The notes below the pieces were generated by a model, which was not told where the DNA came from, did no database searches, and saw only the letters and a list, made by a program, of their open reading frames with translations. The translations under genes and the position numbers were made by a program. A stretch of DNA of 64,000 nucleotides, taken from contig JAPSFT010000023.1 of assembly GCA_035063765.1 (NCBI GenBank), positions 1-64,000 on the forward strand. The letters are read 5' to 3'. Of this stretch, positions 1 through 64,000 are shown in pieces (position 1 is the stretch's first letter; each line of letters begins with the position of its first letter). The DNA comes from Deltaproteobacteria bacterium (GTDB taxonomy: Bacteria > Myxococcota_A > UBA9160 > PR03).

Positions 1-40
1 GGCGATCCGGCGATTCGCTCTGGCGAATCGCCGGATCGCC
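1..40. repeat. Perfect 18-bp inverted repeat (hairpin)
   Basis: Bases 1-18 and 23-40 are exact reverse complements, separated by the 4-base loop TCTG. The hairpin lies 15 bases past the stop of the serine hydrolase gene on the minus strand. It could be that gene's terminator or a copy of a dispersed palindromic repeat. Any T-run would lie outside the window, and the repeat may extend past base 1. Confidence 0.6.
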
Positions 41-55
41 GGGTCTGTCCCCTCC

Positions 56-1243
56 TCACCCGCCGGCGCTGACGGAGAGGGGGGCTTCGCTCGGGAGGCG
101 GGTGCGGCGGACGCGTTGCTGGTAGGGCTGGTCGTCGATCAGGCGGTCCATCTGGATGATGATCTGCTTGAGCCACTCGCCGCCCATCGGGTCCTCGGCG
201 AGGCCGACCGCGATGTAGGTGGCGCCGTCGCGGCGCTCGATCAGGGCGCCGTCGGCGTGCGCCTCGCCCCAGGTGCCGGCCTTGCGGTAGACGAGCGCGT
301 CGGGCCGGATCGCGCGGATGCCGCGCAGGAACTTGTGGTCGCTCGCCGAGTGGCGGAGGATGGTCTTCATCTCCTCGCTGGCCTGCGGGCTCACGAGGCG
401 GCCGGTCTGGAGCAGGTAGTAGAAGCGTGCCACCTGCATCGCGGTCGCGGCGTGCGAGAGGTTGTACATCGGGTCGCGGCGCCAGGCGCCGACCGCCGCG
501 TAGTCCTTGCCCGCCCACAGCCCGCCGTTGTGGAACGGGTCGTAGAGGCGGTAGCGCGGCGAGAGCATGACGCGCGCGATGTAGTCCTTGCCGACCTTGT
601 GCATGAGCGTCGTCGAGTCCGCGTTCGACGAGCGCCGGATCATGCGCAGCATCTCGACGTAGGTCTCGTCGTCGATCTGGAGCCGGCCCTCGGCGGCCTT
701 CTGGTAGATCGCGAGCATCACGCAGATCTTCGGGAGGCTCGCCGCGTAGAGCATGGTGTCGCCGTTGATGGAGGCGACCCGCGGCTGGCGCACGTCGGTG
801 ATGTCGACGAGCGCCACGCCGAGCTTGTGCTGGTCGATCGCCCACTGCAGGCCGAGCTGGCGGAGCGCGTCGGCGAGGCCGTCCTCGAGGACGGGGTCGA
901 GGTAGCTCCAGAGCGGCGCGGGGTCCCAGCGCCCGGGCTTGGGCTGGAAGAGGTCGCCCGGGGCCGGCTGGGTGAGGTCGGAGAGGAGCGCCGCGGTGCC
1001 GAGCCCCCCGTCGACGGCGGGCGTGGCGGGCGCCGGCGGCGCGGGCAGGACGGGAGCCGCTGCGGCCGGCGCGGGGGCGGGAAGAGCCGCGGCCGGCTTC
1101 GGGTGGAGCCGCACCGACCTGCGCATGCCCTGCGCGTGGGCCGTGCCCGTACCCGCCGCGAGCAGGAGCGCCGTCGCCAGCAGGGCCGTGGCGGCCCGGA
1201 TCCGGCAGCGCGGCGCCTCGTGCATCGGTCCCTGCACCCCCAT
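56..1243 (-). CDS. Secreted class A beta-lactamase-type serine hydrolase
   Basis: The protein has 395 residues, a signal peptide (about 15-38, ending AHAQ), a Pro/Ala-rich linker (45-80) and a class A beta-lactamase/transpeptidase-like domain. The nucleophile motif SLPK is at 169-172, a Ser-x-Asn-like element (SSN) at 205-207, and KAGTWG replaces the usual KTG triad. The start at 1243 is chosen because a purine-rich AGGGGGG precedes it; an upstream GTG at 1279 is in frame. It lies 45 bp after the transporter gene and is probably co-transcribed. The family includes penicillin-interacting hydrolases and true lactamases. The atypical third motif means beta-lactam resistance should not be assumed. 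Confidence 0.8.
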   Translation of the reverse strand: MGVQGPMHEAPRCRIRAATALLATALLLAAGTGTAHAQGMRRSVRLHPKPAAALPAPAPAAAAPVLPAPPAPATPAVDGGLGTAALLSDLTQPAPGDLFQPKPGRWDPAPLWSYLDPVLEDGLADALRQLGLQWAIDQHKLGVALVDITDVRQPRVASINGDTMLYAASLPKICVMLAIYQKAAEGRLQIDDETYVEMLRMIRRSSNADSTTLMHKVGKDYIARVMLSPRYRLYDPFHNGGLWAGKDYAAVGAWRRDPMYNLSHAATAMQVARFYYLLQTGRLVSPQASEEMKTILRHSASDHKFLRGIRAIRPDALVYRKAGTWGEAHADGALIERRDGATYIAVGLAEDPMGGEWLKQIIIQMDRLIDDQPYQQRVRRTRLPSEAPLSVSAGG

Positions 1244-1288
1244 CGCTTCCCCCCTGGGTTCCTGGAACGCCCGCGGCACGGCCCGCCT

Positions 1289-2737
1289 TCAGCCGGCGGG
1301 CGCCGTCCGGGGCTCCATCTCGACGTCTCTCCGATCGGGCGCGCCTCGGGGGTCGGCATCGCCGCTCAGCTTCGAATGCTCCCGCACGATCCACACCGCG
1401 AGCCCCAGCCAGGCCAGGCACAGAGCGATGTTGACGGCGAAGTAGGATCGGTCGGGGGCCGAGAATACCTGACTGCCGAGGAGGACGGTAAGGGCCGCCA
1501 ACCCATCGCCAGCCCTCATGAAAAACGTGTCGATCGTGGGCTTGGCCTTGAACGTGACCTCCTGGGACATCGGCAGCCACAGGACGTGCCGCGCGGTGTT
1601 GTGGATCGAGTAGTCGGTCGCGTTCTCCACGATCTTCATGCTCTTGATCACCCAGAGCAGCGGCAGGACCCACATCGCCGCGTACGAGGTGAGTGCCACC
1701 ACCGGGAGGATCAGGAACAGCGCGCCGAACCCCCCGTAGCGGAGCAGCCGGGATGCGAAGAAGGCCTGTAGCACCAGGGCCAATGCGTTGATCCAGAAGA
1801 AGAAGTTCCCGTAGAAGGCGGTCGTGACCGAGTGCTCGAAGGCGCGCAGGGCGGCCTCGCCGGTGACCCCGGCCGCCGCCGCCTGGGCCGCGACCACGTC
1901 CCCGACCGCCCCGAAGAGGATGCTCTCCCCGAGGGTCTTCACCCCGTTCAGCAGGAGCGTGGTGACGGCCACGGCCAGCAGGAAGCGGTTGCCGAGCACC
2001 ATCGGAAGCGCCGCCCGCCCCTCGAGCACCTGGCCCTCGGGCCGCGCGCCCTGCCGCTTGCCGACCCCGCCCATCGCGCGGTCCACCCGCCGCGTGAGCC
2101 CAAGCGCGATCGCGAGCAGCGGGATCGCCGCGAGCAGGAGGAAGCGCGCGTCGAGCAGCTTCCAGGCCACGAGCTGGCCCTCGAGCCAGGCGCCGGTCAT
2201 GGCGCCGCTCGTGGCCCCGATCGCGATCATCGGCAGCAGCCGCTTGCCCTGCTCCTGGGGATAGAGGTCCGCCGCGAAGGCCCAGAACTGCGCGACCACG
2301 AAGGCCCCGAACATCCCGACCCAGACGTAGTAGGCGAAGCCGAGGCCCCGGACGTGGCCGATCAGGAAGTCGGGCTGCACGAGCCAGAAGACCACGATGT
2401 TCGCCATGCAGAAGAGCGTCGCGCGCGTGATCAGCACGCGGCGCGGCCAGCGCTCGACGAGCTGCCCGTACCAGGACGCGAAGCCCGCGAGCAGCACCGT
2501 CTGGCCGAAGGCCGTGTAGGCCTTGAGCTCGGTCTTGGAGAGGTCGCCGACGTCCGAGATCGCGAGCCAGCCCTCGCGTAGCGGCTTCAGCAGGTAGTAG
2601 GCGCAGAGCAGCAGGAACACGTTCGCGAACATCAGCAGCGCGATGCGGCCTTCGCCGGCGCGCACGTCGGTGAAGACGCGCAGGCAGCGCTCGACCGGCG
2701 TCAGCGGGGCGGGCGCAGCAGGCGGCGGGTGCGACAA
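1289..2737 (-). CDS. NTT/MFS-like nucleotide-type transporter
   Basis: This is a 482-residue polytopic membrane protein with about 11-12 hydrophobic segments. It starts with a segment like those of the ATP/ADP translocase (NTT/Tlc) and related MFS families, including the LLKPLREG motif after TM1. Soluble tails are short and a charged loop sits near residue 225. The start is a TTG at 2737 with GAGGAG 9 nt upstream. Free-living bacteria carry NTT-like homologues of unknown substrate, so nucleotide exchange is inference from the family. The serine hydrolase follows 45 bp downstream on the same strand. Confidence 0.7.
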   Translation of the reverse strand: MSHPPPAAPAPLTPVERCLRVFTDVRAGEGRIALLMFANVFLLLCAYYLLKPLREGWLAISDVGDLSKTELKAYTAFGQTVLLAGFASWYGQLVERWPRRVLITRATLFCMANIVVFWLVQPDFLIGHVRGLGFAYYVWVGMFGAFVVAQFWAFAADLYPQEQGKRLLPMIAIGATSGAMTGAWLEGQLVAWKLLDARFLLLAAIPLLAIALGLTRRVDRAMGGVGKRQGARPEGQVLEGRAALPMVLGNRFLLAVAVTTLLLNGVKTLGESILFGAVGDVVAAQAAAAGVTGEAALRAFEHSVTTAFYGNFFFWINALALVLQAFFASRLLRYGGFGALFLILPVVALTSYAAMWVLPLLWVIKSMKIVENATDYSIHNTARHVLWLPMSQEVTFKAKPTIDTFFMRAGDGLAALTVLLGSQVFSAPDRSYFAVNIALCLAWLGLAVWIVREHSKLSGDADPRGAPDRRDVEMEPRTAPAG

Positions 2738-2906
2738 CGAAACGGCTCCTCGCAGCGGATTCGGATCCTCGGAGGCGACTCGACGGAGGACGGCTCGACG
2801 GGCGGGGGGCTCGCTGGGGTCGCGCCCGGCCGAGCATAGCGGCGGCTTCCGGGCCGGTCTTGAGGCGCCCGGGGCGGTCTCGGGGCTTCCGGGGCCACGG
2901 CGGCGC
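2738..2906. other. Intergenic spacer, no gene seen
   Basis: This 169-bp spacer lies between the end of the glutamate dehydrogenase gene and the start of the transporter gene, both on the minus strand. The words GGCTTCCGGG occur twice (near 2843 and 2883). No clear terminator hairpin with a T-run was found. Confidence 0.4.
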
Positions 2907-5900
2907 TCAGCCGCGCAGCGCCCGCAGCCGGCTCGCGATCACCACGAGGGCGCTCGGGGAGGGGTGCGCGCCCGCCTCCTGCTGGAGCTCGCGCACCTGC
3001 CCGAGGAGCGCCTCGTGGCGGGCCAGGAAGGTGTCGGCGGCGGCGGCAGGGTCGGCGGGCCCGGCCCGCAGCACCGCCTCCGCGAGCGCGCGCTGGAGGT
3101 CGAGGAGCTCCCAGCGCAGGTCGGCGAGCGCCAGCCGGTCCCAGGGATCGCCCGGATCGATCGCGCGCAGGCGCTGGTGGAGCCAGAGGATCCCCGCGCC
3201 CTCGCCGATCCGGGCCAGCGCGCGGCCGGCGTCGAGCGGCGCTGTGCCGGTTCGCTCGGCGACGCTCAGGACGTTGAGCCCGCGGTCGGCGAAGGCGGCC
3301 GAGGCGACGGCGCCCGCGAGCTCCGGCGGGAGGCCGTCGGCCGCGAGCGCGTCGCGCCGGGCGGCCGCCTCGGCAAGCTCGGCCGGTGTGAGCAGCCGCT
3401 CCGCCTCGGCCTGGAGCCCCGCGAGGCCCGCCCGCAGCCGCTCGACCCGCGCGGGGTCGAGCGCGAGCACGCCGCTGCGCGCGAGGTAGCGAGCGGTCGC
3501 GCGCACGCCGCGGTCGAGCTCGAGGAGCGCACCATACACCGTTACGCGTGGGGTGGGGCGCCCGAGCGCGAGCAGCGCCGCGCGCCGCACCGGCGCCTCG
3601 AGCACGTCCTCGGCGAGCAGGGCGGCCGCGGCGGCGTCGGCGAAGGAGACGCCGAGCTCGCCGGCCAGCGCTGGCACGAGGGTCACCCCGCCCGCGTCGA
3701 CGAGGCGGTTCGTCGCGACCAGCGCCGTGATCTCGCGCCGCAGCGGGTGCTCGCCGATCGCCGCCGGCCACTCGGCCCGGAAGCGCGGCGGGAAGTAGCC
3801 CTGCAGCAGCGGCTCGAGGTAGGGCGCCTCCGACCACGGGCTCGCCGCGAGCGCCTGCCGCACCACGAGCTTCGCGATCCCGAGCAGGACCGCGAGCTCG
3901 GGCCGCACGAGGCTGCGCCCCGCCGCTGCGCGCGCGGCCAGCGCCTTCCCGTCCGGCAGGCGCAGGGCGCCCGGGTCCAGGTCCGCCGCCGCGCAGAGCT
4001 CCTCGATCGCGTGCAGGAAGGCGCCCGGCGCGCGGCGCGCGCGCAGCTCGTCGAGCGAGAGGGAGAGCGCCTGGCCGCGGTTGTGGGCGAGCACGCTCGC
4101 GCAGGCGTCGTCCGCGGCGCCGTGGATCGCGCGGTTGCGCTCCCCGACGCCGAGCTTGCCGGCACGCACCAGCGGCGCCAGCAGGATCTTGTAGTTCACC
4201 TCGTGGTCCGAGAGGTCGACGCCGGCCGAGTTGTCGACCGCGTCCGTCTCGATCCGCACGCCGGCGAGCGCGGCCTCGACGCGCGCGGCCTGGGTGAAGC
4301 CGAGGTTGCCGCCCTCGGCGACCACCCGCGCGCGGAGCTGCGCCGCGTCGATGCGCACGGCGTCGTTCGCGCGGTCGCCGACGTCGGCGTGCGACTCGTG
4401 GCTCGCCTTCAGGTAGGTGCCGATGCCGCCGTTCCAGAGCAGGTCCACGTCGAGCGCGAGGAGCGCGCGCACCAGCTCGGGGCCCGAGATCCGGCCGGGG
4501 CCCAGCCCCAGCCGCTCGCGCACGGCCGGCGCCAGCTCGATCGCCTTCGCGCCGCGCGCGAAGACGCCGCCGCCGGGCGAGAGCTTCGCCGGGTCGTAGT
4601 CGGCCCAGCTCGAGCCCGGCGTCTCGAAGAGGCGCTTGCGCTCGGCCCAGGCGGTGGCCGGATCCGGGTCCGGGTCGACGAAGACGTGGCGGTGGTCGAA
4701 GGCCCCGAGCAGCTTCACGCGCCGCATCAGGAGGAAGCCGTTGCCGAAGACGTCGCCCGACATGTCGCCGATCCCGGTCGCGGTGTAGACGTCGCGCTCG
4801 GGGTCGATGCCGAGCTCGGCCAGGTGGTGGCGCGCGCACTCCCAGGCGCCGCGCGCGGTGATCCCGTACTTCTTGTGGTCGTAGCCGTTCGAGCCGCCCG
4901 AGGCGAAGGCGTCGCCGAGCCAGAAGCCGCGCGCCTCGGCGATCGCGTTGGCGGTGTCCGAGAGGTGCGCGGTGCCCTTGTCGGCCGCCACGACCAGGTA
5001 GGGGTCGTCGCCGTCGCGGCGCACGAGGCCGGGCGGCGGGACGGCGGCGCCGGAGGGATCGAGGTCGTCGGTCAGGTCGAGGAGGTGCGCGACGAAGACC
5101 CGGTACTGCTCGTCCGCGCGCGCGCGGGCCTCGCGCGGCGGCAGCCCGGGGCGGCGCAGCGCGAACCCGCCCTTCGCGCCGACCGGCACGATCAGGCCGT
5201 TCTTCAGCATCTGCGTGCGCATGAGGCCCAGGATCTCGACGCGCAGGTCGTCGAGCCGGTCGCTCCAGCGCAGGCCGCCGCGCGCGACCGCTCCGCCCCG
5301 GATGTGGACGCCCTGGAGCTCCACCGAGTGCACGAAGATCTCGCGGTACGGCCGGGGAGCGGCGATCTCGGGCACCCGGGCGGGGTCGAGCTTGAAGGCG
5401 AGGACGTGGGGGCCCTCGGGCGCGCCGGGCGCCGGGCCCGCGGCGCGCGCCCTGGCCGCGAAGGCGTTGGTGCGCAGCGTCGCCTCGACGATCGAGAGCA
5501 GGCCGGCGAGCGCGCGGTCCTCGTTGAGCGAGGGGATGCGGTCGCGATAGCCCTCGAAGGCGCGGCGCAGCTCCTCCTCGCGCGCCGCGCGCCCGGCCTC
5601 GGACACGGCGGGGTCGAGGCGCGCGGCGTGGAGCTGCACGAGGAGCCGCACCGCCAGCGGGTTCTCGAGCAGCACCGTGCGCACGAAGGGCCGCGTGAGG
5701 GCCCCCTGGATCTGCAGGAAGTACTCGAGCTGCGCGCGCACGACGTCGACCTCGCGCCAGTCGAGCCCGGCGCCGAGCACGAGCCCGTTGAGCGGGTCGC
5801 TCGCGACCGCGCCCGCGAGCACCGCGCCGAGCGCGCCCGCGAGGCGCGGCGCGATCGCGTCGAGGTCGGCCTGGTCGGCGCCGAGCGGGAGCACGCGCAG

Positions 5901-7718
5901 GGTGTGGACCGCCACCGGCTCGCGACCCGCCGGCGTGACCGTCACCTGCTGCGCGTCGACCACGCGGATCCCGAAGCCGTCGACGACCGGCAGCAGCTCC
6001 GAGAGCAGGCGTGGGGCAGGCAGGAAGATGCGCAGGGTCGTGGTCTCGCGCTCCGGCTCGTCGCGCGCGAAGAAGAGCGCGAAGCGCGGGCCGCCGTCGC
6101 GCGCCTGCGATTCCAGCGCCTCGACGTCGCGCACGGCGTCGCGCGGATCGGTGGCGACGCGCAGCTCGGCCGGGAAGGCGTCCTCGTAGCGAGCCGCGAG
6201 CGCCGCGCCCGCGTCCTCGCCGAAGCGCGCCACCAGCGCCTCCTGCAGCCGCTCCTCCCAGCTCGCGCCGAGCGCCTGGACCTCCTCCGCGAGCGCCGCG
6301 GGGTCGGGCAGGGTCAGGGCGGTCGCCGCGGTGCAGAAGAAGTGGATGACGGCCGTCCCCTCCTCGATGAAGGAGGCACGGTCGTCGATCCAGGTGGCGC
6401 CGGTGCGGGCGCCCAGCAACGCGCGCAGCCGCGCGCGCAGCTCCTCGCCGTAGCGCTCGCGCGGCAGCAGGACGGCGGCGTAGAGGCTGCGCCCGCGGCG
6501 GTCCGCCCGCAGCACGAGGCGCGCCGTCTTCGAGCCCTCGGCGCCGACGATCTCGCGCATCAGCGCCGCCACCCCCTCGACGTCGCGGCCGAGCAGCACC
6601 TCGAGCGGCGCCGAGTCGAAGGCGTCGAAGAGCGCGCGATGGCGGTGCGAGCGCGGCTCCGCCCCTTCGTCGCGCAGGATCTGCTCGAGGCGCGCGGAGA
6701 GCAGCGGGACCTTGGAGCCGGGCGTACGCAGCGCCTGCGCGGTGAACAGGCCGAAGACCAGGGTGAGCGCGCTCGGGCGGCCGGCCTCGTCGTAGTCCGT
6801 GAGCGCGAGCCGGTCGAGGCGGCCGGCGCGGTGGATCGGCGCCTCGCGGCGCGACTTGCCGACGACCAGGATGCGCGGGTCGTCGAGGACGTCGCGCAGC
6901 TCGTCGGGGATCGCGTCGCCGCGGCGGGGCTCACGCAGCCGGCTGTCGGCGTCGGAGCGGAAGAGACCGAGGCCGGAGCCGGGGACGAGCTGCACCTCGG
7001 TGCCGCCCTCGGGCAGCGCGCGCAGCGCGTAGCGCCGCACGCCCATGAACACGAAGTGGCCCTCGATCAGCCAGTCGAGGAAGGCGCGCACGCGGCGGGC
7101 GCGCTGGCGCCCGTCGGGCAGCCGCGGGCCGGCCTGCTCGGCGCGCGCGCCGAGCTCGCGCACCCCCGCGACCATCGCCGCGAAGTCGTCGGTGACGGCG
7201 CGCACCTCCTCCATCGCCGCGTGCAGCCGCGCCGCCAGCTCCGCGAGCTGCGCGGGATCCTCGCTGCGCGGCGACACCTCGACGTGGAGCAGCGACTCGC
7301 GCAGCCCGCCGGCCTCCTCGTCGAGCCCGACCAGCCGGCCCTCGGCGTCGCGGCGCGCGGCGTGGATCGGATGCAGGAAGAGCCGCTCGCGCAGCTCGAG
7401 CCGGCGCAGCAGGAGCCGCGTCGTGTCGACCAGGAAGGGCCGGTCGTCCTGGAGGAGCTGGAGGAGCGTCCGGCCCGGGTGCGCGGGCGGGCTCGTGACC
7501 CGCACCTCGATGGCGCCGGGTGCACGCTGCGCGGCGAACGCGAAGGCCTCCGCCACGCGCAGCGCGAGCGCGCGCTCGCCGCCCGCGTCCACGCGGTCGA
7601 TGCCGCGCAGGAAGGCGCGCGTGAAGGCGGCGAGCAGCGCCGGCCGCGCCGGGCGCGCGAGCTCGGTCGCAAGGGCGATCACGTGGTCGAGGTCGTAGCC
7701 CGGCTCGGTCACCGTCAC
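2907..7718 (-). CDS. gdhB: NAD-specific glutamate dehydrogenase, large (180 kDa) class
   Basis: This 1,603-residue protein matches the Bac_GDH/GDH2 family in length and layout: a long N-terminal regulatory half with ACT-like segments, then the catalytic dehydrogenase domain. Catalytic landmarks are VPVGAKGGF at about 845-855, the SGGSNGYDHKKYG segment at about 940 and GIGDMSGDVFGNG at about 985. The family converts glutamate to 2-oxoglutarate and ammonia with NAD+, usually for glutamate catabolism. The GTG start is preceded by TACCAT and only 7 nt, with no Shine-Dalgarno, so the mRNA may be leaderless. The opposite strand is also open for 1,735 codons, an artefact of high GC. Confidence 0.95.
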   Translation of the reverse strand: MTVTEPGYDLDHVIALATELARPARPALLAAFTRAFLRGIDRVDAGGERALALRVAEAFAFAAQRAPGAIEVRVTSPPAHPGRTLLQLLQDDRPFLVDTTRLLLRRLELRERLFLHPIHAARRDAEGRLVGLDEEAGGLRESLLHVEVSPRSEDPAQLAELAARLHAAMEEVRAVTDDFAAMVAGVRELGARAEQAGPRLPDGRQRARRVRAFLDWLIEGHFVFMGVRRYALRALPEGGTEVQLVPGSGLGLFRSDADSRLREPRRGDAIPDELRDVLDDPRILVVGKSRREAPIHRAGRLDRLALTDYDEAGRPSALTLVFGLFTAQALRTPGSKVPLLSARLEQILRDEGAEPRSHRHRALFDAFDSAPLEVLLGRDVEGVAALMREIVGAEGSKTARLVLRADRRGRSLYAAVLLPRERYGEELRARLRALLGARTGATWIDDRASFIEEGTAVIHFFCTAATALTLPDPAALAEEVQALGASWEERLQEALVARFGEDAGAALAARYEDAFPAELRVATDPRDAVRDVEALESQARDGGPRFALFFARDEPERETTTLRIFLPAPRLLSELLPVVDGFGIRVVDAQQVTVTPAGREPVAVHTLRVLPLGADQADLDAIAPRLAGALGAVLAGAVASDPLNGLVLGAGLDWREVDVVRAQLEYFLQIQGALTRPFVRTVLLENPLAVRLLVQLHAARLDPAVSEAGRAAREEELRRAFEGYRDRIPSLNEDRALAGLLSIVEATLRTNAFAARARAAGPAPGAPEGPHVLAFKLDPARVPEIAAPRPYREIFVHSVELQGVHIRGGAVARGGLRWSDRLDDLRVEILGLMRTQMLKNGLIVPVGAKGGFALRRPGLPPREARARADEQYRVFVAHLLDLTDDLDPSGAAVPPPGLVRRDGDDPYLVVAADKGTAHLSDTANAIAEARGFWLGDAFASGGSNGYDHKKYGITARGAWECARHHLAELGIDPERDVYTATGIGDMSGDVFGNGFLLMRRVKLLGAFDHRHVFVDPDPDPATAWAERKRLFETPGSSWADYDPAKLSPGGGVFARGAKAIELAPAVRERLGLGPGRISGPELVRALLALDVDLLWNGGIGTYLKASHESHADVGDRANDAVRIDAAQLRARVVAEGGNLGFTQAARVEAALAGVRIETDAVDNSAGVDLSDHEVNYKILLAPLVRAGKLGVGERNRAIHGAADDACASVLAHNRGQALSLSLDELRARRAPGAFLHAIEELCAAADLDPGALRLPDGKALAARAAAGRSLVRPELAVLLGIAKLVVRQALAASPWSEAPYLEPLLQGYFPPRFRAEWPAAIGEHPLRREITALVATNRLVDAGGVTLVPALAGELGVSFADAAAAALLAEDVLEAPVRRAALLALGRPTPRVTVYGALLELDRGVRATARYLARSGVLALDPARVERLRAGLAGLQAEAERLLTPAELAEAAARRDALAADGLPPELAGAVASAAFADRGLNVLSVAERTGTAPLDAGRALARIGEGAGILWLHQRLRAIDPGDPWDRLALADLRWELLDLQRALAEAVLRAGPADPAAAADTFLARHEALLGQVRELQQEAGAHPSPSALVVIASRLRALRG

Positions 7719-7725
7719 CGGGGCG

Positions 7726-7731
7726 ATGGTA
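7726..7731 (-). promoter_or_regulatory. -10-like TACCAT, leaderless promoter candidate (gdh)
   Basis: TACCAT on the minus strand ends 7 nt before the GTG start of the glutamate dehydrogenase, and no ribosome binding site lies between. This fits transcription starting at the start codon. Confidence 0.4.
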
Positions 7732-7846
7732 TCGTGCGGCCCTTGGCTGTCGCGCGCGCGGAGACCGGCCGTTCTCGTTGGCCCGCGACGGGCCGGCAGC
7801 TACCCTGTCCGGGCTCCTCCTCCAGGCCCGCATCGAGGCCGATCCG

Positions 7847-8431
7847 ATGACCGCCGACGTCACCCCGCACGTTCCGCAAGAGCCGCTGCGCGTCACCGTA
7901 GAGCGTTATCTGGCCCTGCTCGAAGAGGGCACGCTCGCCGGGGATCGCCTGGAGCTGCTCGAAGGGGTGATCGTCTCGATGCCGCCGAGCAACCCGCCCC
8001 ACGCCGCGGCGCTCGGGCTCGTGTGCGAGGCCCTGCGGCCGATAGCGGGTACGGGGCGCTGCCTGCGCGTGCAGTCCCCGCTGCTCCTGGGCGCGTGGTC
8101 GGCACCCGAGCCCGACGTCGCGCTGGTCGCGGGCTCCCACCGCGACTACTCGCTACGCCATCCGGCCACGGCCCTGCTGGTCATCGAAGTCTCGGACTGG
8201 TCGCTCCACCAGGATCGGATCACGAAGGCAGCGATCTACGCGCGGGCCGGGATCCCGGAGTACTGGATCGTGAACCTCGCGGAGCGGGGGGTCGAGGTGC
8301 TGCGCGAGCCCGATGCGGCCGGCGGCCGCTACCGGGCGCAGCGCTTCGCGCGCGCCGACGAGTCCGTCGAGCCGCTTGCGGCCCCGGGCACCCCGGTCGT
8401 CGTACGCGACCTCCTGCCGGCCCTGCGCTGA
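7847..8431 (+). CDS. Uma2-family (DUF820) PD-(D/E)XK-type protein
   Basis: The protein has 194 residues if it starts at ATG 7847, which has a weak GAGG 8 nt upstream; an in-frame start at 7778 would add 23 residues. The Uma2/DUF820 fold is recognised from the N-terminal RLELLEGVIV segment, then PEPDVALV (the catalytic Asp region) and LLVIEVSDWS...KAAIYARAGIPEYWIV, which supplies the E-x-S/D and K residues of the nuclease core. Uma2 proteins are restriction-endonuclease-like, expand strongly in cyanobacteria and environmental bacteria, and mostly lack a known role. It is divergent from gdh. A nuclease function is family inference only. Confidence 0.85.
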   Translation: MTADVTPHVPQEPLRVTVERYLALLEEGTLAGDRLELLEGVIVSMPPSNPPHAAALGLVCEALRPIAGTGRCLRVQSPLLLGAWSAPEPDVALVAGSHRDYSLRHPATALLVIEVSDWSLHQDRITKAAIYARAGIPEYWIVNLAERGVEVLREPDAAGGRYRAQRFARADESVEPLAAPGTPVVVRDLLPALR

Positions 8432-8438
8432 CCGGGCC

Positions 8439-9602
8439 TCAGCGGTCCGGCGCCGGATCGGCGGCGCCGAGCACGTCCTCGAGCTCGGCGGCGCGCCGCT
8501 CGAAGTCGGCGGCGAGGGCGAGCTGCGCGCGGGCGCGGTCGAGGTTGTGGCCGGGGCGGTCGCAGCGGAAATAGCGGTCGCCGGCCAGGTGGTCGGCCAG
8601 GAAGCGCATCCCGATCACGAGCGGGAGCAGGCGGGCGGCGAAGACCAGCTCGGCGCGCTCGGCCGGCAGGAGCAGGCCGCCGGCACCGCGCAGCCAGCCC
8701 GCGGCGATCGCGGCGAAGAGCGCGCGGTCGACGCGCAGCTTCGCGAGGTCGCGCTCGTCCTCGGCGGCGCGCGTGGCGGCGGTGCGCACGAGGTCGCCGA
8801 AGTCGTAGACCGCGAAGCCCGGCATCACGGTGTCGAGGTCGATCACGCACAAGGCCTCGCCCGTGCGGTCGTCGAGGAGCACGTTGTTGATCTTGGTGTC
8901 GCCGTGGGTGATGCGCTCGGGGATGGCTCCCGCGGCGCGCAGGCCGTTCAGGCGGTCCACCATCGCCTCGCGCGCGGTGACGAAGCCGAGCTCGGGGCGG
9001 CACGCGCCGAGGCGGCCGGCCGGGTCGGCGCGCACCGTGGTGACGAGCTGTTCGAAGCGCAGGCGCGCGTCCTGGTAGCCCCGGATCGTCTCGTGCAGGC
9101 GCGGCCCCGGGAGGTCGGCCACCTGCGCCTGGAAACGGGCGAAGGCCAGGGCGGCGGCGCCGGCCTCGGCGGGCGTGCGCACCACGTCGCGGCTGCTCGC
9201 CCCCTCGACGAAGCGCCAGGTGCGCCAGGTCTCGCCGGCCGCGTCGCGCCAGGCGGGGGCGCCGTCGCGCGCGGGCACGAGCTGGAGCGCACGCCGCTCG
9301 CGATCGGGAGCGCCCGCCCGCTCGAGCCCCGCCAGCACGTGTGCACTCACGCGCGCCACGTTCTCCATCAACTGCGCCGGGTCGCCGAAGACCGACCGGT
9401 TGATGCGCTGCTGCACGTAGCGCACACGCCGGCCGCCCTCGTCGAAGGCGGCGACCAGCGTCTCGTTGATCCAGCCCGTGCGCAGCGGCTGCGAGCCGAG
9501 CCAGCGGCCCGGGATCGCGAAGGCCTGCGCCACGGCGCGCCGCCGCGCCTCCTCCCCGGCCCCTTCCATCGCCGGGAGGATCGCGCCCCGCGTGCCGCCC
9601 AC
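8439..9602 (-). CDS. APH-fold phosphotransferase, N-acetylhexosamine 1-kinase-like
   Basis: This 387-residue protein has the aminoglycoside-phosphotransferase/choline-kinase fold. The catalytic loop THGDTKINNVLLD and the Mg-binding VIDLDTVMPG match the NahK subgroup, which phosphorylates C1 of N-acetylhexosamines. RTGWINETLV near the N-terminus corresponds to the nucleotide-binding loop. It starts at GTG 9602, preceded by TAGTCC and 7 nt, or alternatively at ATG 9569. It is divergent from the gene at 9628, with only 25 bp between starts. No linked sugar-catabolism genes are visible, so the substrate is uncertain. Confidence 0.75.
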   Translation of the reverse strand: MGGTRGAILPAMEGAGEEARRRAVAQAFAIPGRWLGSQPLRTGWINETLVAAFDEGGRRVRYVQQRINRSVFGDPAQLMENVARVSAHVLAGLERAGAPDRERRALQLVPARDGAPAWRDAAGETWRTWRFVEGASSRDVVRTPAEAGAAALAFARFQAQVADLPGPRLHETIRGYQDARLRFEQLVTTVRADPAGRLGACRPELGFVTAREAMVDRLNGLRAAGAIPERITHGDTKINNVLLDDRTGEALCVIDLDTVMPGFAVYDFGDLVRTAATRAAEDERDLAKLRVDRALFAAIAAGWLRGAGGLLLPAERAELVFAARLLPLVIGMRFLADHLAGDRYFRCDRPGHNLDRARAQLALAADFERRAAELEDVLGAADPAPDR

Positions 9603-9613
9603 AAGGGACGGAC

Positions 9614-9619
9614 TAGGAT
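9614..9619 (+). promoter_or_regulatory. -10-like TAGGAT, leaderless promoter candidate
   Basis: TAGGAT ends 8 nt before ATG 9628 with no ribosome binding site. Its first three bases overlap the minus-strand TAGTCC that sits 7 nt before the phosphotransferase GTG, so the two divergent genes may share this 25-bp control region. Confidence 0.4.
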
Positions 9620-9627
9620 CCGGCCCG

Positions 9628-10098
9628 ATGGACGCACCGTCGCCCTCGTGGCTCGTCCCGCTCGGGGTCGGGATCGGCTTCGTCGCCCTCTGGGTCGGGA
9701 TCTTCCAGCTCCTCGGCCGGGTGGGCGGCTGGCGGGAGCTGGCCCGGGCCTATCCGCCGCTCGGGATCGTGAGCGCGGGGATCGGCGAGACCTTTCGCAT
9801 GCGCTCGCTGCGGCTTCGCGCCCGCATCGACTACAACGGCTGCGTCACCTTCACGGCGGGACCGTCGGCGCTGCGGCTCTCGCTGCCGCGCCCGCTGGCC
9901 TTCGGCCATCCTCCGATCGAGGTGCCGTGGTCCGAGCTCCGCGCCGAGGCGGGCCGCGCGCTGTGGGTCCCGGTCGTCACGCTCCGCTGCGCGCGTGCGC
10001 CCGCCATCCCGCTGCGCATGCGCCGCGCGCTGGCGGAGTCGCTCGCACGCGCGAGCGGCGGGCAGCTCCGGCTGCCGGCCGAGGGCGAGGCGGCCTGA
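9628..10098 (+). CDS. Small single-pass membrane protein, unknown function
   Basis: This 156-residue protein has one clear N-terminal transmembrane segment (about 8-28) followed by a soluble domain. The start at 9628 is chosen because TAGGAT lies 8 nt before it and the hydrophobic segment then begins at once. I do not recognise a family. The CBM9-like gene begins 3 nt after its stop, so the two are probably translated from one message. Confidence 0.6.
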   Translation: MDAPSPSWLVPLGVGIGFVALWVGIFQLLGRVGGWRELARAYPPLGIVSAGIGETFRMRSLRLRARIDYNGCVTFTAGPSALRLSLPRPLAFGHPPIEVPWSELRAEAGRALWVPVVTLRCARAPAIPLRMRRALAESLARASGGQLRLPAEGEAA

Positions 10099-10101
10099 GC
10101 G

Positions 10102-10830
10102 ATGCGCGAGCCGCCGCTTCCCGAGCTGGCCTGTCCGCAGGTCCGCGCGCCCGGCGCGATCGACGGCGACCCGCACAAGCCGCCCTGGAACGCGCTCGCC
10201 CCGGTCTGGCTCACGCCGTCGCACGGCCGGCGCGCCGAGGGCGCCCCGCCCACGACCGTGGCGCTCGCCGCGCTCGCCCCGGACGCCGCGCCGCTCGCGC
10301 CGCGCTGGCGCTTCCAGCCGACCGCCCTGCGTGTCGCCCGCGACGACGAGCACCTGCTCGTCTGCTTCCACTGTGTCGACCGCGATGCGAGCGGGAGCTA
10401 CGAGGGGCGCAACCAGCCGATCTACGACGAGGAGGTCGTGGAGGCCTTCCTGGCGCCCGGTCCCGACCCCCGCCGCTACTACGAGCTCGAGCAGAGCCCG
10501 CGCGGCGCCTGGTTCGAGGCGCGCATCGAGAGCCCCTACGGCCGGCGCGCGACGATGAAGGTGGACCCCGCCTGGCGCTGCGCGGGCTGGCAGCGGGCCG
10601 TGCGCCTGTGTGCCGACCAGGACGGGCGGCACGCCTGGTGGTGCGCGGAGTGGGCGATCCCGTTCGCGGCCCTCGGCGCGGAGCCGCCCGCGCCCGGCAC
10701 GCGCTGGCGCGCCAACTTCCATCGCATCGACCGCGAGGGCGCCGGGCAGTTCTCGGCCTGGTCGCCGACCCTCGCCGAGCCGCCCGACTTCCACCGGCCC
10801 GACCGCTTCGGCTGGCTGGTCTTCCCGTGA
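10102..10830 (+). CDS. CBM9-like carbohydrate-binding protein
   Basis: This 242-residue protein resembles the CBM9-like/DOMON-type beta-sandwich domain found in proteins annotated as carbohydrate-binding family 9-like. Recognisable parts are the N-terminal IDGDPHKPPWNA segment, the YDEEVVEAFLAP strand and the C-terminal WRANFHRID...FSAWSPTLAEPPDFHRPDRFG motif. No signal peptide is visible, so it may be cytoplasmic or need its membrane-anchored upstream partner. The ligand cannot be read from sequence. Confidence 0.75.
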   Translation: MREPPLPELACPQVRAPGAIDGDPHKPPWNALAPVWLTPSHGRRAEGAPPTTVALAALAPDAAPLAPRWRFQPTALRVARDDEHLLVCFHCVDRDASGSYEGRNQPIYDEEVVEAFLAPGPDPRRYYELEQSPRGAWFEARIESPYGRRATMKVDPAWRCAGWQRAVRLCADQDGRHAWWCAEWAIPFAALGAEPPAPGTRWRANFHRIDREGAGQFSAWSPTLAEPPDFHRPDRFGWLVFP

Positions 10831-10888
10831 GCGGATCGCGCCCACCCGGGCGCCAGCGCCGCGCCCCGGTTCCGGCCGACCGCTGGGC

Positions 10889-10894
10889 TAGGCT
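10889..10894 (+). promoter_or_regulatory. -10-like TAGGCT upstream of the sulP region
   Basis: TAGGCT ends 7 nt before ATG 10902. That ATG opens a 28-codon frame in phase with sulP but closed by TAG at 10986, so the message could start here and carry a short leader peptide. Confidence 0.35.
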
Positions 10895-10994
10895 CCCCGC
10901 GATGCCCGTCCCGCGCGTCCGCGCCGACCGCACCGCCGTGGCGATCCCCGCCGCGCGCTCCGCCCGGTGCGCGGCGGGCAGGAGCTAGCCCCTC

Positions 10995-12764
10995 CTGGAG
11001 GCGCTGCTCCGGATCGTCCCCGCCTTCGGGGCGCTGCGCGGCTACCACCTCGGCGCCGCGCGCGCCGATCTCCTCGCAGGGCTCACGGTCGCGGCGGTCG
11101 CCGTGCCGCAGGCGATGGCCTACGCGCTGGTCGCCGGGCTCCCGCCCGAACACGGCCTCTACACCGCGATCGTGATGACGTTCGTGGGCGCCCTCTTCGA
11201 CTCCTCGCGCCAGCTCGTCAACGGCCCGACCAACGCGATCTCGATCGCGATCCTGAGCGCGATCTCGGGCGTCGTGCCCGAGAGCCGGGTCGAGGCCGCG
11301 ATCCTGCTCGCCCTCCTGGTCGGCTCGATCCAGCTCGGCATCACCCTGCTCCGCCTCGGCGACCTCACCCGCTACATCTCGCACTCGGTGATCGTGGGCT
11401 TCACGCTGGGTGCCGGAACGCTCCTGGTGCTCGACCAGCTCAAGAACCTGGTCGGCCTCCACGGCCGGGGCGGCGTCCACGACCACTTCCTGGTGCGCTT
11501 CTGGCGCACGCTCACCGAAGGCGGCGGCATCCAGGCCGAGACGGCCGCGATCGGGCTCGGGACGGTGGCGGCCGTGGTGGGCCTGCGCTGGCTCAAGGCG
11601 CGCCTCGGCTGGCGCCTGCTGCCGGACCTGCTGCTGGTCGTGATCGCGATGGCGGTCCTCGTGGACCAGCTCGGGCTCGACGCGCGGGGTGTCGCGGTGG
11701 TCGGCGAGATCCCGGCCAAGCTGCCGTCGTTCCAGACGCCCGCGCTCGGCCTCGCGATGATCCAGCAGCTCTCGACCGGTGCCTTCGCGATCGCCGTGCT
11801 CGGGCTGCTCGAGGCGATCGCGATGGCGAAGGCGATCGCGGCCCAGACCCGCCAGAAGCTCGACATGAACCAGCAGTGCCTGAGCGAAGGCGTCGCGAAC
11901 CTCACCGGCAGCTTCTTCGGGTGCTTCCCCGGCTCGGGCTCGCTCACCCGCTCCGCCATCAACCAGCAAGCGGGCGCCGCGACGCAGTGGTCGGGCGTGT
12001 GGTCCGCGCTGGCGGTCGCGCTCATCGTGCTGCTCTTCGCGCCCTACGCGCGCTTCATCCCGCGCGCCGCGCTGGCCGGGATCCTGATGGTCTCGGCGTA
12101 CAAGATGATCGACCGGCACGCGCTTCTCTATCACCTGCGCATGACCCGCTTCGACGCCGCCATCGTCTGGGTCACGGCGATCTCGGCCATCGCGATCTCG
12201 ATCGAGTTCTGCGTGCTGATCGGGATCTTCATGTCGTTCCTGCTGACCGTGCCGCGCGCCGGCCGCATGCTGCTCACGGAGTTCGTGATCTCGCCCGAGG
12301 GCCAGATCCACGAGCGGCTGCCCGAGGACCGGCCCTGCGCGCACATCCTGATCTTCGGGCTCGAGGGCGAGCTCTTCTTCGGCTCCACGGCCGCCCTCGA
12401 GGCCCACTTCCAGACCATCGAGGACCGCATCGACGAGCGCACCCAGGCGCTCGTGCTGCGGGTCAAGCGCGCGCGCAACCCGGACGCGGTCGGCGTCGCC
12501 CTGCTCGAAGGCTTCGTCGATCGTGTCGAGGAGCGCGGTGTGAAGGTCGTCCTCGGCGGCGTCCGCGGCGAGCTCTTCCAGAAGCTCGGCCGCACCGACC
12601 TCGCCCGCCGCCTCGCGGGCCGGATCTTCCGCGAGCAGCCCGTTCGGCAGACCAGCACGATGCTCGCGGTCCGCCACGCCTACTCGCTGCTCGACGAGCA
12701 CTGCCCCGAGTGCCCGCGCCGCGGCGCCGACGGAGGCGAGATGCCGCTGCACTACGTGGTCTAG
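10995..12764 (+). CDS. SulP-family inorganic anion transporter with STAS domain
   Basis: The transport domain has about 10-12 membrane segments. It includes the SulP signature AVPQAMAYALVAGLPPEHGLYT, QLVNGPTNAIS, and the FPGSGSLTRSAIN loop. A cytoplasmic STAS domain follows (about residue 440 to the end). The family moves sulfate, bicarbonate or other anions. The conserved N-terminus (LRIVPAFGALRGYHLG) reads back in frame to a TAG at 10986 with no ATG, GTG or TTG before the first signature. CTG at 10995 has AGGAG 10 nt upstream and gives 589 residues, so a rare CTG start is proposed; GTG 11103 would cut into the fold. Its stop shares CTAG with the convergent gene. Confidence 0.9.
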   Translation: MEALLRIVPAFGALRGYHLGAARADLLAGLTVAAVAVPQAMAYALVAGLPPEHGLYTAIVMTFVGALFDSSRQLVNGPTNAISIAILSAISGVVPESRVEAAILLALLVGSIQLGITLLRLGDLTRYISHSVIVGFTLGAGTLLVLDQLKNLVGLHGRGGVHDHFLVRFWRTLTEGGGIQAETAAIGLGTVAAVVGLRWLKARLGWRLLPDLLLVVIAMAVLVDQLGLDARGVAVVGEIPAKLPSFQTPALGLAMIQQLSTGAFAIAVLGLLEAIAMAKAIAAQTRQKLDMNQQCLSEGVANLTGSFFGCFPGSGSLTRSAINQQAGAATQWSGVWSALAVALIVLLFAPYARFIPRAALAGILMVSAYKMIDRHALLYHLRMTRFDAAIVWVTAISAIAISIEFCVLIGIFMSFLLTVPRAGRMLLTEFVISPEGQIHERLPEDRPCAHILIFGLEGELFFGSTAALEAHFQTIEDRIDERTQALVLRVKRARNPDAVGVALLEGFVDRVEERGVKVVLGGVRGELFQKLGRTDLARRLAGRIFREQPVRQTSTMLAVRHAYSLLDEHCPECPRRGADGGEMPLHYVV

Positions 12765-14158
12765 CGCGCGTAGGCCGCGAGCAGCTCGGCGATCAGCGTC
12801 TCGGTGCCGTCGAGGGGCTCCTCGTCGGGCACGGTGAGGCCGAGGCGCACGACGACGAGGCGCGCCGAGGGCACCACCGCCACCCACTGCCCGCTGTGCC
12901 CGCGGGCGGCCCGGACCTCGGCCGGGATGCGCGGCCAGGGGCGGTCCTCGGGATGGCCCGGCGTCCCGGCGTTCAGCCACCAGTGCGCGCCGTAGGCGCC
13001 CTGCGGCGCGGCCGGCGTCGGCGTCGCCGCGTAGCGCACCCAGCCCTCGGGCAGGAGGCGCCGCCCGTTCCAGACCCCGTCCTGCCGGAAGAGCTCCCCG
13101 AAGCGCGCCCAGTCGCGCGCCGTCATGTGCAGGTACGAGGAGCCCACGAAGCTGCCCGACGCGTCGGGCTCGAAGAAGGCGCTGGTCATGCCGGCGGGGT
13201 CGAAGAGCGACTCGTTCGCGTGTCGCACCATCGCGGCGAGGTCGCCGCCGAAGACGTCGCGCACGAGCCTCGCGATCACGTTCGAGGTGCCGCTCGAGTA
13301 GGACCAGTGCGTGTCGGGCGGGAAGGCGAGCGGCATGGCCGCGGCGAAGGCCCCCGTGTCGGGCCGCGTGAAGAGCATGCGCGAGGCGTCGCCGCCCGGG
13401 GTGTAGTCCTCGCCGAAGGCGAGCCCGCTCGACTGGCGCAGGAGCTGGTCGAGCGTGATCGCGCCGCGCGGGTCGCCGGCCCCGCGCCACTCGGGGACGG
13501 GGGCCGGCGCGGCCGGGTCGAGGCGCCCGTGCAGGACGAGCGTGCCGACGAGCGCCATCGTCACGCTCTTCGCCATCGACCAGGCGAGGAGCGGGGTCTC
13601 GGGCCCGACGCCCGGGGCGTAGCGCTCGGCGACGAGCCGCCCGTCGCGGACCACGACCACCGCCTGGGTCTGGCGCCGCCCGGGCGGGCCCGGCTCGGCG
13701 AACGCGCGCTCGATCGCGGCGGCCACGGCCGGCGGCGGCGGCTCCGCGGGCGGCGCCTCGCCGGCCGGCCAGGGCAGGGCCGGGTCGAGCCGGGGGCGCG
13801 CGAACGCGACGCCGGCGGCCGGCCCGGCGAGCGGCCAGGTCTCGCCGGCCTCGACGAGGGTGCAGCCGAGCCCCGGGCGCAGGACCGCCCGCGCCGAGAC
13901 CACGCCGCCGAGCACGCGCGCCTCGGCACCGTCCGGTGTCGTCGTGACCGAGAGCACCGGCCCGAGCGGGGCGACCTCGTGCGCGACGTAGTCGCCGACC
14001 ACGTGCGCGGCGTCGAAGCGCGAGAGGTGGACGAGCGAGCAGGTCACCTTGGCGGCGAAGCCGGCACCGACCCGGGCGCCCGTGCGCAGCCAGGCGAGGC
14101 CCCAGCCGGCGAGCACGAGCAGGCCGAAGAGCGCGATCCCGAGGAGCAGGCGTCGCAT
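12761..14158 (-). CDS. Class C beta-lactamase-related serine hydrolase, membrane-anchored
   Basis: This 465-residue protein has an N-terminal hydrophobic anchor (about 4-24) and a beta-lactamase-related domain with the SMAK nucleophile motif, a YSSGTSN element in the Tyr-x-Asn position and GHSGQ in the Lys-Thr-Gly position. The family covers esterases, D-aminopeptidases and penicillin-binding relatives. It begins 20 bp after the flavoprotein gene and is the third gene of a likely operon with the methyltransferase at 15304. CATACT lies 8 nt upstream of ATG 14158, so a separate promoter is possible. Its stop overlaps the sulP stop tail to tail. Confidence 0.85.
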   Translation of the reverse strand: MRRLLLGIALFGLLVLAGWGLAWLRTGARVGAGFAAKVTCSLVHLSRFDAAHVVGDYVAHEVAPLGPVLSVTTTPDGAEARVLGGVVSARAVLRPGLGCTLVEAGETWPLAGPAAGVAFARPRLDPALPWPAGEAPPAEPPPPAVAAAIERAFAEPGPPGRRQTQAVVVVRDGRLVAERYAPGVGPETPLLAWSMAKSVTMALVGTLVLHGRLDPAAPAPVPEWRGAGDPRGAITLDQLLRQSSGLAFGEDYTPGGDASRMLFTRPDTGAFAAAMPLAFPPDTHWSYSSGTSNVIARLVRDVFGGDLAAMVRHANESLFDPAGMTSAFFEPDASGSFVGSSYLHMTARDWARFGELFRQDGVWNGRRLLPEGWVRYAATPTPAAPQGAYGAHWWLNAGTPGHPEDRPWPRIPAEVRAARGHSGQWVAVVPSARLVVVRLGLTVPDEEPLDGTETLIAELLAAYAR

Positions 14159-14178
14159 GGGGGCGCAGTATGCGCCAG

Positions 14179-15300
14179 CTACGCGGCGAGCGCGGCCGCC
14201 TCCCGGTGCAGGAACCAGCGGTCGAGGACGACGCGCCGCGCGAAGGCGGGGCTCGCGAGCAGCCGCCCCGCGAGCGCGCGCTTCCAGCCCGGCGCGGCGG
14301 CGGGCAGCCGCGGCCCGCGCGGGCCGAAGCGCGCCTCGATGCGCTCGGCGTAGGCGGTGAGCTTCGCCACGGCCGGATCGCCGCCCGCCTCGGCGATCGT
14401 GCGGGCGGCCAGGAGCCCCGACTCGACCGCCGGCCGGATTCCCTCGCCGCTGCGCGGATAGGCGAGCCCCGCCGCATCGCCGACGAGCAGCACGCCCTCG
14501 CCCGCGAGCGGGCGCGCGGCCTGGCCATGGAGCAGGTAGGCGTGGCCCCGGAAGCGCGCCTCGAAGGCGGCCGGGGCCTTGCCGAGGGCGCGCACGTGGT
14601 CGAGGAAGCGCGCCACGAACTCGCCGAGCCCGCCGGGCGAGGGGCCCTGCCGGCCGAGCCCCACGTTCAGCCACTCGCCCTTGCGCACCACCCAGCCGTA
14701 GCCCGCGAGATCGGGCTCGAAGAAGAGCTCGGGGAGCGCGGCATCGAGGGCCAGCTTCTCGAGCGCGCCGGGCGCGAGGCGCACCTCGATCTCCTGCGCC
14801 GCCACGACCGGCGCGGGCGGCCCGGTGGCGCAGCCGAGCTGCTGCGCCACCGGACAGAAGTGGCCGCCGGCGCCCACCAGGACGGGGGCCTCGACGGCGT
14901 CGTTCGCGACCCAGCGCCCGCCCGCCCGGTGCAGCGAGCGCAGCGGCTCGCCGAGCCGCAGCCGCGCGCCGGCGCGCGCGAGCAGGAAGTGGTCGAGCTC
15001 GCAGCGACGGATCCCGTACGAGACGGGCCGCCCGTAGTCGACGCGCGCCACCGCCGCCGCGCCGAGCTGCGACACCGCGAAGCCGTGCACGGGCTGGAGC
15101 ACGCGCCCTCGCGCGTACTCGGCCGGGTCCACCCCGAGGCAGGCGAGCACGGGGGGCGTGATCCAGCCGGCGCAGACCTTGTCGCGCGGGAAGCGGCGCC
15201 GGTCGAGGACCACGACCTCGAGCCCCGCGCGCACGAGCGCGCGCGCGCAGGACGATCCGCCCGGACCTCCGCCCACCACGAGCACGTCGCAGCGCTCCAT
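14179..15300 (-). CDS. Geranylgeranyl-reductase-family FAD oxidoreductase
   Basis: This 373-residue flavoprotein has the FAD-binding GGGPGGSSCA motif at the N-terminus, then the family's RFPRDKVCAGW segment and the second FAD motif LLVGDAAGLAYPRSGEGI with ESG. These identify the geranylgeranyl reductase/RebC-like group, whose members often saturate double bonds of prenyl or acyl chains. It begins 3 nt after the stop of the CFA-type methyltransferase without its own clear ribosome binding site, indicating translational coupling. Action on lipids, perhaps reducing or oxidising the methyltransferase product, is inferred from this pairing. Confidence 0.85.
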   Translation of the reverse strand: MERCDVLVVGGGPGGSSCARALVRAGLEVVVLDRRRFPRDKVCAGWITPPVLACLGVDPAEYARGRVLQPVHGFAVSQLGAAAVARVDYGRPVSYGIRRCELDHFLLARAGARLRLGEPLRSLHRAGGRWVANDAVEAPVLVGAGGHFCPVAQQLGCATGPPAPVVAAQEIEVRLAPGALEKLALDAALPELFFEPDLAGYGWVVRKGEWLNVGLGRQGPSPGGLGEFVARFLDHVRALGKAPAAFEARFRGHAYLLHGQAARPLAGEGVLLVGDAAGLAYPRSGEGIRPAVESGLLAARTIAEAGGDPAVAKLTAYAERIEARFGPRGPRLPAAAPGWKRALAGRLLASPAFARRVVLDRWFLHREAAALAA

Positions 15301-15303
15301 GGG

Positions 15304-16596
15304 TCAGGCGTCCCGGTAGAGGTCGTCGCGCGTCCAGGGCAGCGCGTCGCCGCGGGGCCGGGCGAGGAGCACCTGGAAGAGCTGGAGCGAGCCCGCGCGG
15401 AAGGCGGCGATCGAGCCCGCCAGGTAGAGGCGCCACATCCGCACGAAGCGCTCGTCGAAGCGCCGGCGCACCTCGTCGCGATGCGCCTCGAAGCGCGCGA
15501 GCCAGTGCTCGAGCGTGCGCGCGTAGTGCGGGCGCAGGTTCTCGACGTCGGCGATCGCGAGCTCCGCGGTCTCGAGCGCGGGCCCGAGCTCGGCGAGGGT
15601 CGGCGCGTAGGCGCCCGGGAAGATCCGCCGTTCGACCCACGGGCTGAAGGGCGCCCTCCGGTGGCGGCCGATGAAGTGCAGGAAGGCGCGCCCGTCCGGG
15701 CCGAGGGTGCGGTTCATCACCCGGCCGAGGTCGTCGTAGTGCTCGGGCCCGACGTGCTCGAGCATGCCCACCGACACGAAGGCGTCGCAGGGCGCCGTGA
15801 CGTTGCGGTAGTCGTCCTCGAGGAACTCGACCTGGCCGGCCAGGCCCTCGGCCCGCGCCCGCGCGCGGGCGAAGTCGAGCTGCGCGCGGGAGATGTTGAA
15901 GGCGCGCACGCGGGCGCCATGGCGGCGCGCGAGGTGGAGCGCAAGGGCGCCCCAGCCGCAGCCCGCCTCGATCACGCGCGCGCCCGGCCGCAGCCGCAGC
16001 TTGCGCGCCACGTGCTCGAGCTTGGCGAGCTGGGCCTCCTCGAGCGAGGCGTCGGGCCTCGGGAAGTAGGCGCAGGTATACACCATCTCGCGATCGAGCC
16101 AGAGCGCGTAGAAGTCGTTGCCGAGGTCGTAGTGGTGGTGGACGTGCTCGCGCGAGCCGCGCAGCGAGTTGCGCCGGCGGCGGGCGCGCTTCCAGAGCGC
16201 GCCGGCGGCACCGATCGGCCCGCCGGGCTTCGGTGCCTGGAAGACCGGCAGCAGCACATCGAGGAGATCGCCCTCGACCTCGATGCGGCCGGCGGCGTAG
16301 GCGTCGCCGAAGTGGACCTCGCCCTCGGGCCCGAGCATGCCGAGCAGGGCACCCGCATCCCGGAACACGAGCGTCGCGCGCGGGCGCTCGCCCGGGTGGG
16401 CGAGCGTCTCGCCGTTCGGAAGCCGGAGGGCGAAGGGCGCGCGGGGCACGCCCGCGAGCAGCCGCCGGGCGACGTGCCGCTCGAGCGCGACGGCCGCACC
16501 GCCGGCAACCGACCCCGAGGAGGGCGGGCGCCCGAGCGTGACGGGATCGGTGCGGGGGGGATCTGCGAGTGAGGACGGGAGGCGAGGGGACGACAT
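15304..16596 (-). CDS. cfa: Cyclopropane-fatty-acyl-phospholipid synthase-type methyltransferase
   Basis: This 430-residue protein has a non-catalytic N-terminal domain (about 50-150) and a SAM-dependent CFA synthase domain. HYDLGNDFYALWLD precedes SAM motif I (IEAGCGWGALALHLA), and the later YTCAYFPR and SVGMLEHVG match the family. It adds a methylene or methyl group from SAM to unsaturated phospholipid acyl chains. ATG 16596 has GGAGGT 7 nt upstream. It leads an apparent operon with a flavoprotein and a serine hydrolase. Whether the product is a cyclopropane or a methyl-branched chain cannot be read from sequence. Confidence 0.9.
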   Translation of the reverse strand: MSSPRLPSSLADPPRTDPVTLGRPPSSGSVAGGAAVALERHVARRLLAGVPRAPFALRLPNGETLAHPGERPRATLVFRDAGALLGMLGPEGEVHFGDAYAAGRIEVEGDLLDVLLPVFQAPKPGGPIGAAGALWKRARRRRNSLRGSREHVHHHYDLGNDFYALWLDREMVYTCAYFPRPDASLEEAQLAKLEHVARKLRLRPGARVIEAGCGWGALALHLARRHGARVRAFNISRAQLDFARARARAEGLAGQVEFLEDDYRNVTAPCDAFVSVGMLEHVGPEHYDDLGRVMNRTLGPDGRAFLHFIGRHRRAPFSPWVERRIFPGAYAPTLAELGPALETAELAIADVENLRPHYARTLEHWLARFEAHRDEVRRRFDERFVRMWRLYLAGSIAAFRAGSLQLFQVLLARPRGDALPWTRDDLYRDA

Positions 16597-16697
16597 CGTG
16601 GCACCTCCACCTTCGAGGGTCGCCGACGCGGGCGATCCTGCAAGCACCCGCCCGCCGCCGCCCCACACCGCTCCCTCGGGGCGACACCGAGGTGGTT

Positions 16698-16925
16698 CTA
16701 GCCCACCGGAACGATGTCGACGCTCTCGGTCTCGGGGTCGAAGACGATGCGCGCGGTGCCGCGCTCGAGCTGGCGGCGCACGTCGGCCACCTTCTCGGCG
16801 AGGGTGCGCTCGCGCTCGCCGTAGTCGGTGCCCTCGCGGCCGACGAAGCTCTCGATGACCCCCTGGAGCGCGTCGGCGCCGAGGGCGTCGATCGGGACCT
16901 CCACCGGCTCGGGGCGCTCGCGCAT
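16698..16925 (-). CDS. YheU family (UPF0270) small protein
   Basis: This 75-residue protein matches the YheU/UPF0270 family over its full length: VPIDALGADALQGVIESF, then REGTDYGERE and the QLERGTARIVFDPETESVDI tail. The function is unknown in all bacteria. The start is ATG 16925. TACCGT lies 7 nt upstream and there is no ribosome binding site, so the message may be leaderless. It is divergent from the DUF3617 gene and lies 101 bp upstream of the methyltransferase on the same strand. Confidence 0.88.
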   Translation of the reverse strand: MRERPEPVEVPIDALGADALQGVIESFVGREGTDYGERERTLAEKVADVRRQLERGTARIVFDPETESVDIVPVG

Positions 16926-16932
16926 CGCGCCT

Positions 16933-16938
16933 ACGGTA
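16933..16938 (-). promoter_or_regulatory. -10-like TACCGT, leaderless promoter candidate (YheU)
   Basis: TACCGT on the minus strand ends exactly 7 nt before ATG 16925, with no Shine-Dalgarno sequence in between. Confidence 0.4.
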
Positions 16939-16998
16939 GCCTCTCGCGCCGCGGTCTCCCGGCACGCCGTACCGGCGCGCGGAGCCGCAGGAGCATCC

Positions 16999-17484
16999 AT
17001 GACCCGCGCCTCCTTCCTCCTGGCCCTGGTTCCGCTGCTCGCCGCCGCGCCGGCCGGGGCCGAGGCCGACCTCGAGCCCGGCGAGTGGGAGCAGGTGATG
17101 ACGATCACCGCCCCGGGGCAGCCGGCTCCGCCGCCCCGGACCGTGCGCCAGTGCATCACCCGCTCCGACGCCGCGATCTTCAGCGACCACGAGCGCTGGG
17201 CGCAGGAGATGGTGGGCGCCAACCCGAAGGCCGGCTGCAAGGTCGAGTCGTCGAAGCGCGAGGGCAGCGCGGTCTCGGTCGTGCTCACCTGCCAGGACGG
17301 CGTGCGCCTGCTCGTGCGGCAGGACTTCCGGGGCACGACCGGCACGATCGACGCCGAGTCGCAGGTGGGCGGCGTCACGCAGAACAAGAACCACATCGTG
17401 TCGAAGAAGGTCTCCGACACCTGCAGCCCCGACACGATCGAGCTCTGGAAGCGGCAGAACCCCGGCAAGACCTTCGAGCCCTGA
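16999..17484 (+). CDS. DUF3617 periplasmic protein
   Basis: This 161-residue protein has a signal peptide (1-22, cleavage near AGA/EAD) and the DUF3617 pattern: EPGEWEQVMTI, then RQCITRSDA and three further cysteines (CKVES, LTCQDG, DTCSPD) that probably form disulfides. ATG 16999 has AGGAG upstream and places the signal peptide at the very N-terminus. The family's function is unknown; it is common in proteobacterial periplasms. The glycosyltransferase follows 56 bp downstream. Confidence 0.8.
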   Translation: MTRASFLLALVPLLAAAPAGAEADLEPGEWEQVMTITAPGQPAPPPRTVRQCITRSDAAIFSDHERWAQEMVGANPKAGCKVESSKREGSAVSVVLTCQDGVRLLVRQDFRGTTGTIDAESQVGGVTQNKNHIVSKKVSDTCSPDTIELWKRQNPGKTFEP

Positions 17485-17540
17485 GGGGGCACCTCCCGGT
17501 CTGCCTCAAGTCCGGTACCCGCCCGATCGATGGCGGCCCC

Positions 17541-18767
17541 ATGCGTATCGTCCTGACCGCCGATGGGACGCGCGGGGACATCCATCCCCTGCTCGCGCTC
17601 GGCGGCACCCTGCAGGCCGCGGGCCACGACCCGGTCCTGTGTTGCCCGCCCGACTTCGCCGGGGCGGCCCGCGAGCACGGGATCGAGCACCGCCCGGTCG
17701 GCCGCCCGGTGCGCGAGTACCTGAGCGAGCGCGCGCACGTGATGCACGGCCATGCGGTAGCCGTCCTGCGCGAGACCAGCTCCTACAGCCGGCGGATGCT
17801 GGAAGCGCAGTTCGCCGCGCTGCCCGCCGCCACGCGCGGCGCCGACCTGGTGGTCGCCGGCGGCGTGGCGGCGGCCGCGCGCTCGGTCGCCGAGATCCAT
17901 GGCGTGCCGTACCGCTACGTCGTCTACTGCCCCGCGATCCTGCCCTCGGCCGAGCACGCGCCGGCCTTCCTGCCGGTCCGGCTGCCGCGCTGGGCGCACC
18001 GGCCGGCCTGGGGGCTGCTGCGCGCGGGCTTCAACCTGACCCTGCGCCCCGCGCTCGACGGCTACCGCCGCGCGCTCGGCCTGCCGCCGGCCGGCGACCT
18101 CGTGGCGCACTTCCTCGGCGAGCGCCCGGTGCTCGCCGCCGACCGCGCGCTCGCCCCGCTGCCGGCCGACCTCGCCGGCCTCGAGCAGGTGCCCTGCCTG
18201 CACGGCTTCGATCCGCACGAGCCGCTCCCCGCGAAGCTCGAGCACTTCCTCGCGGCCGGCCCGCCGCCCGTCTACCTGGGCTTCGGCAGCATGACCGATC
18301 CCGATCCGCGCGCGACGACGGCGCAGCTCCTCGACGCGATCGCGGCCGCGGGCCAGCGCGCGCTGATCGGGAGCGGCTGGGCGGGGCTCGGCGAGGGCGC
18401 GCTGCCGGAGGGCGTCCTCGCGATCGGGAGCGTTCCGCACGCGAGCCTCTTCCCGCGCTGTGCGGCGGTCGTCCATCACGGCGGCGCCGGCACGACCACG
18501 ACGGCGGCGCGCGCGGGCGTGCCCCAGATCGTGGTCCCGCACGTCCTCGACCAGTTCTACTGGGCCGGGCGCGTGACGGCGCTCGGGATCGGGCTCGCCG
18601 CCGGCCGGCGGCGCGGGCTCGCGAGCAGCGCGCTGGCGGAGGCGATCCGCGTGGTGGTGGACAACGAGATCCTGGCGGAGCGCGCCCGGGAGCTCGGCGC
18701 GCGCCTGCGCGCGGAGTACGCGGCGGGCGGAAGCGCCCTGCGCTGGCTGCTCGGGGACGGGGCCTAG
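17541..18767 (+). CDS. GT1/GT28-type glycosyltransferase (UDP-sugar:sterol/macrolide-like)
   Basis: This 408-residue GT-B glycosyltransferase has the N-terminal VLTADGTRGDIHPLLALG acceptor-domain start typical of sterol 3-beta-glucosyltransferase and vancomycin-type enzymes. The C-terminal nucleotide-sugar motif reads GSVPHASLFPRCAAVVHHGGAGTT, then PHVLDQFYWAGRV. The acceptor is unknown; lipids, sterol-like polyketides and hopanoids are all possible. No signal peptide is present, as usual for the family. It shares its CTAG stop with the convergent hydrolase gene. Confidence 0.85.
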   Translation: MRIVLTADGTRGDIHPLLALGGTLQAAGHDPVLCCPPDFAGAAREHGIEHRPVGRPVREYLSERAHVMHGHAVAVLRETSSYSRRMLEAQFAALPAATRGADLVVAGGVAAAARSVAEIHGVPYRYVVYCPAILPSAEHAPAFLPVRLPRWAHRPAWGLLRAGFNLTLRPALDGYRRALGLPPAGDLVAHFLGERPVLAADRALAPLPADLAGLEQVPCLHGFDPHEPLPAKLEHFLAAGPPPVYLGFGSMTDPDPRATTAQLLDAIAAAGQRALIGSGWAGLGEGALPEGVLAIGSVPHASLFPRCAAVVHHGGAGTTTTAARAGVPQIVVPHVLDQFYWAGRVTALGIGLAAGRRRGLASSALAEAIRVVVDNEILAERARELGARLRAEYAAGGSALRWLLGDGA

Positions 18768-19651
18768 GAGACCGATCGTCTCTCTGTGGTGTCGCTCGCG
18801 GACGGGCCGAGCAGGCCTGCCCGCCCCGCCACCGACAGGCACGCCTGCACGAGGGTCGGCACGAAGGCGCGGCAGCGCACGCAGGCGTCGTGGTCGCCGT
18901 CGACCTCGAAGACCTCGGCGCCCGGGATCGAGCGCGCGAGCTTGTACTGGCGCGGGGTCGGGACGAGCTCGTCGGCGGTCGTGACGACGACCGCGGTCGG
19001 CACGTCGACGCTGCCGATCCAGTCGTGCGAGGAGAAGCGCGTCAGCGCCTCGGCGGCCTGGATCACGGTGGCGGGCTCGTGGCCGAGGAAGTCCTCGCGC
19101 ACGGTGTCGCGCAGCTCCGGGTGCTCGACGCGCACCAGCATGCGCTGGATCATGTGGCGGCGCGCGGTGAGCGGAACCAGGCGCAGCGCGGCGGACGCGG
19201 CCGGCAGGGTCGCGCGCGCGAGGCGCGCCACCCGGCGCGGGACGAAGTGGCGCGCCGTCGCGCACAGCACGAGGCCCGCCACCTGCTCCGGATGGCGCTG
19301 CCAGGCGAGCGAGGCGATCGGCCCGCCCATCGAGTAGCCGGCCGCGAGGAAGCGCCCGACCCCGAGCGCCGCCATCGCGGCCGCCGCGTCGTCGGCGCAC
19401 TCCTCGAGCCGGAAGTGCGCCGTGCGCAGGCCGCTGCCGTGGCCCCGGTGGTCGAGGCTCAGGACCCGGAAGTGTCGCGCCAGCGAGCGGAAGCTGGCGC
19501 CCCAGTTGAGCCGCGCCGTCGCGCCGAGCCCGTGCAGGAGGAGCAGCGGCGGGGCGCCGGGCGGCCCCGCGATGTCGCGCACGCGGAGCCGGCCGTGGCC
19601 CGGAAGCTCGAGCACGTGGTGGGTCACCGGCAGCGGGGCGCGCGTCGCCAT
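18764..19651 (-). CDS. Alpha/beta-fold hydrolase
   Basis: This 295-residue protein has the full alpha/beta hydrolase set: oxyanion segment LLLLHGLGATARLNW, nucleophile elbow GYSMGG (Ser nucleophile), acid in TTADELVP and histidine in DGDHDACV. It resembles the 3-oxoadipate enol-lactonase/lipase-like group, but the substrate cannot be set. TATCCT lies 10 nt before ATG 19651, suggesting a very short leader. Its stop overlaps that of the glycosyltransferase by one shared CTAG. Confidence 0.85.
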   Translation of the reverse strand: MATRAPLPVTHHVLELPGHGRLRVRDIAGPPGAPPLLLLHGLGATARLNWGASFRSLARHFRVLSLDHRGHGSGLRTAHFRLEECADDAAAAMAALGVGRFLAAGYSMGGPIASLAWQRHPEQVAGLVLCATARHFVPRRVARLARATLPAASAALRLVPLTARRHMIQRMLVRVEHPELRDTVREDFLGHEPATVIQAAEALTRFSSHDWIGSVDVPTAVVVTTADELVPTPRQYKLARSIPGAEVFEVDGDHDACVRCRAFVPTLVQACLSVAGRAGLLGPSASDTTERRSVS

Positions 19652-19757
19652 GGGCCGGAAGAGGATAGCTCCGCCCCGGGGAGGGCCCGCTCGGGCGGAG
19701 GTGGCGAGCGGTCCCCCCCGGCGGAGCGGCGCGGCCCCCGCGCGCCGGACCGCGCCC

Positions 19758-20993
19758 TCAGCTCCACAGGGCCAGGAGGGCGTCCTCCTGCCGGCGCGCG
19801 TCCTCGCGGCCGAGCGCCAGGAGCTCGTTCGTGAAGGAGCGGTCGAAGAGCAGGTAGGAGAGGAGGTCGGCCTCGAAATCGGGAACGCCGCGCAGCGCGA
19901 GCCGGGTGAGCAGCGCCGGCAGGGCGCCGAGCGAGCCGCGGCCGGCGCCGCGATAGGCCGCCGCGGCGACCCCGCCGAGGTCCTCGCTCGGCCGCACGAC
20001 CGCGTGCTCGACGTGCCGGTAGCCGACGCCGCGCTGGGCGCGCACTGCCACGTTGATCTTCGGCAGGAAGCCGGTGCCGAAGGCCTCCTGGCCGCGCGCC
20101 AGCACCGCGTTCACGACCTGGAGCCGCCGCAGCTCGACCTCGAGGTGGTCGAGGAGCAGCGCGTCGAGCACCTTGCCGAGCAGGAAGGCGGGCTGGGTGA
20201 TCGCCTCCACCGGAAACTCCGGAAGCGCCGCGTCGGGTGCGCGCTCGTGCTTCACCGCCACCACGAGCACGCGATTGCAGCCGTGGCGCAGCACCGGCGA
20301 GAGCGGCGTGTTCATGCGCAGGCCGCCGTCGACGTAGAAGCGCTCCCCCACGCGCACGGCCGGGAACAGGAACGGGATCGCGGCCGAGGCGCGCACGTGC
20401 ACCGGACCGATCGTGGTGCGCAGCGCCCGCGCGTTCGGGTCGAAGGCCCAGGGGCCCGGGTCGGCGAGCGCGCCGTCGAGGAAGACCGTACCGAGGCCCG
20501 AGCTCACGTCGGTGCAGGACACGCAGAGAGCGCGCCCGCGGCGCAGGTTCGCGGCGAGCGCGGACCACGGGATGCGCTCGGCGACGATCGCCTCGAGCGG
20601 GCCGACGTCGACGAGGCCACCGACCACGTCGCCCTCGCCGTCGCCGGGCGGGCGGCGCACGAGCCGGCGCCAGCCGAGCGCGCGCAGCGGTACGCCGACG
20701 AGGTCCCGGACCCCGAGGCGGACCACGTCCGCGACCCGCATCTCGCTCCAGGTCGCCGCGAGGCGCCGGGCGCGCTCGGCCGGCGGGGCGCCGGCGCTCG
20801 CCATCACGTAGGCCGCGTGGATCGCGCCCACCGAGGTCCCGCTCGCGACGTCGAGCTCGGTTCCGGGCGGGAGCTGCGGGAGCACCCGCTCGAGCAGATG
20901 GCAGACGACCCCCGCCTCGTAGGCGCCGCGCGCGCCCCCGCCCGACAGGACGAGGCCGACGCGGGCCGGCGCCACCCCGGCTCCCTCGCTCAT
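19758..20993 (-). CDS. Patatin-like phospholipase
   Basis: This 411-residue protein has all patatin landmarks: the glycine-rich oxyanion loop LSGGGARGAYEAG, the nucleophile elbow GTSVG and the catalytic Asp in FYVDGGLRMNTP. The C-terminal third (about 260-411) extends beyond the catalytic fold, as in several bacterial patatins. There is no signal peptide. GGGGGAG precedes ATG 20993 and a TAGGCT hexamer lies 18 nt upstream of the start. The family hydrolyses acyl ester bonds of membrane lipids. Confidence 0.88.
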   Translation of the reverse strand: MSEGAGVAPARVGLVLSGGGARGAYEAGVVCHLLERVLPQLPPGTELDVASGTSVGAIHAAYVMASAGAPPAERARRLAATWSEMRVADVVRLGVRDLVGVPLRALGWRRLVRRPPGDGEGDVVGGLVDVGPLEAIVAERIPWSALAANLRRGRALCVSCTDVSSGLGTVFLDGALADPGPWAFDPNARALRTTIGPVHVRASAAIPFLFPAVRVGERFYVDGGLRMNTPLSPVLRHGCNRVLVVAVKHERAPDAALPEFPVEAITQPAFLLGKVLDALLLDHLEVELRRLQVVNAVLARGQEAFGTGFLPKINVAVRAQRGVGYRHVEHAVVRPSEDLGGVAAAAYRGAGRGSLGALPALLTRLALRGVPDFEADLLSYLLFDRSFTNELLALGREDARRQEDALLALWS

Positions 20994-21154
20994 CCGGCTC
21001 CCCCGGGCCGGAGCCTAGCAAGGCCCGGGAGGCCGCCCGAATCCGCAGCCCGCCGCGCTGGCGGTGGCGGCGGCGGGGCAGGACGTGGCATCAACTGCCC
21101 GAGGTCGGCCAGCGGACTCCCCCGCGGACCGGACCGCCCGGAAGGAGTCCCCCG

Positions 21155-22135
21155 GTGCAGCAGCAGGAGCCCTCCCGCTTCGGGTTCGAGTCGACGGCCG
21201 ACGAGGTCGCCGCGGGTGTCGACCTCGCCGGCCGCGTGGCGGTCGTGACCGGCGCCTCGAGCGGCCTCGGCGCCGAGACGGCGCGCGTCTTCGCGGCGCG
21301 CGGCGCCACCGTCGTGTGTGCAGCGCGCGACGCCGCCAAGGCCGAGGCCGTCGCCGGCAGGATCCGCAGCGACACCGGCAACCCCGCCGTCGAGGTCGTC
21401 GGGCTCGAGCTCGGCTCGCTCCCGAGCATCCGCGCCTGTGCGCGCGAGATCCTGGCCCGCCACGCCGCGATCCACCTGCTCGTCGACAACGCCGGGGTGA
21501 TGGCGTGCCCGCTCGCGCGCACCGAGAGCGGCTTCGAGCTCCAGCTCGGCACCAACCATCTCGGCCACTTCCTGCTGACCGGCCTGCTCGCGCCGGCGCT
21601 GCGCCGGGGCGCGCCGGCGCGGGTGGTATGCGTGAGCTCGGGCGGCCACCGCCTGGGCAGCGTCGACTTCGACGACCCGCACTACCACCGCCGCCCCTAC
21701 GACAAGTGGCAGGCCTACGGCCAGGCGAAGACCGCCAACATCTGGCACGCCCTCGCGCTCGACCGCCGGCTCGGCCGCGAGGGCGTGCGCGCCTTCGCGA
21801 TCCATCCCGGCATGATCGTCACCGAGCTCGGCCGCCACCTCACCGACGACGACCGCAAGGCGATGCTGGCGCGCGTGGCCGCCGCCGCGAAGACCCAGCC
21901 CGATGCCGGACCGCCGCGCTGGAAGCAGCCCGCGCAGGGCGCCGCGACCCAGGTGTGGGCCGCAACCGCGCCCGAGCTCGAGGGCCGGGGCGGGCTCTAC
22001 CTCGAGGACTGCCACGTCGCCGGCCCCTCGCCCGGCCCCGAGGCGCGCACCGGCTACGCGCCCTGGGCCCTCGACGCCGAGGGTGCCGAGCGGCTGTGGG
22101 GGATGTCGGAGGAGATGGTGGGCGAGCGCTTCTAG
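21155..22135 (+). CDS. Short-chain dehydrogenase/reductase, retinol-dehydrogenase-like
   Basis: This 326-residue SDR has the NAD(P)-binding VVTGASSGLGAETA motif, the NNAG-equivalent DNAGVMA, and a YGQAKTAN active site with the Tyr-x3-Lys spacing. The layout, with HLGHFLLT and an extended C-terminus, matches the retinol-dehydrogenase/WW-domain oxidoreductase-like group. GTG 21155 is chosen because GGAAGGAG lies 8 nt upstream. The stop shares CTAG with the convergent RES toxin gene. The substrate is unknown. Confidence 0.88.
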   Translation: MQQQEPSRFGFESTADEVAAGVDLAGRVAVVTGASSGLGAETARVFAARGATVVCAARDAAKAEAVAGRIRSDTGNPAVEVVGLELGSLPSIRACAREILARHAAIHLLVDNAGVMACPLARTESGFELQLGTNHLGHFLLTGLLAPALRRGAPARVVCVSSGGHRLGSVDFDDPHYHRRPYDKWQAYGQAKTANIWHALALDRRLGREGVRAFAIHPGMIVTELGRHLTDDDRKAMLARVAAAAKTQPDAGPPRWKQPAQGAATQVWAATAPELEGRGGLYLEDCHVAGPSPGPEARTGYAPWALDAEGAERLWGMSEEMVGERF

Positions 22136-22599
22136 CGCCCGGCGGCGAGCCGCTCGTCGAGCGCGAAGGGCTCGGCGGGGCCGATCGCGAGGCGCGGGAA
22201 GTCCGGGTGCGCCGGGTTGAGCAGCAGGTTGCGCTCGCCCGGCACGATGGCGGAGGGCACTGCGAGGCAGGCGCTCGCGCGCGACGCGGCCCACCTCGTC
22301 CCGAGGTCGCGCAGGGCGGGCGGCCCCGGCTGGCGGCGCCAGTCGGGCGGAAGGCCGGCGGGCGCCAGGGCGGGGACCTCGAGGTCGTCCGGCACGTCGA
22401 CGGCGAAGCAGACGAAGTGCGGCGGCAGGCGGTTGCGCGAGAGGTGGACGAGCTGCTCGAGCACCGCGAGCGATCGACTCTCTGCGGTGTAGACGATGCG
22501 GGTGCCCGCGTGATGCCAGCGCCCCGGGTAGAGGGCGGCACCCTCGCCGCGGAAGGCCGTCGGGGCGTGCTCGGCCTTGCACAGGCGGAAGACCCGCAT
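22132..22599 (-). CDS. RES-domain toxin (NAD+-degrading)
   Basis: This 155-residue RES domain protein shows the family pattern FRGEGAALYPGRWH, then TRIVYTAESRSLAVLEQLVH with the conserved Arg, Glu and Ser region. RES toxins such as MbcT and ParT act on NAD+, stopping growth; this activity is known for the family. The start ATG overlaps the antitoxin stop by one base (TGATG). It forms a type II toxin-antitoxin pair with the gene at 22599-23096. Confidence 0.88.
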   Translation of the reverse strand: MRVFRLCKAEHAPTAFRGEGAALYPGRWHHAGTRIVYTAESRSLAVLEQLVHLSRNRLPPHFVCFAVDVPDDLEVPALAPAGLPPDWRRQPGPPALRDLGTRWAASRASACLAVPSAIVPGERNLLLNPAHPDFPRLAIGPAEPFALDERLAAGR

Positions 22600-23096
22600 C
22601 AGCCGGCGATGCCGTGCTCGATCCTGCCGAGGACCTGGTCCACCTGCTCGACGCCGAGGTCGGTGTCGAGGAGCGCGAGCGGCGGCGCGTCGCCGAGCGC
22701 GAGGTTCGGCGTGCGGAGCCAGTCGGCCGAGGCGGCGGGGTCCTCGAAGACGCGGTTCGCGTGGGCGAGCACGCGCGCGAGCCGGTAGAGCCGGTCCGAC
22801 TCGTCGGCGGAGAGCCGCCCCTGGGTGCGGCGGCGCAGGAAGTTGCGCCGCGAGAGGTGCAGGACCGCGCACAGGTCGTCGCGCGGGATGCCGTAGCCCT
22901 CCATCACCGCGGCGGCGGCCGCGAAGGGCAGGCCCTCGCGCACGCGCGCGAGCAGATCCCCGGCGCTCGCGGGTGCGTCCGGGAGCGCCCCTCCGCCGCC
23001 GAGCACGGCCAGGATCTCCTCGACCGGGCGTGCGCCGGGCCCCGCCGGAGGCGCCCCGGGAGGCTCGCGGTCCCTGAGAGCAGAGGGTCTGGCCAT
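22599..23096 (-). CDS. Xre/MbcA/ParS-type antitoxin
   Basis: This 165-residue antitoxin has an N-terminal linker, an Xre-like helical core (about 65-110) and a C-terminal toxin-binding domain ending with the typical TDLGVEQVDQVLGRIEHG pattern. ATG 23096 is preferred because a TTGACG-17-AACAAT promoter would start the message at that codon. An in-frame ATG at 23117 would lie upstream of the predicted -10. Two copies of a 10-bp palindrome lie over the promoter, suggesting autoregulation. The RES toxin follows with a one-base overlap. Confidence 0.85.
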   Translation of the reverse strand: MARPSALRDREPPGAPPAGPGARPVEEILAVLGGGGALPDAPASAGDLLARVREGLPFAAAAAVMEGYGIPRDDLCAVLHLSRRNFLRRRTQGRLSADESDRLYRLARVLAHANRVFEDPAASADWLRTPNLALGDAPPLALLDTDLGVEQVDQVLGRIEHGIAG

Positions 23097-23133
23097 ATGG
23101 CGTGATTGTTGCGCCATATGGCTTCACCGTCAA
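23092..23133 (-). promoter_or_regulatory. Toxin-antitoxin promoter with two palindromic operators
   Basis: On the minus strand, TTGACG (23133-23128) and AACAAT (23110-23105) are 17 bp apart, and AACAAT ends 8 nt before ATG 23096. The perfect palindrome GCCATATGGC occurs at 23113-23122, inside the -10/-35 spacer, and again at 23092-23101, over the start codon. The copies are exactly 21 bp apart, two helical turns. This is the expected layout for binding of an antitoxin dimer pair. Confidence 0.6.
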
Positions 23134-23151
23134 CCGGGCCGGGGAGAGGGG

Positions 23152-23883
23152 TCAGCGGAGGTCGAGCTCCGGGTAGTGCCGGAAGATCCCGTCCTGGTTG
23201 AAGGGCTTGCGCCGTTCGGAGGCCAGGTAGGCCGCGAGCCGGGGTCGTTCGCGAACGCGTTCTCTCAGTGTGAGGAGCCCCGGGGTCGGGGCGCTGGCCC
23301 TCGCGAAGGCACGCGGGAACGCGTACGCGAGCCCTTCGAGCGCCTGGAAGAGGGAGAGATCGGCGTGCGAGACGCGGTCGCCGGCCAGGAGACCGGCGCC
23401 GCCGGCCGCGAGCACGCGCTCGAAGTAGCCGAGGAAGCGCGGCAGGCGTGCTTCCAGGAAGTGCGCCGCGCGCCGCTTCGCCTCGGGCCGCTGGTCGTCG
23501 TAGTAGAGCGACGCGCTGATCGGGTGGTGCGTATCGTGCACCTCGGCGACCAGGTCCGCGATCGTGAGCTGGAGCTCGAGGGCGTGGAGCTCGCCCGCCT
23601 CGTCGGGAGGGGCCAGGCCGTGACGGCGGCCGAGGAAGTGGCAGATCAGGGCCGTCTGCGCGAGCACGAGCTCGCCCGCCTTCAGGACCGGCGGCGCGAA
23701 GACCGGGTGGCCCGCGCTCTTCCCGGCGTAGAACGCGACGACCGCCTCGATCCCGCCGCCCTCCTTGCGCGGCCGGCGCGCCACGTCCACGTAGGGCACG
23801 CCCGCGTCCTCGAGCACGAGCCGCACGAACTCGCCGCGGCCGGGGATCTCGGGCCAGTAGTAGAGCTCGTAGGGGGTGGTCAC
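23152..23883 (-). CDS. Glutathione S-transferase family protein
   Basis: This 243-residue protein has a thioredoxin-like N-terminal domain starting YELYYWPEIPGRGEFVRLVL, the cis-Pro region (FAPPVLKAG) and QTALICHFLGRRHGL. An all-helical C-terminal domain follows, with the N-capping FLGYFERVLAAGG...AGDRVSHADLSLF motif. These mark a cytosolic GST. GTG 23883 has GGAGG 5 nt upstream. The class and substrate are not clear. It is divergent from the DUF1214 gene. Confidence 0.88.
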   Translation of the reverse strand: MTTPYELYYWPEIPGRGEFVRLVLEDAGVPYVDVARRPRKEGGGIEAVVAFYAGKSAGHPVFAPPVLKAGELVLAQTALICHFLGRRHGLAPPDEAGELHALELQLTIADLVAEVHDTHHPISASLYYDDQRPEAKRRAAHFLEARLPRFLGYFERVLAAGGAGLLAGDRVSHADLSLFQALEGLAYAFPRAFARASAPTPGLLTLRERVRERPRLAAYLASERRKPFNQDGIFRHYPELDLR

Positions 23884-23916
23884 GGGGCCTCCGGTCCCGA
23901 GGGTAGAGCCCCGTGG

Positions 23917-23922
23917 TAGGTT
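23917..23922 (+). promoter_or_regulatory. -10-like TAGGTT, leaderless promoter candidate
   Basis: TAGGTT ends 6 nt before GTG 23929, with no ribosome binding site between them. Confidence 0.4.
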
Positions 23923-23928
23923 GGCGCG

Positions 23929-25011
23929 GTGCCGCAGGACCCGGTCGACGCAGCGGAGGCGTGGCGGGCATTCGTCGCGGGCCTCGGCGAGGCCGGCGAG
24001 CGCCTGGCCCGGCGCACGGAGCTGTCGGCGGCGGAGCAGGCCGACGGCTACCGAGCGCTGCTGCGGGCGCTCCACAACCAGCTCGGCCGCTTCGAGGTGG
24101 ACCGCGAGCGCCCCGAGCTGGTGCCCTTCAACGGCTGGCGCCAGAAGCTCCTCATGGACAACCCGGACTTCCGCTACTGGGTGGCCGACGTGCGTCCGGA
24201 TCGCCGCTACCGGATCCGCGGCACGCGCGGCGGCGCGGTCTTCGTCTCGCTCACGGCCTACGCGGCTGCGGGCCTCGCGGCGGCCGGGGCTGCGGCGCGT
24301 CTCGACAGCGATGCGCTCCACTTCGACCGCGAGGGACGCTTCACGGTGACGGCCGGGGGCGAGCGCCCCGCCGCGGGCGACTGGCTGCCGCTGCCCGAGG
24401 GCGCGAGCGCGATCTGGGTCCGCCAGCTCTACGAGGACGTCCGCCACGACGCGCCCGGGAGCTGTGCCATCGAGGCGCTCGACGGCGGGCCGCCGCCGCC
24501 CTTCATCGAGCCCGCCCGCTTCGCGCGCCGGCTCGCGAGGCTCGGGCCCACCCTCTCGCGCGTGACGGCGCTCTGGGCGGCCGCCGAGGCCGAGGAGGAA
24601 TCGCGGCCGAACCAGGTCCGGCACTGGAGCGAGATGCAGGGCGGCGCCGCCTTCACCGAGCCCGGCATCCACTACCTGCGCGGCGCCTGGCGGCTCGCGC
24701 CGGGCGAGGCGCTGGTGCTCGAGGGTGAGGCGGTCGCCTGCCGCTACTGGAACGTCCTGCTCTACAGCCGCTTCCTGAACTCGCTCGACCACCGGCATCG
24801 CCAGGTGTCGCTCACGGGATCCCGGATCCCGCTCGACGGGGGCCGCTACCGGCTCGTGATCGCCGCCGGGGATCCGGGGGGACCCGGCTGGCTCGACACG
24901 GAGGGGCGCCCCACCGGCCTCTTCGTCCTGCGCTGGCTCGAGCCCGTCCGGCCGCCCGCGCTGCCGGTGGCGCGCGTCGTCCCGCTCGCCGGGGCCGCGC
25001 GTCCGGCATGA
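23929..25011 (+). CDS. DUF1214-domain protein
   Basis: This 360-residue protein has the DUF1214 features in its C-terminal half: EAVACRYWNVLLYSRFLNSL, then SRIPLDGGRYRLVIA and WLDTEGRPTGLFVLRWL. The N-terminal half (WRAFVAGLGEAGERLAR and FRYWVADVRPDRRYRIRG) matches proteins paired with this domain. No signal peptide is visible. The role is unknown. The GTG start is preceded by TAGGTT at 6 nt. Its stop overlaps the sulfotransferase start (ATGA), so the two products are probably made together. Confidence 0.75.
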   Translation: MPQDPVDAAEAWRAFVAGLGEAGERLARRTELSAAEQADGYRALLRALHNQLGRFEVDRERPELVPFNGWRQKLLMDNPDFRYWVADVRPDRRYRIRGTRGGAVFVSLTAYAAAGLAAAGAAARLDSDALHFDREGRFTVTAGGERPAAGDWLPLPEGASAIWVRQLYEDVRHDAPGSCAIEALDGGPPPPFIEPARFARRLARLGPTLSRVTALWAAAEAEEESRPNQVRHWSEMQGGAAFTEPGIHYLRGAWRLAPGEALVLEGEAVACRYWNVLLYSRFLNSLDHRHRQVSLTGSRIPLDGGRYRLVIAAGDPGGPGWLDTEGRPTGLFVLRWLEPVRPPALPVARVVPLAGAARPA

Positions 25012-26276
25012 GCGGCGCCTGGACGCCGCCGGTCCGCCCGGCCGCGGCCCGCGCCCTCCACGCCGCCGCCGAGGCCGAGCGCGCCGCGCACCCCGAACGC
25101 TACCGCCTCGACCCGGCCGCCGTGCTCGCCCGCGCGCTCGGCGAGGAGCCCGCGGAGGCCCTCGGCGACGGCGACTGGCGCGCCGGCTTCGAGCGCTACC
25201 TGGGCTCCGCCGCCGAGGACGGCCGCCTGAACGCGCTCGGCACGCGCATGGCGGGGGATGCGGCCGCCGGCCGCCTGCGCGCGCGCCTCGCGATGGCGCG
25301 ACACCTGACAGCGACGCCCGCCCTTCTCGAGCGCCCCGTCCGCGCGCCGATCGTGATCACCGGCGGCTGGCGCACCGGCACCACCTTCCTGTTCCGCCTG
25401 CTCGCCACGGACCCGCGCCTGCGCGCGCCGCTCCCGGCCGAGCTCGGGGCGCCGTGGCGCCTCGGCCCGCTACGCGGCGCCGAGCGCGAGGCCGCGATCG
25501 ATCGGGCCGCCGCGCACCACGAGCGGCTCCACGCGCTCAACCCCGCGCTCGCGGTCGTCCACGACTCGGGCGCCCGCCTGCCCGAGGAGTGCGTGCTCGC
25601 GATGGGCACGGACTTCCGCAACTGGGGCTTCCCCTCGACCGTGCGCCTCGACGGCTACGCCGCCTGGCTCGAGGGCGAGCCCTTCGGCGGCGCGTACCGC
25701 CGCTACCGCGCGATGCTCCAGGCCCTCGATGCCGGCGACGGGCGCCGCTGGCTCCTCAAGGCGCCCGCCCACCTGGCCGCCCTGCCGAGCCTCGTCGCCG
25801 CCTTCCCGGGCGCCTGCATCGTGCACCTGCACCGCGACGTCGTCGAGACGATCGCCTCCGGCGCGAGCCTGTTCGCGGTCTTCCGCTCCACCTACAGCGA
25901 CGCCGTCGATCCCGTGGACGTGGGCCGCTTCCAGACCGCGCAGACCGCCCTCTGGCTCGACCGCGCGCTCGCGTTCCGCGCGGGCGAAGGCCTGCGCGGC
26001 TCCGCCCGCTTCGTGGACCTCGACTACCGCGCGCTCGTCGCCGACCCGATCGCGGCCGCCCGCCGCGTCTACGCGGCCGCGGACCTCGAGCTGCCCGCGA
26101 GCGTCGTCGCGGGCTTCGAGCACTACGGCCGGGCCCATCGCCAGCACGCGCGCGGCCGCCACCACTACGACCCCGCGCAGTTCGGGCTCGACCCGGGCGC
26201 CCTGCACGAGCGCTTCACCCGCTACGAGGAGCGCTTCGGGCTCCGCACCGCGGACGCGCCCCACGAAGCCCGCTGA
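25008..26276 (+). CDS. Sulfotransferase family protein
   Basis: This 422-residue protein has the PAPS 5'-phosphosulfate loop GGWRTGTTFLFRLLATD (about 116-132) and the 3'-phosphate element IVHLHRDVVETIASGASLF (about 270-290). The N-terminal 110 residues are helical and resemble those of the mycobacterial and environmental sulfotransferase_3 group. It should move sulfate from PAPS to a hydroxylated acceptor, perhaps a lipid or secondary metabolite. It is translationally coupled (ATGA) to the DUF1214 gene. Confidence 0.85.
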   Translation: MSGAWTPPVRPAAARALHAAAEAERAAHPERYRLDPAAVLARALGEEPAEALGDGDWRAGFERYLGSAAEDGRLNALGTRMAGDAAAGRLRARLAMARHLTATPALLERPVRAPIVITGGWRTGTTFLFRLLATDPRLRAPLPAELGAPWRLGPLRGAEREAAIDRAAAHHERLHALNPALAVVHDSGARLPEECVLAMGTDFRNWGFPSTVRLDGYAAWLEGEPFGGAYRRYRAMLQALDAGDGRRWLLKAPAHLAALPSLVAAFPGACIVHLHRDVVETIASGASLFAVFRSTYSDAVDPVDVGRFQTAQTALWLDRALAFRAGEGLRGSARFVDLDYRALVADPIAAARRVYAAADLELPASVVAGFEHYGRAHRQHARGRHHYDPAQFGLDPGALHERFTRYEERFGLRTADAPHEAR

Positions 26277-26324
26277 GGCGGCGCCGCCCGGAAGCCGCGC
26301 GCCGACCCGCGGGCGCATCGCGCG

Positions 26325-28214
26325 CTATCCCTTCCGCACCACGTTCCCGAGCGCGTCCACCACCGGAGCCCCCTCGTTCGGATAGTCGAGCGTTCCCTCG
26401 AGCTTCTGCACCTCCTCGCGCGGGAACCTCGGGAGATAGAGCTCCTGCCGCTCGCGCCACTTCGCGACGAGGGCCTCGGCCTCCTCGCGGGTCGCCGCGG
26501 GCGGACGCTCGTCGCGCCCGAGGTACAGGGTCTGGGAAGGAAAGGCGAAGCCCGTTCCGGCGCGCGCGACGATGTCCATGATGCGCAGGTTCAGGTCCTC
26601 GGCGATCTCCAGGTACTCGCCGAAGTCCCGCGTCGTGACGTAGGCGAAGATCTCGAGATCGAGGGAGTAGGGGCCGAAGGCCGTGAAGCGGATCCGCGCC
26701 GGGTCTGGATCCACCTTCGGGTGCGCGTAGAGCATGCGGCGCACCTCCACGAGCACGTAGCGCATCTGCTCCGGGGTCGTCTCGTAGCGCAGGCCGATCG
26801 TCGGGTGGTACCAGATCCGGTCGCGCGCCGAGAAGTTCTCGAGCTGGAGGTTCGCGAACTCCGCGTTCGGCACGATCACGAGCGTGCGGTCGAGGGTCCG
26901 GATCTGCGTCGAGCGCAGCCCGATCTCCTCGACGGTGCCGGCCTTGTCGCCGAAGCGGCAGTAGTCACCCACGCGGATCGGGCGGTCGGCGAAGAGCGTG
27001 ATCCCGCCGAAGAGGTTCTCGACGGTCTTCTGCGCCGCGAGCGCGACGGCGATGCCGCCGATCCCGAGGCCGGCGAGGAGCGCCGTCACGTCGAAACCGA
27101 GATTGGCGAGTGCCACCAGCACCGCGAGCAGCAGGATCAGCGCCTTCGTCAGCTTGCGCGCCGCCGGAAGCAGCGGGACCACCTGCAACTGGTTTCGTTC
27201 GACGAGCCGGCGCCGGACGAGCCGGGTGCCCACGTCCACGATGCGAAGGAACGCCCAGACGAAGGCCACGATCAGCAGTGTCCGGACGACCGCATGCGCG
27301 ATCGTCCGCATCACGATGCCGAGGTGGAGCAGCACGAGTCCGGCGCTGAGCACGCCGGCCGACACCGCAAGCCGCAGCGGCCCACGGACGAACGACTCGA
27401 TCACCTCGAGCGCCCTCGGGGAGCGCGCGCGCAGCAGCCGCCGCAGCCCCAGGTGGAGAGCGGCCCCGATCCCCCAGCCGCTGAAGCCGGCGAGCACCAG
27501 CAGCGCGGGCAGGCCGATCCACTGCCACAGGGGTGCGCCCGCGATCCGCCACTCGAACACGAATCGCGGCAACACGTCGCCGAGCGGCCCGTAGCCGAAC
27601 TCCTCGTAGAGGGCCGGAATGCGCGAGACCGTCGGCGCTGCGAAGCGCCAGATCCGCTCGCCATCCGCCGTGCGGCCGCGCTGGAGCAGGACCGGCACCT
27701 CGCCGCCGGCGGTCTCGATGCGCTGCACCTCCTCGCGGTTCGCCGGGAGGCCCTCCTCCGGGCGGCCCTCGGGGTCGCCGGAGAGCGCGTCGGGGTCGAT
27801 CCACCAGCTCGTCGAGAGCACCGTGAAGAGCTGCTCCGCGAGCCGCGCCGGGGTGGCGCGGCGTGCCGCCTTCCCGAGGTTGCGCGTGTCGAGGAAGCCG
27901 GCCGCCGTTGCGTAGTCCCCGCTTCGCGCGGCCCTCATGAACGAAACCACGGCGCTCCGGGGCGTGGCGCCGGGGATCTCCGCCTCGCCCGCGCCCTGCT
28001 CGGCCTTCGCCCCCGGGCCCTCCGGGCCGGGCGCTCCCGCGGAACCGGCCGGCGCTCGCGCATCCCCGCCGCCCGCCGCCTGCTCGAGCACGTCGCGAAC
28101 GGACGGCTCCTGCGCAGCGGCCGGCACCGCGACTCCGGTGACGAGCGCGAGGCCGGCCGCCAGGAGCCGTGCCTCCGCGAGGATCCGGACCCACACCGGC
28201 CCGCTCATGCGCAT
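26325..28214 (-). CDS. MscS-family mechanosensitive channel with periplasmic N-terminal domain
   Basis: This protein has about 629 residues with a signal peptide (about 10-35 from ATG 28214), a periplasmic region (to about residue 210), several membrane helices, and the MscS core. The pore helix is TALLAGLGIGGIAVALAAQKTVENLFGG, followed by the beta domain DRPIRVGDYCRFGDKAGTVEEIGLRSTQIRTLDRTL. In-frame starts at 28241 (GTG) and 28208 exist. MscS proteins open on membrane tension to release solutes; large versions may also sense periplasmic cues. It is downstream of, and on the same strand as, the DUF3047-like gene. Confidence 0.88.
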   Translation of the reverse strand: MRMSGPVWVRILAEARLLAAGLALVTGVAVPAAAQEPSVRDVLEQAAGGGDARAPAGSAGAPGPEGPGAKAEQGAGEAEIPGATPRSAVVSFMRAARSGDYATAAGFLDTRNLGKAARRATPARLAEQLFTVLSTSWWIDPDALSGDPEGRPEEGLPANREEVQRIETAGGEVPVLLQRGRTADGERIWRFAAPTVSRIPALYEEFGYGPLGDVLPRFVFEWRIAGAPLWQWIGLPALLVLAGFSGWGIGAALHLGLRRLLRARSPRALEVIESFVRGPLRLAVSAGVLSAGLVLLHLGIVMRTIAHAVVRTLLIVAFVWAFLRIVDVGTRLVRRRLVERNQLQVVPLLPAARKLTKALILLLAVLVALANLGFDVTALLAGLGIGGIAVALAAQKTVENLFGGITLFADRPIRVGDYCRFGDKAGTVEEIGLRSTQIRTLDRTLVIVPNAEFANLQLENFSARDRIWYHPTIGLRYETTPEQMRYVLVEVRRMLYAHPKVDPDPARIRFTAFGPYSLDLEIFAYVTTRDFGEYLEIAEDLNLRIMDIVARAGTGFAFPSQTLYLGRDERPPAATREEAEALVAKWRERQELYLPRFPREEVQKLEGTLDYPNEGAPVVDALGNVVRKG

Positions 28215-28241
28215 CGCGAGCCCCGCTCGGCTCGGGAGCAC

Positions 28242-28445
28242 GGGGAGGACGGTGACGGGAACCGGATCGCGACGTCTCCTTCGACCTGCGTCCAGGGGGA
28301 GGGCGCCGGAGCGGCGAGACGCGGCGCCCGGAACGCCTCGCGCGGCCGCACTGCGCAGGTAGAGCTTAGACCGAACGATCGAAGCTTCGAGCAGGCTCCC
28401 CTGGGTCGCGGTCGTCGTGGACCCGCCGGGTCGCCGGCGATCCCG
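28242..28445. other. Intergenic spacer with a 12-bp palindrome
   Basis: This 204-bp spacer lies between the DUF3047-like gene and the MscS gene, both minus strand. It holds the perfect 12-bp palindrome TCGAAGCTTCGA at 28379-28390. It could be an operator or part of a terminator; no T-run follows. No gene is seen. Confidence 0.4.
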
Positions 28446-29561
28446 TCATGCCAGCCGGATCCCCTGCTCCCCCTGCACCAGCTCGAGGTCCGCGTACCAG
28501 CAGCGCCCCTCGAGGCGCTGGAAGAGGCCCACCGCGATCAGCCACACGCGCACGATGCGCGCGGGCGGCGGGCCCATGCGCGCCAGGTGGTCGGCATGGA
28601 GATCGCGCTCCTCCTGGTGCCAGCGCCCGAGCCCCTCGGTGCCCGAGCGCACCACCACGTGGTGCTCGCGATCGGCCCAGGTCGGGAGCGGACACCAGTA
28701 CGAGTGACCCTCCGGGAGCTGCCGGCTCCAGGTGTAGGTGATGTCGCGCCCGTCGCTGAACTCGACGGCCACGCTCAGGTAGTCGTGGGTGAGCAGCGTG
28801 TCCTCGGCAACCGCCGAGGGGAGCTCGTCGACCCGCCACGCCCAGCGCAGCCGCGTCCCGGGCTCGAAGGCGAGCGAGACCTCGCGCTGGAGGATGCCGA
28901 CGTTGCGCCCGACCTGGCACGCGATCGCCGGCCGCCCGTCGCAGGTGTCGCTCCGGAAGATCTCCGAGCGCCCGAGCAGCCAGAGGTAGCGCCAGCCCTC
29001 CGGCGGCTCGACGGGCGCCACGAGGCGCGCGCGCTCGGCCGCGGCGAGCCCGAAGGCGTCGCCGGCCCGGATCACGGCGTCGAGGCCGGCCTCCGCCCCG
29101 GCGTCGCCCCACACCAGCACGGCCGCTGCGAGGCCGCCCTCGATCGCCTCGTACGCGCGCAGGTCCGTCGACACGCGCCCGCTCGGGTCGCCCCACTGAC
29201 CCGGGAAGTACGAGCCCAGGTAGAGGCGCCCGGACCGCTCCGCCACGAAGCCTTGATGGTCGCGCGCGCCGTTGAAGATCGGCCCCGCCTCGCCGACGCG
29301 CGCCCAGAGCTGGAACTGGGGGCCCATCCAGAGGTCGAGCGCGCGCGCCAGGAAGGCGCGGCCCGCGCCGAAGATCGTGACCTGCTCGCCGGCGGCCAGC
29401 TCGAGGCCCGTGTCGGTCCAGGGCGGGCGGTCCACCGGGATCGACACGAGGGCATGTCGGCGAACGACTCCCGGCGGGAGCTTCGCGAGGAGCGCCGGCC
29501 AGGCGGCCAGGAACGCATCCGGATCGAGGAGCGCGGGGTCGTCGGGCGCGGACGGGAGCAC
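28446..29561 (-). CDS. DUF3047-like protein with lectin-like N-terminal domain
   Basis: This 371-residue protein has a C-terminal half resembling DUF3047: RLRWAWRVDELP, VAVEFSDGRDITYTWS, ADREHHVVVRSGTEGLGRW and the final ARIVRVWLIAVGLFQRL segment. The N-terminal part (about 45-140; DTGLELAAGEQVTIFGAGRA and SGRLYLGSYFPGQWGDPSG) resembles the PA-IL/LecA-type beta-sandwich; this is a weaker, by-eye match. Its GTG start lies 10 nt after TATCGT. No signal peptide is seen. Sugar binding is speculation. Confidence 0.6.
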   Translation of the reverse strand: MLPSAPDDPALLDPDAFLAAWPALLAKLPPGVVRRHALVSIPVDRPPWTDTGLELAAGEQVTIFGAGRAFLARALDLWMGPQFQLWARVGEAGPIFNGARDHQGFVAERSGRLYLGSYFPGQWGDPSGRVSTDLRAYEAIEGGLAAAVLVWGDAGAEAGLDAVIRAGDAFGLAAAERARLVAPVEPPEGWRYLWLLGRSEIFRSDTCDGRPAIACQVGRNVGILQREVSLAFEPGTRLRWAWRVDELPSAVAEDTLLTHDYLSVAVEFSDGRDITYTWSRQLPEGHSYWCPLPTWADREHHVVVRSGTEGLGRWHQEERDLHADHLARMGPPPARIVRVWLIAVGLFQRLEGRCWYADLELVQGEQGIRLA

Positions 29562-29634
29562 GGCCCCGGGGACGATACACGAGGCCGCGAGCGTGCCGGG
29601 AGCGCGCCCGGGCGCGGCCGCTCCGGAAGCCGCC

Positions 29635-30018
29635 TCAGCGGAGAACGGGCTTGCAGTCGGCGCTGCAGCCCTCCGCGGCCGGATCCGGGGAGGCCGCCGG
29701 GCGGTGCAGGACGCCGTGCGTGGGCCGCACCCGCACGCACGCCCCCTCCCCCTCGCCTTCCACCGCGCCGTCCCCGTCCACGATCAGGCTGTAGCCCCCG
29801 CGCTCGGGCGGCGGCCAGAGCAGGCTCACGAGCCGGCGCGCCGCCACGTTGGCCGCCGTGCGCCGGCCGACCCCGGCGGCGAGCGCCCCACCCTCCCAGC
29901 GCACCGACACCACCGCGCTGCGCGGCCGGCCGTCGTCACCGGTCGTGAGCAGGTACGCCGTCGCGCCGTAGCGATCCACCTCCTCCTGCAGCTTCTCGAG
30001 CTCGACGGGGATGCTCAT
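29635..30018 (-). CDS. FMN-binding split-barrel (PNPOx-like) protein
   Basis: This 127-residue protein has the N-terminal strand pattern AYLLTTGDDGRPRSAVVSVRWEGGAL, then NVAARRLVSLLWPPPERGGYSLIVDGDG, as in single-domain pyridoxamine-5'-phosphate-oxidase-like proteins (F420- or FMN-binding). ATG 30018 follows GGGAGG. The C-terminal 30 residues are low-complexity and end with two cysteines. The substrate is unknown. Confidence 0.75.
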   Translation of the reverse strand: MSIPVELEKLQEEVDRYGATAYLLTTGDDGRPRSAVVSVRWEGGALAAGVGRRTAANVAARRLVSLLWPPPERGGYSLIVDGDGAVEGEGEGACVRVRPTHGVLHRPAASPDPAAEGCSADCKPVLR

Positions 30019-30075
30019 CGGATCCTCCCGGGACCGATCATACCTGCCACGTCCGGCGAGGCGAACGAGCGCGGG

Positions 30076-31089
30076 TCAGGAGCGATCCGGTTCGCGCGGG
30101 TCCCGCCACTCACGATGCGCCCGCGCGACCTCGAGGAACACCTGGTCGCGATGGAACTCGAGGAATCGGCACTGCCCGCTGGAGAAGGGGCCCGACTCGA
30201 GCTCCCGGTCCACGGGGACGCCCATGCGAGCGAGCGATGGCCTGTGCGCCACCGGCGAGAGGAGGAGCCGGCCATCGTCGCGGAACGAGAGGAACCCGCG
30301 ATCGAAGAGATGGTCGATCGAGGGGGTGAGGAGAAGGCCGTTCTCCCCGTCCAGCCGTTCGGCGTTGCTCGAGTCGCGCCAGGGCTTGCAGTGACTGGCC
30401 CGGAGATGCTCGGGCCGATCGACCTGCGTCACGCGGCAACGGCTCTCGATCGCCTGCACGCGCTCTCGGAAGAGCCCCTGGCCCCGGCGTGCGATCACCA
30501 GGGCCTCCTTGTCGGTCTCCCTCAGCGAATCATCGCGCTCGATCCGCTGGCGCAGGTACTCTTCCCAAATCACCTGCTCGCGATCGGGCGCCATCAAAGG
30601 TGCCTCCCTCGCCACCTCCCCGCGCGCGAGCATGCTGATCTCCGATCCGAGGAGGTCCGCCAGCTGTAACGCCAGCGGGGGCCGGAGCTCGGTCAGGTAG
30701 ATGGACTGGCTCCCGCGGCCGTCCGGGAGCAGGGGCGAGTACTTCGCGGGAAGCAAGGGGCGCAGGAGCTCCATCCACTCGACGGGCCGGAACGAAGTCG
30801 CGATCTCCTGGAACGTGACCTCGACCCGCCAGCCGATCCGATCCCAGTTCCGGCCCGCGCGACCGAACTCGACGGGCTGGGGAGCCTCGAATGCATACGA
30901 CTGGGCGACGCCGACCGCGCGGATCCTCGTGTCGGCGAACGAGAACACGAGGTCGCCGGGTGCGACCTCACGCATGAACTCGTAGAACGGGTTGAGCTGG
31001 CCGCCGCGTTTGCGCTTTGGGGACCAGAGGTAGCCCCCCGCGACCTCGTGGCGATAGGTCTGGTTCTGGTTGACCCACCAGAAGCGCAT
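30076..31089 (-). CDS. EVE/PUA-like plus HNH endonuclease (modification-dependent nuclease candidate)
   Basis: This 337-residue protein begins MRFWWVNQNQTYRHEVAGGYLW, and residues 1-100 read as an EVE/PUA-type domain (PGDLVFSFADTRIRAVG; WRVEVTF). The C-terminal part (about 215-300) has an HNH_2 core: RCRVTQ, HLRASHCKPWRDSSNAERLD, NGLLLTPSIDHLFDRGFLSF. Fusions of EVE-type readers with HNH nucleases are known modification-dependent restriction enzymes such as VcaM4I, which cut DNA carrying modified cytosine. It stands alone with no methyltransferase nearby, as expected for a type IV system. A defence role is a strong family inference. Confidence 0.85.
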   Translation of the reverse strand: MRFWWVNQNQTYRHEVAGGYLWSPKRKRGGQLNPFYEFMREVAPGDLVFSFADTRIRAVGVAQSYAFEAPQPVEFGRAGRNWDRIGWRVEVTFQEIATSFRPVEWMELLRPLLPAKYSPLLPDGRGSQSIYLTELRPPLALQLADLLGSEISMLARGEVAREAPLMAPDREQVIWEEYLRQRIERDDSLRETDKEALVIARRGQGLFRERVQAIESRCRVTQVDRPEHLRASHCKPWRDSSNAERLDGENGLLLTPSIDHLFDRGFLSFRDDGRLLLSPVAHRPSLARMGVPVDRELESGPFSSGQCRFLEFHRDQVFLEVARAHREWRDPREPDRS

Positions 31090-31201
31090 CCAAGGCCCCC
31101 ACGCAAGCAGACGCTAGCAGGCTCGAGCGAACGGGTGTCACGTCCTCGCGCTCCGCCGAGGCGGCAGCGGCGAGGGCGGTTGGCTCCCGCGCAGCCAGGG
31201 G

Positions 31202-31207
31202 TATCCT
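31202..31207 (+). promoter_or_regulatory. -10-like TATCCT, leaderless promoter candidate
   Basis: TATCCT ends 7 nt before ATG 31215, with TTGGCT 16 bp further upstream (31180-31185). There is no ribosome binding site between the -10 and the start. Confidence 0.45.
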
Positions 31208-31214
31208 GCGCGCC

Positions 31215-32483
31215 ATGCCGTGGCCGTGGCTCTTCCTGGGGGTGACGCTCGTCGGGGCGCTCTTCACCTTCAACGCGTACCTGCCGCGGCCGGCGGGGGG
31301 GAGCTGGCTCTCGATCCCGAGCTTCTTCGCGGGCTGGCTCACGAGCGAGCTCGTGGCGCACCACTTCGCGTGGCAGCTCGGCGCCACCGTGTTCTTCGTC
31401 TGGATGGGCGCGCTCGACGCCTGGCCGGGCTGGGTCGGGCTCGGCGTCACGCTCGTGTCGTGGGCGGCGCTGCTCGCGATGGTGCCGGTGGCGCGCCGCT
31501 CGGAGCATCTGCTCGAGGGGGCGCTCGCCGAAGGCCTCGGCCTGAGCTACCGCGCCGACACGCTCGGGATCGGCCTGCGCGACGCCGCGCGCGAGCACCT
31601 GCCGCTCCTGAACCCGTTCCGCTTCCACCACCCGGACGTGCACGTGGAGCGCGATCTCGTCTACGCGCCGGGCTTCGGCCGCCGCCACCGGCTCGACGTC
31701 TACCGCCCGCGCGAAGGCGCCACCGGCGCGCCCGTGCTGCTCCAGATCCATGGCGGGGGCTGGACCATCGGCACCAAGGAGCAGCAGGCGCTGCCGCTCA
31801 TGAACCACCTCGCGGCGAAGGGCTGGGTGTGCGTCGCGGCGAACTACCGGCTCTCGCCGAAGGCGACCTTCCCGGATCACCTCATCGACGCGAAGCTCGC
31901 GCTGGCCTGGGTCCTCGAGCACGCGGACGAGCACGGCGGCGACCCGCGCTTCGTCGCGGTCACGGGCGGCTCGGCGGGCGGCCATCTCGCGGCGCTGCTC
32001 GCGCTCACGGCCAACGACCCCGAGTACCAGCCCGGCTTCGAGTCCGTGGACACGACCGTGCGGGCATGCGTCCCCTTCTACGGCGTCTACGACTGGTGCG
32101 ACGAGCTCGGCATCGACCCGCGCGACACGCGCAAGCGCTTCTTCGAGAAGGTGGTGCTGAAGAAGCGCTTCGCCGACGACCCGGACGCGTACCGGCGTGC
32201 CTCGCCGCTGGCGCGCGTGCACCCGGATGCGCCGCCCTTCTTCGTGCTGCACGGGGCCCTCGACTCGCTCGTCCCGGTCGAGCAGGCGCGCCACTTCGCC
32301 GCGCGCCTGCGCGCGGTCTCCCGGCAGCCGGTCTGCTACGCGGAGCTGCCCCACGCGCAGCACGCCTTCGAGATCTTCCACTCGCAGCGCACCGCGCACG
32401 TGGTGCGCGCCGTCGATCGCTTCCTCGCCTGGAGCTGGGCGCACTGGCGTGCGGAAGCGAAGCGCGGCGAGGACGCCGCTTGA
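31215..32483 (+). CDS. Membrane-anchored HSL-type alpha/beta hydrolase (esterase)
   Basis: The protein has 422 residues. The first 110 or so hold three to four hydrophobic segments, and a hormone-sensitive-lipase-type hydrolase domain follows. Its motifs are the oxyanion LLQIHGGGW, the nucleophile GGSAGG, an acidic residue in HGALDSLVP and a histidine near HAQHAFEIF. The family hydrolyses short to medium acyl esters. It is divergent from the EVE-HNH gene. The lipoprotein gene overlaps its stop codon (TTGA). Confidence 0.85.
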   Translation: MPWPWLFLGVTLVGALFTFNAYLPRPAGGSWLSIPSFFAGWLTSELVAHHFAWQLGATVFFVWMGALDAWPGWVGLGVTLVSWAALLAMVPVARRSEHLLEGALAEGLGLSYRADTLGIGLRDAAREHLPLLNPFRFHHPDVHVERDLVYAPGFGRRHRLDVYRPREGATGAPVLLQIHGGGWTIGTKEQQALPLMNHLAAKGWVCVAANYRLSPKATFPDHLIDAKLALAWVLEHADEHGGDPRFVAVTGGSAGGHLAALLALTANDPEYQPGFESVDTTVRACVPFYGVYDWCDELGIDPRDTRKRFFEKVVLKKRFADDPDAYRRASPLARVHPDAPPFFVLHGALDSLVPVEQARHFAARLRAVSRQPVCYAELPHAQHAFEIFHSQRTAHVVRAVDRFLAWSWAHWRAEAKRGEDAA

Positions 32484-33046
32484 GCCGCACCGCCGCGTCC
32501 GTGGGACGCTGCCGGGTACGCGGGCTCGCCGTGCTCCTCGGGCTGCTCGCCAGCGGAGGCTGCTCGACGCTGCACGTCGAGTCGGACTGGAACCACGGCA
32601 CCCGCTTCGAGACGCTGCGTACCTGGGACTGGCTGCCCGCGCCCTCCGGCAGCGGCGACCTGCCGGCGTCGGCACAGCCCGCCCTCGACGAGCGGGTGCG
32701 AAGCGCCGTCGCCGAAGGCCTCGCGGCGCGCGGCTATCCGCACGACCCCGTCGCGCCGACCTTCTGGGTCCATCCGCTCGCCGTCGTCGAGGACGTGGTC
32801 GCCGCCGAGGCCGCGCACTTCTACTCGATGACGCCCGAGTGGATGCGGCCGTCGCTGCGCGGCACCCATGCCGTGCTCGGGCAGCGCGGTGTGCTGGTGG
32901 TGGACGTGATCGACCCCGTCTCGCGGACGCTCCTCTGGCGCGGGACCGTGAGCGGCGCGGTCGACGCCGAGGCGAGCCTCGCCGCCCGCAACCGGCGCCT
33001 GCGCGAGGCCGTCGCACAGGTGCTCGCGGGCTTCCCGCCGCGCTGA
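32480..33046 (+). CDS. DUF4136-like lipoprotein
   Basis: This protein has 188 residues if it starts at TTG 32480, which overlaps the esterase stop; GTG 32501 is an alternative. A lipoprotein signal (LAVLLGLLASGGC) places the lipidated Cys at about residue 28. The mature part (SDWNHGTRFETLRTWDWLP, TLLWRGTVSG and a C-terminal helix) matches the DUF4136 family of envelope lipoproteins of unknown role. Confidence 0.75.
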   Translation: MSRTAASVGRCRVRGLAVLLGLLASGGCSTLHVESDWNHGTRFETLRTWDWLPAPSGSGDLPASAQPALDERVRSAVAEGLAARGYPHDPVAPTFWVHPLAVVEDVVAAEAAHFYSMTPEWMRPSLRGTHAVLGQRGVLVVDVIDPVSRTLLWRGTVSGAVDAEASLAARNRRLREAVAQVLAGFPPR

Positions 33047-33080
33047 GAGAGTGGCCGGGAATCGTCGTCCGCGGCGCGCG

Positions 33081-34118
33081 CTACGGCCCCGCTCCGTCGA
33101 GCGCGCGGACGCGCAGGAGCTCCGCCTCCGAGAAGCGCCGCTGCCGGAGCGCCTCGATCGCGTCATCGCGCGCGGCCGAGCCCGCGCCGCTGGCCTCGAG
33201 CTCGGTCACGAGCGCGTCGCGTTCGGCCCGGTAGGCGGCGAGCCGGTCCTGCCAGCGCTGCTGCTCGACGTCGAGCGCCGCGAGCCGCTCGGCGGCCTCG
33301 CGGCCGAAGCGCTCCTCGCGGAGCGCGAAGACCTCCTGCTCGGAGGCACCCGCCTCGCGTAGCGCCTCGACCTCCTGCTGGGTCGCGCTCGGCGCGCGCG
33401 CCCGCTCCCGCGCCGCCCGCACGCTCCCGGGCAGGCGCTCGTCGAGCGCCTCGAGGCGCGCGCGCTTCCCGGCCTCGTCGAGCGCCGGGTCGGCGGCGAC
33501 GCGCCGGCGCTCGAGGTCGATGCGAACGGTTTCCTCCTCCTCCCCGAAGAGCGCTTCCGCGGCGGCGCCGAAGTGCTCGCGGCGCAGCTCGCGGATCCAC
33601 TGGAGCCGCCGCTCGAGGTCGGCGGGCGCGTCGCCCGCCTCGGCGAGCTCCCGCAGCGCCGCGCGAAAGCGCAGGTAGGTGTCGAGCAGCGCCTCCGCCT
33701 CGGCTGCCGCCGCGGCGGGCAGGGCCGCGCGGATCCGGTCGACGATCCGCTGGCGGAGCACCGCCTCGGGCTCCTCGCCGCTCGCGGCGAGGAAGTAGTC
33801 GAAGAGCGCGATGGCGTCGGGGGTCGGGACGAAGTGGCCGTCCTCCCCGAGCGTCAGGCCGCCGCCGACCTCGGTGCCGCGCAGCGAGCGCGGCAGCGGC
33901 CCGCGCGCGAGCCGCTCCACCTCGCTCTCGCCCGCGGGCGTGCCGCCGGGCTCGGGCGCGGGAGCACCCGCCGGCGCCCCGGCACGCCCGTCCCGCGCGC
34001 TCGCAGCCGGCCGCGAAGGCTCGCCGCCGCCCCGCGCGAGGACGAAGAGCAGCGCGGCCGCCAGCGCGAGCAGCCCCGCGCCGGCGGCCGCGCGCCCGCG
34101 ACCGGCGCTGCTTCCCAA
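33081..34118 (-). CDS. lifO: Lipase-specific foldase (lipase chaperone)
   Basis: This protein has 345 residues, close to the usual LifO/Lif length. It has an N-terminal membrane anchor (about 8-30), an Ala/Pro-rich linker, then the Lif signature LPRSLRGTEVGGGLTLGEDG and ALFDYFLAASGEEP, followed by a long charged helical region. Foldases stay in the inner membrane and fold the secreted lipase in the periplasm. It lies directly behind the lipase gene (8 nt), which confirms the pairing. No ATG or GTG fits; TTG 34118 is chosen, and no ribosome binding site is visible, so translation is probably coupled. Confidence 0.9.
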   Translation of the reverse strand: MGSSAGRGRAAAGAGLLALAAALLFVLARGGGEPSRPAASARDGRAGAPAGAPAPEPGGTPAGESEVERLARGPLPRSLRGTEVGGGLTLGEDGHFVPTPDAIALFDYFLAASGEEPEAVLRQRIVDRIRAALPAAAAAEAEALLDTYLRFRAALRELAEAGDAPADLERRLQWIRELRREHFGAAAEALFGEEEETVRIDLERRRVAADPALDEAGKRARLEALDERLPGSVRAARERARAPSATQQEVEALREAGASEQEVFALREERFGREAAERLAALDVEQQRWQDRLAAYRAERDALVTELEASGAGSAARDDAIEALRQRRFSEAELLRVRALDGAGP

Positions 34119-34126
34119 GGAGGCCG

Positions 34127-35137
34127 CTACAGCCCCGCGTTCTTCAGCCGGTTCGCATGGGTGCGGAAGACGTCGCGCGGATCGGTCTCGAAGAGCGCCG
34201 TCAGGCCGAGGAGCTGGTTCACCTCGTCGAGGTGGTTCATCCGGTAGTCGTCGCGCAGCACGTCCCCGAAGTGCGCGGCGCAGACCGGCACGAGGCCGTC
34301 GTTCGCCTCGTCGTAGAGCAGCGAGGAGATCAGGAAGAGCGGATCGAGGATGTCGAGCGCATTGGTGTAGGGCGTGTCCCCCGTCCACGAGTAGTTGCGC
34401 CGCGGGCCGGCCGGGGTGCTGCTCACCGCCGCGCCCTCGCCGCAGGGGATCGCCGGCATGCCCTGGCCGAAGACCGGGTGCGTGTTGAAGGCCGCCATCG
34501 CGGCGGGCGAGAAGGTCTCGAGCGCGGCGAGCATGTCGGTCGGGTTGTCGTTGCCGAGCAGCCCCCAGAGCAGCTCGACGGCGTCGCCGAGGAAGGCGAT
34601 CAGCCCCTGCATGCCCGCGAGCCCACCGCCGAACTGGTCGACGAGGTCGATGCCGGTGTGCGGCGAGCCCACCGTCGTGAGCGAGGCCACGAGATCGGGC
34701 CGCACGCCCGCGACGTAGCGCACGTCGAGGCCCCCCTGGCTGTGGCCGATCAGGTTGAACTTGAGGGTCGGGGCGCCGCGGATCGCGCGGATCTGGTCGA
34801 GCTGGGCGATCAGGTGCTCGCCGCGCGCCGCCGACGAGTTGGCCGGGCTCACCTCGGTCACGTAGACCGTGCCGCCCTTGTCCTCGATGTAGCTCTCGAT
34901 CCCGTACCAGTAGTCGAGGATGCCGAGATAGGAGTCGGCACCGAGGAAGCCGTGCGCGAGGACGATCGGGTACTTCGTCTTCGCGTAGCTGCAGTTCCAG
35001 AAGCACCAGGCCCGGGCGTCGCCCGGAAGCGTCGTGAGGAGGAGGGCCGCCGCCAGGGCCCAGCCCGTGGCGCGAGCGGCTCGCCGGCTCGCGGGGTTCG
35101 GGGTGCTCGTCGCCTGGATCCGGATCCTGCTCGTCAT
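34127..35137 (-). CDS. lipA: Secreted triacylglycerol lipase (family I)
   Basis: This 336-residue protein has a signal peptide (about 22-43, ending DARAW). The mature sequence matches family I.1/I.2 lipases: YPIVLAHGFLGAD, nucleophile GHSQGGLD, then PHTGIDLVDQ. The likely catalytic Asp is in EANDGLVPV and the His in MNHLDEVNQ. It hydrolyses long-chain triglycerides outside the cell and needs the foldase encoded 8 nt downstream. Export after folding would use type II secretion, not seen here. ATG 35137 has GAGGAG upstream. Confidence 0.93.
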   Translation of the reverse strand: MTSRIRIQATSTPNPASRRAARATGWALAAALLLTTLPGDARAWCFWNCSYAKTKYPIVLAHGFLGADSYLGILDYWYGIESYIEDKGGTVYVTEVSPANSSAARGEHLIAQLDQIRAIRGAPTLKFNLIGHSQGGLDVRYVAGVRPDLVASLTTVGSPHTGIDLVDQFGGGLAGMQGLIAFLGDAVELLWGLLGNDNPTDMLAALETFSPAAMAAFNTHPVFGQGMPAIPCGEGAAVSSTPAGPRRNYSWTGDTPYTNALDILDPLFLISSLLYDEANDGLVPVCAAHFGDVLRDDYRMNHLDEVNQLLGLTALFETDPRDVFRTHANRLKNAGL

Positions 35138-35204
35138 CGGCCTCTCCTCCCTTCGGTCAGGTGCTCGGCGGCGCCCATTAGAACCGAAAGCCCCTCGCGA
35201 GAGG

Positions 35205-35232
35205 AAGAAAAAAAGCAGGGCGCCCGTCCCGA
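35205..35232 (-). terminator. Possible terminator (T7 run after GC-rich palindrome)
   Basis: On the minus strand, downstream of the rhodanese gene, the palindrome GGGCGCCC is followed 3 nt later by seven T residues (plus-strand A-run 35208-35214). The stem is short, so this is a weak call, but the T-run stands out in such GC-rich DNA. Confidence 0.3.
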
Positions 35233-35309
35233 GCCGGACCCGGCGGGCGAGCCGGACCTGCTGCAGGCGGCCGGCCTGGTTCGGCTTCCTCGGGGGGGGC
35301 GAGAGACCG

Positions 35310-35690
35310 CTACGAACGGCTGACCGGCTTGCCCGCCGCCTGCCAGGCCTTGAAGCCGCCGTCGAGGTGGGCCACGTCCGTGTACCCGAGCTCGCGCAGG
35401 GTCCGGGCCGCGAGCGCCGAGCGGCCGCCCGATGCGCAGTGCAGGATCACCCGGCGGTTCGGGTCGAGCCCGGACTTGTGGAGGGGGCTGCTCGGGTCGG
35501 CCTGGAACTCGAGCATGCCCCGCGAGACGTGGATCGCGCCCGGGATCGTGCCGTTTGCGAGCTCCGGGGCGTCCCGCACGTCCACGAGGGTGGCGTTGCC
35601 CGCCGCCAGCTCGGCCTGCACCTGATCCGGCGTGAGATTCTCGATCCCGCTCCGGGCCTCCTGGACGAGCTGCGCTGCGGTCTTGGCCAT
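35310..35690 (-). CDS. Single-domain rhodanese-like protein
   Basis: This 126-residue protein has a helical N-terminus (about 1-25), a rhodanese domain with VDVRDAPELANGTIPGAIHVSRG, and the active-site loop HCASGGRSALAA, where the Cys is the sulfur carrier. The family transfers sulfane sulfur to thiophilic acceptors such as cyanide or protein thiols. GGAGGGG precedes ATG 35690. It lies 109 bp downstream of the phosphoglucomutase gene. Confidence 0.9.
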   Translation of the reverse strand: MAKTAAQLVQEARSGIENLTPDQVQAELAAGNATLVDVRDAPELANGTIPGAIHVSRGMLEFQADPSSPLHKSGLDPNRRVILHCASGGRSALAARTLRELGYTDVAHLDGGFKAWQAAGKPVSRS

Positions 35691-35799
35691 GGATCCCCTC
35701 CTGAGCCCCCTCTTCCCGGCGCGCGAAGCGATGGGCGTCGCCGCGCCGGCCGGATCGACGGGTAGCCCAGAACGGGGGGCGATGCCCCGCGCCGCGCGC

Positions 35800-37440
35800 T
35801 CAGCCGGCGAGCGCGTCGGCGACGATCTGCTGCGCCTCGCGCACGATCGCCGCGAGGTGCGCCTCGTCGCGGAAGCTCTCGGCGTAGATCTTGTAGATGC
35901 TCTCGGTGCCGGAGGGGCGCGCCGCGAACCAGCCGCTCGCCGCCACGACCTTGAGCCCCCCGATCGCCGCCCCGTTGGCGGGCGCGTGGGTGAGGCGCGC
36001 CTCGATCGGCTCGCCGGCGAGCGCCGACGCCTGTACCGCGTCGGGCGTGAGCTTCGCGAGCCGTGCCTTCTGCGCGGGCGTCGCCGGCGCATCGATCCGC
36101 GTGTAGCAGGGCGTACCGAACTCGGCGGTGAGCTCCCGGTAGTGCTCGCCGGGATCGCGCCCGCTGCGCGCGGTGATCTCCGCCGCGAGCAGGTCGAGGA
36201 TCAGGCCGTCCTTGTCGGTGGTCCAGACCGTGCCGTCGCGGCGCAGGAAGCTCGCGCCCGCGCTCTCCTCGCCGCCGAAGCAGATCGAGCCGTCGAAGAG
36301 GCCCGCCACGAACCACTTGAAGCCGACCGGCACCTCGGCGAGCCGGCGGCCCTGCCCCGCGACGACGCGGTCGATCATCCCGCTCGAGACGAGCGTCTTG
36401 CCCACCGCGGCGCCCGCCGGCCAGCCCGGCCGCTGGCCGAGCAGGTAGCGGATCGCGACGGCCAGGTAGTGGTTCGGGTTCATGAGCCCGCCCGCCGTCA
36501 CGATCCCGTGCCGGTCCGCATCCGGGTCGTTCGCGAAGGCCACGCGGTAGCGGTCCTTCAGCGCGAGCAGCCGCGCCATCGCGTAGGGGCTCGACGGGTC
36601 CATGCGGATCTTCCCGTCGTGATCGACGGTCATGAACGAGAAGGTGGGGTCGAGGGCGGGGTTCGCGATCGCGACCTCGAGCCCGTAGACGGCGTTGATC
36701 GGCTCCCAGTAGGGCTGCGACGCGCCGCCGAGCGGGTCCACGCCGAGCGAGAGGCGGGCGGCGCGGATCGCGTCCATGTCGACCACGTTGCGCAGGTCCT
36801 CGACGTAGGGGCGGACGAAGTCCTCCTCGCGCGTCGTCGCCGCGCGCCGCGCGCGCTCGAGGGGCACGCGTGCGACGCCGGCGTTCCTCGCGGCCAGGAG
36901 CTCGTTCGCCCGCGCCTCCACCTGCTTCGTCACGTCGGTGTCGGCCGGCCCGCCGTGGGGCGGGTTGTACTTGAAGCCGCCGTCCTCGGGCGGGTTGTGC
37001 GAGGGCGTCACCACGATGCCGTCGGCGCGCCCGCTCGTGCGCCCGCGATTGTGGGCGAGGATCGTGCGCGAGATCACCGGGGTCGGCGTGAGCCCGTGCC
37101 CGCCCTGGAGGCGCACCTCGACGCCGTTCGCGGCCAGCACCTCGAGGGCGGTGCGCTCGGCCGGAACCGAGAGCGCGTGCGTGTCCTTGCCGAGGAAGAG
37201 CGGGCCGTCGATCCCCTGCGCGCGCCGGTACTCGCAGATCGCCTGGGTGACGGCCAGGATGTGCGCCTCGTTGAACGACCCGCGCAGCGACGAGCCGCGG
37301 TGCCCGCTCGTCCCGAAGGCGACCCGCTGGCCCGGGTCCTCGAGCTCCGGCACGCGCTCGTAGTAGGCGCGTTCGAGGCGGGCCACGTCGACCAGCAGGT
37401 CGCGCGGCGCGGGCCGGCCGGCGAGCGGGGAGAGCGTCAT
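35800..37440 (-). CDS. pgm: Phosphoglucomutase (alpha-D-glucose phosphate-specific)
   Basis: This protein has 546 residues, the same length as the E. coli enzyme. Landmarks in order are [10 protein letters not shown] near the N-terminus, the phosphoserine loop [13 protein letters not shown], the metal-binding loop NDPDADRHG, the sugar-specificity loop CFGGEESAG and the phosphate-binding [12 protein letters not shown]. It interconverts glucose 1- and 6-phosphate and feeds glycogen and cell-wall sugar synthesis. It lies 56 bp after the di-haem peroxidase gene. Confidence 0.96.
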
Positions 37441-37496
37441 CCGCCGCGAGCCTCCACGCGCGGCGCGCCCGGGGGTCGGCCTGCCATGGCGCCGCC

Positions 37497-38543
37497 CTAC
37501 GGCGCTCCGGGCTTCGGCGTCGTCGGCCCGCTCGGGAGCGGCTCGGGCTCGGCGACGAAGGCCAGGTCGACGCGGCCCGTGAGCGAGCGCAGGAAGGTCG
37601 CGATCGACGCAACCTCGGCGGGGGCGAGCTCCTTGCCGAGCTGGTGCCAGGCCATCAGCCGGATCGCCTCGTCGAGGCTCGTGACGCTGCCGTCGTGGAA
37701 CCAGGGGCCGGCCTTCTCGACGTTGCGGAGCGAGGGCACCTTGAAGAAGGACTTGTCGGTGTCCTGCTTCGAGACGTCGAAGCGCCCCAGGTCCTTCGTC
37801 GGGTAGGGATGGACGAGGCCGAGCTTCTGGAACATCTGCGCGCCCAGCGTGGCGCCGGCGTGGCAGGTGGGGCAGCCCGTGTCCATGAAGGTCTCGAGCC
37901 CCGCGAGCTCGGCGTCGCTCAGGGCGTCCTGCTGCCCGGCGAGGAAGTCGTCGAAGCGCGAGGGCGTCACGAGCCGGCGCTCGAAGGCGCCCACGGCCTT
38001 CGCGAAGTTGTCGAAGGTGATGGGATCGGCCTCCCCGGGGAAGGCGGCCTCGAAGAGGGGGCGGTAGCCGGGGATCGAGGCGAGCACCGCCACCACGTGC
38101 TCCGGGCTCGGCATCGCCATCTCGACCGGGTTGAGGACGGGACCCTTCGCCTGCTCCTCGACGTCCTTGGCGCGCCCGTCCCAGAACTGCGCGAAGTGGA
38201 AGGCCGCGTTGAAGACGGTCGGCGAGTTGCGCGCGCCGTGCTGGCCTTCGTGCCCTTCCGAGGTCGGCTCGTTGTCGACGCCGAAGGTCGTGAGGCCGTG
38301 GCAGGAGTTGCACGAGAGCTCTTGGTCGAGCGAGAGGCGCTTCTCGTAGTAGAGCCGCCGCCCGAGCTCGATCTTCGCGGGCGTGACCGGGTTCGCCGGG
38401 CTCGCGGCCTCGGCCGGCAGGGCGCCGAAGAGCTGCTGGGCGCGCTTCTGGATCTCCTCGCGGGAGGCAGCCTGTGCCGGGAGCGCGCCGATGCAGAGGG
38501 CGCCGGCGGCCAGCAGGACGGCGGGGCCGGAACGGACGGGCAT
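37497..38543 (-). CDS. Di-haem cytochrome c peroxidase/MauG family
   Basis: This 348-residue protein has a signal peptide (about 1-25) and two CXXCH haem c sites, CNSCH (about residue 80) and CPTCH (about residue 225), which fit the bacterial cytochrome c peroxidase/MauG layout. The conserved [10 protein letters not shown] and [17 protein letters not shown] segments support this. It would reduce hydrogen peroxide in the periplasm with electrons from a small cytochrome. ATG 38543 has GGAGGG upstream. A Pro-rich C-terminal tail follows the second domain. Confidence 0.92.
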
Positions 38544-38696
38544 GCGATCCCTCCTCGATTGCGCGGCGGGCATTCTATCGGGCGGCCCGCGCGGGCGACA
38601 CGGGGGCGATCCCCTGGCATGCTCCCGCGGCCGGCGGGGGGCGCCGCGCGCGATCGTTCCCGGCGCGGGTCGTGGCGAGCGAGGATGCGAGGGCGG

Positions 38697-39866
38697 ATGC
38701 CGGTCGGGGTCGAGCGCGTGCTCTCGCGGTCGCCGGGCGTCGACGCGCGCCGCCTCGAGGCGGCCGTCGAGCGCTTCGCGCGCCGGATCGCGAGCGGCCG
38801 CTTCCCCGGCGCCCAGCTCGCGCTGCGCCATCGCGGGGTCGAGGTCGCGCGCGCCTGGGGCGGCGTCGCCCGCGGCCTGCGCGCGGCCGAGGAGGGCGCC
38901 TTCGACGTCGGCCCCGAGACACGCTTCCCCTGCTTCTCCGCGGGCAAGCCGGTCGTGGCCTTCGCGGTGGCGCTGCTCGAGTCGCGCGGCCGGCTCGCGG
39001 CGGGCGACCTCGTCACGCAGCATGCGCCCCGCCTGGGGGGCCCCGCCTGGGACGCGGTCACGATCCTCGACGTCCTGACCCACCGCTCGGGGATCCTGCT
39101 CCCGGAGCTGTGCGCGACGCCCGCCGCCTGGGCGGACCGAGAGCGGGTGCGCGCGGCGCTCGCCGCGGCGCGGCCCGCGTACCGGCGCGGGAGACTCGCC
39201 TACGCGCCGCTCGAGTACGGCTGGATCCTCGGCGAGATCGTCGAGCAGGTGGACGGGCGCCGCTTCGAGCGCTTCGTCGGCGAGGAGATCGCGGCGCCCG
39301 CCGGCCTCGGGGACTTCGGCTTCGGCGCCGACGAGTCCGTGCGCCCGCGCATCGCCCGCAGCTACTGGCTCGGGCGCCGCCCGGTCGTGGTCGCGGGCCG
39401 CGACGTGGCGCGCGACTTCGAGGCGGTGAACGACTCGCCGCTGCTGCACGCCGCGAGCGTGCCGGGCGCGGGCCTCGTCGCGAGCGCGCCGGCGCTCGCG
39501 CGCTTCTACGACCTCCTGCTGCCGTCGTCGCTCGCCGCCCGCCCGGGCCTGCTCGACGACGGGACGCTCGCGCGCTGGACCCGGTGCGAGCACACCGGCT
39601 TCGACCGCAGCAACCGCGCGCCGCTCGCGGTCGGGCGCGGGCTCCTCTTCGGCACGCTCGGGCCGAGCGTGTACGGGCTGCTCGACGCCCGCGGCGTCTT
39701 CGGCCACGCCGGCGCCTTCTGCGCGCTCGGCTTCGCCGACCCCGCGCGGGCGCTCTCGGGCGCGATCGTGACCAACGCCAACCGCGGCCGCCGCGAGCTC
39801 GTCGTGGAGTTCGCCGGCCAGGTCGCCGCGCTGCGCCGGGCCGTCGCCCGCGAGCAGCGCCGCTAG
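38697..39866 (+). CDS. Beta-lactamase-related serine hydrolase (EstB-like)
   Basis: This 389-residue protein without a signal peptide has a beta-lactamase-related fold: FSAGKP is the Ser-x-x-Lys motif, LAYAPLEYGWIL is the Tyr region, and GVFGHAGAFCALG fills the third motif. It resembles esterase EstB and LACTB-like hydrolases. ATG 38697 follows GAGGGCGG; ATG 38685 is also in frame. It is divergent from the peroxidase gene. Its stop is followed at once by the convergent PEP-CTERM gene stop. Confidence 0.82.
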   Translation: MPVGVERVLSRSPGVDARRLEAAVERFARRIASGRFPGAQLALRHRGVEVARAWGGVARGLRAAEEGAFDVGPETRFPCFSAGKPVVAFAVALLESRGRLAAGDLVTQHAPRLGGPAWDAVTILDVLTHRSGILLPELCATPAAWADRERVRAALAAARPAYRRGRLAYAPLEYGWILGEIVEQVDGRRFERFVGEEIAAPAGLGDFGFGADESVRPRIARSYWLGRRPVVVAGRDVARDFEAVNDSPLLHAASVPGAGLVASAPALARFYDLLLPSSLAARPGLLDDGTLARWTRCEHTGFDRSNRAPLAVGRGLLFGTLGPSVYGLLDARGVFGHAGAFCALGFADPARALSGAIVTNANRGRRELVVEFAGQVAALRRAVAREQRR

Positions 39867-40571
39867 CTAGCCAGCCGCCCGCCGGCCCGCGCAGCCGCGG
39901 CGCCGCACGGCCGCCACGAGGACCAGCGCCAGGAGCTGCGCGCAGCCCGCTGCGGCGCGGGCGGGCTCGGGCACGGCGATCGTCGCGACGAAGTAGTCGT
40001 AGCCGTCCGTGAAGCGGACCGAGCCGTAGAAGGGTGCGCCGGCGAGGTCGAGCGTTCCGGGCGCAACGCCGAGCTGTGTCGAGAAGGGATCCCCGAGCCC
40101 GGAGTCGCTGATGCCGGGCAGCCACGCGAATCTGAGGTCGAAGTCGTAGAAGGGAAAGCCGGCCGCGGGGAAGCCCGTGCCGCGGATCTGGAGCGTGAGG
40201 TTCTCGCCGTAGGCGTTGGTCACGAAGTTCGAGCCCGCCATCGAGAAGACGCCGGCGTCCGGGCTCCAGGCCCCGGCGTTGCCCGGGTCCGCCACGGCGG
40301 AGAAGGCCGTCACCAGGCCCGGGAAGTGGCCGGCGCCCAGCGAGTCGTCGGTGTCCGTCACCTGGTCGTCGATCGTGAAGGCGAGCGCGTAGCGGTCGCC
40401 GACCGTGATCCCGGTGACCCCCGGATCGACGGCCACCACCTCGACTTCGAGGGCGACGGGCACGAGCGCCGCCCGCGCGGGCAGGGCGCCGAGCAGGGCG
40501 CAGGCGGCGGCGAGCAGGACGGCACGGCCGGAGCAGGCTTGCGGAACCGTGGATGCCGGGCGCGCGCGCAT
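39867..40571 (-). CDS. PEP-CTERM-type surface protein
   Basis: This 234-residue protein has a signal peptide (about 15-35, ending ARA). Its body is rich in Gly, Asp and aromatics and contains repeated DPG and GITVGDRYALAFTIDD segments, as found in PEP-CTERM proteins. The C-terminus is VPEPARAAAG, a hydrophobic segment and a basic tail (RRRGCAGRR), the exosortase-dependent sorting signal. No exosortase gene lies in the window. TATCGT lies 10 nt before ATG 40571. The function of the body is unknown. Confidence 0.8.
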   Translation of the reverse strand: MRARPASTVPQACSGRAVLLAAACALLGALPARAALVPVALEVEVVAVDPGVTGITVGDRYALAFTIDDQVTDTDDSLGAGHFPGLVTAFSAVADPGNAGAWSPDAGVFSMAGSNFVTNAYGENLTLQIRGTGFPAAGFPFYDFDLRFAWLPGISDSGLGDPFSTQLGVAPGTLDLAGAPFYGSVRFTDGYDYFVATIAVPEPARAAAGCAQLLALVLVAAVRRRGCAGRRAAG

Positions 40572-40700
40572 GACGCGGGCGACGATAGCGCCGGCGGCCG
40601 CCGCGGGTAGCGCTTCCCGGGCGCGGGCGGCACGCTCGGGCGTTCGCGAGGGGCGAGGCGGAGACACGGGCCGGCCGGCGCGGCCGGAAGGAGGCGGGCG

Positions 40701-42464
40701 ATGCGGATGACGTCGCAGGAGGCGTTCGCGGAGGCGCTGCGGGCGCAGGGCGTGCGGGTGGTCTTCGGCATCGTCGGCTCCGCCTTCATGCCGGGCCTCG
40801 ATCTCTTCCCGCGCGCCGGGATCCGCTTCGTCGACGTGGCGCACGAGCAGGGCGCGGGCCACATGGCCGACGGCTACGCGCGCGCGTCGGGTGAGGTGGG
40901 GGTGTGCATCGCCCAGAACGGGCCCGGCGTCACGAACTTCGTGACCGCGGTGGCGGCGGCCTACTGGAACCACACGCCGCTCGTCGTCGTGACACCGGAG
41001 ACGGGCACCGGCACGATCGGCCTCGGCGGCTTCCAGGAGACCCGGCAGCTTCCCTACTTCGAGCCGATCACCTGCCACCAGGAGACGCTGACCCAGCCCT
41101 CGCGCATGGCGGAGGCGATCGCGCGCTGCTTCGCGCGCGCGCGCCGGCACGCGGCGCCGGTGCAGCTCAACCTGCCGCGCGACCTCTTCTGCCAGGTCGT
41201 CGACTGCGAGATCCCCGAACCCGCGGCGCCGGCCCGCCAGCCGGGCGACCGCGAGGCCGTGGCGGCAGCCGCGCGCCTGCTCGCCGCGGCGCGCTTCCCC
41301 GTGATCGTGGCGGGGGCGGGCGTGGTGCTCGGCGGCGCCGCCGACGCCTGCCGGCGCCTCGCCGAGCGCCTCGCGGCGCCGGTCGCGAACAGCTACCTCC
41401 ACAACGACAGCTTCCCGGCGAGCCACGCGCTCGCGGTGGGGCCCCTCGGCTACCAGGGCTCCGAGGCGGCCATGGCCCTCCTGTGGCAGGCCGACGTGGT
41501 CCTCGCCCTCGGCACGCGGCTCAATCCCTTCAGCACCCTGCCCCAGCACGGGATCGAGTACTGGACCGGGAAGGCGCGCGTCATCCAGGTGGACGTCGAT
41601 CCCGACATGCTGGGCCTCGCCAAGCGGGTCGACGTCGCGATCTGCGGCGACGCGCGGGCGGTGGCGGAGGAGCTGCTCGAGGCCCTGGCGGGCCACGCGC
41701 CGGGGGAGGCCGGCGAGGCGCGGCGCAAGGAGGCCGAGGCGCGCAAGGCCGCCTGGGCCCAGAAGCTCGCCACCTGGGACCACGAGGAGGACGACCCCGG
41801 GAGCACCTGGAACGCGCGCGCCCGCGCCGAGGCGCCGGAGGTGCTCTCGCCGCGCCAGGCGCTGCGCGCGATCCAGGCCGGGCTCCCCCACGACGCCATG
41901 GTGTCGACCGACATCGGCAACGTCTGCGCGATGGCCAACAGCTACCTGCACTTCGAGCAGCCGCGCAGCTTCCTGGCGCCCGGCATGTTCGGCAACTGCG
42001 GCTACGCCTTCCCGGCGATCCTCGGCGCCAAGGTGGCGCGGCCCGACCGTCCGGCCGTGGCGCTCGCCGGCGACGGCGCCTTCGGGATCGGCATGAACGA
42101 GCTGCCGACCTGCCGGCGCATGGGGATCCCCGCGACGATCGTGGTGTTCCGCAACGGGCAGTGGGGCGCCGAGAAGAAGAACGACATCCTCTGGTTCGGC
42201 GAGCGCTTCGTCGGCACCGAGCTCGGCGACGACTTCTCCTGGGCCGAGGTGGCGCGCGCCTTCGGGCTCGCCGGCGTGCGCGCGACGCGCGCCCCCGAGC
42301 TCACCCGGGCCGTGGCCGACGCCTGCGCCGCGCAGGCGCAGGGCACGACGACGCTCGTCGAGGTCGTGCTCAACCGGGAGCTCGGCGCGCCCTTCCGCCG
42401 CGACGCGATGCAGGACCAGCGCTGCCTGCTCCCGCGCTACGCGGATCTCACGGTCGTACGCTGA
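40701..42464 (+). CDS. xsc: Sulfoacetaldehyde acetyltransferase
   Basis: This 587-residue thiamine-diphosphate enzyme is much closer to Xsc than to acetolactate synthase: VFGIVGSAFMPGLDLFPRAGIRFVD, VAHEQGAGHMADGYARASGEVG, and IGLGGFQETRQLPYFEPIT. The ThDP motif is GDGAFGIGMNE...FRNGQWGAEKKN. Xsc converts sulfoacetaldehyde and phosphate to acetyl phosphate and sulfite in taurine and isethionate breakdown. GGAAGGAGG precedes ATG 40701. No taurine transporter, taurine:pyruvate aminotransferase or phosphotransacetylase gene is in the window. Confidence 0.9.
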   Translation: MRMTSQEAFAEALRAQGVRVVFGIVGSAFMPGLDLFPRAGIRFVDVAHEQGAGHMADGYARASGEVGVCIAQNGPGVTNFVTAVAAAYWNHTPLVVVTPETGTGTIGLGGFQETRQLPYFEPITCHQETLTQPSRMAEAIARCFARARRHAAPVQLNLPRDLFCQVVDCEIPEPAAPARQPGDREAVAAAARLLAAARFPVIVAGAGVVLGGAADACRRLAERLAAPVANSYLHNDSFPASHALAVGPLGYQGSEAAMALLWQADVVLALGTRLNPFSTLPQHGIEYWTGKARVIQVDVDPDMLGLAKRVDVAICGDARAVAEELLEALAGHAPGEAGEARRKEAEARKAAWAQKLATWDHEEDDPGSTWNARARAEAPEVLSPRQALRAIQAGLPHDAMVSTDIGNVCAMANSYLHFEQPRSFLAPGMFGNCGYAFPAILGAKVARPDRPAVALAGDGAFGIGMNELPTCRRMGIPATIVVFRNGQWGAEKKNDILWFGERFVGTELGDDFSWAEVARAFGLAGVRATRAPELTRAVADACAAQAQGTTTLVEVVLNRELGAPFRRDAMQDQRCLLPRYADLTVVR

Positions 42465-42571
42465 GGTCCTGATCCATCTGGACAGATTCTAGATTGCTTT
42501 TGAAAACAGTCGGTTACCTATAAAAATCGAGCTTGTATTCGGTTTTCGATCGGAGTAGGATCGGGATCCTC
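42465..42571 (+). promoter_or_regulatory. AT-rich control region of the TetR-ferredoxin-diiron cassette
   Basis: This 107-bp gap is far richer in A+T than its surroundings. TTGTAT (42533-42538) and TAGGAT (42556-42561) are 17 bp apart, and TAGGAT ends 10 nt before ATG 42572, so a sigma-70-like promoter with a short leader is likely. ATCGA (42526-42530) and TCGAT (42546-42550) form an inverted pair around the -35 and could be part of a TetR operator. A TATAAA at 42519-42524 may mark a second promoter. Confidence 0.55.
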
Positions 42572-43234
42572 ATGGCTCGGCCGGCAGGCGCGGAGATTGC
42601 GCGGATCGGCAGGCGCGGGAGGCGCCCGCAGGCGCGCGCCCTCGCCACCCGCCGCCGGGTGCTCGACGCCGCCGAGGCCCTCTACGCGCGGCGCGGCTAC
42701 GAGCCGACGAGCATGGCCGACGTCGCCGAGCGCGCCGGCGTCGGGGTCGGCACGCTCTACCACCACTTCCCCGACAAGCGCGCGCTGCTGCTCGCGCTGA
42801 TCGACGACTGGGGCGACCGCGAGCTCACGCGCGCGCGCGACGCCCACGACGTCGGCAGCCTCTTCGGCGAGCACCTGCGCAGCGGCTTCGCCGACTTCCT
42901 GCGCACGAACTACGAGCGCCTGCGCCGCGAGGGCGGCTTCTACCTGGTCCTGCTCGAGCTCGCCGAGCGCGACGGCGACGTGCGTACGCGCCTCGAGCGC
43001 ATCCACCAGGTCGGGATCGAGCGCCTGCGCGACCTGCTCGTGCTCGGCCAGCACCGCGGGATCGTCCGCGCGGGGCTCGACCCGCTCGCGGCCGCGTTCC
43101 TGATCCGCCGCTCGATCCAGGCGGCCGCGCGCGAGGTCTTCGTGCACCGCATGACGGAGCCCGCTCCGCAGCAGGTGCTCGCCGAGCTGATCGAGATGGT
43201 GGATCGCTACGTCTTCGTGGAGGAGGCCGGCTGA
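42572..43234 (+). CDS. TetR-family transcriptional regulator
   Basis: This 220-residue protein has an N-terminal TetR DNA-binding domain after a basic arm (RIGRRGRRPQARALATRRRV): AAEALYARRGYEPTSMADVAERAGVGVGTLYHHFPDKRALLLALI. A helical ligand-binding domain follows. The ferredoxin gene begins on its stop codon, so it is the first gene of a three-gene cassette and probably controls it from the promoter region just upstream. The effector is unknown. Confidence 0.92.
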   Translation: MARPAGAEIARIGRRGRRPQARALATRRRVLDAAEALYARRGYEPTSMADVAERAGVGVGTLYHHFPDKRALLLALIDDWGDRELTRARDAHDVGSLFGEHLRSGFADFLRTNYERLRREGGFYLVLLELAERDGDVRTRLERIHQVGIERLRDLLVLGQHRGIVRAGLDPLAAAFLIRRSIQAAAREVFVHRMTEPAPQQVLAELIEMVDRYVFVEEAG

Positions 43235-43494
43235 TGGCGCAGCAGCCCGTGGACGACCGGAGCGCCGCGAACGCAGATCCGCACGGGCACGCCGCGCACG
43301 GCCACTTCGAGATCGACGAGGATCTCTGCATCGGCTGCGGGCTGTGCCGCGAGCGTGCCCCGGACAACATGGAGACGGGGCCCGGCAGCTCGGTCGCCCG
43401 CGTGGTGCGGCAGCCGGCGAACGACCACGAAGAGGCCGCGTGCCGCGAGGCCGCGGAGTACTGCCCGACCGGGGGAATCCTCGTCGAGGAGTGA
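43234..43494 (+). CDS. [4Fe-4S] ferredoxin with His-rich N-terminus
   Basis: This 86-residue protein carries the CIGCGLC motif (Cys32, 35, 38) and the fourth ligand Cys77 in EYCPTG; Cys70 is an extra cysteine. This single-cluster pattern resembles ferredoxins that serve P450s and oxygenases in actinobacteria. Residues 18-24 (HGHAAHGH region) are rich in His. It starts at the TetR stop (TGATG overlap) and lies 10 bp before the diiron protein gene, so it probably supplies electrons to that protein. Confidence 0.9.
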   Translation: MAQQPVDDRSAANADPHGHAAHGHFEIDEDLCIGCGLCRERAPDNMETGPGSSVARVVRQPANDHEEAACREAAEYCPTGGILVEE

Positions 43495-43504
43495 AGGAGA
43501 CACG

Positions 43505-44458
43505 ATGTCCATCGACCAGCTCACGAGCCAGATGACGACCCTCTGGCGCTTCGACTACGAGCCCAAGATCAAGGCGCTGCGCGAGCTCTACGAGGTCGCG
43601 AAGAAGCAGCAGTGGAACGCCGCCACCGACATCCCCTGGAACCTCGAGATCGACCGCGAGGGCGACATCCTCGATCCGCGCCAGAATCCGATGACCCAGT
43701 TCGACTTCTACCAGGCGCTGCCCGAGCGCAAGCGCAAGGACCTCGCGATCCGGATCGCGGCGTGGCGGCTCTCGCAGTTCCTGCACGGCGAGCAGGGGGC
43801 GCTGCTCTGCTGCGGCCAGCTCGTGGACGTGGTGCCCGACACCGACGGCAAGCTCTACGCCGCCACCCAGGTGGTCGACGAGGCGCGCCACGTCGAGGTC
43901 TTCCACCGCTACATCACCCGCCTCGACCGCGTCTACCCGATCGACCCGCAGCTCCAGGCCGTGCTGAACGCGATCCTCGCCGCCGACACCTGGCAGAAGA
44001 AGTGCGTCGGCATGCAAATCATCGTCGAGAGCCTGGCGATGGGCGCCTTCAAGCTCATGAAGGAGGGCAGCAAGGACGAGCTGCTGCGCAACGTGGTCGA
44101 GCTGACCGCACAGGACGAGGCCCGCCACGTCTCCTACGGGATCATCTACCTGAAGGACGAGCTGCCGCGCATGCCCGAGAAGGAGCACGACGAGCTCGAG
44201 GACTTCGCCTTCGGCGCGGTCTCCGCGATGATCGGGCGCCAGGGCGTCGGCGGGATCTCGGCGCTGAACGTGCTCGCCGAGGTGGGCGTCGACCGCGACA
44301 CCGCGATCGCCGAGTTCCGCCAGAAGTTCTCCGACCCGGCCTTCCGCGCGCGCCAGCCGAGCCCGTTCCGCGACTACGTGATCCCGCAGCTCCAGAAGCT
44401 CGGGCTCATCACGGAGCGCACGGCGCCGAAGTACCGGGAGATCGGCCTCGCGGCCTGA
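43505..44458 (+). CDS. Ferritin-like diiron oxidase/oxygenase candidate
   Basis: This 317-residue, mostly helical protein holds a complete set of diiron-carboxylate ligands: Glu96 (HGEQG), Glu126 and His129 (DEARH, 125-129), Glu175 (VESL), Glu205 and His208 (DEARH, 204-208). This spacing fits ferritin-like oxidases related to ribonucleotide reductase R2, R2lox and AurF-type N-oxygenases. The distinctive FDYEPKIKALRELYEVAKK start is its own subgroup; I cannot name it. With the ferredoxin encoded 10 bp upstream it could form a small O2-using oxygenase or desaturase. The substrate is unknown. Confidence 0.75.
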   Translation: MSIDQLTSQMTTLWRFDYEPKIKALRELYEVAKKQQWNAATDIPWNLEIDREGDILDPRQNPMTQFDFYQALPERKRKDLAIRIAAWRLSQFLHGEQGALLCCGQLVDVVPDTDGKLYAATQVVDEARHVEVFHRYITRLDRVYPIDPQLQAVLNAILAADTWQKKCVGMQIIVESLAMGAFKLMKEGSKDELLRNVVELTAQDEARHVSYGIIYLKDELPRMPEKEHDELEDFAFGAVSAMIGRQGVGGISALNVLAEVGVDRDTAIAEFRQKFSDPAFRARQPSPFRDYVIPQLQKLGLITERTAPKYREIGLAA

Positions 44459-44613
44459 GTGCGAAGGGGGGCACTGCCGGCGCGGGTGGTCGGCAGGCCC
44501 CGGGGGAGGCGCCCGTGGCCGAGCGGCTGCGGGAAGTTGGCGATCCGACGCATTGCTGCTGCAGTGCGTCACGAGCCCGACAGCCGTTCACCGGGAGGTC
44601 ATCGACGGGGAGG

Positions 44614-44619
44614 TAGGGT
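44614..44619 (+). promoter_or_regulatory. -10-like TAGGGT, leaderless promoter candidate
   Basis: TAGGGT ends 7 nt before GTG 44627, which is in frame with the methyltransferase-like gene. No ribosome binding site is present. This sets the proposed start. Confidence 0.4.
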
Positions 44620-44626
44620 GGCTGCT

Positions 44627-45250
44627 GTGTCGGGTGCAATCGGAGGGGTATGCGCACTCCCGGTGCGCGCAGCGGCCCAGATGGGCTTCCTGGCGCGTGC
44701 CGCCCACGTCTGGCACGCGACGGTGTTCGCGCACGCGGAGGCCGTCGCCGCGAGCCTGCCCTCGCTTCCCGATCGCACGTCGATCCTGGCGCTCACGGCC
44801 GACGGCGGGGCGCTCCTCGACCTGGTGCTCGCGCGCAACCCGTACTTGCGCCCGCTCGATCCCGAGATCGTGCTCGCCGAGGACGCCGTCCCCGGAGCGC
44901 CGCAGCCCGACGTGGTGCTGCTCTCCGACGTCCTGCACCACCTGGCCCCGGAAGCGCGCGAAGGCTACCTGCGGCGCGTCCAGGAGCGCGCGGCGCCCGA
45001 GGCGCTCTTCATCGTGAAGGAGTTCGCGCCCGGCGGCCTGCGCGCCGGCCTCGGCTGGATCACGGATCGTGCGCTCTCGCGCGGCACGGTGCGCTTCCTG
45101 AACCCGCCCGAGCTGCGCACGCTCGCCGCCCGCGCGCTGCCGGGGCTCTCCGCCTTCTGGACCCCGCTCTACGACCGTGAGCCGCCCAACTACTGCATGC
45201 TCTTCCGCAAGCTCCGCCTCGACCTCATGGCGGAGGGGCTCGGCGCCTAG
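44627..45250 (+). CDS. Methyltransferase-like protein with degenerate SAM motif
   Basis: This 207-residue protein resembles the C-terminal half of class I SAM methyltransferases: DVVLLSDVLHHLAPEAREGYLRRV, ALFIVKEFAPGG, and TVRFLNPPELRTLAA. Where motif I (Gly-rich) should be, it has SILALTADGGALLDLVLARN, which lacks the usual acidic-Gly-x-Gly. GTG 44627 is chosen for its leaderless context; ATG 44681 is an alternative. Catalysis is doubtful, and it may bind lipids or act as a partner protein. The preceding 168 bp after the diiron gene hold no gene. Confidence 0.6.
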   Translation: MSGAIGGVCALPVRAAAQMGFLARAAHVWHATVFAHAEAVAASLPSLPDRTSILALTADGGALLDLVLARNPYLRPLDPEIVLAEDAVPGAPQPDVVLLSDVLHHLAPEAREGYLRRVQERAAPEALFIVKEFAPGGLRAGLGWITDRALSRGTVRFLNPPELRTLAARALPGLSAFWTPLYDREPPNYCMLFRKLRLDLMAEGLGA

Positions 45251-45290
45251 GCCTGACTCGGGCGAGCGAGGCTCGTCGGGCGGACGCGGG

Positions 45291-46001
45291 TCATCGGGCG
45301 GCGGCGGTGCGATCGGCGAGCACCAGCGCAGCGTCGCTGCGGACCCGGCCAGCCGGGATCGAGGCATCGCCCGCGAGCAGGCGCGCGAGCGCGTCGCGCT
45401 TCTCGGCGCCCGTCACGACCCACAGGATGCGGCGCGCGCGGGCCAGCGCCGGGAAGGTGAGCGTCACGCGCCGGTGTCCCTGGTAGGGCACGGCGGTGAA
45501 GGCGACGTCGGCAGCGCGGGCGTCGAGCACCGGGTCGCCGGGCACGAGCGAGGCGGTGTGGCCGTCGGCGCCGAGCCCGAGGTGGACGAGGTCGAGCACC
45601 GGCGGCCGCCCGCAGACGGCCTCGAGCGTGCGTGCATAGGCGGCGGCCGCGGCGGCGAGGTCGCCGTCGTCGCGGCAGGCGCCGACCGCCATCGGGTGGG
45701 CATGGCCGGGCGGAAGCGGCGCATGGGAGAGCAGCGCGTCCTCGAGCGGCGCCCAGTTGCGGGCCGGGTCGCCGTCGGGCGCCACGCGCTCGTCGACCTG
45801 GAAGACGTGCATCGCGCGCCAGGGCACCTCGGGCGTCTCGGCGAGCCAGGCCAGCATGCGCCAGGGCGTACGCCCCCCGCTCACCGCAAGGCCGAAGCGG
45901 CCGCGCGCGCGGAAGGCGTCGCGGGCCGCGCCGGCGATCTCGCCCGCGCCGCGCTGCGCCACCGCCTCCTCGTCGTCGAGCACCTCGAGGCGCAGGCTCA
46001 C
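45291..46001 (-). CDS. pgl: 6-phosphogluconolactonase
   Basis: This 236-residue protein of the DevB-type family has the motifs [32 protein letters not shown] and [15 protein letters not shown] with the conserved GxDGH-type active site. It hydrolyses 6-phosphogluconolactone in the oxidative pentose phosphate or Entner-Doudoroff pathway. Its GTG start overlaps the zwf stop (GTGA), so it is coupled to the preceding step. Confidence 0.93.
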
Positions 46002-47395
46002 GGGCCCTCGCCGCGCGGCGGCCCGGGCTCGTCCCAGCCGCCCACCGGCGCGGCGAGCGCGTCGGCCTGCGGCGGGCCCCACGAGCCGGGCTCGTAGGGA
46101 TGCACCGGCCCCGGCTCGCGGAGCAGCGGGTCGACGATGCGCCAGCACTCCTCCACCTCGTCCTCGCGCGCAAAGAGCGTGGGATCGCCGTCGATCGCGT
46201 CGTCGAGGAGCCGCTCGTAGGCCGCGGCCGTGACGCCACGGCTCGGGCAGACCGAGAGCTCCACCGACTCGCCGCGCATCCCCTCACCCGGCCCGAGGGT
46301 GCGCGCGCCGAGCGCGATCTCGGCCTCGCCGCCGAGCCGGAAGCGCAGGTAGTTGGGCTCGCGGCCCTGCTCGAGCGCGACGCCCCCGAAGACCTGCTGC
46401 GGCGGCCGGTGCAGCGACACGCGCACCTCCGTGGCGGTCACGGGCAGCGACTTCCCGGTCCGGATCAGGAAGGGCACGCCGGCCCAGCGCCAGGAGTCGA
46501 TGTGGAGCTCGAGCGCGGCGTAGGTCTCGACCGTCGAGTCCTTCGCAACGCCCTGCTCGTCGCGGTAGCCCCGCATCTGGCCGCGCACGAGCCGCGCCGG
46601 CTCCGCCGAGCGCATCGAGCGGAAGACCTTCACCTTCTCGTCGCGGATCGCGTCGGCGCGCCCCGAGGTGGGCGGCTCGATGGCGAGCAGCGCCACCACC
46701 TGGAGCAGGTGGTTCTGGACGACGTCGCGGATCGCGCCCACCTCCTCGTAGAAGCGCCCGCGCCCCTGCACGCCGAAGCTCTCCGCCATCGTGATCTGCA
46801 CGTGCTCGACGTGCTGGCGGTTCCAGATCGGCTCCAGGAACGAGTTGGCGAAGCGGAAGTAGAGCAGGTTCAGCACCGGCTCCTTGCCGAGGAAATGGTC
46901 CACCCGGAAGATCGCGGGCTCCGGGAACCGCTCGTGCAGCGTGCGGTTCAGCGCGCGGGCGGACTCGAGGTCGCGCCCGAAGGGCTTCTCGACCACGATC
47001 CGCGCGTTCTCCACGCAGCCGGCGGCGCCGAGCCCGCGCACGACGGTCGGGAAGGCGCTCGGGGGGATTGCGAGGTAGAAGACGGGGCGCTTCGCATCTC
47101 CCAGCGCTCGACATAGCTCCGTGTAGAAAGCCGCCGTCGTGTAGTCGCCACCCACGTAGCGGAGCGCGCCGACCAGCTTCGCAAAGACCTGCTCGTCGAG
47201 CTTCCCCCCGCGCGCCTCGATGCTCCGGCGGGCGCGCTCGACGAGCCAGGAGACCTCGACCGGCTCGCGCCCGACGCAGATCAGGGGCGGCGTCCCGCGG
47301 TCGTGGGCCATGGCGTAGAGCGACGGAAAGATCTTCTTGTAGGCGAGGTCGCCGGTGGCGCCGAAGACGACCAGCGCGTCGGATCGGTCGGGCAT
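45998..47395 (-). CDS. zwf: Glucose-6-phosphate 1-dehydrogenase
   Basis: This 465-residue protein has the coenzyme motif [19 protein letters not shown] and the active-site [21 protein letters not shown] with the conserved His and Lys. GDLAYKK replaces the more usual GDLTKRK but occurs in the family. It oxidises glucose 6-phosphate to the lactone, producing NAD(P)H, which the coupled Pgl then uses. GAGG lies 8 nt before ATG 47395. It is 10 bp after the carboxylesterase gene. Confidence 0.95.
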
Positions 47396-47405
47396 GGTTC
47401 GGTCC

Positions 47406-49286
47406 TCAGTGCCAGGGGAAGGCGTCGAAGGGGAAGTCGTCGCAGCCGACGCGCTCGTAGTCGGCGCGCTCGAAGCCGCGCCCGCGGGCAGCGAGCTCGT
47501 GGTAGACCCAGCAGCGCCGCTTCGGGTCCGCGAGCCGCGGGTCCGCCGCCACCGACGCGAGCACGGTCTCGACGGTCACCGGCTCCGAGCCCATGCGCAG
47601 GCCGCCGCCCGCCGCCGAGTCGAGGAGCATCGTCTTGTGCCCGCCCGGGCGGGCGTCCCAGGCGCTCCACTCCGGGAGGTCGCCGGCGAGCCCGGCACCC
47701 GGCCGGCCGCTCGCGGCGAAGTGGGCCCAGTAGGAGCGCATCGCGTCGGAGAGCCGCTCGCGCGCAGGGCGGTTCTCGGCGCGCAGCAGGAAGCGGCCGC
47801 GCGTGCCGAGGCTCCAGTGGCCGAAGACGAAGGGGATCTCGAGGCCGTGCGCGGCGCCCACGTAGGTGGCCGCGTCGAAGCCGAGCAGGCTCGGCCATTC
47901 GTGCCAGTCGAAGCGGTAGACGAAGACCTCGGGCGAGACCTGCGCCATCGCCGCGGCGGGCGCGTCGGCGCCGGTGGCCTTCCACATCGCGCTCTGCGCG
48001 TCCGCGAGGGCGAGATAGAGATCGGGGTCGCGCACGCGCGGGACGATCCCGAGCCAGCGGCGCACGTAGCGGGGGTCCGGGAACAGGAAGAGCTTGTTCT
48101 CGTCGCGGTTCGTGCCGAGGACGACCGGCACGCGGTTCCAGCCGTCGGCGCGGGTGAAGCGCGCGAGCGGGTCTCCGGCGGGCAGCACCGCACCGTCGGC
48201 GAAGACGCGGGGCATCTCGAGCAGCGGATCGCCCGCGCCGCGGTAGGCGGCCATCAGCGCGGCCGGCGTGGCGGCGCGCAGCCAGCGCGCGAGCTCGGCG
48301 GGCGGCATCCCGGAGACGAGCGCCTTCGCAGCGGTGCGGTCGGGCGCCTCCCCCGCGTCGATCGCGAGCTGCGCGGCGATCTCGTTCGAGGAGCGCGGGT
48401 GGCCGGGCTCGGGGTCGTCGCGCCAGTGCTCCGCCTCCGCCGCCGTCGCGAAGAAGGTGCCGCCGCTCTGCACGATCGCGCGCTGGAAGAGGCCGCGCGC
48501 CTGGGGCGCGAGCAGCAGCGACACGACGTTGGTGCCGCCGGCCGACTCGCCGAAGATCGTGACGCGGCCGGGATCGCCGCCGAAGGCGCCGATGTCGTCG
48601 CGCACCCACTCGAGCGCGCGCACCAGGTCGAGCGTGCCGAAGTTCCCGGAGCGCTCGGCGGGGCTCGCGTCGGCCTCGCGCAGGGCCGCGTGGCGGAACC
48701 AGCCCAAGGGCCCGAGCCGGTAGTGGAGCGTCACGACGATCACGCGCTCGCGCGCGGCCAGCGCGCCGCCGTCGTAGAAATCGGCGCGGCCGATCACGTT
48801 GCCGCCGCCGTGGATCCACACCAGGACCGGGAGCCGCTCCGCGCCGCGCGGCACGGCGCCCGGCGCGAGCTTCGGCGCGTACACGTTCAGGAAGAGACAG
48901 TCCTCGCTGCCCCGCAGCTCGCCGGGCGGGCCCTCGATGCCGGCGAAGGGGCTCGTGTACTGCACGCAGGGCGAGCCGAAGGCCAGCGTCTCGCGCACCC
49001 CGCTCCAGGGCTCCGCGGCCTGCGGCGCCCGCCAGCGGCGCTCGCCGACCGGCGGCACCGCGTAGGGGATGCCGAGCCAGACGTGGCTCCCGTAGCGGCC
49101 GACGCGGCCCACCACCTCACCCGCGGGCGGGCTGCGGCGCGAGGCCGGGTCCGCGGCGGCGGCCGCTGCGGGCGGCGGCTCCTCCCCGCCCCCCGCGAGC
49201 GTGCGCAACGCGATCCACGCTCCGCCGAGCAGGGCGAGGGCGAGCGCGGCCGAGATCCCGAGCGTGCGGCCGGTCGTCGTCGCCAT
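47406..49286 (-). CDS. Type B carboxylesterase
   Basis: This 626-residue protein has an N-terminal membrane or signal segment (about 8-28), then a type B carboxylesterase domain: [26 protein letters not shown], the oxyanion IHGGGNVIG, and the nucleophile GESAGGTN. The catalytic acid and histidine regions follow, and the C-terminus has extra cysteines. It should hydrolyse carboxylic esters at the cell surface. ATG 49286 has GGAGGAG upstream. It is followed 10 bp later by zwf and may share a message with the two genes upstream. Confidence 0.9.
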
Positions 49287-49311
49287 CGCTCCTCCTCCGC
49301 GGCGCGGATCC

Positions 49312-49503
49312 CTAGCCTGGATGGCGCTCGCCCGCGTCCCTCGCGAAGGCGAGCAGGAACTCCGCGTCGCGCGGCGAGAGGTCGAAGCGGCGCGCCGCTT
49401 CGTCGGCAAGCGCGGCCGGCCGCGCCTCCGGCGCCTCGCGGCGCCGATCCGCCAGCCAGCGGATCGCCCGCTCGAGCGTGGCGCTGCGCTCGCGCTCGCT
49501 CAC
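49312..49503 (-). CDS. Small helical protein (63 residues), unknown
   Basis: This 63-residue protein is all-helical and charged (ATLERAIRWLADRRREAPEA, then ARRFDLSPRDAEFLLAFARD). Its GTG start overlaps the lipoprotein stop (GTGA), and the carboxylesterase gene starts 25 bp later. The clean frame and overlap support expression. I do not recognise a family. The helices with an RFDLSPRDAEFLL stretch look like a small helix-turn-helix-type fold, but this is a guess. Confidence 0.55.
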   Translation of the reverse strand: MSERERSATLERAIRWLADRRREAPEARPAALADEAARRFDLSPRDAEFLLAFARDAGERHPG

Positions 49504-50096
49504 GGGATCAGCTTCTCCCGGCGCAGCTCGTCGACCGACACCCGCACGACCCCGCCGATCAGGTCCTCGACCGACGAGGGGTTGATCGTCTCGCTGCGGG
49601 CGGCCCACACGAGGCGGGCATCGGAGACCGTGTAGGCGGCCGCCTCGACCTGCACGAACTGATCGGTCGTGAGATAGCCGGGCTCCCAGACCCTCGGACC
49701 CGCCCAGCCCCAGTAGCCCCACAGGGTCCCGTAGCTGGTGGGCGGCACCCAGCGCTCGCGATCCTCCACCGAGGCGAGCCGGAAGACGACGGCGCCGTCG
49801 ACGCCGGCCGCCTCGAGCCGCGCGCGGGCGCGCTCGCGGTCGCGCAGCTCCTCGTCCGGGATCAGGGTGTAGCCGGCGATGCCCTGCGCGGGCCCCACGG
49901 CGCGCACGAACTCGTCCTCGGCGAGCCGCCGCACGGTCGGATCGGCGGTCAACGCGATGCCCACGACCTTGCGGAACTGGAGCGAGCCGAGCGCCGGGTC
50001 CCGCCAGGTGGAGGTGAGCTTCGTCGAAGCGCACCCGATCGCCAGGACGGCGAGCAGCAGGGCAGGGCAGGACAGCCGTAGCGTGACGCGAAGCAT
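49500..50096 (-). CDS. DUF4136-like lipoprotein
   Basis: This 198-residue protein has a lipoprotein signal (LLLAVLAIGC, Cys at residue 22). The mature protein begins STKLTSTWRDPALGSLQFRKVV, like other small envelope lipoproteins of the DUF4136 type, and has a Trp/Tyr-rich central segment (YGTLWGYWGWAG). GGAGG lies upstream of ATG 50096, with TATGGT further up. It heads a possible five-gene run ending with pgl. Confidence 0.75.
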   Translation of the reverse strand: MLRVTLRLSCPALLLAVLAIGCASTKLTSTWRDPALGSLQFRKVVGIALTADPTVRRLAEDEFVRAVGPAQGIAGYTLIPDEELRDRERARARLEAAGVDGAVVFRLASVEDRERWVPPTSYGTLWGYWGWAGPRVWEPGYLTTDQFVQVEAAAYTVSDARLVWAARSETINPSSVEDLIGGVVRVSVDELRREKLIP

Positions 50097-50261
50097 CCGG
50101 GGGCCTCCGTGGGTGCAGCGAGACCATAGCGTCGCATGCAGGTGTGCCTGCGACGGGGCGCACCGGGGACGCGCCGCCAGGGGCGCGCCGGCGCGACCCC
50201 GGCCGGGCGCGGGCGCACCGGAGGAGTTGGCCCGGACGACGCGGCGGCGGCTCCGAGCGGC

Positions 50262-50831
50262 CTACGCGTGCCGGGCGAGCAGCTCGCGCAGGCCCACCAC
50301 GCGCTCGCCGAGGAGCCGGCGCGTGCGGAACAGGCTGATCTTCACCGCCTGGCGCGACTTTCCCACCTGGTCGGCGATCGCCGCCACGTCGGTGGCGCCA
50401 GCGAGCGCGAGCTCGAAGATCACGCGATGCGCCTCGCCGATCTCGCTGCCCAGCACGTCGGTGCAGCGCGCGAGCACGCGCACGGCCTCGACGTGACGGT
50501 CGACCGGCGAGCCTTCGTCGGGCCGCACGCCGTCCTGGTGCCTCTCGAGCGAGACCGCCCGGCGGCTCGAGCGGCGGCGGCGGTTGCAGACCTCGTGGAA
50601 GGTGATGCCGAGGATCCAGGTGCCGAGCGTCGAGCGACCCTCGAAGCCCCGGATCGAGCGCGCCACCTCGACGAACACGTCCTGGCAGACGTCCTCGGCC
50701 TCGTCGGCATCGCGCAGCCGCCGCAGCGCGAAGGCGTAGACGCGCCGCGCGTACTGCTCGTAGACCTCGCCGAACGCCTCGCGGTCACCCGCCTGCATCC
50801 GCTCCACCAGGCCCCGGTCCTCGGGTTGCAT
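50262..50831 (-). CDS. ECF-type sigma-70 factor
   Basis: This 189-residue protein has region 2 (AFGEVYEQYARRVYAFALRR, then DADEAEDVCQDVFVEVAR) and a C-terminal region 4 helix-turn-helix (DVAAIADQVGKSRQAVKISLFRTRRLLGE). Spacing matches extracytoplasmic-function sigma factors. The start at ATG 50831 puts region 2 at the N-terminus. No anti-sigma factor gene is next to it, which is unusual for ECF families. The regulon is unknown; nearby envelope genes are candidates. Confidence 0.92.
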   Translation of the reverse strand: MQPEDRGLVERMQAGDREAFGEVYEQYARRVYAFALRRLRDADEAEDVCQDVFVEVARSIRGFEGRSTLGTWILGITFHEVCNRRRRSSRRAVSLERHQDGVRPDEGSPVDRHVEAVRVLARCTDVLGSEIGEAHRVIFELALAGATDVAAIADQVGKSRQAVKISLFRTRRLLGERVVGLRELLARHA

Positions 50832-51054
50832 CACGGCCCGCCTCCTTCGCGGCGTACAGCATCGCTCGGCGGTCGAGGCGGGCGCTGTGAGGTCGGTCAC
50901 AGCCGGGGCAGCTCGGGGCGTGCGCAGGTGGGCCGGCAGGGGGGTCTCCTGGTGGTGGCGGGCGCCGGACTGGGCAGGCGGTCGGGCGAGAGGCCGATGA
51001 TAGAGCTCGTGCCGCACTGCGTCTCGAAGCCGCGAGCCCATGACGGCGTCCTGC

Positions 51055-51074
51055 TGTCCCCGGAATCAGGGACA
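51055..51074 (-). terminator. Hairpin downstream of the L,D-transpeptidase gene
   Basis: TGTCCC (51055-51060) and GGGACA (51069-51074) form a 6-bp stem with an 8-nt loop, about 35 nt past the stop of the minus-strand L,D-transpeptidase gene. There is no T-run, so it may be a dispersed repeat or a Rho-assisted stop. The rest of the 277-bp gap 50832-51108 shows no gene. Confidence 0.3.
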
Positions 51075-51108
51075 TCCCGGCGCAGACCCGCACCCGCGCC
51101 CCTCCGGC

Positions 51109-51735
51109 TCAGGGCTCGATGCGGACGGGCGTGCCCGGCGGTGCGAGCCGTTCGAGCCGCTCGACGTCGCCGTCGCTGAGCGCGATGCAGCCCTCCGTCC
51201 AGTCGAGATCGCCCTCTCCCCGCCAGCGTTTCCCCTCGCCGTGGAACCCGAGGTGCCCGCCGAGGGCGGTCGTCTGGGGTGGTAGCCGGCCGGCGCGGTG
51301 GGCGGCGACGATGGCGTCGCGCTCGGCGCGGTCGATCCGGGCCTCGGCGAGCGCGCGCTCGGCGTCGGCGGGCGCGGGGTAGTCGATCGGGAGGAAGCGG
51401 TGGAAGCGGCTCGGGCGCGCCGGGCCGGCGATGCGGTACTCGCCCTCGGGCATGCGCTGGTCGCCCTTCGCGCGCTTCGGGCCCGGTGCGCGCGCGAGGG
51501 CCACGGGCAGGCGCAGCTCGCCCCCGCCCGCGCAGGCCGCGACGAGCACGCGCGCCGCCTTGCTCACGACGATGCGTTCGATGCGCTCGCAGGGGAGCGG
51601 GATGGGTGCCCGGGCCTCGGGCGCCGGCGGGGCGGGCGGTGGCGCGGGGGCCGGCCGCGCGCAGGCGCCGGTCCAGGCGGCCGCGCCCGCGGCCAGGGCG
51701 AGCGCCATCCGACGCCAGGGTCGCGCGCGAAGCAT
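51109..51735 (-). CDS. YkuD-domain L,D-transpeptidase, YafK-like
   Basis: This 208-residue protein has an N-terminal signal or lipoprotein-type segment (WTGAC, Cys at about 25) and a YkuD catalytic domain. KRAKGDQRMPEGEYRIAG leads to HLGFHG and the active-site DWTEGCIALSD, where the Cys is the nucleophile. This short form resembles YafK/DpaA-type enzymes, which in E. coli release Lpp from peptidoglycan, but assignment within the family is tentative. It is divergent from a second L,D-transpeptidase gene just 26 bp away, and TAGCCT lies 8 nt before ATG 51735. Confidence 0.8.
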   Translation of the reverse strand: MLRARPWRRMALALAAGAAAWTGACARPAPAPPPAPPAPEARAPIPLPCERIERIVVSKAARVLVAACAGGGELRLPVALARAPGPKRAKGDQRMPEGEYRIAGPARPSRFHRFLPIDYPAPADAERALAEARIDRAERDAIVAAHRAGRLPPQTTALGGHLGFHGEGKRWRGEGDLDWTEGCIALSDGDVERLERLAPPGTPVRIEP

Positions 51736-51761
51736 GGGAGCGGAGGCTATACGATCCCGCG
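51736..51761. promoter_or_regulatory. 26-bp divergent region with two abutting leaderless promoters
   Basis: The 26 bp between the two transpeptidase starts hold TAGCCT on the minus strand (51744-51749, 8 nt before ATG 51735) and TACGAT on the plus strand (51750-51755, 6 nt before ATG 51762). The hexamers touch end to end. Each -35 must then lie inside the opposite gene. Confidence 0.5.
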
Positions 51762-52640
51762 ATGTCGCGGCCCGTGCTCGCGCTGCTCCTGCCCTGCACG
51801 CTGGCGCTGTGCGCGCCGCTGCCGCCCGCGCCACGCCCCGATCTCGCGAAGATCCCCCCGCTCGTGGGCGCGCCGAGCAGCGACCTCGTCGAGCCGGGCG
51901 ACACGCTCCTCGACGTGGCCTACCGCCACCGGCTCGGCTTCGACCGCGTGGCGCGCCTCAACCCGGAGGTCCACCACTGGATCCCGGAGCCCGGCACCGT
52001 CGTGCAGCTCCCGACCGAGCACGTGCTGCCCGACGCGCCGCACGAGGGGCTCGTCGTGAACGTCCCGGAGATGCAGCTCTACGACTACACGGCCGGGCCG
52101 GAGCCGGAGGTCTTCGCGATCGCGATCGGCGACCAGATGGACCCCTCGCTCGTGGGCGCGTTCCGGATCGGGCGCAAGCGCGAGCACCCCACCTGGACCG
52201 TGCCCGCCTCGATCCGCGCCGAGAAGCCCGAGCTGCCGGCCGTGGTGCCGCCGGGCCCCGAGAACCCCCTCGGCGACCACTGGATGACGATCGGGAGCAC
52301 GAGCTACGGGATCCACGGCACGAACAACCCGTGGTCGATCGGCCGCGAGGCCACCCACGGCTGCATCCGGCTCTACAACGACGAGGTCGCGCGCCTGTTC
52401 GCGCGCACCCGGGAGCGCACCCCCCTGCGGCTCGTCTACCAGACCGTGAAGATCGGCCAGCGCGACGGCACGATCTACGTGGAGGCGCACCCCGACCTCT
52501 ACGGCCGCGAGCCCGACGCGCTGGCGAGCGCGTACCAGCGCCTCCATGCGCTCGGTCTCGCCGACTCCGTCGATCCGCTGCGCGTGCGCCGGGCGGTCGA
52601 GGAGGCGCGCGGGATCCCGGTCGCCGTGGGACGCCTGTAG
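51762..52640 (+). CDS. LysM plus YkuD L,D-transpeptidase, ErfK/YbiS/YcfS-like
   Basis: This 292-residue protein has a signal peptide (about 1-22), a LysM-type segment (DTLLDVAYRHRLGFDRVARLNP, about 46-68) and a YkuD domain with IHGTNNPWSIGREATHGCIRLYND, where the Cys is the nucleophile. This layout matches E. coli LdtA/B/C, which attach Lpp to peptidoglycan. The long C-terminal helical tail is also like that group. A small Lpp-like lipoprotein gene sits 18 bp downstream, convergent. Confidence 0.9.
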   Translation: MSRPVLALLLPCTLALCAPLPPAPRPDLAKIPPLVGAPSSDLVEPGDTLLDVAYRHRLGFDRVARLNPEVHHWIPEPGTVVQLPTEHVLPDAPHEGLVVNVPEMQLYDYTAGPEPEVFAIAIGDQMDPSLVGAFRIGRKREHPTWTVPASIRAEKPELPAVVPPGPENPLGDHWMTIGSTSYGIHGTNNPWSIGREATHGCIRLYNDEVARLFARTRERTPLRLVYQTVKIGQRDGTIYVEAHPDLYGREPDALASAYQRLHALGLADSVDPLRVRRAVEEARGIPVAVGRL

Positions 52641-52658
52641 GCGGCCCCTCCCCCGACC

Positions 52659-52922
52659 CTACTTCGAGACGCCCTTGCGGAAGATCGCCTCGGAGGTGCG
52701 GGCGGCGTCGTCGGCACGGTCGGCGGCGCGCTCGGCCGCGGCCTGGGCGGCCTCGGCGCCGCTGACGGCGCGCTCGGCCGTCGCGCTCACCTCGTCGAGG
52801 CGCTGCTCGAGCGTGCTCACGCGTTGCTCGAGGTCCCGGACGCTGCCGCGCGTCGCGCAGCCCCCGAGCAGCGCGAGTGCCACGACGGCGCCGAGCGCCA
52901 CGCGGACGGTCGATCGGTCCAT
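52659..52922 (-). CDS. Lpp/OprI-like alanine-zipper lipoprotein with C-terminal lysine
   Basis: This 87-residue protein has a lipoprotein signal (VALALLGGC, Cys22), then a single heptad-rich helix (VRDLEQRVSTLEQRLDEV, then an Ala-rich AEAAQAAAERAADRADDAAR stretch) and ends IFRKGVSK. The layout and the terminal Lys match Lpp and OprI, whose last Lys is joined to peptidoglycan by L,D-transpeptidases. GGAGGAGG precedes ATG 52922. The neighbouring YbiS-like enzyme makes a tether role likely. Lpp is mostly described in Gammaproteobacteria. Confidence 0.75.
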   Translation of the reverse strand: MDRSTVRVALGAVVALALLGGCATRGSVRDLEQRVSTLEQRLDEVSATAERAVSGAEAAQAAAERAADRADDAARTSEAIFRKGVSK

Positions 52923-52949
52923 GCCTCCTCCTTCACGGATCCGCGACCC

Positions 52950-53276
52950 TCAGTTGTCGAAGCCGGGCAGCTCGCCGGGGGTCGCGGGCGACTCGATCAC
53001 GCCGAGCGACGCGCCACCGCGGCCGCCGCCGCAGGTGAAGGTGTCGCACGAGAAGCGGTCGAAGGCGGGCGGGCCCGGCGCGTAGAGGACGCCCGGCGGA
53101 GCCGGCGCAGCCACGTCGTTCGGCGTGAAGCGGTCCGCGACCGCCGGCAGCGCCGGGCCGGCGCTCACCGCGGGGGGCTCCGGCGTCCAGGCAGGCACCT
53201 CGATCTCGTCCGCACGGGCGCTCGTCGCGATCGCGAACGCCACCACGATGCCGGCGATCCAGCTCGTCTTCCGCAT
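52950..53276 (-). CDS. Small secreted protein, unknown
   Basis: This 108-residue protein has a signal peptide (about 1-22, ending SARA). The mature part is Pro/Ala-rich with a short CDTFTCGGGRGG motif near residue 78. I do not recognise a family. It lies 34 bp downstream of the TPR/beta-barrel gene and 27 bp upstream of the Lpp-like gene on the same strand, so it probably belongs to their operon. GGAGAG precedes ATG 53276. Confidence 0.6.
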   Translation of the reverse strand: MRKTSWIAGIVVAFAIATSARADEIEVPAWTPEPPAVSAGPALPAVADRFTPNDVAAPAPPGVLYAPGPPAFDRFSCDTFTCGGGRGGASLGVIESPATPGELPGFDN

Positions 53277-53310
53277 GTCCAGCTCTCCTTCTCCCGACCA
53301 GCCCGCAACC

Positions 53311-55065
53311 CTAGAGGTCGGGCTGGTAGTACAAGGTCAGGTAGCCGCCCACGACGTGGCGGTCGTAGTCGAAGACCTCGACGTTCGAGTCGTTGCGGGT
53401 GTACTCGTAGCGGAGCGACCCGATCAGCCAGTTCGTGATCGGCCGCTCCACGATCACGTCCGCCTGCCAGACGTTCTCCCGCTTGTCGCCATTGCGCAGG
53501 CTGTACTCCACGCCGTTCACGAGGTCGTTCGGGTTCGGGTACGTGGAGGGATGGTCGTAGGGCCGATAGGTGTAGCTGCCCTGGAGGTCGAGCACGACCT
53601 GCCACGGGAGCAGCGTCCGCGTGCCGAGCACGAACTCGTGGCCCTGGAAGTCGTACTCCTCGCCCTCGGCGTCGTAGTGGTGCCAGCGGTAGCCGGCCGA
53701 GAACTGGGTGCGCAGCTCCTCGACCGGCACCATGTGGTCGAAGCCCACGATCGACCAGAAGCCGTCGCGGTTGCGCTCTTCGCTCTCGTCGAGGCCGAAG
53801 GGGCCGCAGGGCTCGTTCGGGTCGGGGCAGGCGCTGCCCGGGCCGCCCGCCGGCGGGGGGCTCCCGTCCGGCACGTCGTCGCTGTCGAAGCGGTAGTCGT
53901 CCCAGCTCAGCTCGGCGAACAGCCGCGAGTTGCCCCAGCGCCCGCCCCAGTCGTGGAAGAGCGCCGGCGTCAGCGAGTGCTCGAGCAGGTAGCCGTCGTA
54001 GCCGACCCAGGCGTAGCTGAAGTCGTACTGGAGCCGCGCGAGGGTGGCCTCGGCGAGCCGGCGGTCGACCCAGGCGGTGGCCGACGGATACTGGGTGTCG
54101 AAGTCGGTCTGCTCGAAGTGCGCCGAGCCGTAGAAGGCGCCCAGGATCCCGACCGCCCAGTCGCGGTTGCGGAACACCTCGGTCCCGACCTGCGCGGTCC
54201 ACACGCCGCGGACGTCGCCTTCGTCGGAGATCTCGTCGGGGACCGACACGTTGTCACCGCGCAGGAGGACGTTGCTGTCGTACTCGAAGCCGCCCGAGAG
54301 GACGACCCAGGGACCCTGGCGCTCGCCCTCGACCGGCGCGCGACCGAGCGGGCGCTCGGCCTGCTGGAGGCCCTGGAGGTCGCGGCGGTCGGGCAGGAGG
54401 GCGCGGCCCTCCGAGCCGGCGAGGGCGCGCTCGGCGGCAGCCGCCCAGCTCGTGCCGGGCGCCTCGCGCTGCACGCGCTCGAGCGCCTCGCGGGCGCGCT
54501 CGCGCTCCTTCGCGCGCAGCCACGCCACCCCGGCGTAGTAGGACGCGACGGGCTCGACCCCGACCGGATCGCGCCCGCGCGCGCGCTCGAGGGCCTCGGC
54601 CGCGGCCACTGGCTCCTCGGCGCGCTCGAGCCGGATCAGGCCGTCGTAGAGGTCCACCTCGGCGCTGCCCGGCGAGCGCACGCGGGCGTCGTCGAGCGCG
54701 AGCTCGGCGCCGTCGACGTCGCCCGCGTGGAAGCGCGCGACCGCGAGGTGCAGGTCGACGTCGGGTGTGTCGGGATCGAGGCGCTTCGCATCGGCGAAGG
54801 CCTGCGCGGCCGCCTCCCACTCCTGGCGCTGCATCCGGCACAGGCCGATCAGGTTCGCGACCCCGGCGTCGTCGGGCAGCCCGGCGCGCGCCTCGTCGAG
54901 CAGCGGGAGCGCCTCGTCGCAGTGGCCGGCGCTCGCCTGCTCGCGGGCGCGATCGCGCAGCGCAGCGGGGTCCTCGGCGGCCCCGGCGGCGCCGTTGGCG
55001 AGCCCGAGGAGCACTCCGAGCGTGATCGACGCGCCCGCGCCGGCTGCGCGGCGGCCAAAGCTCAT
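53311..55065 (-). CDS. TPR-repeat plus outer-membrane beta-barrel protein
   Basis: This 584-residue protein has a signal peptide (about 10-30), an N-terminal TPR region (about 32-220 with repeats such as AAAQAFADAKRLDPDTPD and EALERARGRDP) and a C-terminal beta-barrel (about 240-584) that alternates aromatic and polar residues and ends LYYQPDL. This is the layout of surface lipoprotein assembly modifiers (Slam) and polysaccharide-export porins, but the subfamily is unclear. Its ATG overlaps the stop of the PEP-CTERM gene (ATGA), so the two are co-translated. Confidence 0.75.
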   Translation of the reverse strand: MSFGRRAAGAGASITLGVLLGLANGAAGAAEDPAALRDRAREQASAGHCDEALPLLDEARAGLPDDAGVANLIGLCRMQRQEWEAAAQAFADAKRLDPDTPDVDLHLAVARFHAGDVDGAELALDDARVRSPGSAEVDLYDGLIRLERAEEPVAAAEALERARGRDPVGVEPVASYYAGVAWLRAKERERAREALERVQREAPGTSWAAAAERALAGSEGRALLPDRRDLQGLQQAERPLGRAPVEGERQGPWVVLSGGFEYDSNVLLRGDNVSVPDEISDEGDVRGVWTAQVGTEVFRNRDWAVGILGAFYGSAHFEQTDFDTQYPSATAWVDRRLAEATLARLQYDFSYAWVGYDGYLLEHSLTPALFHDWGGRWGNSRLFAELSWDDYRFDSDDVPDGSPPPAGGPGSACPDPNEPCGPFGLDESEERNRDGFWSIVGFDHMVPVEELRTQFSAGYRWHHYDAEGEEYDFQGHEFVLGTRTLLPWQVVLDLQGSYTYRPYDHPSTYPNPNDLVNGVEYSLRNGDKRENVWQADVIVERPITNWLIGSLRYEYTRNDSNVEVFDYDRHVVGGYLTLYYQPDL

Positions 55066-55802
55066 CGCGCGCGCCCGGCGTACCCGATTCCGGCGAGGCC
55101 CGTCAGGAGGAGCACGAGCGTCCCCGGCTCCGGCACCACCTGCGCCACGAGCTTGAGCGGCGGCATCACCACCTGGTTGTTCACGATCGGCATCACCCCC
55201 GAGCTCACGATATAGCGGACCGTGAACTGCCGCGACTCACCCGGATCGAGGACGCCGAGATCGACGGCGCCGAAGAAGTAGTCGCTTCCCCCCGCCGTGT
55301 ACTTCACGATCTCGAGCAGGTCGCCGTCGAGCCCCACCTCGAGGTCCGGGTAGCCGCCCGGGTTGATGGCCCCGGGGTAGGGCGCGAGGTTCACCGCGCT
55401 GAACAGCAGGAGCACCCGCCCGTAGGTCTCGCCGCTCGTGTTGGTGGCCGTCCAGAGCGAGTCGGCGATGAACGGGCTCGCGCCGGTCGGCTCACTGCCC
55501 CGCGCCTGCGGGAACTGGTGCACGGTCTGGAGCGCCTGCGAGATCGTGATGTCGTAGCTGGAGCTGTTCCTGCAGACGCCGACCTTCTGGAACGTGCCGG
55601 CCCCGGCGCACAGCGTCTGGTCCAGCGGGGTGGTCGCGAAGTCGAAGGCCGGGCCGGTGTTCGTGAAGCCCGTGTTCGAACCCCCGGCCGGGAAGCGCAG
55701 GTACTCGGTGTCACCGATGCCGAGCGCCCCGGCCGGCGCGGCCAGGGCCAGCGTAAAGAGCACCGGCAGCACGGTCCGGATCGGGCGGGTCGGGAAATCC
55801 AT
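55062..55802 (-). CDS. PEP-CTERM-type surface protein
   Basis: This 246-residue protein has a signal peptide (about 10-32), a body with the segments DTEYLRFPAGGSN, SSYDITISQAL and GGYPDLEVGLDGDLLEIV, and the C-terminal VPEPGTLVLLLTGLAGIGYAGRAR, a clear PEP-CTERM sorting signal. ATG 55802 has GGAGAA upstream. It is the first gene of the likely operon with the TPR/beta-barrel protein, the small secreted protein and the Lpp-like lipoprotein. No exosortase lies in the window. Confidence 0.85.
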   Translation of the reverse strand: MDFPTRPIRTVLPVLFTLALAAPAGALGIGDTEYLRFPAGGSNTGFTNTGPAFDFATTPLDQTLCAGAGTFQKVGVCRNSSSYDITISQALQTVHQFPQARGSEPTGASPFIADSLWTATNTSGETYGRVLLLFSAVNLAPYPGAINPGGYPDLEVGLDGDLLEIVKYTAGGSDYFFGAVDLGVLDPGESRQFTVRYIVSSGVMPIVNNQVVMPPLKLVAQVVPEPGTLVLLLTGLAGIGYAGRAR

Positions 55803-55957
55803 GGGCTTCTCCTGCGGATGCGGGTCCTCGCCGTGGAAGTGGCCTTCCGCGCGCAGGCGTGTCACGGGCGCGGGCCTGCCGGAGAAATCGGGCCCCGAGG
55901 GGCGGCAACTGCCCGGCGCGCACCCGATCGGGCGCTTGCGCGAAGCCGGCGCTGGGC

Positions 55958-57208
55958 TCAGCCCGCGAGCCGGTAGCGGATCGGGAGCCGCTTCACGCCG
56001 CCGACCAGCGAGGAGTGGAGGCGCTCGACCGGGCCCGCGACCTCGATCTCGGCGATCCGCGGCAGGAGGTGGCGGTACGCCACCGCGAGCTCGAGCCGCG
56101 CCACGTGCGAGCCCAGGCAGAAGTGCTCGCCGATCCCGAAGCCCAGGTGCGGGTTCGGGTCGCGCGCGACGCGGAAGGCGTCGCCGTCGGCGAAGACCTC
56201 CTCGTCGCGGTTCGCGCTCGGGTAGAAGAGCGCGACGGCCTCGCCGGCACGGATCCGCCGGTCGCGCAGCACGAAGTCGGCGGTGGCGGTGCGCGCGAAG
56301 TGGATGATCGGGCTCGTGTAGCGCACCACCTCCTCGACGGCGGAGCCGAGCAGCGCCGGGGTGCGCTGGAGCCTGCGCATCTCCTCCGGGTTCTCGATGA
56401 AGGCCAGCATGCCGCCGGTCGTGCCGTTGCGGGTGGTCTCGTTGCCGGCGATCACGATGATCAGGCAGAAGGTCAGGACGTCGATCTCGGGGATCGGCCG
56501 GCCGCCGACTTCGAGCCTCGCGAAGAGCGACACCAGGTCGTCGGCGGGCTTGCGGCGCTTCTCCTCGACGAGCTTTGCGAAGTAGCCGAACAGCTCCGTC
56601 ATCGCGGCCAGCGCCGATTCCTGCGGCGTCTTGCCCTCCTGCCGGTACTCCGGGTCACCGGCGCCGATCGTGCGGTTGGTCCAGTCGAAGAGCAGCGGCC
56701 AGTCCGATTCCGGTACGCCCAGGAGCCACGCGATCACCGCGATCGGCAGCGGCGCCGACACCTCGCGCACGAAGTCGCACTCGCCGTACCCGCCGGGGCC
56801 GCTCTTCGCGAGCAGGGCGTCGACGATCTCCTTGCCGATCCGCTCGATGTCGCCGTGGATCGCGCGCAGGTAGCGCGGCGTGAAGCGCTTGCTGATGAGC
56901 TGGCGGTAGACGCCGTGCTTCGGCGGGTCGAGCTGGATCAGCGTCGGCGGAAACGCGTTCGGGACCTCGGGCAGGTGGCTCAGCACGAGCCGGGGGCCGT
57001 TCACGAACTGCTCCGGGCGCTTGCTGATCGTGACGACGTCGGCGTGCTTCGTGATGCACCAGAAGGGCATGCCCTCCGTCGCGTCGAAGCGGTGCACCGG
57101 GTCCTCGCGCCGCCAGCGCTTCCACAGCTCGTGCGGGTAGCCCCAGGCCGCGTAGTGGTCGGGGTGGATCGGGTGGAAGTCGTCGGGAGGGCGGGCGGCG
57201 GCGACCAT
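55958..57208 (-). CDS. Cytochrome P450
   Basis: This 416-residue soluble P450 has the I-helix oxygen-binding motif AGNETTR (254-260), the K-helix ExxR (Glu293/Arg296) and the haem loop FGIGEHFCLG with Cys364. The sequence resembles bacterial CYP families such as CYP125/142-like or CYP108-like enzymes; the exact family is not set. It has no ferredoxin gene next to it. GAGGAG precedes ATG 57208. It is divergent from the LplA-family gene. Confidence 0.92.
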   Translation of the reverse strand: MVAAARPPDDFHPIHPDHYAAWGYPHELWKRWRREDPVHRFDATEGMPFWCITKHADVVTISKRPEQFVNGPRLVLSHLPEVPNAFPPTLIQLDPPKHGVYRQLISKRFTPRYLRAIHGDIERIGKEIVDALLAKSGPGGYGECDFVREVSAPLPIAVIAWLLGVPESDWPLLFDWTNRTIGAGDPEYRQEGKTPQESALAAMTELFGYFAKLVEEKRRKPADDLVSLFARLEVGGRPIPEIDVLTFCLIIVIAGNETTRNGTTGGMLAFIENPEEMRRLQRTPALLGSAVEEVVRYTSPIIHFARTATADFVLRDRRIRAGEAVALFYPSANRDEEVFADGDAFRVARDPNPHLGFGIGEHFCLGSHVARLELAVAYRHLLPRIAEIEVAGPVERLHSSLVGGVKRLPIRYRLAG

Positions 57209-57250
57209 GCGGGGCTCCTCGGTCGGACGCGGGCACGCGCGAAGGTGGCC

Positions 57251-57256
57251 TAGGCT
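57251..57256 (+). promoter_or_regulatory. -10-like TAGGCT, leaderless promoter candidate
   Basis: TAGGCT ends 6 nt before GTG 57263, with no ribosome binding site. The same hexamer occurs before ATG 10902. Confidence 0.4.
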
Positions 57257-57262
57257 CCGGGC

Positions 57263-58036
57263 GTGCGCCCACTGGAGCTGCTCGAGGACGCCGTGCCGGG
57301 GGAGCCGGCGCTCGACACCGCCGTCTCGCGGGCCCTGCTCGACGCGGTGGCGGCCGGCGAGCGGCCCGAGACGCTCCGCCTCTACCGGCCCGACGACGTG
57401 GTCGCGTTCTCGGGCCTCGACCGGGCGAGCCCGGGCTTCGCGCGCGCCGTCGCCGCGGCACGCGCGCAGGGCTTCGACGCGGCCTTGCGTCTCGCCGGCG
57501 GACGCGCCGCCGTCTTCCAGACCGGGTCGCTCGCCTTCGCGTGGGCGATGCCGGCCACCGAGCTGCGCGGCGGGATCGAGGAGCGCTTCGAGGCGGTCGC
57601 GGGCTGGGTCGCGGCGGCGCTGCGCCGGCTCGGGGTGGACGCGCGCGTCGGCGAGGTGCCGGGCGAGTACTGCCCGGGCGCCCACAGCGTGAACGCGCGC
57701 GGGCGCGTGAAGCTGATGGGCGTCGGGCAGCGCGTGGTGCGCGGCGCCGCGCACGTGGGCGGGGTCGTGGTGGTCGGCGGGAGCGGGCGCGTGCGCGGGG
57801 TGCTCGGGCCGGTCTACGCGGCGCTCGGCCTCCCCTTCGACCCGGTCAGCGCCGGCGCGGTCGAGGACGAGATCGGGCCGATCGGGCCCGCGGCGGTCGG
57901 GGAGGCCCTGCTCGGGGAGCTCGGGAGGCTCGGCTTCGCGCCGCGCCCGGCTCCTGCCGGCACCTTCGCCTCGCTCCGCGCACGGGCTGGGGTGCTCGAG
58001 CCGCGCTTTCGCGTCCCCGCGTGCGCCGGCAGTTGA
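57263..58036 (+). CDS. LplA/LipM-family protein (lipoate or octanoyl transfer)
   Basis: This 257-residue protein of the biotin/lipoate ligase fold has RLAGGRAAVFQTGSLAFAW and GEYCPGAHSVNARGRVKLMGVGQRVV with a conserved Lys (RVKLMG) corresponding to the active-site Lys of LplA/LipM. LipM proteins move octanoyl from ACP to apo-proteins; LplA uses ATP and free lipoate. A Cys in GEYCPG is of interest for LipM-type catalysis. The substrate and partner are not shown. Confidence 0.8.
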   Translation: MRPLELLEDAVPGEPALDTAVSRALLDAVAAGERPETLRLYRPDDVVAFSGLDRASPGFARAVAAARAQGFDAALRLAGGRAAVFQTGSLAFAWAMPATELRGGIEERFEAVAGWVAAALRRLGVDARVGEVPGEYCPGAHSVNARGRVKLMGVGQRVVRGAAHVGGVVVVGGSGRVRGVLGPVYAALGLPFDPVSAGAVEDEIGPIGPAAVGEALLGELGRLGFAPRPAPAGTFASLRARAGVLEPRFRVPACAGS

Positions 58037-58108
58037 CCGGACGGTCGCTCGCGTGGGAACATGCCCTCGCCACCGACCGCACGGTCCGGCCACCTGGAGA
58101 GACGACCG

Positions 58109-59944
58109 ATGCCCCGCACGCGGATCCTGCTCGTCCTTTGCGCCCTCGTTGCCTTCGCGGCCGCCGCACCGGCCGGCGCCCACGGCCCCCGGCACCCGGA
58201 GCCCCGTCCCGCCGCGGATCTCTACCCGACCGACCGGTGCGTCGCCGAGAAGCTCGACGCCGCTGCCGACTACTGCGCGGCGAGCGTGGGCGTGCGCTGG
58301 GTGTCGAGCTGGGGCTGGCTCGGCCGCTGGTTCGGCCTCGGGCACGGCGGCGACGGGTGGCTCCAGGAGCGCTGGCTCCGCGCGCCGCGCCGCGTGCTCG
58401 AGCGCGCCTGGGCCCGGGCGGAGGACCGCTCGGCAGCAGCGGGGGTCTCGTGCGAGGACACGACCGTCACGGCCGCCGAGATGATCTCGCTCCTCGACGA
58501 GGGCGCGCGCAGCCTCGGCGAGGAGATCGACGGCTCGCCGATCTGCCGCACGCGCCGCGTCGTGTCGGCCGCCGCCACCTGCCGGCAGCTCCTCGACGCC
58601 GAGGGCCGCCACCTCGTCGAGCGCAGCCGCGACCGGCTGCGCGAGCGCCTCCACGCCCGCCAGGAGCGCGCGGTCGGACGGTTCGAGCGCCACTGGTCGC
58701 TCGGCTGCCACGATCACGAGCCGGCCCCGACCGATGCGCTCGTCGCCCTCACCCGCGCGGCCTTCGAAGCCTCGGTGGTGTCGCCGGCGGTGCCGAGCGA
58801 GTGGACGATGATCGACCCGCCCGACCAGGTGCCCTACGCGAGCGAGCTCGGCGACCAGGTGCTCGAGCCGATCTGCTCGCACGGCACGCCGTGGGTGTAC
58901 TTCGTGAAGCGCGGCACCGTGAACAAGACCCTCGTCTACTTCCAGGGCGGGGGCGCGTGCTGGAACGCGGCCACCTGCCTGCTCGGCACCTTCAAGCCCG
59001 AGGCCGGGCCCGGCGACAACCCGGCCGGCGCCACCACGGGCTTCGCGGACTTCACGAATCCCGAGAACCCCTTCCGCGACTGGAACGCGGTGTTCGTGCC
59101 CTACTGCACCGGCGACGTGCACTGGGGCGACGCGGTGGTCGAGCACGACCCCGGCAACCCCACGGCGACGATCCACCACAAGGGCCGCATCAACGCCGCC
59201 GTGGCGGAAAAGTTCGCCCGCGAGCACTTCGTGAGCCCGGACCAGGTGTTCGTGACCGGCTCGAGCGCGGGCTCGTACGGCGCGGCGGTGAACGCCCTCG
59301 CGCTCCAGGAGTTCGCCTGGCCCTCGACCCCGTTCGCCGTGCTCGGCGACGCCGGCAACGGCGTCATCACCCAGGACTTCCTCGAGAACGACCTCGCGAA
59401 GTGGGGGATCGAGAAGAACCTCCCGCGCTGGATCCCGGGCCTCGACAAGCCGCTCTCCGAGCTGCGGGCGTCCGACCTGTGGGCGGAGGCGGCGCTCTAC
59501 TACCCGCAGAGCCGCTTCGGGAACTACACCACGTCCTACGACGGCCCCGCCGGCGGGCAGGTCGGCTTCTACAACGTCATGCTGAACGGCGACAACTTCC
59601 TCGAGTGGCTGAACTGGTGGAAGCCGAGCTGCGAGTGGAACGAGAAGATGCGCGAGCTCGCGTACGACTCGGCGGCGACGGCGCCGGACAACTACCGCTA
59701 CTACATCGGCGCCGGCTCCCGGCACACCATGTGGGGCTACGACAAGGTCTACACCGACACGACCGGCGGCGTGCCGACGATCGTGAGCTGGATCGACGCC
59801 ATGCTCGCCGGCACGCCGGACTGGGCCAACGTCGAGTGCAGCGACTGCGGCCAGCTCCTGCCCGGCGACCCCCGGCCGAGCCCCGTGCAGCCGCCCTACG
59901 TGACCGACCCCGCCACCGGCGAGACCCGCATCGTCTGCGACTGA
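58109..59944 (+). CDS. Secreted pectin-acetylesterase/Notum-like hydrolase with N-terminal extension
   Basis: This 611-residue protein has a signal peptide (about 1-25) and an N-terminal Cys-containing helical region (about 30-215). The C-terminal hydrolase domain (about 235-590) has VYFVKRGTVNKTLVYFQGGGACWN and the nucleophile GSSAGSYGAA; candidate Asp and His residues lie near VLGDAGNG and SRHTMW. This fits the pectin acetylesterase/Notum-type serine hydrolase family, whose members deacylate polysaccharides or proteins. GGAGAG precedes ATG 58109. The N-terminal helical region is not part of the family and looks like an accessory domain. Confidence 0.8.
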   Translation: MPRTRILLVLCALVAFAAAAPAGAHGPRHPEPRPAADLYPTDRCVAEKLDAAADYCAASVGVRWVSSWGWLGRWFGLGHGGDGWLQERWLRAPRRVLERAWARAEDRSAAAGVSCEDTTVTAAEMISLLDEGARSLGEEIDGSPICRTRRVVSAAATCRQLLDAEGRHLVERSRDRLRERLHARQERAVGRFERHWSLGCHDHEPAPTDALVALTRAAFEASVVSPAVPSEWTMIDPPDQVPYASELGDQVLEPICSHGTPWVYFVKRGTVNKTLVYFQGGGACWNAATCLLGTFKPEAGPGDNPAGATTGFADFTNPENPFRDWNAVFVPYCTGDVHWGDAVVEHDPGNPTATIHHKGRINAAVAEKFAREHFVSPDQVFVTGSSAGSYGAAVNALALQEFAWPSTPFAVLGDAGNGVITQDFLENDLAKWGIEKNLPRWIPGLDKPLSELRASDLWAEAALYYPQSRFGNYTTSYDGPAGGQVGFYNVMLNGDNFLEWLNWWKPSCEWNEKMRELAYDSAATAPDNYRYYIGAGSRHTMWGYDKVYTDTTGGVPTIVSWIDAMLAGTPDWANVECSDCGQLLPGDPRPSPVQPPYVTDPATGETRIVCD

Positions 59945-60025
59945 GAGAACAGGGCTCCTGCGCTCCGCTCGTCCGGGGACGGGTCTGCCCCCTGCCGCGT
60001 CACGGCACGGCGAACCGGGCCCGGG

Positions 60026-60418
60026 TCAGACGCGCTCGCGGTCGGGCTGGCGGAGGGTGTCGGTGAGGAAGAAGGTGCCGGTGGCGCGGGCCAGCATCTT
60101 GTCCTGCTCGTCGAGGATCTCGCCCTCGGCGTAGGCGAGCGAGCGGGTGCGCTGGACGCAGCGACCGAAGGCGCGGATCGTGCCGCCCTGGACCGGCCGG
60201 AAGTAGTTGATCTTGAGCTCGACGGTGGCGCAGCCGCGCCCCGCCGGCAGCTCCGCGATCACGGCGCGGCCGAGAGCGGTGTCGAGCATCGAGAAGAGGA
60301 CACCGCCGTGGGCGCGCGCGGCCAGGCTCATGTGGCGCTCGTCGAGCCGCAGCTCGAGCGTGAAGGCGCCGTCCACCATGCCGAGCGACTCGATCCCGAG
60401 ATGGCGCGTGAACTCCAC
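60026..60418 (-). CDS. PaaI-type hotdog thioesterase
   Basis: This 130-residue protein has the hotdog-fold pattern LAARAHGGVLFSMLDTALGRAV, where the HGG and following acidic residue form the active site, then TVELKINYFRPVQGGTIRAFG. It should hydrolyse acyl-CoA thioesters. GTG 60418 is chosen because AGGAGG lies 5 nt upstream. It is divergent from the YdbH-like gene. Confidence 0.88.
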   Translation of the reverse strand: MEFTRHLGIESLGMVDGAFTLELRLDERHMSLAARAHGGVLFSMLDTALGRAVIAELPAGRGCATVELKINYFRPVQGGTIRAFGRCVQRTRSLAYAEGEILDEQDKMLARATGTFFLTDTLRQPDRERV

Positions 60419-60445
60419 CGGAGCCTCCTGCCCTGGCGCCGCTGC

Positions 60446-60451
60446 TAGCGT
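60446..60451 (+). promoter_or_regulatory. -10-like TAGCGT, leaderless promoter candidate
   Basis: TAGCGT ends 6 nt before ATG 60458 of the ydbH-like gene, with no ribosome binding site in between. Confidence 0.4.
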
Positions 60452-60457
60452 TTCGCG

Positions 60458-62092
60458 ATGGGTACGCTCGCACACCGGCTGCGCGTCGCCATCGCCGTCG
60501 CGCTCGTCGGGCTGCTGGCCGCCGCGGGCGCGCTGTGGGCCGCCCGCACCGCCCTGACCGAGCGCGCGCTCGTCGCCGCGCTCGCCGCGCGTGGCGTCGC
60601 GCCGGTGGCCCTGCGCGTCGAGCGCCTCGACGGCAGCGGCCTCGGGATCGAGGCGCTCGCGATCGACCCCGCCGGCGCCCCCGACCTCGCCGCCGCGCGC
60701 GTCGAGGCCGACTGGTCCTGGGCCGGCCTGCGCGCCGGCCGGCTCGACGCGCTCCGCGTCACCCGCCTGCGCCTGCGCGCGACCCTCGGCGAAGCCGGCC
60801 TCTCGTTCGGAGCCCTCGACCCGCTGCTCGCAGGCCCCGCCGCGCCCGCCGCCGAGCCGCTGCCGCCGCCGCCCGTCGCCGAGCTCGTCCTCGACGACGC
60901 ACGGCTCCTCCTCTCGACACCGGAGGGCGTTGCAGAGGTCGCGCTCACGGGAGCCTTCGACGCCGCTCCCGGCGGCGCCGTGGCCGGCGGCGCGACGCTC
61001 GCCCTCGAGCACCCGCTCGGCGCCGCCCGCGGCCGCCTCGAGCTCGAAGGCCGGCTCGACGCGCTCGCCTTCCGCGCCACGCTCGACGGGCACGCGGCCC
61101 GGGCGGAGCGCCGCGTCGCCCTGTCGGCGCAGGGCCGCCTCGAGGGCGGCGCCCTGCGCGCGGAGTGGGAGCTCGCGCCGCTCGTCTTCGTGCCCGGCGC
61201 GCTCCAGCCCGCCGCGCTCTACCCGCCCCTCGCGCGGCTCGGCCTGCGCGACGTGGCCGGCCGCGTGGAGGCCCGCGGCCAGGTGCGCCGCGACGCCGCC
61301 GGCGCCTTCGCCTGGAGCGCCGGCCTCGCCCTGCGCGAGCTTGCCGCCACGGCGCCGCTCGCGCGCGTCGAGGGCCTGCACGCCGCCCTCGCCCTGGCCG
61401 GCCCACCCCTACACACAGAGACGTCCCAGCTCGTCGCGATCGGCCTGCTCGACGTCGGCGTCCCGCTGACCGACGGCCTCCTCGAAGGCCGCCTGCGCCG
61501 CGACGGCGCCCTCGCCCTGCGCAGCGCCCGGTTCCGGTTCGCGGGCGGGACCCTCGAGGCGGGCGAGACCGTCGTCGATCCCCGCCGCGGCCCGGGCGCC
61601 GTCACCCTGCGCGCGCGCGGGCTCGAGCTCGCGCGCCTGCTCGAGGAGGTCGCGCTCGCGGGCCTCGCGGGCAGCGGCCAGGTGGAGGGCGAGCTGCCGC
61701 TCGTGCGCGAGGGCGAGGCCCTTGTCGTGCGCGGCGGCGTGCTGCGCACCACGGCTCCCGGCGGCACGATCCGCTACGCGCCGGCCGCCTCCGTCCGCCA
61801 GCTCGCCGCCTCCCGCCCCTACGACCTCGGCCTCGCGATCGAGGCCTTCTCCGACTTCCGCTACGAGACGCTCGAGGCGCGCATCGACGGCGACCTCGCC
61901 GGCACGCTCACGGTGGACCTCCACGTGCGCGGCGCGAACCCGGCCTTCCAGGACGGCCGCCCGGTCGAGCTCGACCTGACGCTCGAGGCCCGGCTCGCCG
62001 ATCTCGTGCGCGCCGGGCAGGCGTCCTATCGTGTGCCGGCGGCCGTCGAGGAGCGGCTGCGGGCCTTCTCGGAGGGGAGAGCACCGCCGTGA
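60458..62092 (+). CDS. ydbH: YdbH-family AsmA-like envelope protein
   Basis: This 544-residue protein has an N-terminal membrane anchor (about 8-30) and a long body of amphipathic beta strands typical of AsmA-like/YdbH bridge proteins; the last third (SVRQLAASRPYDLGLAIEAF, then the FRYETLEARIDGDLAGTL segment) matches the YdbH C-terminus. In E. coli, YdbH, TamB and YhdP redundantly carry phospholipid between membranes. The two genes that follow code for YnbE- and YdbL-like proteins in the same order as in E. coli, which fixes the identity. Confidence 0.85.
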   Translation: MGTLAHRLRVAIAVALVGLLAAAGALWAARTALTERALVAALAARGVAPVALRVERLDGSGLGIEALAIDPAGAPDLAAARVEADWSWAGLRAGRLDALRVTRLRLRATLGEAGLSFGALDPLLAGPAAPAAEPLPPPPVAELVLDDARLLLSTPEGVAEVALTGAFDAAPGGAVAGGATLALEHPLGAARGRLELEGRLDALAFRATLDGHAARAERRVALSAQGRLEGGALRAEWELAPLVFVPGALQPAALYPPLARLGLRDVAGRVEARGQVRRDAAGAFAWSAGLALRELAATAPLARVEGLHAALALAGPPLHTETSQLVAIGLLDVGVPLTDGLLEGRLRRDGALALRSARFRFAGGTLEAGETVVDPRRGPGAVTLRARGLELARLLEEVALAGLAGSGQVEGELPLVREGEALVVRGGVLRTTAPGGTIRYAPAASVRQLAASRPYDLGLAIEAFSDFRYETLEARIDGDLAGTLTVDLHVRGANPAFQDGRPVELDLTLEARLADLVRAGQASYRVPAAVEERLRAFSEGRAPP

Positions 62093-62292
62093 GCCGGACC
62101 GGGTCGCTCGCCAGCGCCGCCCTCGCGGCCGGCATCGCCGCCGCCGCGGCCGGCTGCCAGCCGCGCGTCGCCGTCGAGGCTCCGAAGGAGCCGATCGTGA
62201 TCCAGATGAACATCAAGATCGAGCACGAGATCAAGGTGCAGGTGGACCGCGAGCTCGACGACCTGATCGCGAGCGAGAAGGACATCTTCTGA
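62089..62292 (+). CDS. ynbE: YnbE-family lipoprotein
   Basis: This 67-residue protein has a lipoprotein signal (AAAAAGC, Cys23) and the YnbE signature APKEPIVIQMNIKIEHEIKV. The GTG start overlaps the ydbH stop (GTGA). In E. coli YnbE is an outer-membrane lipoprotein that pairs with the YdbH C-terminus to complete the lipid bridge. The unusually well-conserved short sequence makes this call strong. Confidence 0.92.
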   Translation: MSRTGSLASAALAAGIAAAAAGCQPRVAVEAPKEPIVIQMNIKIEHEIKVQVDRELDDLIASEKDIF

Positions 62293-62636
62293 TGGCGCTC
62301 CATCTTCGACGCCTCGCCTCCCTCCTCCTGCTGCTCGCGCTCGGCCCCGCGCCCGCCGCCCGGGCCCTCGACCTCGACGCCGCCCGCGCGCAGGGCCTGG
62401 TGGGCGAGCAGACCGACGGCTACGTCGGCGCGGTGCGGGGCGAGGGCGGCGCGGAGGTGGCGCAGCTCGTCGCCGCGGTGAACGCGAAGCGGCGCGCCGC
62501 CTACGAGAAGATCGCGCGCGAGCAGGGCACCGACGTCACGGCCGTGGCCGCGCTGGCCGGACAGAAGCTCATCGCGCGCGCACCGGCCGGGAGCTGGATC
62601 GGGGACGGCGGGCGCTGGTACCAGAAGGCCCGCTAG
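62292..62636 (+). CDS. ydbL: YdbL-family (DUF1318) periplasmic protein
   Basis: This 114-residue protein has a signal peptide (about 1-26) and the DUF1318 pattern LDAARAQGLVGEQTDGYVGAV, KRRAAYEKIAREQGT and GSWIGDGGRWYQK. Its ATG overlaps the ynbE stop by one base. In E. coli YdbL is a periplasmic factor that modulates YdbH-YnbE assembly. It completes the three-gene operon. Confidence 0.92.
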   Translation: MALHLRRLASLLLLLALGPAPAARALDLDAARAQGLVGEQTDGYVGAVRGEGGAEVAQLVAAVNAKRRAAYEKIAREQGTDVTAVAALAGQKLIARAPAGSWIGDGGRWYQKAR

Positions 62637-62680
62637 GAGGCCGGCGCGGCGCGCGGCGGGCCCCCGGCGAGCGAGGTCCG

Positions 62681-63541
62681 TCAGCCGCTCGCGCACCCGA
62701 CACCGCGGTGCGATGCCGCGAACGCGAGCCCGTCGCGGGCACCGAGCGCGAAGGTCTCGTGCACGAGCGCGGGGCTCGCGTAGTCCCAGGTGTCGATCGG
62801 GATCGGCGCGGAGGGCTGCACGTAGACGCGCCCGGGCACGCGCGGGAGCCGCGCCGGCGCGAAGCGCCGGGTCAGCAGCACGAGCGTGCGGCGGGCGGGC
62901 TCGACCGCCTCGACCGGCACGCCGTCCACGATCCCCCCGTCGAGGACGGGGCGGCCGTCGCGCAGGTAGAGCGGCAGCGCGGGCGGCGTGCACGAGGAGT
63001 GGAGCAGGAGCGCGGCGAGCTCCTCGGCCGACGCGCACTCGCGCACCGAGACGAGCTCGGGGCGGAACCCGCAGCGCCGGCCCCAGACCGCGTGGACGCC
63101 CCCGCCGAGGAACTGCTCGAGATACGAGCCGGCGAAGCCGAGCAGGAGGGTTCCGAGCCGGCCCGTGCGCGCCGGCGGGCGGCCGAGGAGCACCCGCACG
63201 TCCGGCCCGCGGTGCAGCTCGGCGAGCCGGCTCGCGCTCGTGATCGCCAGGATCGTGGCGCGGTAGATGCGCTCGTGCGGGAAGGCCGGGAGCCCGCGCA
63301 GCCAGTTGCGGGGCAGGAAGTTGCCGCGGTTGGTGGCGATCCGGGCCGTGAACTCCCCGACCAGGTCCTCGAAGACCCCCGTCAGCGCGGCGCACGCCAT
63401 CGCCGCGCCGGCGCTGACCGCGCCCACGCGCTCGGGCTCGATCCCGAGGCGGCTCGCCGCGGTGGACCAGAAGCCGAGCTGCCAGAAGCAGCGGCAGCCG
63501 CCGCCGGCGAAGACCGCCGCGTCGAAGGGAGAGTGCGACAC
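62681..63541 (-). CDS. Patatin-like phospholipase, variant oxyanion loop
   Basis: This 286-residue protein has AVFAGGGCRCFWQLGFW in the oxyanion-loop position, AVSAGAAM as the nucleophile elbow and VLDGGIVDGVP with the catalytic Asp. The two cysteines in the oxyanion loop are unusual for the family. GTG 63541 is chosen because TAGAAT lies exactly 8 nt upstream; an in-frame TTG at 63568 would place the -10 inside the gene. The role is probably lipid acyl hydrolysis. Confidence 0.85.
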   Translation of the reverse strand: MSHSPFDAAVFAGGGCRCFWQLGFWSTAASRLGIEPERVGAVSAGAAMACAALTGVFEDLVGEFTARIATNRGNFLPRNWLRGLPAFPHERIYRATILAITSASRLAELHRGPDVRVLLGRPPARTGRLGTLLLGFAGSYLEQFLGGGVHAVWGRRCGFRPELVSVRECASAEELAALLLHSSCTPPALPLYLRDGRPVLDGGIVDGVPVEAVEPARRTLVLLTRRFAPARLPRVPGRVYVQPSAPIPIDTWDYASPALVHETFALGARDGLAFAASHRGVGCASG

Positions 63542-63549
63542 CGGGGCGG

Positions 63550-63555
63550 ATTCTA
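63550..63555 (-). promoter_or_regulatory. -10 element TAGAAT, leaderless promoter candidate (patatin)
   Basis: TAGAAT on the minus strand ends 8 nt before GTG 63541, with no ribosome binding site. It is the closest match to the TATAAT consensus among the leaderless candidates. Confidence 0.5.
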
Positions 63556-63644
63556 GTCCGTCGGCCAACCGACGGGAATCGCCATTCCTGGCCGCAGGTC
63601 CGGGACTCCGCGGCCCGCCGGCAAGCGGGTCGCGCGAGGGCGCG

Positions 63645-64000
63645 TCAGAGCTCGCAGAAGACGAGCTCGGCCGCCTCCTGACACCGTCCGGTGACGATGG
63701 CCTCCTGGCCGTAGCGGCGCCCGAGCGCCAGGGCCGCGTCCCGCGCGAGCCCGAGCACGAGGAGACCTGGCTCGGGCGGCCAGTCGCCGCCGTCGCCGCA
63801 GCTCGCCCCGCGCAGCCACGGGTGCCCCGAGGCGACGACCTCGGCCTCGAGCCGGGCCTGGGCGGCCGCGTTCGCGGCGGGCGCGGCGAGCTGGCCGCCC
63901 GGGTTGTGGGCGGTCAGGTAGGCCCACTCCGCGAGGCCGCGCGCGGCGAGCAGCGCATCGAGGCGCGCGCAGCGCGCGCCGATCCGGATGTCGAGCCGCT
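63645..64000 (-). CDS. DUF3293 protein (partial, 5' end outside the window)
   Basis: This reading frame is open from the window edge to a TGA at 63645-63647, giving 117 residues. It matches the DUF3293 pattern: AYLTAHNPGGQLAAPAANA, then LRGASCGDGGDWPPEPGLLVLGL and ALGRRYGQEAIVTG. The function is unknown. The N-terminus lies beyond base 64000. It lies on the same strand as, and upstream of, the patatin gene. Confidence 0.75.
   Translation of the reverse strand, partial: RLDIRIGARCARLDALLAARGLAEWAYLTAHNPGGQLAAPAANAAAQARLEAEVVASGHPWLRGASCGDGGDWPPEPGLLVLGLARDAALALGRRYGQEAIVTGRCQEAAELVFCEL

Follow-up and report, generated by a model that had tools for sequence, protein, structure and literature searches.

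The covalent tether that joins the outer membrane to peptidoglycan through Lpp is usually treated as a speciality of Escherichia coli and its relatives. Does a bacterium from another phylum encode such a tether together with its own enzymes? The question is raised by a locus in a 64,000-nucleotide stretch of a myxococcotal genome (assembly GCA_035063765.1, contig JAPSFT010000023.1; the whole stretch is called the window here), in which a small Lpp-like lipoprotein gene lies next to the genes of two YkuD-domain enzymes. In a survey based on the model PF04728, Lpp was found in a subset of the Gammaproteobacteria, corresponding to ~3% of genomes, and a different function was suggested for DpaA in bacteria that do not have Lpp (PMC8263019). 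The restriction has been repeated (PMC10260701, PMC12274547, PMC11784454). From 2021 to 2025, Lpp was described as confined to a gammaproteobacterial subset or to close cousins of E. coli, and the role of DpaA-like enzymes in bacteria said to lack Lpp was left open (PMC8263019, PMC11784454, PMC12274547).

The reading preferred here is that the locus constitutes a compact, self-contained covalent outer-membrane tether module (probability roughly 0.7). Judged by sequence, the roles of writer (the enzyme that attaches the lipoprotein) and substrate are well supported, and the role of eraser (the enzyme that would release it) is probable but less well supported. The components are of known kinds; what is new is their linkage and its spread across phyla. 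The linked module was described in no paper found in a literature search that covered subscription journals thinly.

Layout of the locus

All three genes were found again in the window, with the same coordinates as in the original prediction (Table 1), and together they span 1.8 kb. The 18 bp reported between the LysM-YkuD gene and the lipoprotein gene proved to be a stop-to-stop gap between convergent genes. The short YkuD gene is indeed divergent from the LysM-YkuD gene, with 26 bp between the two starts. Since the writer and lipoprotein genes are convergent, they do not form one operon; with the writer also divergent from the DpaA-like gene, a single operon for the trio could be ruled out in the window.

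Table 1. Features of the putative tether locus in the window
Feature	Coordinates	Strand	Length	Family models
Short YkuD protein, DpaA-like, putative eraser (P0002)	51109..51735	-	208 aa	PF03734
Intergenic gap, DpaA-like start to writer start (divergent)	51736..51761		26 bp	
LysM-YkuD L,D-transpeptidase, LdtA/B/C/E type, putative writer (P0001)	51762..52640	+	292 aa	PF03734
Intergenic gap, writer stop to lipoprotein stop (convergent)	52641..52658		18 bp	
Lpp/OprI-type alanine-zipper lipoprotein, putative tether	52659..52922	-	87 aa	NF040598, PF11839

The source genome (4.4 Mb in 57 contigs, 96% complete) contains one alanine-zipper lipoprotein over the PF11839 cut-off and three PF03734 (YkuD) genes, of which two belong to the trio and the third is YcbB-like. 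The encounter of these genes within one locus is therefore not a matter of chance. The nearest named relatives are Myxococcota or 'Deltaproteobacteria' MAGs.

Upstream of the lipoprotein gene and on the same strand (52950-55865), the window encodes a 108-aa hypothetical protein, a TPR protein whose C-terminus may be an outer-membrane barrel, and a PEP-CTERM protein, separated by short gaps. Their conservation next to the trio is limited to the sister genome (L019).

The putative tether lipoprotein

The lipoprotein agrees with its original description (87 residues, a lipobox, a terminal Lys). The lipobox LLGGC ends at Cys22 (codon 52857-52859), which leaves a mature chain of 66 residues, and the C-terminus reads FRKGVSK with Lys87 as its last residue (codon 52662-52664). 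The protein scores 49.4 bits against NF040598 (Lpp/OprI alanine-zipper, cut-off 43) and 34.7 bits against PF11839 (cut-off 23.1). Its score against PF04728 (Lipoprotein leucine-zipper) is 20.5 bits, under the cut-off of 29.1. By these models it is classed as an Lpp/OprI alanine-zipper lipoprotein and not as a PF04728 Lpp proper. PF04728, on which the published 'gammaproteobacteria only' claim was built, misses this family: at E 0.01 it recognizes only 3 of 57 members, whereas NF040598 recognizes all 57.

The identity to E. coli Lpp is ~29%, and both proteins share the lipid Cys, the C-terminal Lys and a zipper helix in the same a/d heptad register when counted from the Cys. In the window protein, 79% of the a/d positions are hydrophobic or Ala, compared with 23% elsewhere, a bias matched by 0 of 2000 shuffles. 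The mature chain is longer than that of E. coli Lpp (66 vs 58 residues). When the lone sequence (P0003) was searched against solved structures, only coiled coils at chance level and Lpp were returned. The residue at position +2 is Ala, which is consistent with an outer-membrane location under the E. coli Lol rule.

In an alignment of 57 homologues from several phyla (two or three tailed Nitrospirota members being left out), two columns alone are invariant, those of the lipid Cys and of the terminal Lys, the latter counted by column, as members ending in EKGR and KKH carry the Lys there but not as last residue. The chain ends exactly in Lys in 51 of the 56 homologues with a scored lipobox, and so do four further homologues with PLGC- or PIGC/PVGC-type lipobox sites. 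In the exceptions (TKSGR, SKGGR, EKGR, KKH), the Lys lies one to three residues inside or is followed by an extension. The original prediction had asked whether close homologues keep the terminal Lys, and had regarded its loss beside persisting linkage as evidence against a tether. The Lys is largely kept; the combination of linkage and a non-terminal Lys was encountered only in these few endings and in the tailed Nitrospirota members. The TKSGR and SKGGR ends belong to two Myxococcota genomes (G131 and G161), each of which has a second, co-directional module with a Lys-terminal lipoprotein.

Three further features of the family were observed. G131 (L150, L166) and G161 (L151, L152) hold both layouts, and it is the lipoprotein of the convergent copy that has the Lys inside. 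At the same gene position in three Nitrospirota loci (L123, L132, L134), a His/Lys-rich tail follows the SLEK motif of the lipoprotein. In Thermodesulfobacteriota (L097, L102, L109, L118), a second Cys closely follows the lipid Cys (GCGTC) in three of four members, and all four are Lys-terminal.

The mature length equals 3 mod 7 in 33 of 56 homologues (59, 66, 73, 80, 87, 94, 101 or 115 residues), a count that is inflated by near relatives. Gains and losses of entire heptads would be expected to yield such lengths. The mature lengths of 59-101 residues, which most homologues take in heptad steps, would, should the linkage be functional, provide a natural series for the question of periplasm width.

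The LysM-YkuD enzyme as putative writer

The catalytic Cys201 of the LysM-YkuD enzyme (codon 52362-52364) lies in THGCIR, which fits the transpeptidase motif (S/T)XGChR, and the protein scores 74.6 bits against PF03734 (cut-off 23.4). Its LysM part reaches 13.2 bits against PF01476, below the threshold of 20.9; the N-terminal region aligns with LdtE and with solved ErfK/YbiS-type chains. Hence, of the original assignment to a LysM-YkuD enzyme of the ErfK/YbiS/YcfS type, the family was upheld as LdtA/B/C/E type, and the LysM part stays below the Pfam threshold. The enzyme is 34-36% identical to E. coli LdtC, LdtE and LdtB. Its best NCBIfam match is NF047955 (LdtE), with 138.8 bits aligned over the whole protein but short of the equivalog cut-off of 480 bits; it is a homologue of LdtE by this score and is not classed as LdtE.

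According to the motif rule, SXGChR marks transpeptidases and SXGChA hydrolases (PMC8263019, PMC10434034). The former is shared by the writer and the LysM-YkuD enzymes LdtA, LdtB and LdtC of E. coli. A functional parallel comes from Pseudomonas aeruginosa, a gammaproteobacterium and not a myxococcotal organism, where LdtPae2 is the sole enzyme that anchors the Lpp-homologous lipoprotein OprI (PMC10434034). LdtPae2 belongs to the lineage of the window's writer.

The writer could instead be an LdtE-like enzyme that makes 3-3 cross-links, the lipoprotein being a free outer-membrane coiled-coil protein and not a substrate. Besides the LdtE match, this would be in line with the common lineage of anchoring and cross-linking enzymes (PMC10434034) and with the situation in E. 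coli K-12 (NC_000913.3 1757421-1758725; L064 2422-3726). There, lpp and ldtE are convergent and 63 bp apart, much like the lipoprotein-writer pair of the window, yet LdtE makes 3-3 cross-links (PMC12729407). Adjacency alone thus does not assign the reaction. The LdtE match, in turn, carries no functional weight because the four E. coli enzymes LdtA, LdtB, LdtC and LdtE are united in a single later clade (support 100), located within the proteobacterial part of the writer tree. Cross-linking could also be done by the YcbB-like enzyme of the genome, and the invariant terminal Lys column argues for a substrate.

The short YkuD protein as putative eraser

In the short YkuD protein (56.5 bits against PF03734), the catalytic Cys183 (codon 51187-51189) lies in TEGCIA. 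The Arg found two residues after the Cys in transpeptidases is thus absent, and the motif fits the SXGChA pattern that is also present in the YkuD domain of E. coli DpaA; its homologues have A or G at the Arg position, where DpaA/YafK amidases are marked by Ala or Asn. The loss of this Arg was tied to Lpp hydrolysis by Winkle et al. (PMC8263019) and likewise in PMC10434034, where LdtPae3 of P. aeruginosa is the proposed DpaA-type eraser. It is not unique to DpaA, since the Arg is missing from L,D-carboxypeptidases too, and these likewise have the equivalent of Lys83 (PMC8263019, PMC10653827). Of two residues of the DpaA substrate pocket, the equivalent of Lys83 is present in the window protein (GPK), and the position of Tyr109 is taken by Phe. 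In several gammaproteobacterial DpaA-like members, the Lys83 equivalent is absent.

The original prediction had noted a resemblance to YafK/DpaA. For the single sequence it is weak: the score against the DpaA equivalog NF040599 is 13.4 bits, far under the 365 bits required, and a search of solved structures returned no match. With the family profile the resemblance was stronger: the best match among solved structures was DpaA (8ikr, E 1.1e-11), ahead of Bd1075 (8e-8). On this evidence the protein is called DpaA-like and is not classed as DpaA.

A different role is conceivable for this protein: as a Csd6/Pgp2/Bd1075-type L,D-carboxypeptidase, it would trim tetrapeptides while the lipoprotein and writer would still form a tether. 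Such a role is rather unlikely, though it deserves consideration, as these enzymes share both the missing Arg and the Lys83 equivalent. Moreover, a Foldseek comparison of the predicted P0002 model ranked YkuD, Bd1075, Pgp2 and DpaA about equally (TM ~0.46) and so did not separate DpaA from the L,D-carboxypeptidases. It is the family profile that favours DpaA, together with the recurrence of the DpaA-like gene next to the other two genes in several phyla and layouts (see below).

In P0002 and in most of eight homologues inspected, a Cys follows a hydrophobic segment and precedes a Pro/Ala-rich stretch; several of these lipoboxes depart from the consensus. The arrangement suggests a membrane-anchored enzyme, probably a lipoprotein with a Pro/Ala-rich linker. 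The corresponding Cys is absent from E. coli DpaA.

Conservation of the linkage in Myxococcota

A first survey covered 61 relatives; the lipoprotein is encoded in 12 of these genomes, in each case with a writer adjoining it. The survey was extended to 334 genomes of the phylum that are at least 85% complete, with limits of E <= 1e-57 for the writer and E <= 4e-12 for the lipoprotein, which were chosen after a gap in the hit list had been seen. The genomes that have the writer and those that have the lipoprotein are the same 19 of the 334, distributed over several families (hypergeometric 2e-31, kinship not corrected for). This identity of the two sets fits an enzyme and its substrate; a cross-linking enzyme beside an unrelated coiled-coil lipoprotein appears improbable.

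The original prediction had proposed to check whether the Lpp-like gene stays next to ybiS-like genes. This is largely the case: the two are adjacent in 18 of the 19 carriers, the adjacent writer in G056 being a fragment at a contig end, and in the remaining genome (G190) they lie on separate contigs. The convergent layout was seen at 13 survey loci, with gaps of 2-531 bp. A co-directional order (Lpp > DpaA-like > Ldt) was seen in G053, G022, G031, G037 and G277 and in the second copies of G161 and G131, the Ldt of the latter being cut by the contig end. Most of the Myxococcota loci also contain the DpaA-like gene; in G005 it lies on another contig. Weaker matches of the lipoprotein profile (E 1e-7 to 1e-3) in ~135 other Myxococcota genomes were not counted, being probably generic Ala-rich helices; many of them lie in open frames of >200 aa.

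Such adjacency might also be synteny retained by descent in a part of the genome that rearranges slowly, with no functional coupling of the genes. The congeneric sister genome indeed shares the flanking genes as well. When other genera of the family and order are compared, however, only the trio stays together, and across phyla it does so in several layouts, which makes inherited synteny very hard to credit. The earlier proposal of a three-gene tether module therefore stands as regards the linkage; the block is not an operon here and is not special to the lineage.

Linkage in other phyla and evolution

Beyond this survey, a contig search was seeded with the window's writer and the best 80 named writer loci were analysed; being picked by similarity to this writer, they are not an even sample of bacteria. 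A member of the lipoprotein family lies within 2.5 kb of the writer in 61 of these 80 loci and no match lies further away; reversed decoys of these loci gave five lipoprotein matches. In about a quarter of the 80 loci, no lipoprotein neighbour was detected. The DpaA-like gene is also present in 32 of them. By the names of the records, many of which are MAGs, the carriers belong to Myxococcota, Nitrospirota, Thermodesulfobacteriota (Thermodesulfatator, Desulfuromonadaceae, Geobacter), Rhodospirillales and other Alphaproteobacteria, and Gammaproteobacteria such as Halomonas, Thioalkalivibrio and Chromatiaceae. The layouts are convergent or co-directional, with the DpaA-like gene on either side.

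In contrast to the convergent myxococcotal locus of the window, the Geobacter-type loci are co-directional (Ldt > Lpp > DpaA-like). Geobacter Lpp was reported to be naturally 99 residues or more in length (PMC8824477, 2022), a report that concerned the length only and not the module. Judged by the loci found here, it belongs to the same alanine-zipper lipoprotein family. Cultivated carriers such as Geobacter make the module directly testable.

In a writer tree, the window protein falls inside a Myxococcota clade (98). The tree was built quickly from a similarity-chosen sample and has many weak branches. The position of the E. coli enzymes in it, together with the lpp-ldtE neighbourhood, would agree with linkage of an Ldt as the older condition and with LdtA, LdtB and LdtC as unlinked duplicates. 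The E. coli genes for the anchoring enzymes and for DpaA are not linked to lpp, whereas the window holds all three genes together. A broader scenario may be put forward tentatively, at somewhat less than even odds: a covalent Lpp-type tether linked to its own writer, and often a dedicated eraser, would be old and widespread in Myxococcota, Nitrospirota, Thermodesulfobacteriota and Proteobacteria, and the dispersed set of E. coli would be derived. LdtA, B, C and E would then have arisen by duplication, with LdtE left beside lpp and DpaA located elsewhere. Many DpaA-like proteins whose hosts are at present believed to lack Lpp would have such unrecognized lipoproteins as substrates. Should the linkage be functional, covalent tethering of the outer membrane would be far more common than the literature has it, and the DpaA question would gain a named candidate substrate in each genome.

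Proposed mechanism

The proposed mechanism starts from features that were observed directly, namely the gene identities, the motifs, the conserved linkage, the conserved Cys and Lys and the heptad pattern. The lipoprotein would receive its lipid at Cys22 and be sorted to the outer membrane, with the mature chain forming an Lpp-like zipper helix there. The writer would join the side-chain amine of the terminal Lys to the diaminopimelate of wall peptides, so that the outer membrane is fixed to the peptidoglycan and the length of the helix determines the distance between them. The adjacent DpaA-like protein, probably membrane-anchored and without the transpeptidase Arg, most likely cleaves the Lys-diaminopimelate bond, which would render the tether reversible. 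For the outer-membrane location, the covalent attachment, the pairing of enzyme and substrate and the hydrolase activity, we infer from the enzymology of E. coli and P. aeruginosa.

YkuD enzymes also fix the outer membrane to diaminopimelate in Brucella, Agrobacterium and Coxiella. There, a beta-barrel is joined via its N-terminal residue, in contrast to the lipoprotein and C-terminal Lys proposed here. As for delivery, LolA was found twice in the source genome. LolB (PF03550), to whose producers Lpp has been linked (PMC11784454), was not detected in that genome; LolB is patchy in general.

With the writer assigned to anchoring, the 3-3 cross-links could be supplied by the YcbB-like enzyme of the source genome. 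Adjoining its gene lies that of a 225-aa protein with the motif SFGCPAL (G000:C7; L001, 2202-2879, minus strand), which may represent a further murein L,D-transpeptidase-type domain outside the PF03734 count.
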